Source of the DNA: Bacillota bacterium
GTDB lineage: Bacteria; Bacillota; Limnochordia; Limnochordales; ZCTH02-B6
Direction of reading: 5' to 3'
Length of the DNA stretch: 34,363 nt
NCBI GenBank assembly: GCA_017656145.1
Contig: JACDOI010000025.1
Span: 1 to 34,363, forward strand
Shown here: piece after piece, positions 1-34,363 of the stretch
Numbering within the stretch: the stretch's first letter is position 1
Layout: the number at the start of each line of letters is the position of its first letter
Notes under the pieces: model-generated
Database searches by the model: none
Told to the model about the DNA's origin: nothing
Seen by the model: only the letters and a program-made list of their open reading frames with translations
Made by a program: the position numbers and the translations under genes

Positions 1-1205
1 CAACGGTGAGGTCGGGAATCTATCCTCCTCCGTGCGACAGTGGCTTGACGCCATCAACAACCAGGAGCGCCTTGGAACCTTGGCCGTCTCGATGATACTG
101 TAGATCACGGCGCTGGAGAGAGCGCCTCGCGACGTGTTGGCAAAGAGCCAGTTCTTCCACCCGATAACAACCGGCTTGATGGAGCGCTCTGTCCGGTTGT
201 TGTGAATCTCACGTCGGCCGTCCTTCAGAAAGGCCGTCAGCCTCTCCCACTGGTTGAGGCAGTAACGCACCGCCTTGCCCAAGGCGCTCTTGGGAAGAGC
301 CGCTGCCTCCTGCTTCTTCAACCAGGCGTGAAACTCGTTCAAGGTCGGCACGCTTCGCACTTGGCGGGCCGCTTGGCGGTCCTGGGGTCGATTCCCTTGA
401 GAGAACGTTCAACGCGGAACAGACGATTGCAGTAGGCCAGGCCCTCCTCGGCGGTCACCGGCCTTTTCGAGCGCGCCGAGGGCGGCAACACCTTGATCGC
501 CTCGTCGAACTGCCGGCGGGCATGCGCCCAGCATCCCACGAAGGTAACGTCGGATAAGCTATCGTAGCCGCTGTAGCCGTCGACGTGAAGGTAGCCTTGG
601 AACCCGGACAAAATGGCTTTCGGATGGTCGCCGACCGCGTGAGCTGATAGTCAAGAAGCACGATCGGCAGTCCGTCGCGTTCGGTCTGGTACACCCAGTT
701 ATGCGACTGGATCTGCGCCGAACGATTCAGCTCGTGCAGCACCTGCACCGTCGTTTCATCGGCGTGCAGGATCTCTTCTTGTAGGAGCCTTCGACGCATC
801 GCCCGGTAGAGGGAAACCAGCCATCGTTTGGCACTCTCAATCATCCAGTTGGCCATAGTCTGTCGGGAGGGCGGGATCCCAAGGCGCTGAAAGTACTGCT
901 CTTGGCGGTAGAGGGGCAGCCTCCCACGAAGTTTTGCGTCATGACATGCGCCAATGCCAACGGAGAAGCAAGGCTTCCGGGGATCGGGGGAAGAGGCGCT
1001 TTCGCCGTCACGATCGGCGTCGCTTCGGCTTCCTGACCGCACCGGCAACAATCGTAGATCACCTGCACATGCTCCACTTTCTTCACGTGGTCCGGGACCA
1101 CTTTCAGCTCCCGGCGCACCTGCGTATTCATCCCGTGAAGCTCGCCGTGGTAGTGGGCACACGTTCGCTCCTCCTCGGGCAGGTCGATGGAGCGCCGCAG
1201 TCGCT
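1..1205 (-). pseudogene. IS66-family transposase, multiply frameshifted remnant
   Basis: Minus-strand reading frames that must be joined through at least three frameshifts (near 920, 630 and 350) give an IS66-type transposase. The N-terminal zinc-binding-like region reads IDLPEEERTCAHYHGELH, where the usual CPHC motif is damaged. Then come LPLYRQEQYFQRLGIP and ANWMIESAKRWL. The catalytic pattern survives as HADETT (first Asp), HVDGYSGYD (second Asp), and NNRTERSIKPVVIGWKNWLF with the following Glu-containing helix. The C-terminal end after IIETAK (about position 85) is degenerate or runs off the window. No terminal inverted repeats or accessory genes (tnpA/tnpB of IS66) were found. IS66 transposases are about 500 residues and cut and join DNA. 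This copy cannot make one intact protein. The family call is confident; the exact ends are not. Confidence 0.85.
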
Positions 1206-1289
1206 AACCCCTTCGCGACCGCTTGGGACGGGGTTTTCGCGATATGTGGGGGGTTTCTTCGACTCATCGGTCTGGCCATCCGGCAGCAG

Positions 1290-1740
1290 GAATTTTCCTT
1301 ATCATCACCACCCAGAGCGCCAGAACCGGTGCCCCGTGTCCCTCGTGGGGTCGTGTGTCCCGTCGCCGTCACAGCAGCTATACCCGGATGCTGATGGCTC
1401 TACCCGCTGACGTCCGGACGGTCAACATTCAGCTATCGGTGCCACGATTTCGTTGTGCCAATCCTGTCTGTCGCCGGCGCGTGTTTGCTGAACGCTTTCC
1501 CCAACTCGTCCGTCCCCATGCTCGTCACACGGAACGGCTAGAGAGCCTGCTCACCCGTATCGGTGTCCTCTTGGGTAGTGCGGCGCGGCCGGCGCCCGGC
1601 TTTCGCAGGACCAGTGTGCCCCCGTCACCCCGGACACGATTCTGCGCCTGCTTAACCGCATGGAACTCATGCCTGCAGCTAACCTCCGTGTGGTCGGCAT
1701 CGACGATTGGGCCTGGCGCAAGGGTGTGCGATGCGGAGCG
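1290..1740 (+). pseudogene. ISL3-family transposase, truncated and frameshifted
   Basis: The plus strand encodes an ISL3-like N-terminus. It has a zinc-finger-like start (CPSWGR, where the second Cys of the usual CPxC is Trp), SRRRHSSYTRML, a central RFRCANPVCRRRVFAERFPQLV segment, and an RHTERLESLLTRIGVLLG helix. Near 1580 the frame shifts to one reading GARLSQDQCAPVTPDTILRLLNR and NLRVVGIDDWAWRKG, the conserved start of the ISL3 catalytic domain with its first Asp. After about 1735 the similarity ends, so most of the catalytic domain is missing. It lies directly against the IS66 remnant on the opposite strand. The call rests on the order and spacing of recognisable ISL3 motifs. It is non-functional. 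Confidence 0.8.
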
Positions 1741-1882
1741 CGTGCTTGCTGGCCTCTTGGTCCCGGCGCTTCCCGTCCAGGACACGGCACCTGTCGAGGC
1801 GGTGCCCGATGCGCTACAACCCAAAGGCCGGAAAACCCGCAAGGACGCTGAGCAACGGCAACAGCAGCAGCGGCGGCAAGCC

Positions 1883-2176
1883 CTGTATATCTCAGAGATC
1901 ATCACCACTTCGATGCTTCCAGCCAGTAAGGGATTCACGCGTCTTGTGCCTTCGTTGGTCGTCGTAGCCGGATACGCCAGCGCGTTTTTTCTGTTGTCGC
2001 TCGCGCTCGGCACGGTTGCAGTGGATGTCGCTTATGCCATCTGGGCTGGCAGAGGCGTAGCCCCTGTAACTATCATTGCCTGGGTGGTGTACGGGAAAAA
2101 ACTGGACTTCGCCGCATTAGCGGGTATCGCGCTCATCGTGACAGGAGTGGTCGTGCTAAACCTATTTTCCAATTTC
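1883..2176 (+). pseudogene. small multidrug resistance (SMR/EmrE-like) transporter remnant
   Basis: About 97 residues match an SMR transporter from just after its N-terminus to the end. TM1 carries the conserved proton/drug-binding Glu (YISEIITTSML), followed by KGFTRLVPSLVVVAGYA. TM2 contains FFLLSLAL, TM3 reads VAYAIWAG, and a last helix follows GKKLDF and ends in VVVLNLFSN. SMR proteins are about 105-110 residues and export cationic drugs as dimers in the inner membrane. The normal first ~10 residues and start codon are absent. Instead the frame runs in continuously from upstream ISL3-derived and low-complexity Gln-rich sequence. It continues past the normal end into antisense of the neighbouring oxidoreductase remnant. 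Substitutions such as Arg and Pro inside the TM3 region (GRGVAP) suggest decay. I call it a pseudogene, although a chimeric product cannot be excluded. Confidence 0.75.
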
Positions 2177-2191
2177 CAGGACAGTGAGCCA

Positions 2192-2790
2192 TTAGACCAA
2201 CTGGTTATGGCGGGCGCTGCCCTCGGTAATGGCATCGGCTGCGAGAACCCCGGAAATCACCACGGCTTCGACTCCTGGACCCGGGAATGCCCCTGCACCA
2301 ACGAGGTATAGATGGCGAATCGGCGTCTGATGGTGAAGCCGTGTCATATGGTGTGCGGAGCCGTAAATCGCCCCATCGGGCGATCCGGTGGAGCGCGTCA
2401 CCGTAGCGGGCGTGGCCGCCACGTTGTTGCCTCGGGTTGGGGGTTCAGGGTCATAATCATCATCACGTGATGCCCAGGCGGGGTGAGGGAAGAGTCCACC
2501 TTCGATGGAACGACGACGCCAAGGCCCTTCCCGTCAGACGGAGCATACATGGTAATGGGCGCAACCGGCGGCTCGTAATCCAACGCAAGAAAAACAGCAA
2601 AGACTGAGTTGGTGGATTTTGGAGCGAAGAGTTTCTTTCTAAATTGCGCCGGTAGGTGTTGAACGACAACAAGGTCCAAAAAGTATTGTGCACGTCGGCA
2701 TTTGAAATCATCAGGTCTAAGAATTCGTACGCCCTCCGGTCCAGGTCCCCGGGCAGGAACCGCCTCCCTCTGGGGCAGGCAATATGTAGG
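2192..2790 (-). pseudogene. phytoene-desaturase-like FAD oxidoreductase, C-terminal fragments
   Basis: Three minus-strand frames together give the second half of a CrtI/phytoene desaturase-type FAD-dependent oxidoreductase. The first piece is LMISNADVHNTF (the VISNAD motif). After a shift near 2670 comes LPAQFRKKLFAPKS, ALDYEPPVAPIT and VVPSKVDSSLTPPGHHV. After a second shift near 2420 comes the C-terminal FAD motif, DGAIYGSAHHM, HLYLVGAGAFPGPGVEAVVISG and LAADAI. The N-terminal dinucleotide-binding half is missing. Upstream, the frame runs into an unrelated IS1182-type fragment. Intact relatives are about 490-530 residues and oxidise or saturate polyene substrates. The substrate of the ancestor cannot be inferred. 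It is non-functional. Confidence 0.75.
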
Positions 2791-2846
2791 ATGTAGACGC
2801 TACGCAACACGTCGAAGATCATGGTCATCGCCGGTTGCATCGTCAA

Positions 2847-2963
2847 AGGGAAGTTCTCCGCGGCAACGTATCGAAAGGCTACGTCTTCACGAATGCGTCG
2901 TTCGATCTTTCTGGAGGAGTAGACGACCACAGCGTAGGCATACATCGGCACATTGAGAATCAT
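2847..2963 (-). pseudogene. IS1182-type transposase N-terminal fragment
   Basis: About 39 minus-strand codons read MILNVPMYAYAVVVYSSRKIERR then IREDVAFRYVAAENFP. This matches the N-terminal (DUF772-like) region of IS1182/IS5-group transposases, which have the pattern Y-a-Y-a-x-G-v-y-S-S-R-k-I-e and then a D-v-a-F-r-y-L-a element. Similarity stops there and the same frame runs on into the oxidoreductase remnant, so the junction is probably a deletion or recombination scar. Short but distinctive. Confidence 0.65.
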
Positions 2964-3360
2964 GGATGGTTCGTACGGTGGGTACCCACGAGTCCTCCCT
3001 CAAGCCGTGCTCAACTATCTGATCCAAGAGTTTTACCAGCTGGAGGAAGCTCTACGCGACCCTAACGACGCCACCCCCTTCGACCCCTACGACCACGGCT
3101 ACATCGTCCTGCTCGAGCCCGGTGACAACGTCCGGGACCGTCGGGAAGTCGGCCTGCATCGCATGGATGAAGGCCTTTTGGGCTCGCTGGCTGAGTACGT
3201 CGAACGCGTCAGGTTGGAGGACGGCATCGAGCTCTATCGCGTCGGCGTCCTCTATAACAACGATTACATGATGTTCTTCTACACCGTCGGCAGCCACGAT
3301 GAGGAAGTGGACGCTTGGCTGAAAGCGGAAGCCGAATTCGGGGAGGTCATCACGCCGTGA
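2962..3360 (+). CDS. hypothetical protein (about 132-135 residues)
   Basis: This is an intact acidic frame without signal peptide or membrane segment. Visible sequence includes VLNYLIQEFYQLEEAL, a central HGYIVLLEPGDNVRDRREVGL and a C-terminal YRVGVLYNNDYMMFFYTVGSHDEEVDAWL. It reads like a conserved globular protein, but I cannot assign a family or function. The start is uncertain. An in-frame TTG (2953) and an ATG (2962) are available, neither with a clear ribosome binding site, and the first ~10 residues may derive from the adjacent IS1182 scar, so the gene may be 5'-truncated. Its stop overlaps (GTGA) a possible GTG start of the tyrosine-recombinase stub, which suggests the two were once translationally coupled. 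Confidence 0.6.
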   Translation: MDGSYGGYPRVLPQAVLNYLIQEFYQLEEALRDPNDATPFDPYDHGYIVLLEPGDNVRDRREVGLHRMDEGLLGSLAEYVERVRLEDGIELYRVGVLYNNDYMMFFYTVGSHDEEVDAWLKAEAEFGEVITP

Positions 3361-3545
3361 CGAGCCTTGTCATGACGGACTCCCCACCAAAAACAAAACC
3401 AAAAACAAAAGACGTCCACCTCAACCGGTTCAGACAATACCTGTTCGAGTAGGGACTCCAGCCCACGACCATTGCGTCCTACCTCTCTGACGTGCGCCAG
3501 TTCCATGATTTTCTGGCCCCTATGGGTGAGAGCCATCCCTGTCCA
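3357..3545 (+). pseudogene. tyrosine recombinase (XerC/D-like) N-terminal stub with in-frame stop
   Basis: Starting at GTG 3357 (overlapping the preceding stop) or ATG 3372, the frame reads a Lys-rich leader and then HLNRFRQYLFE, a TAG stop at 3450-3452, and GLQPTTIASYLSDVRQFHDFL. This is the core-binding (SAM-like) N-terminal domain of tyrosine site-specific recombinases: a helix, then L-x-P-x-T-i-x-x-Y-x-x-D-v-r-x-F. The catalytic domain with R-H-R-Y residues is absent downstream. It is therefore a truncated pseudogene, perhaps a relic of the element that brought in the neighbouring genes. Confidence 0.7.
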
Positions 3546-3897
3546 CCCACGGATGGGTGCCGTTCGCATCCTCATCTGAGGTAGCCTGACCCTCGCTGCC
3601 GTCCTGGGGGCTATGGACCGGGCAGAAACAGTATCTATTCAACCTGGCTGCGGCGGGCATGCCGGGGTTCATCCTTGCATGGGGCAGGAACACTCATCTG
3701 GAATTCAAGAAGAAAATACTACTAAACCAATTCCGCGCCCAACAGGCAGGTAGCTCACACCTCCTCTCCAGTATGACGGAGGGTCTCACACAACACTGCT
3801 GCACCATGCAATTTTGGAGCAAAACTACCGGATCTGTACGCTGGGGCGAGCCCAAGCGGACTCCCCTACAAACAAGGTGGCATGAGGAGGCGAGGGT
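3546..3897 (+). other. unassigned spacer upstream of the McrB-like operon
   Basis: About 350 bases with no convincing gene. An 89-codon frame at 3659-3928 has no ribosome binding site, overlaps the start of the next gene, and shows no recognisable domain. The segment should contain the operon promoter, but I could not identify a good -35/-10 pair. A strong Shine-Dalgarno (GAGGAGG, 3884-3890) lies at its end. Confidence 0.4.
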
Positions 3898-5037
3898 GTG
3901 CGTGTTGTTGAGGACCAGCGCGCGATGAATGTGGTACCCCGATCTGGCTCTCACGAAGGGTGGATTGCCTATTGGAGGGACTTTATCGACTCGCTCAGCG
4001 AGGACGGGCGCAGGAAACTGCTAACTGATATGGGGCTCGCGGTGCCGGGCTTCCGCCGAGGTGCCAAGATACCTGACAAAAAAGTTCGTTCAACCCTAGA
4101 GGCCGAACCTGGCCAACACAACGGCAAGCGGTTCATGAAGTGGTTCCGTAAGCGCTTCAGCTCGTTGGTGCTGGTTCTGGAAAACGACTCTGGTGACGCT
4201 GTGGAAAAGAAGCTTCCATCGCTAGTGGAGGACACGCCCCCGGCCATTGTCCGCATGGCGTTAGCGATGTTCCGGCCTGAACTGTTTCCGTCGTTGGAAT
4301 CCACCCTGAATGAGCACGAAGAGAGGCTGAGGGCGAAAGCAACGGATACAGCATTACATGATCTTTCCCGTCAGGTCAGTGAATTAAAGGAAGAGCTCGA
4401 GGAGCTGAGGCGGCAACTGGACGCTGCGCGGCGCGAAAACGGGATCCTCACCGGTGAAAACCGGAAACTGCAACGACAAAACCACGAGTTGCAAAAACGA
4501 CTCGATAAGGTGCAAGTGGATGCCGAACAAAAGATTGGGCAGTGGAAGGAGAAGTTCGATAAGCTTCAACAACTGGTTTGGAATAAAGAGAAGGAAATTC
4601 ACTTATGCAAAACCAAGCTCGAACAGGTTCTTTTAGATATCAACAATCGAGACAAGGCCATCAACGAGTTGCAGCGGCGCATCAACGGTTACAAACGAGC
4701 GCTGGCTGAACGGCAGCATTTGACTCGCCTATATGGGTCAATGGCGAAGCGGCGGGATCCCGGTGACGCCCCGCCTGATATGCAGGTATTAGTGCTGGGA
4801 GCTGGATTCCCAACGGAGGCGTTCGAGGTAAACGGCAAGTTGGTCCATATAGAAGGGATTGAAGTTCCTGGAGAAGTTGATCGCGAGCTGATCCAAAGGT
4901 GTGCTGCTTATAACAGGGTTTTCTTGCTCTCCTCGTGCCCGTATGCCTTTCGTTTGAGTGTGTACGGGCAACTTGGCGGCGTGACGGAAATTCCAAGTCT
5001 TGCCCAGGTGCGTAATGAGTTGGGATTGGAGGAATGA
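3898..5037 (+). CDS. coiled-coil protein, first gene of McrB-like defence operon
   Basis: This 379-residue protein has three visible parts. Residues ~18-135 are a basic, partly helical N-terminal region (WIAYWRDFIDSL ... RFMKWFRKRF). Residues ~136-272 are a long heptad-rich coiled coil with many Glu/Lys/Arg/Gln. Residues ~294-372 are a small alternating alpha/beta domain that starts MQVLVLGAGFP and includes VFLLSSCPYAF. The last part weakly recalls DUF2325-type Rossmann-like domains, but this is only an impression. GTG 3898 is chosen because GAGGAGG sits 7 bases upstream; ATG 3925 is an alternative. The stop overlaps the start of the McrB-like gene, so the two are co-translated. Coiled-coil partners of McrB/McrC-type proteins are known in defence systems, so a scaffold or sensor role is inferred. 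No catalytic residues are evident. Confidence 0.8.
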   Translation: MRVVEDQRAMNVVPRSGSHEGWIAYWRDFIDSLSEDGRRKLLTDMGLAVPGFRRGAKIPDKKVRSTLEAEPGQHNGKRFMKWFRKRFSSLVLVLENDSGDAVEKKLPSLVEDTPPAIVRMALAMFRPELFPSLESTLNEHEERLRAKATDTALHDLSRQVSELKEELEELRRQLDAARRENGILTGENRKLQRQNHELQKRLDKVQVDAEQKIGQWKEKFDKLQQLVWNKEKEIHLCKTKLEQVLLDINNRDKAINELQRRINGYKRALAERQHLTRLYGSMAKRRDPGDAPPDMQVLVLGAGFPTEAFEVNGKLVHIEGIEVPGEVDRELIQRCAAYNRVFLLSSCPYAFRLSVYGQLGGVTEIPSLAQVRNELGLEE

Positions 5038-6983
5038 TGAGCGTGCCTCAACGAGAATGGGAGTGCGTCTTGGCGGGGCGATTGGCCTCGGACGATGAAA
5101 TGCCCGATGTACGGCATTCCTCGGTCTTTATTAATCGGGAGCGAAGCATCCAATTTTCGATCAAGGTGATGTCCGATGCACCCGATGTGATAAGCGGAGT
5201 GCAAAATTTTACCTGTTGGGCAAATCATCTGCCTGACTTTCAGGACGATATATTTGCCGATAACGATGAGCGCATTAGGAATCTGCGCAGATATTTAGAT
5301 GGAAAGATTATCTTATTTAAGCCGGTGCAGCGAACGACCCCGGACACGAAATGGAACCTTGCCCAACCCATCACAGTGTTGGACGCGCCTGAGGCGTTGG
5401 GCGAACACTCACACCTTGTGCCTATTCTCTATCTGCCCGACTTTATGCCCGAGGAGTTTGAACAGAGGTTCTTTGGGCGGCATCCGGTGGGAGGGCCGTA
5501 CAATCGCACATTCCCCAAGGAAATGCCTATCCCCAATCCCATTACGGTGTGGGTCGGGAGTTGGTTGTACGGTCCGTTTGATGTCATGCGGGCCGTGTAT
5601 GGTGGCTGGATGTTTCGGGGTGAATCAGTGCGGAAAATCGAGGTAAATATCACGGAGTTCGGAACATTAATCTTGCCATACCGGAACATTGTCTTTATCG
5701 AGACCAATACCTACGAACAAGTGTTGGTGAACCGTCTTGAATCCGAGGGAATGCGGTTGCAAAAGCCGGATATGGAGGTTCAATCTCGCACCGCTACTTC
5801 AGGAGGCCCTACGCTCGATGCCGCGACAGGCAAGAAAAAAATGGTTGATGGCCGGACCGCGGTTGATGTCGTGACGCCGATGTACGTCAGGTTTCGTCAG
5901 GAGGATTCTGAACTCGAACACGAGCTGTCGCCGGAGAAAAGCTTGTCGGAGGCGGCCTTCCTAAGGCGGTTACAGCGCCTAGCGCATGCAAAACGCCTTT
6001 TTTACGACGAAGAGGACCTAGTCAACTTCCATACCGCGCTCAAGACGGGCAACTTGGTGCTCCTGGCAGGTATGTCAGGCACCGGAAAGTCGCGCTTGGT
6101 GCAATTGTACGCAGACGCTTTGGGTATGGATGACGAACAGTTTGCTATGATTTCCGTTTGTCCGACCTGGACCGACGACAGCGACGTGTTGGGTTTCTTG
6201 GACCTCACCAACGGCATCTATCGACCGAGCGACAGTGGATTGGTTGATCTGCTTATCCGCGCTTACCGGAATCCGGACAAGCTGTATATGGTGTGTTTTG
6301 ACGAAATGAACCTGGCTCGGGTCGAGCACTATTTTTCGCAGTTCATTTCGGCTTTGGAGCTTGAGCCGGATCATCGCTTCATCAGCCTGTACACCGCGGC
6401 GATGGAGGGCCGGGTTTACAACTCGTCGCATTACCCATCCAAAGTGCCGGTGGGGAGGAACGTGATGTTCGTGGGGACGGTGAACGTCGACGAATCCACC
6501 TACGCTTTCAGTGATAGGGTGCTGGACCGGGCGCAGGTAATTCGTCTGCGAGTACTGCCGTTTTCCGACGGCTTGACCCATGCTGCAACGATATCCGAAC
6601 CAGTGAAAACTCCGCCTGTGTCCTTTGCAACCTACGACGCCTGGCGCACCTTGCCTGCCGATATCAAGCTGTCCCAGGGTGAGCTGGAGTTCTTGGAACG
6701 ACTGCACAACGAACTGCAAAGCGTTGATCTACAAAGAGGTGTAGGCCACCGTACCGTGCGGCAGATCGACACCTACCTGCAAAACATCCCTCTCGATGAT
6801 GACGACAGTCCAAGCATTGAACGCTCGCTTGCGTTTGATCTGCAAGTCGTACAGAAGGTGGTGCAAGGGAGCTCCTTGATCGCTCTGATGGACGAATTCC
6901 AGGACCTGAGCAGCTTTACGCTGAGCAGGCAGGAGATCAAACAGAAGGCTAGGGAATTGAAGGCTTATGGTTACGCCTCGTAA
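5034..6983 (+). CDS. McrB-like AAA+ ATPase/GTPase
   Basis: This is a 649-residue protein. Residues ~330-560 form an AAA+ module of the McrB/MoxR branch. Walker A is GMSGTGKS (346-353), Walker B is CFDEMN (421-426) followed by LARVEHYF, the sensor-1 region is GTVNVDES (481-488), and SDRVLDRA (493-500) is the likely arginine-finger segment. Classical McrB has MNTADRS at the sensor, so nucleotide preference is uncertain. Residues 1-~325 are an uncharacterised N-terminal region, where McrB proteins usually carry a target-recognition domain. The start may be ATG 5034, ATG 5037 (4 bases after GGAGG) or GTG 5043 (10 bases after). It overlaps the coiled-coil gene at its 5' end and the nuclease gene by 17 bases at its 3' end. 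It presumably forms a ring that drives the McrC-like nuclease on foreign DNA. Confidence 0.88.
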   Translation: MMSVPQREWECVLAGRLASDDEMPDVRHSSVFINRERSIQFSIKVMSDAPDVISGVQNFTCWANHLPDFQDDIFADNDERIRNLRRYLDGKIILFKPVQRTTPDTKWNLAQPITVLDAPEALGEHSHLVPILYLPDFMPEEFEQRFFGRHPVGGPYNRTFPKEMPIPNPITVWVGSWLYGPFDVMRAVYGGWMFRGESVRKIEVNITEFGTLILPYRNIVFIETNTYEQVLVNRLESEGMRLQKPDMEVQSRTATSGGPTLDAATGKKKMVDGRTAVDVVTPMYVRFRQEDSELEHELSPEKSLSEAAFLRRLQRLAHAKRLFYDEEDLVNFHTALKTGNLVLLAGMSGTGKSRLVQLYADALGMDDEQFAMISVCPTWTDDSDVLGFLDLTNGIYRPSDSGLVDLLIRAYRNPDKLYMVCFDEMNLARVEHYFSQFISALELEPDHRFISLYTAAMEGRVYNSSHYPSKVPVGRNVMFVGTVNVDESTYAFSDRVLDRAQVIRLRVLPFSDGLTHAATISEPVKTPPVSFATYDAWRTLPADIKLSQGELEFLERLHNELQSVDLQRGVGHRTVRQIDTYLQNIPLDDDDSPSIERSLAFDLQVVQKVVQGSSLIALMDEFQDLSSFTLSRQEIKQKARELKAYGYAS

Positions 6984-8703
6984 GCTGCCGTTTGAAGTGC
7001 GATTGCACTTTGCGTCGCTCGACGGATCGAAAGTGCGTGCGTTGCGCAATTTCACAGATAAGATTGAGGAAGCGGATATAGACGACACTTATCTCATTGA
7101 GTACCATCCCTGTTCGCTGGAATTCGCCGCACTGGAACCTGATGTGCCGGCGGACGCGCGCTTATATGTTGACCGCTTAGATGCGCTGGCCGATCCGGGG
7201 CTTGCCATGGATGACGAACGAATCTACATCAGATGTGGCACTACCGTCGAAATCCAGCGGCCCGACGATGCCCGCTTTCCTTGGATTCCCGGCAACTACC
7301 GGGTGGAGGTGCGCTGGGGCGGACGTTCGTATTACACCGTCTTGCAGGTGCGCCCCAAGGACATGACGATGGATCAATTGCGCATGATGCGAGAGGAGCT
7401 GGAGCGATATGTGGTCGGTCTGACACTGGACCTGATACGACGCGCCCAGGGATTTGGGGACTCGGAACTGGCTCACCATCTTCCACTCCGATTTTACCAG
7501 TACCAACTGTTGGAGGATAAATTCCCAGTCTTGTACGCTGTATTACAGGATATCGTTAGGCGGCCAAAACACGAAGTGTGGCGTACCCATACCATCCGCC
7601 CGACTCATCGGATCACGCGCCAAGACCAAAAATCGTATCAGTGGATGCATTCGGCTGCTGGTTACGCGCGCAACCGATTTTCTGACGTTCGATCGAAGCC
7701 TCTTTATGCTTTGGCGCCACTAAGCACCGTTCGATATGACCTGCCGGAGAACCGGTGGGTGAAACGCATCTTGAAGCAACTCATAGCCATTATGGATGAC
7801 ATCGCCGACTCCATTGAACGGTTGAGTCACTCTGATTGGTCCATGGCATCTCGCTTGAATTACGAAAAATCTCGGTATCTTGGGCAGGTGCGGCGACTAC
7901 AGGCCAGATTGCGTTCTATACTGGCTCATCCGCTGTTTGAGGAGGTCCAGGATGTCTACGGGCCTTTGCCGTATACCCCAGCCATGCAACGGGATGGGCG
8001 GTACAGGACACTCTATCGTTTTTGGTGGGATCTCATTATACATAGCGAAGTAAAAGTTAACGCGTCCTTTGAGTACCAGTGGAAGAAAACAGATCTGCTA
8101 TGGGAGTATTGGGCGTTTGTTCGGACAATTCGGGCGCTCCGTGTGATTGGCTTCGAACCCGTCAGTGGGTGGATTTTCGATGAGACGTGGAGTTTTCCGG
8201 ACCGGGTTTTCATCCCAACGATTCCGGAAGGGACGAAGGTAGTGATGCGTCGTGACGATGAGCGTGTGGAAATTCACTACTTGGTCAGGTTGCCCAAGGA
8301 TAAAGAGAGTGCAAGATTGCGTGGTTCGCTGCTTTACGTACTTGGAAACAATAACTGGCCAGACATTAGACTGGACTACTATAAAGCGGATGCGTACGAG
8401 TACTCCGTGGTGGTTGAGGCCAAGTACAGGAAGTCGCGGAATATTTGGCCTAAGGATAAATCAGTGGATTTTTCCAAGTGGACCCCGGTTATGCGGCAAA
8501 TTCAAGACTATCGAGACAAGATTAAGCGACTAGATGACGTTCTCAAGTACGCTGTGCGTGAGGTGATTGTTCTGTACCCAAAAGACGCGGAAAGGGCGAC
8601 AGTGAGTGATGAAGGAGATCAAGTTGTCTTGATTCAGTTGATGCCCGATGAGTCAGATGAGCACTATATCGAGCATTTAAGGGAGTTACTACGGTGTCCC
8701 TGA
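6967..8703 (+). CDS. DUF2357 / PD-(D/E)XK nuclease, McrC-like
   Basis: A 578-residue protein. Residues ~85-340 resemble DUF2357, a McrC-like activator region. Residues ~350-575 resemble the PDDEXK_7 (former DUF524) nuclease fold. The catalytic signature is visible as WPDIRLD (Pro465-Asp466) followed by VVVEAKYR (Glu484, Lys486), the PD...ExK arrangement of restriction-type nucleases. Aromatic and basic residues (FWWDLI, LLWEYWAF) precede it, as in that family. ATG 6967 lies inside the end of the McrB-like gene (17-base overlap) after a GAAGG. In McrBC systems McrC stimulates the McrB motor and cuts DNA, and the same division of labour is inferred here. Base composition is less GC-rich than in the flagellar genes downstream, consistent with transfer. 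Confidence 0.85.
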   Translation: MVTPRKLPFEVRLHFASLDGSKVRALRNFTDKIEEADIDDTYLIEYHPCSLEFAALEPDVPADARLYVDRLDALADPGLAMDDERIYIRCGTTVEIQRPDDARFPWIPGNYRVEVRWGGRSYYTVLQVRPKDMTMDQLRMMREELERYVVGLTLDLIRRAQGFGDSELAHHLPLRFYQYQLLEDKFPVLYAVLQDIVRRPKHEVWRTHTIRPTHRITRQDQKSYQWMHSAAGYARNRFSDVRSKPLYALAPLSTVRYDLPENRWVKRILKQLIAIMDDIADSIERLSHSDWSMASRLNYEKSRYLGQVRRLQARLRSILAHPLFEEVQDVYGPLPYTPAMQRDGRYRTLYRFWWDLIIHSEVKVNASFEYQWKKTDLLWEYWAFVRTIRALRVIGFEPVSGWIFDETWSFPDRVFIPTIPEGTKVVMRRDDERVEIHYLVRLPKDKESARLRGSLLYVLGNNNWPDIRLDYYKADAYEYSVVVEAKYRKSRNIWPKDKSVDFSKWTPVMRQIQDYRDKIKRLDDVLKYAVREVIVLYPKDAERATVSDEGDQVVLIQLMPDESDEHYIEHLRELLRCP

Positions 8704-8820
8704 GCTTCAGCGGGCAGCCGGCCTGTTAGCTACAGACGGCAGGGCGCTTGACGGTAGCGGATTAGGTTATCGGCGATGGTGATCTCAATGCTTCTTGACC
8801 CTCGAGCGGTTCAAACTTGA

Positions 8821-9363
8821 TCAACCAAAGTATGCAGACGCGCCTTTGCCCCGATTGCAATCCGAGCATGAGGTGACAAGGTTCTCCAGTGCGTTCGTCC
8901 CGCCCTTCGATACCGGTATCTTGTGGTCGATCTCCAGGGTGATGCCGTGTTTCTTTGGAGTTCGGCCGCAGTATTGACAGGTGAAGTTATCCCGGGCGAA
9001 CACTTTCCAACGAACTCCTTTGGGAATCGGCGTTCGTTTATATGTGTGGGGTGATTGAGCGTCTGAACGCGTGAAGCGCCGATTGGTGCCGGCAGAGCGG
9101 CCCCGCAAGCTCCACGCAAAGAAGAGAAAGGCCAGAATGGTCATGGCCAAAGCGGATTCATCCTGCTTGAGCCATAGATCGAGTGCTGCCACGCCAATGA
9201 GAGCAGCGAAGAAAGACGCAAGACTGATCGATTTTCGGCGGGGCCAGACAAGAAACGAAATCAGCAACGCCATCGCTGCCGACGAAATCTCCCCGTCTGC
9301 AACAAGGCTAATGGCCCCGATCCCGAAGATAAGCGCAAGGATGGCCCGAAGCAGCTGTATCAT
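8821..9363 (-). CDS. membrane-anchored HNH endonuclease
   Basis: A 180-residue protein on the minus strand. Its first ~88 residues are hydrophobic, with about three or four predicted membrane segments (roughly 4-20, 28-40, 49-64 and 70-86) separated by short basic turns. After a basic linker comes an HNH domain (~115-176). It has CQYC (Cys129, Cys132), LEIDHKIPVSKGG (Asp146, His147), ENLVTSC with Asn161, and CSDCN (Cys166, Cys169), giving the ββα-metal centre and a structural zinc site. HNH nucleases nick or cut DNA. Attachment to multiple membrane helices is unusual and would place cutting at the cell membrane, for example on incoming DNA. A G-rich ribosome site precedes ATG 9363. It converges on the McrB-like operon with about 117 bases between stops. 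A shared defence role is inferred from position only. Confidence 0.85.
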   Translation of the reverse strand: MIQLLRAILALIFGIGAISLVADGEISSAAMALLISFLVWPRRKSISLASFFAALIGVAALDLWLKQDESALAMTILAFLFFAWSLRGRSAGTNRRFTRSDAQSPHTYKRTPIPKGVRWKVFARDNFTCQYCGRTPKKHGITLEIDHKIPVSKGGTNALENLVTSCSDCNRGKGASAYFG

Positions 9364-9543
9364 CCATCAGCCCCCCCCTAACTGGTTGCGTTGAAGCGAT
9401 GCTGCGACGAATAATGGCTGGGTACATAACGTGGACAGTCGTATCGGCTTCGGGGAGCTCATATCAAGGTGCGCAAAAAAGGTGGCGTAACCTTCTGCTT
9501 GAGAGGCCCGGACCGAGCCCCAGGCGCTAGAAGGAGTACGCCA

Positions 9544-9690
9544 ATGTCAGAGTATCAGATGACGTGCACGGAAGACAAGGCCAGCGGGCGCGGGAGCAAA
9601 ACGAGTCGGTGGCGGACAGGTCCGGCATCATCCGGGGTGAACAAGTTCGATGAGATGCCCGGCGAATTTCTGCCGTTGCGCGCATCCTAG
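9544..9690 (+). CDS. possible small ORF (48 residues), unknown
   Basis: A short frame MSEYQMTCTEDKASGRG... is preceded by a good ribosome site (GAAGGAG, 7-8 bases before ATG 9544). It is hydrophilic, with no signal peptide, membrane segment or recognisable motif. It sits alone between the divergent HNH gene and the first receptor gene, just upstream of the sigma-D promoter. It could be a real small protein, or the 5' remnant of a longer gene. Support comes only from the ribosome site. Confidence 0.3.
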   Translation: MSEYQMTCTEDKASGRGSKTSRWRTGPASSGVNKFDEMPGEFLPLRAS

Positions 9691-9709
9691 AGCCCGCCTC
9701 TCGAGCCGA

Positions 9710-9737
9710 TAAAGTTTTCGCTGCACTGTGCCGATGC
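9710..9737 (+). promoter_or_regulatory. sigma-D (sigma-28) promoter for the first MCP gene
   Basis: TAAA (9710-9713), 17 bases, then CCGATG (9731-9736), preceded by G so that the -10 reads GCCGATG. This fits the flagellar sigma consensus TAAA...GCCGATAT. It lies about 130 bases before the GTG start of the receptor gene and shares its spacing exactly with the candidates at 14364 and 17571. Confidence 0.7.
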
Positions 9738-9867
9738 AAGAGCTGGGAGAATCTAACACAACCTACCCCGGCCTTAAGTGTGGCTGTGCGCGCTCCAGCG
9801 CGGGATTGAGACCCCACCGCCAGCCCTGGCGGATCGGACTTCAGGACGAGTGGAGGAGTGCGAATAC

Positions 9868-12120
9868 GTGGCAAGGAGTCGTTCCCGCAGCATCGCAGCA
9901 TTGTTGGTCATCAGTTTTCTCGCTGTCGGACTGATTCCGGCGGGCATCATCGCCATCATTTCCTACGGCGACGGGGCCCAAGCCATCGAGGAGCAGGTCC
10001 TGGCGCAACTGACATCCATGCGGGATGCCAAACGAGACATGGTGCAGCGCTACTTGCAGGACCGCGTCGCCCACGCGAGCGCCCTGTCTAACACGCCCAG
10101 TGTGCAGGACGGCTTGCCGGCTTTTCAGAGCGCCCTCGAAATGGGCGGGATCGGCTCTTTCCTCTGGAACGGCTTGGAAGCCGAGATTGGCGGTTACTTG
10201 AACAATTTTGTCGAGGATTACGGCTACCGGGGCCTGTATCTGATTGCCGAGGACGGGTTGGTCCTTTACAACACAACGAAAGAAGAGGACATGGGGACCA
10301 ATTTGCTGGACGGTGTCTACAGCAACACCCATTTGGCGGACGGCCTGAGACGGGCTCAAGAGCGGGGGACGACCGTCGTCACCGACATGTCCCTCTACCC
10401 GCCCGCGGGAAATGTCCCGCTCATGTTCATCGTGCATCCTGTTAAGGACGGAACCGATATGGTCTTGGGCTATATGGCCCTCGCCCTTGCCCCCGATGAC
10501 TTGCAATCCATCATGGGCCTGAGGTCCGGTCTTGGGGAGACGGGCGAGACCTTTCTCGTCGGTCCCGACATGACCCCCCGGACCAGCCTTCACCTGATGG
10601 AAGGCGAATCGCTGCTGCGCTCCCGGGTGGACACCGAAGCGGTGCGCCGCGCCTTGGCGGGGGAGACCGGGGCCGGCACGAGCTTGGATTACCGCAACAG
10701 GCCGGTATTGGCGGCTTTCGCTCCGCTTGATTTCGGAGATCTCGGGTGGGTGCTCGTCGCGCAGATGGACGCGGGCGAAGCGCTGGCCGCCAGCCGGTCG
10801 CTGCTGCAAAAGTCGGTGGTCCTGGCTGCGGGGATGGCCGTTGTCGTCGTGTTCATGGCCGTGTTTATGGGGCGCAGCATCTCCAGGCCGGTCCAGCAGA
10901 TCGCGGCCGCGGCCGTCCGCATGGCCGACGGGGATTTGACCTTGGAAAAGCTCGAGATCGACCGCCGGGACGAAGTCGGGGAAATGGCCAGCGCGTTCAA
11001 TCAAATGGTGGCCAATTGGCGGGAGATAATGAGGGACATCCAGCAAACCGGCGTCGAGCTGGCCGATCGGGCAAGGCACCTGTCCGGCGTGGCCGAGCAG
11101 TCGTCGTCGGCCACAAATCAGATCAGCTCGGCCATCGAGCAAGTCGCCTCGGGGGCCAATCTTCAAGCCTCAAGCGCCAATGAGACCGTCGGCTCCATGG
11201 ACCAGCTGCGGCGGTCCATCGATCAGATCGCGTCCGGAGCCAGGAAACAAGCGCAGCAAGTGCAAGTGATGAGCGAGCTGGCGCTGCAGATGGTCGAGTC
11301 CCTCCGGGAGGTTTCCGCGTCGGCGCGCGTTGTCGCCGAAGGGGCGACCAAAGATCTGGAGTCGGCCCGGGCCGGGGGCCAGGCCGTGCGGGAGACGGTG
11401 GAAGGGATGGGCCGCATCCGCACGACCGTCAACGAGGTGGCCGACAGGGTCCGGGAGCTGGGGCAGCAATCCCAGCGCATCGGTGAGATCGTGCAGCTCA
11501 TCAGCGACATCGCCGAACAGACCAATCTCCTGGCACTCAATGCGGCTATTGAGGCGGCCCGGGCCGGCGAGCACGGGCGCGGGTTCGCCGTGGTGGCCGA
11601 AGAAGTGCGCAAGCTGGCCGAACGCTCGGCGCAGTCCAGCAGCCAGGTGGCGCAGCTCGTTGAAAGCATCCAGGCGGGCGTGAAGGTCGTGGTGGAAGCG
11701 GTTCAGACCGGAACGCAGGAAGTCGAGGATGGCGCCGTGCTCGCCGGGCGCGCCGGCGAGGCCTTGGAGCAGATCGTCCAAGGCATCCAGCAGAGCAACC
11801 AGCGCGCGCAGGAGATCGCGGCCGCGGCCGAGCAGGTGACCAACAGCAGTGCCGAGATAGCCCGGGTGGTGGAGGAGGTCGCGGCCATCGCCGGCGAAAA
11901 CGCCCGAGCGTCCGAGGAGATGTCTTCCTCCAGCCACAAGGTGAGCGAGGCCGTCGAGCACATCTCCACCGTATCCAGCGAAACGGCCGCTGCCGCGGAG
12001 GAGGTCGCGGCCTCAGCCGAAGAGGTCAAGACGGCAGCCCAGGATGTGACCGGCGCGGCCGCTACCCTGACGGATATGGCGGACCGGTTGGCCCAGCTGG
12101 TCGGCCGGTTCCGGATATAA
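9868..12120 (+). CDS. methyl-accepting chemotaxis protein with Cache-type sensor
   Basis: A 750-residue transmembrane receptor. TM1 spans residues ~8-32. The extracytoplasmic region ~33-312 has the feel of a double-Cache sensor ([43 protein letters not shown]). TM2 is ~315-335 and HAMP ~336-390. The long cytoplasmic coiled coil has the conserved signalling hairpin ([26 protein letters not shown]) at about 515-570. GTG 9868 is chosen because GGAGGAG lies 9 bases upstream; upstream in-frame codons have no such signal. Gln/Glu pairs flanking the hairpin are candidate methylation sites. No CheR/CheB-binding pentapeptide is seen at the C-terminus. It should bind CheW/CheA at the cell pole, but the ligand is unknown. 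It is driven by its own sigma-D promoter. Confidence 0.93.
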
Positions 12121-12183
12121 AGCGATAAGCGGCGGGCGCCGGGGGTCCTTTATGGAGCCTCGACGCGCGCATTGTTTTGTTAT

Positions 12184-12213
12184 CCGGGCGCCCGTTGTTA
12201 TGCGGGCGCCCGG
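12184..12213. terminator. perfect 11-bp hairpin between convergent receptor genes
   Basis: CCGGGCGCCCG (12184-12194), an 8-base loop, then CGGGCGCCCGG (12203-12213), a perfect inverted repeat with no mismatch. It lies in the 175-base gap between the convergent stops of two receptor genes (12120 and 12296). Neither side has a T-run after the stem, so it is not a textbook intrinsic terminator. A T-rich stretch precedes it on the plus strand. Each arm also contains the palindrome GGGCGCCC. Confidence 0.55.
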
Positions 12214-12295
12214 ACGCCGTCACATCTTGGAATCCGTTTCCCTGGTCCCGGTTTCCCGCTTGGGTTCCGTCTGCCAGCCCTCAAACCGCCTGGGA

Positions 12296-14182
12296 TCAAG
12301 TCCGAAACCGGCCCACCATCCTGCGCAGCTCGGCGGCCATCTCGGCCAGCACCTGGGAGGCATTGGACACTTCTTCCATGGAAGCGTTCATCTGCTCGGC
12401 GGCCGCGCTGATCTCTTCGGTGGAGGCGGCAGTCTGTTCGAGGACCGCGGCAACGCTTTCCACCGCCTGGCCGGCCCGCCGGCTTTGGGCTTCCATCTGC
12501 TCGGTAATGCGGGCGTTGTCTTCAGCAATGCGGGCCACCGCGTCCATGGCGGCAGTCACCTGTTGGACGTCTTCGGAGAGATTGCCGACGGTGTCCCTGA
12601 CGCTTTGCAGCTCCCCGTTGGTCGTCTCCAGGGCCGTTAAGATGGGTTCCAAGGCTGCGCGCGCGACCCGCGCCCGTTCCATGCCGGCTTGAACCTTTTC
12701 AGTGCCCGATCCCATGACTGCCACCGTTTCCTCGATCTCCGCCTGCATGCTCCTCAGAAGCCGGCTGATCTCGCCGGCTGAGGCGGCGGAGCGGTCCGCG
12801 AGCTTGCGGACTTCGTCCGCGACGACCGCGAAGCCCTTGCCGTGCTGGCCGGCCCGGGCTGCTTCAATCGCGGCGTTGAGGGCGAGCAGGTTGGTCTGTT
12901 CGGCGATGTCCGAGATGACTTGCACGATCTCGCCGACCTGGCGGGAGTGTTTGCCGAGTCCCCGAACCCGGTCGGCCGATTGCAGCACCGTTTGATGCAT
13001 GTCTTCCATGCGCTGCATCGTTTCCCGCACGACCGCGCCGCCCTCGCGCGCGGCCGCGACGCTCCGCTCGGACACCGCCGCCATCTCGCCGGCGCTTTTC
13101 ACCACCTGCTCGATTGCGGCGGTCATATCGGCGACGAGCCGGGACGCGGCGTCGACGGCCCGGGTCTGGTCGCCAGCTCCTTGGGCGATCCGGGCCATGG
13201 CCTCGTTCAGCTCGTTGACGGCCGCCACCACCTCTTGAACCGAGCGGCCCTGCTCAGCCGTGCCGGCCGCGACTTGTCCGATGGTGTTGGTGATCTGCTG
13301 GGTCGCCTTGGCCGTTTCCCGGGCGCTCAACGACAAGTCCCGGCTGTTTTGCTGCAGCGTGTCGGTGGATTGCTCGAGCGCCCGGATCATGTCCCGCAGC
13401 TGGATGACCATGCCGTGGAACGCTTGCGCCACCTGACCCGCTTCATCGGACTGGCGCAGCTTGAGCGGCTGCACCGTAAGATCTCCGCCGGAGACCCGTC
13501 CGGCCAGCCTCGCCACTTGCCGCAAGGGCACGGCCACGCTGCGGCCGATGGCCCACGCCAGGCCGATGCTGCCCAGCGCGGCGGCGACGGCGGCGACGAT
13601 GCCGCCGGTAACTGCAAACCGGACGCTCGCTCGGGCCGCCTCGGCTTCTTCGGTCATGCGGGCCTTTTGAATGCCGATGAATTCCATCGAGCGGCCGGTG
13701 GCCCATTCTGCGGCCTGCCGGACCGCGGGCCGCAATGCCAGTGCCTCCTCCAGCCGTCCTGCTGATGCCAGGGCCAGCATCTCCGCCGCCAGGTCGAAAA
13801 ATTGCTCCTGGCGGTTGGCGAGATCGGCAAGGATGACCCGCTCCTGGTCGGTCCCGGCCATGCGCTCCAGCCGCTGGTGACCGGACATCCACTCCTGCCG
13901 CAGGGCGGAAAACTCGGATAAGGCGGACGCGTCCGGATCCAGCAAGTAATCCCACAGAAGGCCGACGGTTTCATCGGCGATCATGTCCAGCTGCAGCGAC
14001 GTGATGGTGGCCTCCGCGTCGCCGCGGAGGACCTGGTCAAACTGGGCGGCGATGCGATTGAGGCTTACGATCCCGACAGTCACCGCGACCACCGAGACCA
14101 AGAGCGTCACTCCAAAGCCGACGGCCACCTTGGCCAAAATCGGCATCCTGCCCCAGATGCTGACATTTCCGGCTTGCGCCAT
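12296..14182 (-). CDS. methyl-accepting chemotaxis protein with four-helix-bundle-type sensor
   Basis: A 628-residue minus-strand receptor. TM1 is at residues ~16-40 ([21 protein letters not shown]). An all-helical periplasmic region of about 140 residues with no Cache features suggests a four-helix-bundle ligand domain. TM2 is at ~190-212, followed by HAMP. The signalling hairpin reads [26 protein letters not shown] and then [20 protein letters not shown] 14182 is preferred over an upstream extension because GAGGGGGA lies just upstream. Its 3' end faces the first receptor gene, and a perfect hairpin lies between them. The ligand is unknown. A vegetative-type promoter rather than a sigma-D one is the best visible candidate upstream. 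Confidence 0.92.
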
Positions 14183-14239
14183 GGCGAGTCCCCCTCGTCC
14201 ATCCGGTACGATCCGCATACCGGTCCAGGCGTCAGCCCA

Positions 14240-14269
14240 ATCGTAGGAAACTGGGACGATGCCAGTCAA
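14240..14269 (-). promoter_or_regulatory. candidate vegetative promoter for the minus-strand MCP
   Basis: On the minus strand, TTGACT (14264-14269) is followed after 18 bases by TACGAT (14240-14245). This is a fair sigma-A -35/-10 pair about 60 bases upstream of ATG 14182. No TAAA...CCGAT pair was found for this gene. Confidence 0.4.
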
Positions 14270-14363
14270 TGCCAATATAAAAACTCAGAAAAATAATAAC
14301 TTATAGCAGCGTGTGCGGCGCTCGCCGGTCATTGCGGCACTTGGCTCACTTTGCACCGCAGCC

Positions 14364-14390
14364 TAAAGATCCGCGCCAGCCCCACCGATG
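14364..14390 (+). promoter_or_regulatory. sigma-D promoter for flaG-fliD-fliS operon
   Basis: TAAA (14364-14367), 17 bases, CCGATG (14385-14390). The geometry is identical to the promoter at 9710. It lies about 95 bases before the GTG start of flaG. In Bacillus the filament-cap genes are also sigma-D dependent. Confidence 0.7.
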
Positions 14391-14484
14391 AACGGAATAG
14401 CGGGACGAGCCGCTTGGCGGCTGGACGGTGTCCCCATTCTCCCGCCGGGCGGCTCTTGCCGGCACGCAAGAGGAGGGAGCAGCG

Positions 14485-14859
14485 GTGCAGGTGGAAGGCG
14501 TGGCTGCCGTAAGCGGCCTGCCGTCTCCGGCCGGTCGCGGGCCGGTACCGGTGGTGTCCGACCGCTCTGCCCACGACCAGTTGCCGGTGCGGGCGGCAAA
14601 AGCGGATCGGGCCCGGCCGTTGACCCGGGAGGCGGACCGGTCGACGCTGGAGCAAGTGGCGGACGGTCTCAACCGCACTTTCGAGGCCGTCGACAAGCAG
14701 CTGCGGTTTCTCGTTCACGAGGAGACCGAGCGGGTGTATGTGCGGGTTATCGATCGGGAGTCCGGCGAGGTCATCCGCGAGATCCCGCCTGAGAAACTGC
14801 TGGACCTCATCGGCCGCATCCAGGAAATGATCGGGCTTTTGATTGACGAGTGGGCGTGA
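14485..14859 (+). CDS. flaG: FlaG family flagellar protein
   Basis: A 124-residue protein. It has a disordered, Pro/Ala-rich N-terminal half and a conserved C-terminal FlaG domain (~residues 55-124): LEQVADGLNRTFEAVDKQLRFLVHEE, then VYVRVIDRESGEVIREIPPEKLLDLIGRIQ. The motif V-i-D-x-x-(T/S)-G-E-V-I-R-(Q/E)-I-P is diagnostic. FlaG affects filament length in several bacteria. GTG 14485 is chosen because AGGAGGG lies 7 bases upstream. It is the first gene of the flaG-fliD-fliS-(fliT-like) operon, 37 bases before fliD. Confidence 0.9.
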   Translation: MQVEGVAAVSGLPSPAGRGPVPVVSDRSAHDQLPVRAAKADRARPLTREADRSTLEQVADGLNRTFEAVDKQLRFLVHEETERVYVRVIDRESGEVIREIPPEKLLDLIGRIQEMIGLLIDEWA

Positions 14860-14896
14860 CCGGCAAGACAACAGGCGTTACGAGGGGGAAAGCCGG

Positions 14897-16261
14897 GTGA
14901 GCATTTATTTCTCCGGCCTCGCATCAGGGATTGACATCGACGGGCTCATCGAAGGGCTCATGGCCATCGAGCGCCGGCCCGTGGTCCTCTTGCAAGACCG
15001 CAAAAACGCGCTGCAGCTGGAAAAGGATGCGTGGCGGGACATCAACAGCCGGCTCAACAACTTGCAGGACCGGGTCGCGGACTTGAAGCTCGCGTCCGCG
15101 TTTCTCAGCCGGACGGTCCAGTCGTCCGATGAAACGGTGGTGAAAGCGACGGCCAACCGCGACGCGGTCTTGGGCCGGTACCAAATCACGGTCGAACAGG
15201 TGGCAAAGTCCCAGCGGGTGGCGTCAAAGTCCTTTGATGTCGAAGTCACCGATTCGCTCGGGATCAGCGGAACATTGGAGCTCACCGTCCGCCCAAAGGA
15301 TTCAACGGATCCTTCGGAGGAGACGACCTTTCAGATCACGATCGGAACCGGCGATTCGCTGGTCGCGATCCGCGATGCCATCAACGAAGCCGCCGCTGGC
15401 GTCACCGCCACCATCATCGATGGTAGGCTGGTGCTCACGACAGACGAAACCGGCTTTGAGATCGTCGCTTCCGATGAAACCGGCGTCTGGCAAGATCTCG
15501 GCATGACCGTCGTCCAGGAGGCGCAGAGCGCGAGGCTGGTCGTGGACGGCCTCTCCATCGAGCGGCGTTCCAACACCGTTGATGACGTCATCGAGGGCGT
15601 CACCCTGACCTTGTACGATACCGGCACCGCTCAGATCGACGTTCAGCACGACGCGGCCGCCGCAGTCGATCGGGTGCGGGCGTTCGTCGACCAGTACAAC
15701 TCCGTCCAATCCTTCATTTCGGAGAAAGCGGGCAAGGGCGGCGTCCTTCAGGGAGACGGGCTGCTCGTCCGCATCCAGTCCGGCTTGCGGCAGAGTGCCA
15801 CCGCGGCCGTAGATGCCGGATCGGATGCGCTGTTCAACCAGCTGGCTCAAATAGGCGTCACGGTGGACCGGTACGGCACGATGACGTTGGACGAGGCCAA
15901 GCTCCGGGAGGCGCTGGCCGAAAGCCCCGAAGCCGTGTGGCGGCTGTTTGCCGGCACCAAAGAGGAAGACGGGTTCGACGGGGTGGCGGTGCGGCTTGGC
16001 GAGCGGCTTTCGGGCTGGCTCGAATCGGGCAGCGGGCCCCTCGTTTCCCGGCAGCAGATGTTGGACCAGCGCATGGACGACATCGACGACTCGATCGAGC
16101 GGATGGAAATGCGGCTGGAGATGCGGGAAGAAAGCCTCCGGCGCCAGTTTCTGGCCATGGAGCAGGCGTTGGCCGCACTGCAGGCCCAGTCATCGTGGCT
16201 GAGCCTGCAACTCCAGCAGTTGTCCGCATTTTCCGGGTATCAATCTAGCGGCCGCAGCTGA
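14897..16261 (+). CDS. fliD: flagellar hook-associated protein 2 (filament cap, FliD)
   Basis: A 454-residue FliD. The N-terminal D0/D1 segment begins IYFSGLASGIDIDGLIEGLMAIER, the classic 'sGLaSGiDt..iv..lm..E..p' signature. The C-terminal domain has an AVDRVRAFVDQYNSV region and ends with paired coiled-coil helices (ISEKAGKGGVLQGDGLLVRI ... RMEMRLEMREESLRRQFLAMEQALAALQAQSSWLSLQL). The middle (~100-240) is the variable cap domain. FliD forms the cap at the filament tip and guides flagellin folding after export. The normal length in Bacillota is about 450-500. GTG 14897 follows GAGGGGGA. The operon continues to fliS 21 bases later. Confidence 0.95.
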   Translation: MSIYFSGLASGIDIDGLIEGLMAIERRPVVLLQDRKNALQLEKDAWRDINSRLNNLQDRVADLKLASAFLSRTVQSSDETVVKATANRDAVLGRYQITVEQVAKSQRVASKSFDVEVTDSLGISGTLELTVRPKDSTDPSEETTFQITIGTGDSLVAIRDAINEAAAGVTATIIDGRLVLTTDETGFEIVASDETGVWQDLGMTVVQEAQSARLVVDGLSIERRSNTVDDVIEGVTLTLYDTGTAQIDVQHDAAAAVDRVRAFVDQYNSVQSFISEKAGKGGVLQGDGLLVRIQSGLRQSATAAVDAGSDALFNQLAQIGVTVDRYGTMTLDEAKLREALAESPEAVWRLFAGTKEEDGFDGVAVRLGERLSGWLESGSGPLVSRQQMLDQRMDDIDDSIERMEMRLEMREESLRRQFLAMEQALAALQAQSSWLSLQLQQLSAFSGYQSSGRS

Positions 16262-16282
16262 CGGCCGCCGGGAGGAACGGCC

Positions 16283-16696
16283 ATGTCAGTAAGCTACGCG
16301 CAACAGGCGGCCCGGCAATACCGGACGACCCAGGTGTCCACCGCCGGCCCGATGAAGCTGGTGCTCATGTTGTACGACGGCGCCATCCGGTTTGTGAACC
16401 AGGCGGCGGCGGCAGTGGAGAGCAACAAGCTTGAAGAAGCGCACCGCAGCCTGCTCCGGGCTCAGGACATCTTAGCGGAGCTCGACGGCGCCCTGGACAG
16501 AAGTGCGGGGGAGATCGCGGAAAACTTGCACCGCCTGTACGATTACATGCAGCGGCGGCTCATCGAAGGGAACGTGCGAAAAGATCCGGAACCGCTGCGG
16601 GAAGTCGCCGGCCTCCTCGAACAACTGCAGGAGGCTTGGCAGGCGGTGGCGCAAAGCGAGGGAGGCTCGGCCCATGGCCGGCCAGCGCGCGCCTGA
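16283..16696 (+). CDS. fliS: flagellin export chaperone FliS
   Basis: A 137-residue helical protein. It begins YAQQAARQYRTTQVSTAGPMKLVLMLYDGAIRFV, the FliS signature (Y-x-x-n-x-v-x-T-a-x-P-x-x-L-i-x-m-L-Y-d-g), followed by the helix ILAELDGALDRSAGEIAENLHRLYDYMQRRL. FliS binds the disordered C-terminus of flagellin in the cytosol and delivers it to the export gate. ATG 16283 has GGAGG 7 bases upstream. Its end overlaps the next gene by 23 bases. Confidence 0.95.
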   Translation: MSVSYAQQAARQYRTTQVSTAGPMKLVLMLYDGAIRFVNQAAAAVESNKLEEAHRSLLRAQDILAELDGALDRSAGEIAENLHRLYDYMQRRLIEGNVRKDPEPLREVAGLLEQLQEAWQAVAQSEGGSAHGRPARA

Positions 16697-17207
16697 AGAG
16701 GCGGTCAGCGCCCTCGAGCAGCTCGTTGCGGGCTACACCGGCCAGCTGGAAGGTTACCGCGAGTGGCTGGCCCTGGCCCGCCGGGCCCAGGAACGCCTGG
16801 ACCAAGGAGACCTGGACGGATTTTTGCGCCTGCACGCGGAAAAAGACGAGGTGGCTGCCCGCGTCCGGGAATTGGAGCAGCGGGTCCGGGAATGCCGGGA
16901 ACGGCTGGGGCAAGCTTTGGGTTCGCCGGATCTCACGCTCCAGGATCTGGCCCGGGCGCAAAGCAAGTGGTCCGAACCGGCCGTGGATGAGGCCGTGGCG
17001 GAGCTGCGATCGTTGCTCGCCGACCTTGAGGCGGTCATCCGGGAACTGGAGCAAGTCGAAGCCTCCACGGAGCGACAGCTTCGGGAGCGGCTGCGGGGAT
17101 TGAGGCGAGAGCTCACCGAAACCCGCACGACCCGCCGGGCCGTTCGTTCATACCGCCAGCCAGCGCTTGAACCCGGCGAATCCCGATTTATCGACCGGAA
17201 AGGCTAG
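16674..17207 (+). CDS. FliT/FlgN-like flagellar export chaperone
   Basis: A 177-residue, almost entirely helical and charged protein with leucine-rich heptads (ALEQLVAGYTGQLEGYREWLALARRAQERLDQGDLDGFLRLHAEKDEVAARVRELEQRV). It resembles FlgN-domain and FliT chaperones, which bind hook-associated proteins or FliD. ATG 16674 has GAGGGAGG about 9 bases upstream, inside the end of fliS (23-base overlap). Its place directly after fliS is where Bacillus carries fliT. FliT is the likely role, but sequence alone does not separate FliT from FlgN. The C-terminal ~30 residues are basic and may be disordered. Confidence 0.75.
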   Translation: MAGQRAPEEAVSALEQLVAGYTGQLEGYREWLALARRAQERLDQGDLDGFLRLHAEKDEVAARVRELEQRVRECRERLGQALGSPDLTLQDLARAQSKWSEPAVDEAVAELRSLLADLEAVIRELEQVEASTERQLRERLRGLRRELTETRTTRRAVRSYRQPALEPGESRFIDRKG

Positions 17208-17570
17208 CACCGGGAAGGGCCCGGTCATCCCCCGCGACTTGGCCGCGCGAGGAGCGGCCGGGTGCGAGGCGAACGGGATATGCGCGCCCTTTGCCCCCGT
17301 TTGAGAAGAAACCCCCGCCGCGCGGGTTCCTCGGCCTTGGGGGGGTGGGGGAAACAGCGTTGGAAACCGCGCCCGCGGGGGCTCTTCCAGCCCGGGGCTC
17401 AGAACCCCGATGCTCGTGTTGTTATGCAAGCTTGGACGTTGCGCGGCCGTTTCCTGTGGGTCTGCGGTCCTGATTTTTTCCTGGGACTTTTTTCCTGAGA
17501 CCCCCTGCTTGCCGGACCGTCCCGGTGGGACGAACATACTCCAGCGCCCGCTTGCGCGGGCTGAGCGGTG
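17208..17570 (+). other. intergenic region between flagellar and chemotaxis operons
   Basis: About 360 bases with no credible gene. It holds several GC-rich inverted repeats: GGCCGC (17241-17246) with GCGGCC (17254-17259), and GCCCGC with GCGGGC around 17544-17560 just before the sigma-D promoter. Two T6 tracts near 17474 and 17488 lie in near-identical TTTTTTCCTG repeats. One or more of these probably ends the flagellar transcript, but no single stem plus T-run is convincing. Confidence 0.4.
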
Positions 17571-17597
17571 TTAAGTGTTGAGCTGCGCGTTCCGATA
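17571..17597 (+). promoter_or_regulatory. sigma-D promoter for the MCP-che operon
   Basis: TTAA (17571-17574), 17 bases, CCGATA (17592-17597). The -35 differs from TAAA at one position, and the -10 is the best match of the three. It lies 36-42 bases before the third receptor gene and has the same spacing as the candidates at 9710 and 14364. Confidence 0.65.
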
Positions 17598-17632
17598 GAA
17601 ATCAATACAGGGCATCCTCGGGTTGGAAGGGG

Positions 17633-19477
17633 ATGAACGTGGCACGGAAACGGTCTATCTGGCGTCGTGTTCGGGTTGCGGGCAAAGTCGGGGGAGGCTT
17701 TGCGGCCGTCTTGTTGTTGATGGCCTTTGTCGCTTTTTTGGGAATGCGGGCCGTCAATGAAGCGGTTCAGTCGTTCGACCGCTTGCTTGAGGCCGACACC
17801 CGGTCGGCCGTCATCGCCGAGCGGCTCGAGCTGTTGACGGCCAACGCCATTGCCGGGGTGCTCGAATACTTCCTGCCCCCCAGCACCATCGCGGCCATGC
17901 AGGAGGAATGGCTGGCCACCTGGGACGAACTTTCCGCGAGGTTGCCGGATCCCGAAGACCAGGCCCTGTTGGCCACGGTGCGGGAGAGCCATGCAGCGTT
18001 TTTCGCCCTGTCGCAGGAAGAGTTTGCCGCGTTTGCGCAGCAAGAGGAGCTCCAGAACTTGGCCGGGCAAGCCACCGCGGACGTTCGGAGCCTTGTTGAG
18101 CACTTGAATGGCCGGGTGGAGGCCACCCAGATGGAGTCCCGGAAAGCGGCCCAGCTGGCCGAAGTGCGCATCGCGGCCGCCGCAGCGGTGGCGCTTGTCG
18201 TCGGGATTGTGCTGGCTGTCATGCTGACCCGCTTGATCAGCCGCCCGCTCGTGGCGCTTTCGGCCGTGGCCGGCCAGGTCGCCGCGGGCGACTTGACGGT
18301 GGAAATCTCCAGCGGCGGCCAGGAGGACGAGGTGGGGCAGCTGGCCGAGGCGTTTGGCCGGATGACCGCCGGTCTCCGAAGCATCGTCCAACAGGTGACC
18401 CAAGCCGTCGACACCTTGAACGCGAGCAGCGGGGAATTGTCGTCGTCCGCGGAGGAGGCGGCTCGGGTCACCCAGGAGATCGCCCGGACCATCGAGCAGG
18501 TGGCGGCCGGGACCGGCGAGCAGAGCCGTACTGTCCAGGAGGTCGTAGGCGCGGTGGCTGAGCTCAAAAAGGCCATCGACCGCATCGCCTCCGGCGCCCG
18601 GGAGCAGGCCCGGGTGGTAGACGCGGGCGGTCGGCTCATCGGCGAGATGATGCAATCGGTGCAGGCAGTCGCCGAAAGCGCGCGCCATGTGGCCGCTGCT
18701 TCCGATGAGAGCGTCAAGACGGCCCAGCGGGGCGGGCAGACGGTCCGGCAAACGGTGGCGGGCATGGAGGGCATCCACAACACGGTGTTCGCCACCGCGG
18801 ACAAGGTGCGGCAACTCGGGGTTCACTCGCAAAAAGTGGGCGAGATCGTCCAGGTCATCTCCGACATCGCCGAGCAAACCAACCTTCTTGCCCTCAACGC
18901 GGCCATTGAGGCCGCCCGAGCCGGCGAGCACGGCAAAGGGTTTGCGGTGGTGGCCGACGAAGTGCGGAAGCTGGCAGAGCGATCGGCATCTTCGGCCAAG
19001 GAGATCGCAAGTCTCATCAACGACATGAAGACGGGGATCGACGAGGCGGTTCAGGCCATGCAGGCCGGCACCCAGGAGGTGGCCAGCGGCACCGAGCAGG
19101 CCAAGGCCGCGGGGCAAGCGCTGGACGAGATCATGTCGACTTTGGAATCCACCAACCAGCGGGTGCAGGCCATCACCCGGGATACGCAGAGCATCGCCGA
19201 GCGGGTGGAGCAAGTCATGTCGGCTGTGGAGGCGGTGGCCCGGATAACCGAGGACAGCACGGCGGCCGCCGAGGAGATGGCCGCCCGCAGCGAGCAGGTA
19301 GTGAGCGCGATGGAGAGCATCTCCGCTGTGTCGGAAGAGACCGCGGCCAGCTCTGAGGAGGTCAGCGCGTCGGCCGAGGAGATGAACGCCTCCGTGGAAG
19401 GCATGGCCGGCTCGGCTCGAGGGCTGAGCGAGATGGCGGGGAATTTGAAGCAGCTCGTAGCGCAGTTCCGCACGTGA
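17633..19477 (+). CDS. methyl-accepting chemotaxis protein, first gene of che operon
   Basis: A 614-residue receptor. TM1 is at ~19-38 ([19 protein letters not shown]). An all-helical external region of ~140 residues follows (four-helix-bundle type), then TM2 at ~183-203 ([17 protein letters not shown]) and HAMP. The signalling hairpin reads [26 protein letters not shown] and then [17 protein letters not shown]. The tail is rich in Glu pairs ([25 protein letters not shown]) that fit methylation helices. ATG 17633 has its Shine-Dalgarno (GGAAGGGG) almost adjacent. GTG 17639 is better spaced and would give VARKRS..., like the start of the first receptor. Located 12 bases before cheW, it is probably co-transcribed with the whole che operon. 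Confidence 0.92.
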
Positions 19478-19489
19478 GAGGTGACGTAC

Positions 19490-19996
19490 GTGGCCACAGG
19501 GTCGGTGCAGGGCGCGGTCTCCGGGCAGATGCAACTGGTGGTTTTCCGCCTGGCCGGAGAGCTGTACGGGGTTGACATTCAGCAGGTCCGGGAGATCATC
19601 CGCGTTCCGGAGGTGACCCGGGTCCCTCGGACGCCCGACTTCGTCGAAGGCGTCATCAACTTGCGGGGAAGCGTCATTCCCGTCCTGGACTTGCGCAAGC
19701 GGTTCCGGTTGCCGGCGGGCGAGGCCGACCGGGAGCGGCGCATCGTCGTCGTCGAGATGGGCGAGCAGACGCTGGGCGTCATCGTGGATGCGGTCTCCGA
19801 GGTGCTGCGGCTTGACCAAGACCGGATCGAGCCGCCGTCGCCCTACATCGTCAACGTAGATTCCCAGTACATCACCGGCATCGCCCGGCTGGAAGACCGG
19901 CTCATCATCTTGCTTGATCTGAACAAGGTCCTGTCCGCGGGAGAGCGAGAGGAACTAGAGCGGTTGGAGGAACCGGAACAGGATGGGCGGAATTGA
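19490..19996 (+). CDS. cheW: chemotaxis adaptor CheW
   Basis: This CheW (168 residues) bridges receptors and the kinase CheA. The beta-barrel fold is seen in LVVFRLAGELYGVDIQQVREIIRV, the motif VPRTPDFVEGVINLRGSVIPVLDLRKRF, and EQTLGVIVDAVSEVLRL ... IVNVDSQYITGIARLEDRLIILLDLNKVL. GTG 19490 is chosen over GTG 19481 because GAGAGGTG is spaced 7 bases from it. It overlaps cheA by 14 bases. The ~20-residue acidic C-terminal tail (EREELERLEEPEQ) is an extension beyond the core fold. Confidence 0.95.
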   Translation: MATGSVQGAVSGQMQLVVFRLAGELYGVDIQQVREIIRVPEVTRVPRTPDFVEGVINLRGSVIPVLDLRKRFRLPAGEADRERRIVVVEMGEQTLGVIVDAVSEVLRLDQDRIEPPSPYIVNVDSQYITGIARLEDRLIILLDLNKVLSAGEREELERLEEPEQDGRN

Positions 19997-22208
19997 GCTG
20001 AGCCCGGAAGAGCTGGAGCTGTTCCTCACCGAGTCCACCGAGATGGTGGACACCATGGAGGAACTGCTGGTCACTCTGGAAACCGAGGGCGGCAGCGAAG
20101 CGGTAGCCGCCATCTTCCGGGCTGCCCATACGCTGAAAGGCGGCGCGGCCACCGCCGGCATGGAAAACATCGCTCGCCTGACCCATGCCCTCGAGTCGCT
20201 GCTGGACCTGGTGCGAAGCGGCGAGCGAGCGGTGGACGCCGATTTGGTGGACGCCTTGCTTGAGGCCGTGGACGTCCTTCGCCGGTGCCTGGCGGCCGTC
20301 AAGGAGGACGGGACCGACGAATCGGTGGACGTGGGGGGGTTGGCCGCGCGGCTTGAGGCGCTGGCCCAAGAGCCCCCTGGCGGGACCCCGGGGCTTTCCG
20401 GGCGCGCGGACGGTCCATCCGGGCAAGCCGCACCGGCATCTCAAGGCAGCACCGGAACGGCTGCCGGGGAACCGGTGCAGGAAGCCTCGAGAAAAGACGG
20501 TTCGGGGAAGGATGAGAGCGGCAAGCTCGCGCGGCTTTCCGGGCAAGTGGCGGAGGGCGAGCGGGTGTTCCGGTTCATTGTTGATGTGGAGCCGGATGCG
20601 GCTATGCCGTCCATCCGCCTCTACCAGGCGCTGATGGTGTTTGAAGAGCACGGCCGGGTGCTCCAGTCAAACCCCACGGTGAAAGAGATCGAGGAGACTA
20701 CCGCGGATCACACGCGCCTGGAGGCGCTTGTGGTGACTGCGGAAAATCCGCAGGACGTGCAGGCCGCCCTTGCAGAGGTCAGCCACCTGCGCCAGGTGAG
20801 CTGGGAAGCGGTGGGCGGGCCGTCCGACAAGCCGGATGAAGGGGCGGGCCGCGGGCCTGCCCCAGGGCCTGCGGGTGCGGGCGGAGCGCCTAGCCGCCAA
20901 GGCGCGGGCAGCAGCGGGCCTGGTCGAAAACCTCCGGGCAGCGGCGGCGACGGGCCGGCGGCGCCCTCGGCCGCGCCGATGGCCGATACCATTCGGGTCA
21001 GCGTGCGGGTGCTCGATCGTTTGATGAATCTCGTCGGGGAGCTCGTCATCGACCGGACCCGCCTGGCGCGGCTGGGCCATGTCGATCTGCAGCTGCAGGA
21101 GCTTCAAGAGGAGCTGGAGCTTGTGTCCGGTCACCTCAGCCGGATCACCGCCGAGCTGCAGGACACCATCATGCAGGCTCGCATGGTGCCGCTGGAGACG
21201 TTGTTTCGCAAGTTTCCCCGCATGGTCCGGGATTTGGCCCGCCGCCTGGGCAAGGACGTGCGGTTTGAGATTCTCGGCGAGGATACCGAGCTGGACCGGG
21301 CGGTCATCGAGCAGATCAGCGACCCGCTGGTGCACCTCATCCGCAACGCGGTGGATCACGGCCTTGAGCCGCCGCAGGATCGGGTCGCGGCTGGAAAATC
21401 GGCCCAAGGGCTCGTGCGGCTCTCGGCCTACCACCAGGAGAACAACATTTATATCGAAGTGGCCGACGACGGCCGCGGCATCGACGCGGAACGGGTGAAG
21501 AGGACCGCCGTCGCCCGGGGGCTTCTCACAGCCGACGAAGCGCAGCAACTTCATCCCGCCGAGGCGTTGGAACTGTTGTTCCTCCCGGGCTTCAGCACGG
21601 CCGGTCAGGTCACCGACGTTTCCGGTCGGGGCGTGGGCTTGGACGTGGTCAAGAAAAACATCGAGCGGGTCAACGGCACGGTATCGATCCAGTCCGATCC
21701 CGGACGCGGGACCCGATTCATCATCCGGCTGCCGTTGACGCTGGCCATCGTCCAAGCGCTGCTCGTCAACATCCGGGGGACGATGTTCGCGGTGCCGCTG
21801 GACAGCATTGTGGAGATCTTGCTCGTCGGCGGGGAGCGGGTGCGGATGGCGAACGGCTGGCCCATGGTCCCCGTGCGGGATCAGGTGATCCCGCTGGTCA
21901 ACCCGGGCGACGTGTGGGGGGCGGCGTTTGCCGCCGCATGGCGGGAAGATGCGTCCAATCCGGTCGTGGTCCTGCGATCGGGGGCGGGGCCTTTGGCCCT
22001 GGCCGTGGACCGGCTCATCGGCGAGCAAGAGATCGTGATCAAGACCATCGACGGCATGGGGGGTCAGGTGCCGGGCATATCCGGCGCATCGATCCTCGGC
22101 GACGGCTCGGTGGCGCTCATCCTGGACGTCACCGGATTTACGAAGGAGGTGCGCCGGCTTGGCACCGCCTTCCGCGGACATGGAGGCCATTTTGAGAAGA
22201 GCGCTTGA
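19983..22208 (+). CDS. cheA: chemotaxis histidine kinase CheA
   Basis: A 741-residue CheA with all five domains. P1 (HPt, 1-105) has the phosphorylated His49 in AAHTLKGG. P2 (~185-270) is the CheY/CheB docking domain (VFRFIVDVEPDAAMPSIRLYQAL). A Gly/Pro/Ala-rich linker spans ~278-335. P3 is the dimerisation domain (IRVSVRVLDRLMNLVGELVIDRTRL). P4 is the ATPase with N-box HLIRNAVDHGLE, G1 VADDGRGID and G2 SGRGVGLDVVK. P5 is the CheW-like domain to the end. It transfers phosphate to CheY and CheB under receptor control. ATG 19983 overlaps cheW by 14 bases. Its last 50 bases also contain the start region of cheC. Confidence 0.97.
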   Translation: MGGIELSPEELELFLTESTEMVDTMEELLVTLETEGGSEAVAAIFRAAHTLKGGAATAGMENIARLTHALESLLDLVRSGERAVDADLVDALLEAVDVLRRCLAAVKEDGTDESVDVGGLAARLEALAQEPPGGTPGLSGRADGPSGQAAPASQGSTGTAAGEPVQEASRKDGSGKDESGKLARLSGQVAEGERVFRFIVDVEPDAAMPSIRLYQALMVFEEHGRVLQSNPTVKEIEETTADHTRLEALVVTAENPQDVQAALAEVSHLRQVSWEAVGGPSDKPDEGAGRGPAPGPAGAGGAPSRQGAGSSGPGRKPPGSGGDGPAAPSAAPMADTIRVSVRVLDRLMNLVGELVIDRTRLARLGHVDLQLQELQEELELVSGHLSRITAELQDTIMQARMVPLETLFRKFPRMVRDLARRLGKDVRFEILGEDTELDRAVIEQISDPLVHLIRNAVDHGLEPPQDRVAAGKSAQGLVRLSAYHQENNIYIEVADDGRGIDAERVKRTAVARGLLTADEAQQLHPAEALELLFLPGFSTAGQVTDVSGRGVGLDVVKKNIERVNGTVSIQSDPGRGTRFIIRLPLTLAIVQALLVNIRGTMFAVPLDSIVEILLVGGERVRMANGWPMVPVRDQVIPLVNPGDVWGAAFAAAWREDASNPVVVLRSGAGPLALAVDRLIGEQEIVIKTIDGMGGQVPGISGASILGDGSVALILDVTGFTKEVRRLGTAFRGHGGHFEKSA

Positions 22209-22752
22209 TCATTCGGCCGAGGCGCTGTCGGGGTTTCTCGGAACGAAGCTGGCCCGGGCGGCCGACGTGCAGCTGTCGCGGCACCGGCTGGCGGACTTGC
22301 CCGTGCTGTGCGGGCCGGAGGAGACGCCGGTGGCCGGGGTGTTTCTTGAAGTGCAAGGGGATCTGCACGGATACTTGCTTTTGGTCATTCCGGCCGAGGA
22401 AGCCCGGGACATGGAGTCGAAATTGTTGGCGGTCGCGGGAACCGAGGACCCGGAGGGGACCGGGGAGCTCGCGGATTCCGCCCTGGGAGAATTGGGGAAC
22501 GTGGTTGGATCGGCATTTCTGAACGAGTTGGCCGACCGATTTCACCTGTCGGTCACGCCGTCTCCGCCTCAGGTCGCTCGAGATATGGTCGGGGCGTTGC
22601 TTTCCACTCTGGCTGGCGCCCTGGCTGTCGAAGAACGGACGGAACTGCCCGTGGTTCGAACGGAGCTCGTGTCGGACGTGTCGCGGCTCGCCGCGTACTT
22701 GCTCTGGATTCCGGGAGGCACCGACTGGAACCGGCTGGAGGCCATGGCTTGA
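22159..22752 (+). CDS. cheC: CheY-P phosphatase CheC (single active site)
   Basis: A 197-residue CheC-like protein. CheC normally has two E-x-x-N active-site motifs. Here the C-terminal one is intact (SALGELGNVVGSAFLNELAD, Glu111 and Asn114), followed by the expected SPPQVARDMVGALLS. The N-terminal copy is degenerate (ALDHSAEALSGFLG, no E..N). It should dephosphorylate CheY-P and may bind CheD as in Bacillus. The start is TTG 22159. A near-perfect Shine-Dalgarno (AAGGAGGTG, 22143-22150 region) lies 8 bases upstream, inside cheA, giving a 50-base overlap; ATG 22180 has no such signal. Its stop overlaps the TTG start of cheD. Confidence 0.85.
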   Translation: MAPPSADMEAILRRALDHSAEALSGFLGTKLARAADVQLSRHRLADLPVLCGPEETPVAGVFLEVQGDLHGYLLLVIPAEEARDMESKLLAVAGTEDPEGTGELADSALGELGNVVGSAFLNELADRFHLSVTPSPPQVARDMVGALLSTLAGALAVEERTELPVVRTELVSDVSRLAAYLLWIPGGTDWNRLEAMA

Positions 22753-23279
22753 GACGGGTGTCCCTTGGATTGGGTGAGTACCGGGCGGGCAAGGCCGGGG
22801 CGGAGCAATGGTTTATCTACGGGCTTGGTTCGTGCGTAGGACTGATACTTTGCGATCCGACGCGGCAGGTTTCGGCGATGGCTCATGTCGTGCTACCGGA
22901 AAAGGGCCGTTCCTTGTCAGGCGAACCCGCCAAGTACGCGGACACGGCCGTTCCCTTTCTGCTTGAACAGATGGAACGCCTCGGGGCGGAACGGTCGTCG
23001 GTGTACGCCCAAATGGCCGGAGGGGCCCGCATGCTGGCCATCAGCGGCCTTGGCGACATCGGCGGCCGCAACGCGGCTGCGCTCCGCGAGACGCTGGCCG
23101 AGCACGGCATTCCCCTCGTGGCAGAACGGGTCGGCGGCACCCAAGGGCGCACGCTGCGGTGGGACTTGTCCACCGGCCGGGCAGTGGTCAGCCGGGTGGG
23201 TGCTCCGGACGAGATCCTGACCCCGCAACAGTACGTGTACGGGGAGGTGCCCGTCTATGGCCGTAGTGCTAGTCGTTGA
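22749..23279 (+). CDS. cheD: receptor glutamine deamidase CheD
   Basis: A 176-residue CheD. The catalytic cysteine is in GLGSCVGLILCD (Cys29) and the catalytic histidine in MAHVVLP (His46). The downstream motif reads AQMAGGARML ... IGGRNAAALRETLAEHGIPLVAERVGGTQGRTLRWDLSTGRAVV, matching the family throughout. CheD converts receptor Gln to Glu and is a partner of CheC. TTG 22749 is the start: GGAGG (22737-22741) is 7 bases upstream and the codon overlaps the cheC stop. It overlaps cheY by 23 bases. Confidence 0.95.
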   Translation: MRRVSLGLGEYRAGKAGAEQWFIYGLGSCVGLILCDPTRQVSAMAHVVLPEKGRSLSGEPAKYADTAVPFLLEQMERLGAERSSVYAQMAGGARMLAISGLGDIGGRNAAALRETLAEHGIPLVAERVGGTQGRTLRWDLSTGRAVVSRVGAPDEILTPQQYVYGEVPVYGRSASR

Positions 23280-23613
23280 CGACGCTCAGTTCATGCGGCT
23301 CCGCCTCAACAAGCTGTTGACCGAGGCGGGCTACGAAGTGGTGGAGGCGGCCAACGGGGCGGAGGCGCTGGAGAAATATGCCCAGCGGCCCGCGGACGTG
23401 GTTCTTATGGACATCACCATGCCCCAGATGGACGGCCTGACCGCTCTGAAGGAGTTGCGGCAGCGGTTTCCCGACGCGAAGGTAGTCATGTGCAGCGCGT
23501 TGGGGCAGCAGAGCGCCGTGCTGGAGGCCATCAAGTCAGGAGCCAAGGACTTCATCGTCAAGCCGTTCCAGCCTGATCGGGTATTGCAGGCCGTAGCGAA
23601 GCTGGTGAATTGA
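23257..23613 (+). CDS. cheY: response regulator CheY
   Basis: A 118-residue stand-alone receiver domain. It shows the acidic pair DD (8-9), phosphorylation site Asp52 in LMDITMPQMDG, the switch Ser in MCSALGQQ, and the Lys in FIVKPFQPDRV. Phosphorylated CheY binds the flagellar motor switch. ATG 23257 follows GGGGAGG inside the end of cheD. Its TGA overlaps the cheB start region. Confidence 0.95.
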   Translation: MAVVLVVDDAQFMRLRLNKLLTEAGYEVVEAANGAEALEKYAQRPADVVLMDITMPQMDGLTALKELRQRFPDAKVVMCSALGQQSAVLEAIKSGAKDFIVKPFQPDRVLQAVAKLVN

Positions 23614-24806
23614 TGGCGCCCATCCGTGTCCTGGTCGTTGACGACTCCGCTCTGATGCGCCAGATGATCAGCCGCTTCCTGGAGGAAGCGGGCATGGAAG
23701 TGTGCGGCACGGCCCGGGACGGGATCGAGGGGCTGCAGAAGGCGCTGGAGCTTAGTCCCGACGTGATCACCTTGGACGTCGAGATGCCGCGCATGGACGG
23801 GCTTGAGATGCTGCGGCGGCTCATGCGGGAACGCCCACTGCCGGTCGTCATGGTGTCCAGCGTCACCCAGCGGCAGGCTCCCGCAGCCATTGAGGCGCTG
23901 CTCATCGGCGCGGTCGACGTGGTGGCCAAGCCCGGTGGGCCCATCTCTCTCAATTTGGCCGACGTAAGGGACGAGTTGGTCGCCAAAGTGCGGGCTGCCG
24001 CCCGGGCGGTGCCAGGAGAGCGCCCGGGAGCGGGCACAGGGCGCGGCTCCCGAGGACAGGCGAGAACCGTCGCCGCTTTCGAGGCCGCTCCTGCTCGGGA
24101 AAGCGCCGAGGCCTTCCCGCCCCGTGAAGCGGCCGCCGCTCGCGAGCTTGCTGCAGCGATTGAGGGTGACCGGGATGGTGCTGCTGCCGGAGACGAAGCG
24201 GTCAAACCGCGCGCTGCAGGCGCGCAGGGCCCTCGGGGGCCCGCTCCGGTCATCGTGGGCAGCTCCACCGGCGGTCCGGGGGCGCTCAGCACCCTGCTCA
24301 GTGGCCTGCCGGCGGGCTTTCCCCGGCCTATCATCATCGTCCAGCACATGCCGCCCGGGTTCACCGCCTCGCTGGCGCACCGGCTGGACAGCCTGTCCCC
24401 GCTTTCGGTGCGGGAGGCCGTTGAAGGGCGGGTGCCCCGGGCCGGCGAAGTATGGGTGGCCCGGGGCGGCCGTCACCTCGTGTTCGATCGCCGGGGACGC
24501 ATGCGGTTCAGCGACGCCCCACCTCACCTCGGCGTGCGGCCTGCGGTGGACGTGACGCTTGAGTCCGCGGTGGACGTCTGGGGCGGTTCGGTGCTGGCGG
24601 TTATCCTGACCGGCATGGGTGTGGACGGCTGCCGGGGTGCCCGCAAGCTCAAGAAGGCCGGCGGGCAAGTGCTGGCTCAAGACGAGGCCACTTCTGTCGT
24701 ATACGGCATGCCCCGAGCCGTCGCTGAGCTGGCGCTGGCCGATGAAATCCGCAGTCTGCCCGCGATGGCGGGGGCGCTGGTGCGGGCCGTGGGCGCCTGC
24801 GCGTGA
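23613..24806 (+). CDS. cheB: chemotaxis methylesterase/deamidase CheB
   Basis: About 397 residues. The N-terminal receiver domain (VLVVDDSALMR; phosphorylation Asp55 in TLDVEMPRMDG; SSVTQ; KPGGP) is joined by a long Ala/Arg/Glu-rich linker (~135-205) to the methylesterase domain. The catalytic triad motifs are visible: Ser in VGSSTGGPGAL, His in VQHMPPGFT, and Asp in LTGMGVDG. CheB removes methyl groups from receptor glutamates once phosphorylated by CheA. ATG 23613 overlaps the cheY stop; a TTG one codon earlier is also possible. Its end overlaps the cheR start (GTGA). Confidence 0.96.
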   Translation: MAPIRVLVVDDSALMRQMISRFLEEAGMEVCGTARDGIEGLQKALELSPDVITLDVEMPRMDGLEMLRRLMRERPLPVVMVSSVTQRQAPAAIEALLIGAVDVVAKPGGPISLNLADVRDELVAKVRAAARAVPGERPGAGTGRGSRGQARTVAAFEAAPARESAEAFPPREAAAARELAAAIEGDRDGAAAGDEAVKPRAAGAQGPRGPAPVIVGSSTGGPGALSTLLSGLPAGFPRPIIIVQHMPPGFTASLAHRLDSLSPLSVREAVEGRVPRAGEVWVARGGRHLVFDRRGRMRFSDAPPHLGVRPAVDVTLESAVDVWGGSVLAVILTGMGVDGCRGARKLKKAGGQVLAQDEATSVVYGMPRAVAELALADEIRSLPAMAGALVRAVGACA

Positions 24807-25633
24807 GGGGGACCCTTGATTTGTCCGTGGAAGCGGCAGAGATGGACCAGGAGGGCTACGACCGCCTGCAGCGCGCGCTGAAAGCCGCCTCGGGCCTGGA
24901 CTTGACTGCGTATAAGAAGAAGCAGGTGTTCCGCCGGCTGGCCGGGTTTATGAGTCGGTACGGGTTCGCGAATCTTACGGTTCTCGCGGAGGCGGTCCGG
25001 CGGGACCCGAGCGTGCGCCAGCAGCTGACGGACTTTCTCGCCATCAACGTCTCGGAGTTCTTCCGCAATCCTGAGCGGTTTGACCATCTGAAGGCCGCGG
25101 TGTTGCCGGAGCTCCGGAGAACGTGGAGTTCCCTGCGCATCTGGAGCGCCGGATGCTCGGTGGGGGCGGAGGCGTACTCGCTCGCGATTCTTCTTGAGGA
25201 GATGGAGCCGGGATCGTACCATCGCCACGCGGTGCTCGGGACCGACATCGACCGGGAGGCGCTGCGGGAGGCAGAGGCGGCCGTATTCGGGGCCGATCGG
25301 CTCCGGGAGGTGAGCCCCGGCCGGCTCCAGCGCTTTTTTGCGGCCTTGCCGGGCCAGCGCTGGCAGGTGAAGCCGTCGATTCGCCGCTACGTGCGCTTTA
25401 TGGTCCACAATTTGCTGGAAGACCCGTATCCGTCCGGGCAGCACCTGATCTTGTGCCGCAACGTCGTCATCTATTTCAACGAGGCCGCCAAGGAGAAGAT
25501 CTTCGCACAGCTGGCGGCGAGCCTCGTTCCGGGCGGTTACCTTCTTGTCGGCAGCACCGAGGCCATCTTTTACCCGGCCCGCTTTGGCCTTGCAGCAGCG
25601 GCGCCATTTCTCTACAGACGCGTGGAGGGATAA
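24803..25633 (+). CDS. cheR: chemotaxis methyltransferase CheR
   Basis: A 276-residue CheR. The N-terminal helical domain (LQRALKAASGLDLTAYKKKQVFRRLAGFM) is followed by the SAM-dependent methyltransferase domain. That domain shows INVSEFFRNPERF, the SAM loop IWSAGCSVGAEAYSLAI (a variant of GCSTGEEPYS) and the late motif ILCRNVVIYF. It methylates receptor glutamates. The start is uncertain. GTG 24803 overlaps the cheB stop but has no ribosome site; TTG 24821 sits 8 bases after GAGGGGGA and would give a protein 6 residues shorter. The operon continues 2 bases after the stop. Confidence 0.95.
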   Translation: MRGTLDLSVEAAEMDQEGYDRLQRALKAASGLDLTAYKKKQVFRRLAGFMSRYGFANLTVLAEAVRRDPSVRQQLTDFLAINVSEFFRNPERFDHLKAAVLPELRRTWSSLRIWSAGCSVGAEAYSLAILLEEMEPGSYHRHAVLGTDIDREALREAEAAVFGADRLREVSPGRLQRFFAALPGQRWQVKPSIRRYVRFMVHNLLEDPYPSGQHLILCRNVVIYFNEAAKEKIFAQLAASLVPGGYLLVGSTEAIFYPARFGLAAAAPFLYRRVEG

Positions 25634-25635
25634 TC

Positions 25636-26817
25636 ATGCGCAGGCTGGACATCCGGGAGATTCCCCACGATGCGGTGCTCGCTCGCCCGCTGGTCGATGA
25701 GCGGGGGGCCTTCGTGCTTGCCGCCGGCAAGGAAGTATCCCTCCCCGTGCGGGAACGCCTTTGGAACCGGGGGTTCCGGCACGCGTTCGTCGAGCAGACG
25801 GGGTTTGAAGGGATTGAGCCCACCGAGCCGCTGGAACCCCAGACGTACTTCCAGGTTCGCCGGCTGCTGCTTTACATGGCCGACCAGGTTCGCCATGCCA
25901 AGAGCCTGTCCGACGTCGACATTCCGGCAGCAGATCTCACCCAGCTGGCGGGGATGGCCTGCAACGAACTGGCCCGTCTGAAGGGAGATTTTCTCCTCTA
26001 TCCGGTCTGGGGAGGGATGGTGGACCGCTGGGCGGCGCTCGCGGTGAACTTCGCGGTCGTTGCTGCCCGCTTAGCCCTCGACCTCTTGAGCCCCGACGAC
26101 GCCAGCGTGTTGTTTGTGGCCGGGCTGTTGCAGGATTTGGGCCAGTGGCGATGCGAGCGGATTGAAGATCACGTGACCGCGTCCGAGGAGATAGTGCGGG
26201 GAATCCGCAGCCTCAACGCGTGGAGCAAGCGCGTCATCGCCGACCACCATGAGCGGCTGGATGGCAGCGGCTATCCCCGCGGCAAGAAAGGGGACGACTT
26301 GGCGCCCGTTTCCCGGATCATGGCGGCGGCAGTGGCCTACGTGGAGCTCCTTCATCATCCCCGCCATCCGGCATTGCCCCACGAGGCGCAAGAAGCCCTT
26401 ATGGCCGAAGTGGACGCCAAGTTCGACCGGAAAACGGTCGAGCTCTTGCGCCGCCGCGTGCCCGCCTACCCCGTCGGGACGGTAGTCCGGTTGTCCACCG
26501 GCAAACTCGGGGTGGTGGTCCAACCGGGCCCGCCGGGTCTTAGCCGGCCCCGGGTGCGGCTTCTCGGCAACGTCCGGGTTCGGAGCCCTCAGGCGTCCGC
26601 GCAAAAGGCCGCGGAGGAGAGAAGGCCCGGAGAGGAGGCAGCCTGGCGGGAAACGGTGGAAGCGACGGAGGATGTCACCGTGGAGCCTGAGGCAGCGGAG
26701 CTTGAGACGATAGAGCCGGATGCCGCCGATGAGGACGGGGATTCCGGTTTCCAGTACGTCGAGATCGATCTGGCGAAAGAGCACGCGGTAACCATCACCC
26801 GGGTGCTCAAGTCATAG
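25636..26817 (+). CDS. degenerate HD-GYP-related protein in che operon
   Basis: A 393-residue protein. The middle (~130-245) aligns by eye with an HD-GYP cyclic-di-GMP phosphodiesterase and keeps the hallmark HHERLDGSGYP (204-214). The HD metal motif, normally LLHDIGK, reads LLQDLGQ (165-170), and the later Asp of the 'vaDvyd' motif is also lost (AAAVAYVELL). It is probably catalytically dead and could act as a c-di-GMP binder or scaffold. The first 60 residues resemble N-terminal segments seen in other HD-GYP proteins. Residues ~315-375 are acidic and low-complexity. ATG 25636 follows GGAGGG by 6 bases. Its place between cheR and cheX suggests a chemotaxis-linked role, which is inferred. Confidence 0.75.
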   Translation: MRRLDIREIPHDAVLARPLVDERGAFVLAAGKEVSLPVRERLWNRGFRHAFVEQTGFEGIEPTEPLEPQTYFQVRRLLLYMADQVRHAKSLSDVDIPAADLTQLAGMACNELARLKGDFLLYPVWGGMVDRWAALAVNFAVVAARLALDLLSPDDASVLFVAGLLQDLGQWRCERIEDHVTASEEIVRGIRSLNAWSKRVIADHHERLDGSGYPRGKKGDDLAPVSRIMAAAVAYVELLHHPRHPALPHEAQEALMAEVDAKFDRKTVELLRRRVPAYPVGTVVRLSTGKLGVVVQPGPPGLSRPRVRLLGNVRVRSPQASAQKAAEERRPGEEAAWRETVEATEDVTVEPEAAELETIEPDAADEDGDSGFQYVEIDLAKEHAVTITRVLKS

Positions 26818-26841
26818 AGTGCGGGGACGGGGGGAAGCCGT

Positions 26842-27306
26842 GTGAAGGTCGAGCACATCCAACCGTTTGTGTCCGCCGCGGCGGTGGTGCTGCGCGAAGA
26901 GCTCAACCTCGAAGTGGAACGGGGCGAGTTGTGGGTAGCGGAAACCGACTACACGACCCGGGAAGTCACGGTGTTGATCGCCATTACCGGGCAGCTGGAA
27001 GGTACGGTGCTCTACGGCACCGACGAAGCGATGGCCGTCAATATCGTGTACGAGCTCACCGGCGAGCGCAAGGTCATCTACGACGATACGTGCGAGAGTG
27101 CCATCGCGGAGCTCGGCAACGTCATCTCCGGCCGGGCCGCCGTGTTGTTCGAAACCCAAGGCATCCAGTGCAGCATTTCTCCGCCGTCCGTCATCCGGGG
27201 GCGGGGGACCATCATTTCCACCGTCAACATCACCCGGCTCGTCATCCCGCTCAAAACCCGCCTGGGCGAGCTGGACATCGCCGTCGCCCTCAGGGAAAAT
27301 CGGTGA
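26842..27306 (+). CDS. cheX: CheX-type chemotaxis phosphatase
   Basis: A 154-residue CheX-like protein: alternating strands (VTVLIAITGQLEGTVLYGTDEAMAVNIVYEL) and the single active-site helix SAIAELGNVISGRAAVLF with Glu90 and Asn93 of the E-x-x-N motif. CheX dimers dephosphorylate CheY-P. GTG 26842 follows a GGGG-rich ribosome site. It is the last gene of the che operon and gives the system a second phosphatase besides CheC. It converges on the MerR-like gene, with 111 bases between stops. Confidence 0.88.
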   Translation: MKVEHIQPFVSAAAVVLREELNLEVERGELWVAETDYTTREVTVLIAITGQLEGTVLYGTDEAMAVNIVYELTGERKVIYDDTCESAIAELGNVISGRAAVLFETQGIQCSISPPSVIRGRGTIISTVNITRLVIPLKTRLGELDIAVALRENR

Positions 27307-27407
27307 TCGCCGCGCACGGGGTTCCCGGCAGACTCGGCATACCGTTTTTCCGGGGAGCGCAGCATGCGGTGGGGAAAACCCGCGCCGTTGCCCGAAGAAC
27401 GCACCGC

Positions 27408-27436
27408 GGCGGGCCGGCTATGGGTTCCGGCCCGCC
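27408..27436. terminator. perfect 10-bp hairpin at the end of the MerR-like gene
   Basis: GGCGGGCCGG (27408-27417), a 9-base loop that contains the TAG stop (complement) of the minus-strand gene, then CCGGCCCGCC (27427-27436). This is a perfect inverted repeat between convergent genes. There is no T-run on either side. It is probably a shared transcription stop, by position. Confidence 0.5.
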
Positions 27437-28062
27437 AGCCGGTCGGCCGGAGGCAACGGATCCTGCTGCGGATCGGCCAGGGTGTTCAGTTCCGGGCCGG
27501 GCGGCGGTTTCGGAAGCTGAACCGCCGTATCCGGGCCCGGCAGCTCAAACGCCGGTTGCGGGTGCGAAAGCGGCTCCGGAGTCTCCGGCTGCCCGACGGG
27601 CCCGACGGCCGGCGGCGGCTCGCGCTGCCCGGTTTGCAGCAGTTCGATGACCCGGGTCAAAAGGATTTGGACCTGTTTCGTTTCTTCGTACAAGTCCTGC
27701 ATTTGCAGGAACAGCTCGTCCATCCGTTCCTCAAGGGCGCTATCGCCCCGCTCGCCGCCGGGGGGGCCGGCGGGTCCGGTCCCATCCACCGTTTCTTCGG
27801 CCGGCGCTGGCTCCCGGTCCCCGAGGACGGCCTGCAAGGCCGCAGCCGGGCCGCGCCCTTCGGCCAGGGCGCGGAAAAACGGCAGGTGGCCGCGGGTGAA
27901 TCGCCAGTCGCCGGCCGCTGAGCGGCTTGCGCCCAGGAAATCGCCGTACAACGCCGCGTAGTAGCGAACTTGAGGGATGGATAAGCCGGTGCGCATGGCC
28001 ACGTCGGCCATCCCGTACGTTTGCGGCCGCGCAGGGCGGCCGGGAGCCGGTTGGTTCGTCAT
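27418..28062 (-). CDS. MerR-like helix-turn-helix protein
   Basis: A 214-residue protein with three parts. The N-terminal MerR-type winged helix-turn-helix (~15-75) reads YGMADVAMRTGLSIPQVRYYAALY and then WRFTRGHLPFFRAL. A short leucine-rich coiled coil spans ~108-145 (LEERMDELFLQMQDLYEETKQVQILLTRVIELL), and the C-terminal ~65 residues are Pro/Gln-rich and look disordered. It lacks a recognisable ligand domain. HTH-plus-coiled-coil proteins of this kind can act in chromosome anchoring or regulation, but no specific role is claimed. ATG 28062 lacks a clear ribosome site. It is divergent from hpf, sharing an AT-rich promoter region. Confidence 0.75.
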   Translation of the reverse strand: MTNQPAPGRPARPQTYGMADVAMRTGLSIPQVRYYAALYGDFLGASRSAAGDWRFTRGHLPFFRALAEGRGPAAALQAVLGDREPAPAEETVDGTGPAGPPGGERGDSALEERMDELFLQMQDLYEETKQVQILLTRVIELLQTGQREPPPAVGPVGQPETPEPLSHPQPAFELPGPDTAVQLPKPPPGPELNTLADPQQDPLPPADRLAGRNP

Positions 28063-28112
28063 ATTACATTGGATTGGACGCGCCGCCTCCGATTCCTGCC
28101 AGGTTTGCGCAT

Positions 28113-28141
28113 TTAATTCTAAATAAATTCATTAATATAAT
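28113..28141 (+). promoter_or_regulatory. AT-rich divergent promoter region, hpf side
   Basis: TATAAT (28136-28141), with TTAATT (28113-28118) 17 bases upstream, lies in a conspicuous AT-rich island. On the minus strand of the same island, TTACAT and TAGAAT (28116-28121) are 18 bases apart and could serve the MerR-like gene. hpf is often under stress sigma factors, but no such consensus was evident. Confidence 0.5.
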
Positions 28142-28279
28142 GTAATTGTGATGATAAGCGCCCGGGCCATGAGAGCCCCTCCGCGGGAAAGCCGTTCAGC
28201 GTTGCTAGGCAGGATCCATCTTGCCTCCCAAGGAAACAATACAACAGGAGCACGGTCCGTCGGAGGAGGCGAACGGCTC

Positions 28280-28849
28280 ATGCCGGAAGCGGAAACGCTG
28301 CAATTCACCGTCGCAGGAAAGAACTTGCAGGTGACGCCGGCGCTGCGGGAGCACGCAGAACGCAAGGTGAAAAAGCTGCTGAAATTCTTTGACGGGGACC
28401 GCCATGCCATTATGGCTGATTTGGTCTTGTCCTGCCAGCGGGACCGGCAGCAGGCCGAGATCACCTTGCGGGTGGGCGGCCTGATCGTGCGCGGGGTCGG
28501 CAACACCGATGACATGTACGTATCCATCGATCAGGCGGTAGACCGCATTGAGCGGCAAATACGGAAGTTCAAGACCCGGATCCAGCAACGGTTGCAGGAG
28601 CGGCCCCGGCCGGCCGCTGCGGCGGAAGAGCCCGCATCGTCACCGGAAGCGCAAGAGGAGTCGGATCAGCCCCGGGTCGTGCGGGTCAAGCGGTTCGCCA
28701 TCAAACCGATGACGGTCGATGAGGCCGTGTTGCAGATGGAGCTTTTAGGGCACGACTTTTTTGTCTTCACCAATGCCGCCACCGACGAGGTGAACGTTCT
28801 GTACCGCCGGCAGGCCGGAGATTACGGGCTGATCGAGCCCGAGTTCTGA
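28280..28849 (+). CDS. hpf: ribosome hibernation promoting factor, long form
   Basis: A 189-residue HPF. The N-terminal S30AE domain (LQFTVAGKNLQVTPALREHAERKVKKLLKFFD ... RDRQQAEITLRVGGLIVRGVGNTDDMYVSIDQAVDRIERQIRKFKTR) is followed by a variable linker. The C-terminal dimerisation domain (~130-189) reads VVRVKRFAIKPMTVDEAVLQMELLGHDFFVFTNAATDEVNVLYRRQAGDYGLIEP. The long form joins two 70S ribosomes into inactive 100S dimers. ATG 28280 is downstream of GGAGGAGG; the longer frame upstream has no family similarity. It is the hpf-secA-prfB neighbour gene as in Bacillus. Confidence 0.95.
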   Translation: MPEAETLQFTVAGKNLQVTPALREHAERKVKKLLKFFDGDRHAIMADLVLSCQRDRQQAEITLRVGGLIVRGVGNTDDMYVSIDQAVDRIERQIRKFKTRIQQRLQERPRPAAAAEEPASSPEAQEESDQPRVVRVKRFAIKPMTVDEAVLQMELLGHDFFVFTNAATDEVNVLYRRQAGDYGLIEPEF

Positions 28850-28869
28850 TCGGGAGCTGGGGGCCGGAC

Positions 28870-30036
28870 TTGCGGACCGAACCGGTGCTGGTCATCTTCG
28901 AGGGCGGGCCGGCCCCGAGCTTCCCGGAGCAAATGCTCCGGGACGTGCGGGAAGCCATCGTGATCGAGCTGATCGAAAAGGCTCGCGGGAGCGGCCTGTT
29001 CCAATCGGTCATCGTCTGCACCGACCGGCCCGGCCTGGCCCGGGCTGCCGCCTGCGCCGGCGCCGAGGTCGAATTGGACGAAGAAGGCGGGCCGTTTCAT
29101 TTCGGGCGGCGGCTCCAGCGACTCATCCGGGACAGGCGACTCGACGCGGTATGCTGCATGGGCGGGGCCGCGGCACCTCTTGCGACCAGAGACGATCTTG
29201 AGGTGATCGCCCAAGCGTTTGAGTCCCGCCAACCGTTTGTCGCCGCGAACAACATCCATTCCGCCGACATCGTGGCATTCGCCCCGGCCCGGGCCGTTTT
29301 GGCCATCGACCCGCCAGCCATCGACAACGCCTTGCCGCTCGCGCTGCACCGGCAGTGCGGATTGCCCCTGGTGCGGCTTGCGCGCACGCTGGGGCTGCAA
29401 TTTGACGTGGATTCGCCAAGCGACATCATGGTGCTGGCCGTCCACCCCGGGACAGGCCCGCGCGTCAGGGACGCCTTGCGCAAGTTCGACCTGGACGCAA
29501 GCCGGTATGAAGCCGCGAAACGGGCTCTGGCGAACCCCGGTGCGGACGTGTTCTTGTACGGCCGCATCGGTGCGCCCCTTTTTTCCTACCTCGATGAGTA
29601 CAGCCGCTGCCGCATCCGGCTCGTCTCGGAAGAGCGGGGCATGAAGGCACTGGGCCGGGACGAGCGCGGGGAGGTGCGGTCGGTGTTGGGCTACGCCCTG
29701 GAAGCGTTGGGGATGCGGGGATTTGTGCAGTGCCTGGAATCGCTCTGCCGGGCCGCGTTTCTCGACACCCGGGTGCTTTTGGCCCATGCCCGCCGGCAGG
29801 TGCCGACCGCGGACCGGTTTTACTCGGACCTGGGCTTGCCGGAACGGGTCGGCGATCCTTGGCTGCGGGAGCTGACCGCCGCGGCCGCCGGCGCGGCCGT
29901 ACCGGTTCTCCTCGGAGGGCACGGTCTGGTGACCGGGGGTGTCTGGGCGCTGCTCGATGCGGCCTTGCGGGAGGCCAAAGACCGGCCGCCCGGGGGTGCG
30001 GCTGCGGTCACCCCCTCGGTTTCCGGCAGGCGGTAA
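28870..30036 (+). CDS. hypothetical protein, possible nucleotidyltransferase-like fold
   Basis: A 388-residue protein starting at TTG 28870. The first ~200 residues alternate strands and helices in a way that resembles GT-A/NTP-transferase folds (CofC/MobA type): VLVIFEGGPAP, then VIVCTDRP, and DVDSPSDIMVLAVHPG (179-194) in the position of a 'DVDTPEDL'-like motif. The usual N-terminal G-G-x-G-x-R loop is not present, so activity is doubtful. The C-terminal ~190 residues (FLYGRIGAPLFSYLDEYSRCRIRLVSEERGM; VLLGGHGLVTGGVWALLDAAL) are not recognised. It lies 20 bases after hpf, probably in the same transcript. Confidence 0.65.
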   Translation: MRTEPVLVIFEGGPAPSFPEQMLRDVREAIVIELIEKARGSGLFQSVIVCTDRPGLARAAACAGAEVELDEEGGPFHFGRRLQRLIRDRRLDAVCCMGGAAAPLATRDDLEVIAQAFESRQPFVAANNIHSADIVAFAPARAVLAIDPPAIDNALPLALHRQCGLPLVRLARTLGLQFDVDSPSDIMVLAVHPGTGPRVRDALRKFDLDASRYEAAKRALANPGADVFLYGRIGAPLFSYLDEYSRCRIRLVSEERGMKALGRDERGEVRSVLGYALEALGMRGFVQCLESLCRAAFLDTRVLLAHARRQVPTADRFYSDLGLPERVGDPWLRELTAAAAGAAVPVLLGGHGLVTGGVWALLDAALREAKDRPPGGAAAVTPSVSGRR

Positions 30037-30089
30037 AGGCAAGGACCAACGGCGGGCCGGGCCCCGGGGGCCGGCCTGCAGGGGGCCGG

Positions 30090-30734
30090 ATGAGCGTGGC
30101 GCATGAGCGCGTGCGGGAGATGGAGGAAGCGCTCCGGCGGGTGCGGGGCGTGGTGTGCGCTCGGGTAGTGCCTGGCCCGGGCGGGGAGCCCGCTGAGGTT
30201 CATGTGATGGCCACCCCGGAGCGAAGCCCCAGGCAGGTCGCGCGGGATGCGGCATCCGTATTGATGACGTTGTTTCGAATTCCCGTCGACCTCCGCCGGA
30301 TCAGCGTGGCGCAAACCGAAACCGGGCCGCGCCGCACCGGGCCTGGGGCGGGGCCGCACCTGTTCAGCGTGGAAGTCCGAACAAGCGGCGAGGTGTGCCA
30401 GATCCGGGTCCGGCTTCGCGCCGGCGACGCGCTGTACGAAGGAACGGCCCGGGGGCCTGATACGGTCCAATGGAGGCCGCGGCTGGCGGCGACGGCGACC
30501 CTTGCGGCCGTCGAGGAACTGACCGGCGGTGCTCTCGGATTGGAGCTGGACGAAATTCGATCGGTGTCCATGGGACCGGTAACGGCCGTGGTGGTCAGCA
30601 TCTTCCGGTGGGGATCGCCGCCTGGGGACTGGCTCCTTGGCTCATCGGTCGCCGGGGGGGACGAGGAGCTCGCCGCGGCCCGGGCGGTGATGGATGCGGT
30701 CCGCCGGATCCCCTCCCCAGGCGACCCGGTGTGA
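30090..30734 (+). CDS. hypothetical protein upstream of secA
   Basis: A 214-residue protein from ATG 30090 (GGGGG-rich ribosome site). It appears to have two halves. The N-terminal ~80 residues are MEEALRRVRGVVCARVVPGPGGEPAEVHVMATPERSPRQVARD and then a hydrophobic helix, similar in style to a small regulatory alpha/beta domain. The C-terminal half contains IRVRLRAGDALYEGTARGP, LAATATLAAVEEL and VTAVVVSIFRW. No catalytic motif, signal peptide or membrane segment is seen, and I do not recognise the family. Confidence 0.65.
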   Translation: MSVAHERVREMEEALRRVRGVVCARVVPGPGGEPAEVHVMATPERSPRQVARDAASVLMTLFRIPVDLRRISVAQTETGPRRTGPGAGPHLFSVEVRTSGEVCQIRVRLRAGDALYEGTARGPDTVQWRPRLAATATLAAVEELTGGALGLELDEIRSVSMGPVTAVVVSIFRWGSPPGDWLLGSSVAGGDEELAAARAVMDAVRRIPSPGDPV

Positions 30735-30759
30735 ACCGGGACGCGAAACATGATATACT
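30731..30759 (+). promoter_or_regulatory. candidate secA promoter
   Basis: TATACT (30754-30759), with GTGAAC (30731-30736) 17 bases upstream as a weak -35. It lies 69 bases before the secA ATG, immediately after the stop of the preceding gene. Confidence 0.5.
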
Positions 30760-30827
30760 GGTGGACGACGCCGCGGCGGTGCGGGCTGGGACGGCCCGCA
30801 AGCCCTGAAAGAGGGTGAACGCCCGGG

Positions 30828-33542
30828 ATGATCGGGCTGTTGAAGAAGCTGTTCGATCCCACTCCCAAAGAGCTGAACCGGCTGCGGGAGCTGGTGGACA
30901 AGATCAACGGATTCGAACCGGAAATGAGCCGGCTGTCGGACGAGGACCTCAAGGCCAAGACCGCCGAATTCCGCCGGCGGCTGGACAACGGGGCTTCGTT
31001 GGACGATCTGTTGCCGGAGGCGTTCGCCGTCGTGCGGGAGGCGGCCCGCCGCACCGTCGGTATGCGCCACTTTGACGTGCAGCTCATGGGCGGCATCGTG
31101 CTGCATGAAGGCCGCATCGCCGAGATGAAGACCGGCGAAGGGAAAACCCTGGTGGCCACGCTGCCCATCTACTTGAACGCCCTGGAGGGCAAGGGCGTGC
31201 ACCTGGTCACCGTCAACGATTACTTAGCCCGCCGGGATGCGGAGTGGATGGGCCCGATCTACAAGTTTCTCGGCATGTCCGTTGGGGTCATCGTCCACGG
31301 CAAGGACTTTGCGGAGCGGCGGCGGGCGTACGCGGCCGACATCACCTACGGAACCAACAACGAGTTCGGATTCGATTACTTGCGGGACAATATGGTCCGC
31401 TCCCGGGACCACATGGTCCAGCGGGAACTGCATTACGCGATCGTCGACGAGGTGGACAGCATCCTCATCGACGAAGCCCGCACGCCGCTCATCATCTCGG
31501 GGCCCGCGGAGCAGTCCACTGAGCATTACTATCGCTTCGCGCGCCTCGTTCCCCAGCTTGTGCGGGACGTCCACTACACCGTCGACGAAAAGGCCCGGAC
31601 GGTGGCCTTGACCGAGGAAGGCGTGGCCCGGGTCGAGCAGCTGTTGGGCGTGGAAAACTTGTACGACGACGCCAACTTCAAGCTCAACCACTACCTCATC
31701 CAGGCGCTGAAAGCCCACACGTTGTTCCAGCGGGATCGGGACTATGTGGTCAAAGACGGACAGGTGATCATCGTCGACGAGTTCACCGGCCGGCTCATGT
31801 TTGGCCGCCGCTACAGCGACGGGCTGCATCAGGCCATCGAGGCGAAAGAGGGCGTCCGGATCGAGCGGGAGAGCCAGACGCTTGCCACCATTACGTTCCA
31901 AAATTACTTCCGCATGTACCGCAAGCTCGCGGGCATGACCGGCACGGCCAAGACCGAGGAAGAGGAGTTTCGGGACATTTACGGGATGGACGTGGTCGTC
32001 ATCCCGACCCACAAGCCCATGATCCGGGTGGACCACCCGGACCTGGTCTATAAGACGGAGGCCGCCAAGTTCCGGGCCGTGGTCGAGGAAATCGCCGAAT
32101 GCCACCGGCGGGGTCAGCCGGTGCTGGTGGGAACCGTTTCTATCGAAAAGTCGGAGCGGCTGAGCAAGCTGCTAAAGCAACGGGGCATCCCGCACCAGGT
32201 GCTCAACGCCAAGTACCACGAAAAGGAAGCCGAGATCGTGGCCCAGGCGGGCAAGAAGGGCGCGGTGACCATCGCGACCAACATGGCCGGGCGCGGCACC
32301 GACATCGTGCTGGGCGGAAACCCCGAGTTTCAGGTGCGGGAGGAGATGCGCCGGCGAGGCTATTCTGATGAGGAGATCGCCGCTTTAGCCGAGCCGTTCA
32401 ACGGCGAGGACGACGACCCCCGCCGTGCCCAGATCCGGGAAGAATACCGCCGGCTCCTTGAGGAAACCCGCAAGGCCATGGCGGCCGAGCACGACGAGGT
32501 GGTGCGGCTGGGCGGCCTGCACATCATCGGCACCGAGCGCCACGAAAGCCGCCGCATCGACAACCAGCTCCGGGGCCGCAGCGGGCGCCAGGGAGACCCG
32601 GGTTCATCGCGGTTTTACGTGTCGTTAGAAGACGACCTCATGCGCCTGTTCGGTTCGGAGCGCATCGCCGGGTTGATGGACCGGCTGGGCTGGGAGGAAG
32701 ATCAGCCCATCGAGCATTCCCAGGTCACCCGGGCCATCGAGAACGCCCAGAAAAAGGTGGAAGCCCGCAACTTCGAACTGCGCAAGCAGGTGCTGCAGTA
32801 CGACGACGTCATGAACAAGCAGCGGGAAGTCGTCTACGAGCAGCGGCGGCGGGTCCTTCTGGGCGAGAACATGCGGGAGAACGCGCTGGAGATGCTTCGC
32901 CGGCTCGTGGGCGAATTCGTCGACACCTACTGCGGCGAAAAGGTGCCCACCGACGAGTGGGACCTTTCCGCCCTGGCCGAGCGCGTCCGGGAACTCACCA
33001 ACGGTGCTGCAGCCGTCCAGCCCGAAGAGCTGGCCCAGATGAACCGGGACCAGATCCGCGAGCAGCTGGCGGGACGGGTGGTGGCCGCGTACGAAGCCCG
33101 GGAGCGGGAGTTCGGTCCGGAGCTGATGCGCCAGATCGAGCGGCACTTCCTGCTGCAGATCATCGACATGAAATGGATGGAACATCTGCGGGCCATGGAC
33201 GAGCTGCGGGAAGGCATCGGGCTGCGGGCTTTCGGACAGCGGCACCCGCTTTTGGAATACCAGTTCGAGGCCTACGAGATGTTCCAAAACATGATGCGGG
33301 CCATCCAGGAAGATACGGTCAAAGCGCTGTTCCGGGTGCGGGTGAAGGAGCCCGCCGCTCCCGCCGACGCGGGCGCAGGTCTTTTGTCCAGGGCCATCGC
33401 CTACCACGGCGGCGGAAGTGGCACCCCGGTGGGACCGCGCCGGCCCGGGACGCGGCGGGTGGAGGCCAAGGTCGGCCGCAACGATCCTTGCCCGTGCGGC
33501 AGCGGCAAGAAATACAAGAAGTGTTGCGGTGCAGCCAGTTGA
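30828..33542 (+). CDS. secA: preprotein translocase ATPase SecA
   Basis: A 904-residue full-length SecA. Walker A is MKTGEGKT (100-107) and Walker B is in [20 protein letters not shown]. Helicase-like motifs include [14 protein letters not shown] and [44 protein letters not shown]. The scaffold helix is conserved ([19 protein letters not shown]). The C-terminal zinc/SecB-binding motif has Cys888, Cys890, Cys899 and Cys900 in [16 protein letters not shown]. It drives secretory proteins through SecYEG. ATG 30828 lies after AAAGAGGGTG, and a TATACT -10 is seen upstream. It ends 13 bases before prfB. Confidence 0.98.
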
Positions 33543-33555
33543 GGAGGACGACTGC

Positions 33556-34363
33556 GTGACGACAGTGTACGCCGGAGAGATCCGGGAGGCGTTGCGGGAA
33601 CTCGGCAAGCGCATTCAGGAAATGGGGGTCTACCTTTGACGTAGACCGGAAGCGGCAAGAGGCCGCGCAGCTGGAAGCCCGCATGGCCGAAGCGGGCTTC
33701 TGGGACGACCCGGAGCACGCGCGGCAAGTGCTGAAGGAACAAAAAAGTCTGAAACGACAGGTGGACCAGTGGGAGAAAGTCCGCCGGGAGTGGGAAGACC
33801 TGGAAGTTCTCGTCGAGCTGGCCGAAGAGGAAGACGACGAGTCGGCCTGGCAAGAAGCCGCCGCCCACGCCCGGCAGCTTGAGCGGGACGTGGAGCGGCT
33901 GGAGCTGGCCACTTTGCTCAACGGCCAGTACGATCACGCCGACGCGATCCTCACGATCCACGCGGGCGCCGGTGGCACCGAAGCTCAGGATTGGGCCGAG
34001 ATGCTGTTGCGCATGTACACCCGCTGGGCCGAGGAAAAAGGGTACGCTGTTGAAATTTTGGACCAGCTGGCGGGCGAGGAAGCGGGGCTCAAGACCGTCA
34101 GCCTGTCCATCAAGGGCGACCGGGCCTACGGTTACCTCAAGTCCGAGCACGGTGTCCACCGGCTCGTGCGAATCTCGCCGTTTGACGCGTCGGGCCGGCG
34201 GCATACGTCCTTTGCATCCGTTTCGGTGGAACCGGACGTGGAGGACAACGACGAAATCGTCATCGACCCGAACGACTTGCGCATCGATCCCTACCGCGCC
34301 AGCGGCGCGGGCGGCCAGCACGTCAACAAAACCGAGTCGGCCATCCGGCTGCCGCACCTCGAA
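33556..34363 (+). CDS. prfB: peptide chain release factor 2 (programmed frameshift, 3' end outside window)
   Basis: RF2 releases proteins at UGA and UAA. GTG 33556 (GAGGAGG 8 bases upstream) starts a 27-codon leader that ends at the in-frame stop TGA 33637-33639. Reading continues in the +1 frame from GAC 33638, as in the classical prfB autoregulation. The slip site CTT-TGA-C follows a GGGGG stretch that can pair with 16S rRNA. The continuing frame shows the helical N-terminal domain, the RF2 tripeptide motif Ser-Pro-Phe in RISPFDASG, and the catalytic GGQ in SGAGGQHVNKTESAIRL, where the window ends. About 269 of ~365 residues are present. Confidence 0.96.
33622..33640 (+). promoter_or_regulatory. 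prfB programmed +1 frameshift site
   Basis: GGGGG (33624-33628) acts as an internal Shine-Dalgarno, followed by CTT (33634-33636), TGA (33637-33639) and C. Low RF2 lets the ribosome slip +1 at CUU-U and make full-length RF2. Five bases separate the G-run from CTT; E. coli has three. Confidence 0.9.

What the first reader, a model, noticed from the sequence alone, without database searches (positions are those of the whole stretch)
3898..8703. Candidate new three-gene McrBC-like defence system with a coiled-coil partner
Three tightly overlapping genes encode a coiled-coil protein with a small C-terminal alpha/beta domain, an AAA+ protein with McrB-like motifs (GMSGTGKS, FDEMN, GTVNVDES) but not McrB's MNTADRS, and a DUF2357/PD-(D/E)XK nuclease with PD...EAK residues. 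The AAA+ protein carries ~325 uncharacterised N-terminal residues where McrB proteins place target recognition. The operon sits beside recombinase and IS debris and looks less GC-rich than its surroundings. Motor plus nuclease pairs of this type are known. The coiled-coil protein as first gene, and the unknown recogniser, are what may be new.
Basis: partly seen in the sequence, partly recalled or inferred. Interest (0 to 1): 0.78.

Follow-up and report, generated by a model that had tools for sequence, protein, structure and literature searches.

The report
Known-type McrBC defence trio (CoCoNuT I-B)
Three overlapping genes encode a coiled-coil protein, a McrB-like motor and a McrC-like nuclease; they match a published but experimentally untested bacterial anti-virus system type (Type I-B CoCoNuT), and this particular copy has lost a small conserved piece of its motor.

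Summary
In detail: 3898-5037, 5034-6983 and 6967-8703 are one tightly coupled operon for a coiled-coil protein, an AAA+ McrB-like motor and a DUF2357/PD-(D/E)XK protein. Its novelty is not upheld. The trio matches Type I-B CoCoNuT (Bell et al. 2024, PMC11090510): separate coiled-coil CnuA, CnuB with the NxD motif (here GTVNVDES) and CnuC. In 80 named loci plus 12 regions of sampled genomes, the three-gene order is present in 68 of 81 assessable loci, nearly all Bacillota. NxD is in 88/88 CnuBs. A GTPase tree puts the window inside an 84-row clade (99/99) apart from proteobacterial CoCoNuT-like systems. Two loci fuse a CnuA-like part to CnuB, so the coiled-coil gene is probably a working part. 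Three details not seen in the paper: the window's CnuB alone lacks ~25 conserved C-terminal residues, so this copy may be impaired; the CnuA C-terminal domain, published as a phospho-receiver, has no conserved phosphoacceptor Asp; and cnuC starts inside cnuB with the same 17-nt overlap in 80 of 86 loci. The recognition domains were not identified. New member of a known kind; modest interest.

The parts
3885..3890 (+). Shine-Dalgarno-like AGGAGG, 7 nt before GTG 3898
   Evidence: sequence
3898..5037 (+). cnuA-like gene, 379 aa coiled-coil protein
   Evidence: ORF; orthologues L035/L036 8e-28 and 7e-24; AF2 mean pLDDT 87.2
3952..4272 (+). CnuA N-terminal helical bundle (aa 19-125), at the place of the published PYD/CARD-like domain
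   Evidence: AF2 secondary structure; fold identity not confirmed
4285..4746 (+). CnuA long coiled-coil helix (aa 130-283)
   Evidence: AF2
4780..5019 (+). CnuA C-terminal alpha/beta domain (aa 295-374), at the place of the published receiver-like domain; no conserved phosphoacceptor Asp
   Evidence: AF2, column counts over 30 homologues
5034..6983 (+). cnuB-like gene, 649 aa McrB-like AAA+ NTPase
   Evidence: AAA_5; PADLOC PDC-M26A 4.7e-42; PDB profile hit McrB
5049..5747 (+). CnuB beta-rich N-terminal region (aa 6-238), presumed recognition part, unidentified
   Evidence: AF2; no Pfam or PDB profile match
6069..6092 (+). Walker A GMSGTGKS (aa 346-353)
   Evidence: invariant G346, G349, G351, K352
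6297..6311 (+). Walker B FDEMN (aa 422-426)
   Evidence: E424, M425, N426 invariant
6483..6491 (+). NxD signature (N484-V-D486)
   Evidence: NxD in 88 of 88 aligned CnuBs
6861..6866 (+). junction of a window-specific in-frame loss of about 25 residues after aa 610
6967..6983 (+). 17-nt cnuB/cnuC overlap
   Evidence: same offset in 80 of 86 loci
6967..8703 (+). cnuC-like gene, 578 aa McrC-like protein
7291..8025 (+). DUF2357 domain (aa 109-353)
   Evidence: PF09823 1.2e-18
8098..8586 (+). PD-(D/E)XK nuclease domain (aa 378-540), D466 and E484-A-K486 present
   Evidence: PF04411 2.2e-5; P465, D466, K486 invariant

Best explanation
A horizontally acquired Type I-B CoCoNuT operon (cnuA-cnuB-cnuC), a branch of the McrBC Type IV restriction systems, in a Bacillota genome. 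Likely working: CnuB forms a hexameric NTPase ring whose beta-rich N-terminal region recognises foreign or modified nucleic acid; CnuC inserts its DUF2357 stalk into the ring, stimulates hydrolysis through the NxD motif and cuts with its intact PD-(D/E)XK site; CnuA is a long coiled-coil scaffold with a helical-bundle end and a small alpha/beta end that assembles with or gates CnuB. Shown here: gene order, domains, catalytic residues, conservation, and fusion of a CnuA-like part to CnuB in two relatives. Inferred: ring assembly, substrate, defence role, task of CnuA. This copy lacks about 25 conserved residues near the CnuB C-terminus, so it may be weak or inactive.
For: NxD motif in window and all 88 CnuBs, the published mark of the branch. 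Separate coiled-coil gene, CnuB, CnuC in the published order, in 68 of 81 assessable loci (architecture). Window nested in an 84-row Bacillota clade (99/99), apart from CnuH-type proteobacterial systems. Helical bundle, long helix and alpha/beta end in CnuA; no coiled coil in CnuB. DUF2357 and PD-(D/E)XK in CnuC. McrB is the best profile hit among solved structures and a fold match. All 48 CnuBs hit the PADLOC candidate PDC-M26A. CnuA-like/CnuB fusions L065 and L119. Trios on plasmids, one flanked by ISS1 copies.
Against: The published I-B reference proteins were not held, so the clade itself was not tested. CSD, YTH-like and PYD/CARD-like domains were not identified, the CnuC Ig-like domain was not tested, and the CnuA C-domain lacks the receiver Asp. 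No experiment on any Type I-B system was found in the held library.
Confidence: 0.8

Rival explanations
1. A new, unnamed three-gene McrBC-derived system with a novel coiled-coil partner, or a separate subtype next to Type I-B.
For: CSD, YTH-like and PYD/CARD-like folds were not confirmed, and the CnuA C-domain departs from a receiver. The window and its nearest rows form an early branch within one of the two main groups.
Against: Gene order, separate coiled-coil gene, NxD motif, McrC architecture and Bacillota host all match the published type.
Confidence: 0.12
2. A canonical two-gene McrBC system of the E. coli type with an unrelated coiled-coil gene in front.
For: Intact PD-(D/E)XK in CnuC; McrB is the nearest solved relative of CnuB.
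Against: NxD instead of NxxD in all relatives; the coiled-coil gene is conserved and sometimes fused to CnuB; no canonical recognition domain found by Pfam.
Confidence: 0.03
3. A decayed remnant: once a working Type I-B system, now inactive because of the CnuB deletion.
For: The window alone lacks a stretch with one Gly in 47/47 and a Lys in 46/47 of the other CnuBs; neighbouring DNA is IS debris.
Against: All three frames are open, overlaps and catalytic motifs are intact, and conserved columns elsewhere are mostly kept. The loss could be an assembly error in a 116-contig genome.
Confidence: 0.3

Closest known systems
Type I-B CoCoNuT (CnuA-CnuB-CnuC), Bell et al. 2024, eLife, PMC11090510
   Same: Separate coiled-coil CnuA with helical N-end and alpha/beta C-end; CnuB with NxD motif and no coiled coil; CnuC with DUF2357 and PD-(D/E)XK; gene order; Bacillota
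   Different: CSD, YTH-like, PYD/CARD-like and Ig-like identities not confirmed here; the CnuA C-domain lacks a conserved phosphoacceptor Asp; the window's CnuB lacks about 25 conserved residues
E. coli McrBC (EcoKMcrBC)
   Same: McrB-like AAA+ motor and McrC-like DUF2357/PD-(D/E)XK partner
   Different: NxxD motif there, NxD here; no coiled-coil gene there; very distant in the GTPase tree
CoCoNuT-like systems of Rhizobium, Klebsiella and Photobacterium plasmids (gene content resembling Types II/III)
   Same: NxD motif and DUF2357 partner
   Different: Extra large genes upstream, including a helicase-like AAA protein, and a separate clade (100/99)
PADLOC candidate PDC-M26A
   Same: Model hits the window CnuB at 4.7e-42 and all 48 aligned homologues
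   Different: Only a candidate protein model; no companion hit for CnuC and no paper found for it

Membership tests
Type I-B CoCoNuT | McrB-like GTPase with NxD (not NxxD) motif | tested here: met
   GTVNVDES in the window, NxD in 88/88
Type I-B CoCoNuT | Separate coiled-coil gene CnuA beside CnuB and CnuC | tested here: met
   68 of 81 assessable loci
Type I-B CoCoNuT | No coiled coil fused to CnuB | tested here: met
   AF2 secondary structure shows none in 649 aa
Type I-B CoCoNuT | CnuA N-terminal PYD/CARD-like helical domain | tested here: inconclusive
   Seven-helix N-domain predicted, but no significant fold or sequence match
Type I-B CoCoNuT | CnuA C-terminal receiver-like domain | tested here: inconclusive
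   Alpha/beta domain present, but strand order is unusual and no Asp is conserved at the phosphoacceptor place
Type I-B CoCoNuT | CnuB N-terminal CSD (usual) and YTH-like (often) domains | tested here: inconclusive
   Beta-rich region well predicted but unidentified
Type I-B CoCoNuT | CnuC with DUF2357 and PD-(D/E)XK | tested here: met
   PF09823 and PF04411 over cut-off, catalytic residues invariant
Type I-B CoCoNuT | CnuC N-terminal Ig-like domain | not tested
Type I-B CoCoNuT | Placement in the published I-B clade of the GTPase tree | not testable with these tools
   Published reference proteins not held; own tree separates the window's clade from proteobacterial systems
Type I-B CoCoNuT | Mainly Bacillota | tested here: met
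   Same-phylum genomes correspond to Bacillota records; named homologues nearly all Bacillota
Canonical McrBC (E. coli type) | NxxD signature motif | tested here: not met
   NxD
Type I-A CoCoNuT | Helical insert between Walker B and NxD; no CnuA | tested here: not met
   FDEMN at 422 to N484 with no long helix predicted between helix 427-441 and the motif; a separate cnuA is present

The most novel reading that the evidence does not exclude
The CnuA C-terminal domain is not a phospho-receiver but a degenerate Rossmann-like protein- or ligand-binding module, so Type I-B CoCoNuTs are not controlled by histidine kinases as proposed, and CnuA senses or scaffolds in another way.
Probability: 0.5. 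Interest if true: 0.4.

Novelty: new member of a known kind. Interest (0 to 1): 0.3.

Why it matters
It places another locus in a computationally named defence class for which no experiment was found in the held library, and gives testable details: a coiled-coil partner that is conserved and sometimes fused to the motor, a receiver-like domain without its phosphorylation site, and a fixed cnuB/cnuC overlap. It also warns that this copy is a poor bench choice because its motor lacks conserved residues.

Tried and rejected
Viral-contig scan with CnuA found no relative. The phage collection has three partial AAA matches only, so a phage origin is not supported. Foldseek on the CnuB model was dominated by the AAA+ domain. 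Foldseek on CnuA gave only weak hits (best E 0.012), to G-protein alpha subunits, not used as evidence. PDB profile searches with the separate end domains gave nothing usable. No paper found for PDC-M26.

Full report
WHAT IS THERE. The first begins at a GTG 7 nt behind AGGAGG. GC is mostly 50-56% in the operon and 60-71% on the chemotaxis/flagellar side of the window; GC3 is 0.58-0.64 against about 0.7-0.8 in most larger ORFs to the right. To the left lie broken IS66, ISL3-type and DUF772 transposase pieces and an SMR-type transporter fragment. An acquired island is a fair reading; IS debris is there, but no recombinase turned up among the scanned proteins.

PROTEINS. Gene 3 is a McrC homologue: DUF2357 1.2e-18 and PDDEXK_7 2.2e-5; P465, D466 and K486 are invariant across 48 homologues. 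Gene 2 is a McrB-like AAA+ protein: AAA_5, best PDB profile hit E. coli McrB, Foldseek match to McrB 6hz4 among MoxR- and dynein-like AAA+ proteins. Gene 1 is predicted as a helical bundle (aa 19-125), one long helix (130-283) and a small alpha/beta domain (295-374), mean pLDDT 87.

THE KNOWN SYSTEM. Bell et al. 2024 (PMC11090510) describe a branch of McrBC systems marked by NxD in place of NxxD, which includes the CoCoNuTs. Their Type I-B encodes a separate coiled-coil protein CnuA (PYD/CARD-like helical N-end, receiver-like C-end), CnuB without coiled coil but with CSD and often YTH-like domains, and CnuC with Ig-like, DUF2357 and nuclease parts, mainly in Bacillota. The window's GTVNVDES is the NxD motif.

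CONSERVATION. CnuC searches of sampled relatives and of the phylum found orthologues; 12 regions were fetched. A CnuB profile scan of genome contigs gave 80 named loci. With duplicate records and contig-edge cases removed, a coiled-coil ORF directly upstream and CnuC downstream are both present in 68 of 81 loci. The coiled-coil call rests on a crude composition score of mine plus length and position. Exceptions include a Veillonellales clade without CnuA, split or truncated genes, contig ends, and two loci (L065, L119) where a helical plus coiled-coil part is fused to the front of CnuB; in L065 it precedes the usual CnuB N-terminal region. Such fusions argue that CnuA acts with CnuB. NxD is present in all 88 aligned CnuBs.

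TREE. A GTPase-domain tree of 92 rows puts the window with L035 and L036 (100/94), then L047 (96/80), inside a clade of 84 rows (99/99) that holds all 67 trio systems of the tree; Rhizobium, Klebsiella and Photobacterium plasmid systems form a separate group (100/99). E. coli McrB is on a very long branch, so the root is unsure. The published I-B references were not held, so membership in the published clade itself was not tested.

THREE DETAILS NOT SEEN IN THE PAPER SECTIONS READ. (a) After CnuB residue 610 the window lacks a 25-column stretch that relatives keep (around K-[LIV]-[RK]-G ... L-[IL]-G); one Gly is in 47/47 and a Lys in 46/47 of the others (sequences). The DNA reads straight through in frame. 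The stretch lies in the C-terminal helical region where AAA+ lids lie (inference), so the motor may be impaired, or the assembly may be wrong. (b) At the end of the strand where a receiver carries its phosphoacceptor Asp, CnuA has mostly Ser, Thr or Tyr, with Asp in 1-2 of 30 homologues, and strand 1 does not end in a conserved acidic pair. The predicted order b-b-b-a-b-a-b-a also departs from a classical receiver. This weakens, without disproving, the published idea of control by histidine kinases. (c) cnuC starts 17 nt before the end of cnuB in 80 of 86 loci (78 counted directly, plus L041 and L105, whose cnuC is cut by the contig end and whose offset and ATG are the same). Translational coupling is the simple reading; conservation of the CnuB C-terminal GY motif could also fix it.

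MECHANISM. By McrBC precedent (Niu et al. 2020 and Nirwan et al. 2019, as cited in PMC11090510), CnuB should form a hexamer activated by the DUF2357 stalk of CnuC, whose nuclease has intact catalytic residues. What is recognised is unknown. The CnuB N-terminal 240 residues are beta-rich and well predicted, but neither Pfam nor PDB profile searches identify them. The paper predicts RNA recognition; an intact PD-(D/E)XK also allows DNA cleavage. No experimental test of any Type I-B system was found in the held library. Trios on Companilactobacillus and Lactococcus plasmids, the latter between ISS1 copies, fit a mobile defence gene set.

VERDICT. Real, conserved and probably a defence system, but of a published type. 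New member of a known kind; modest interest, mostly for the CnuA C-domain and the damaged motor.

Noticed in passing
window 6861-6866 (CnuB after aa 610): In-frame absence of about 25 residues that every other full-length CnuB keeps; deletion or assembly error.
   Followed up: partly
window 6967-6983 and homologous loci: cnuC begins inside the last codons of cnuB with the same 17-nt overlap in 80 of 86 loci, across much protein divergence.
   Followed up: partly
L065 5245-7857 and L119 5158-7092: Single proteins that join a CnuA-like helical and coiled-coil part to CnuB; the L119 protein appears to lack the CnuB beta-rich N-terminal region.
   Followed up: partly
L063, L066, L089, L090, L098: Veillonellales CnuB clade (100/100) with long CnuBs and no coiled-coil gene directly upstream.
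   Followed up: no
L087 (JAFQXD010000015.1): A contig binned as Methanobrevibacter carries a CnuB nearly identical to that of a Lactococcus lactis plasmid (L136); probably contamination of the MAG.
   Followed up: no
window 8821-9363 (-): Convergent gene for a predicted membrane-linked HNH endonuclease (PF01844 4.3e-15) just after the operon.
   Followed up: no
window 339-2963: Nested remnants of IS66, an ISL3-type zinc ribbon joined to an SMR transporter fragment, and a DUF772 transposase piece.
   Followed up: partly
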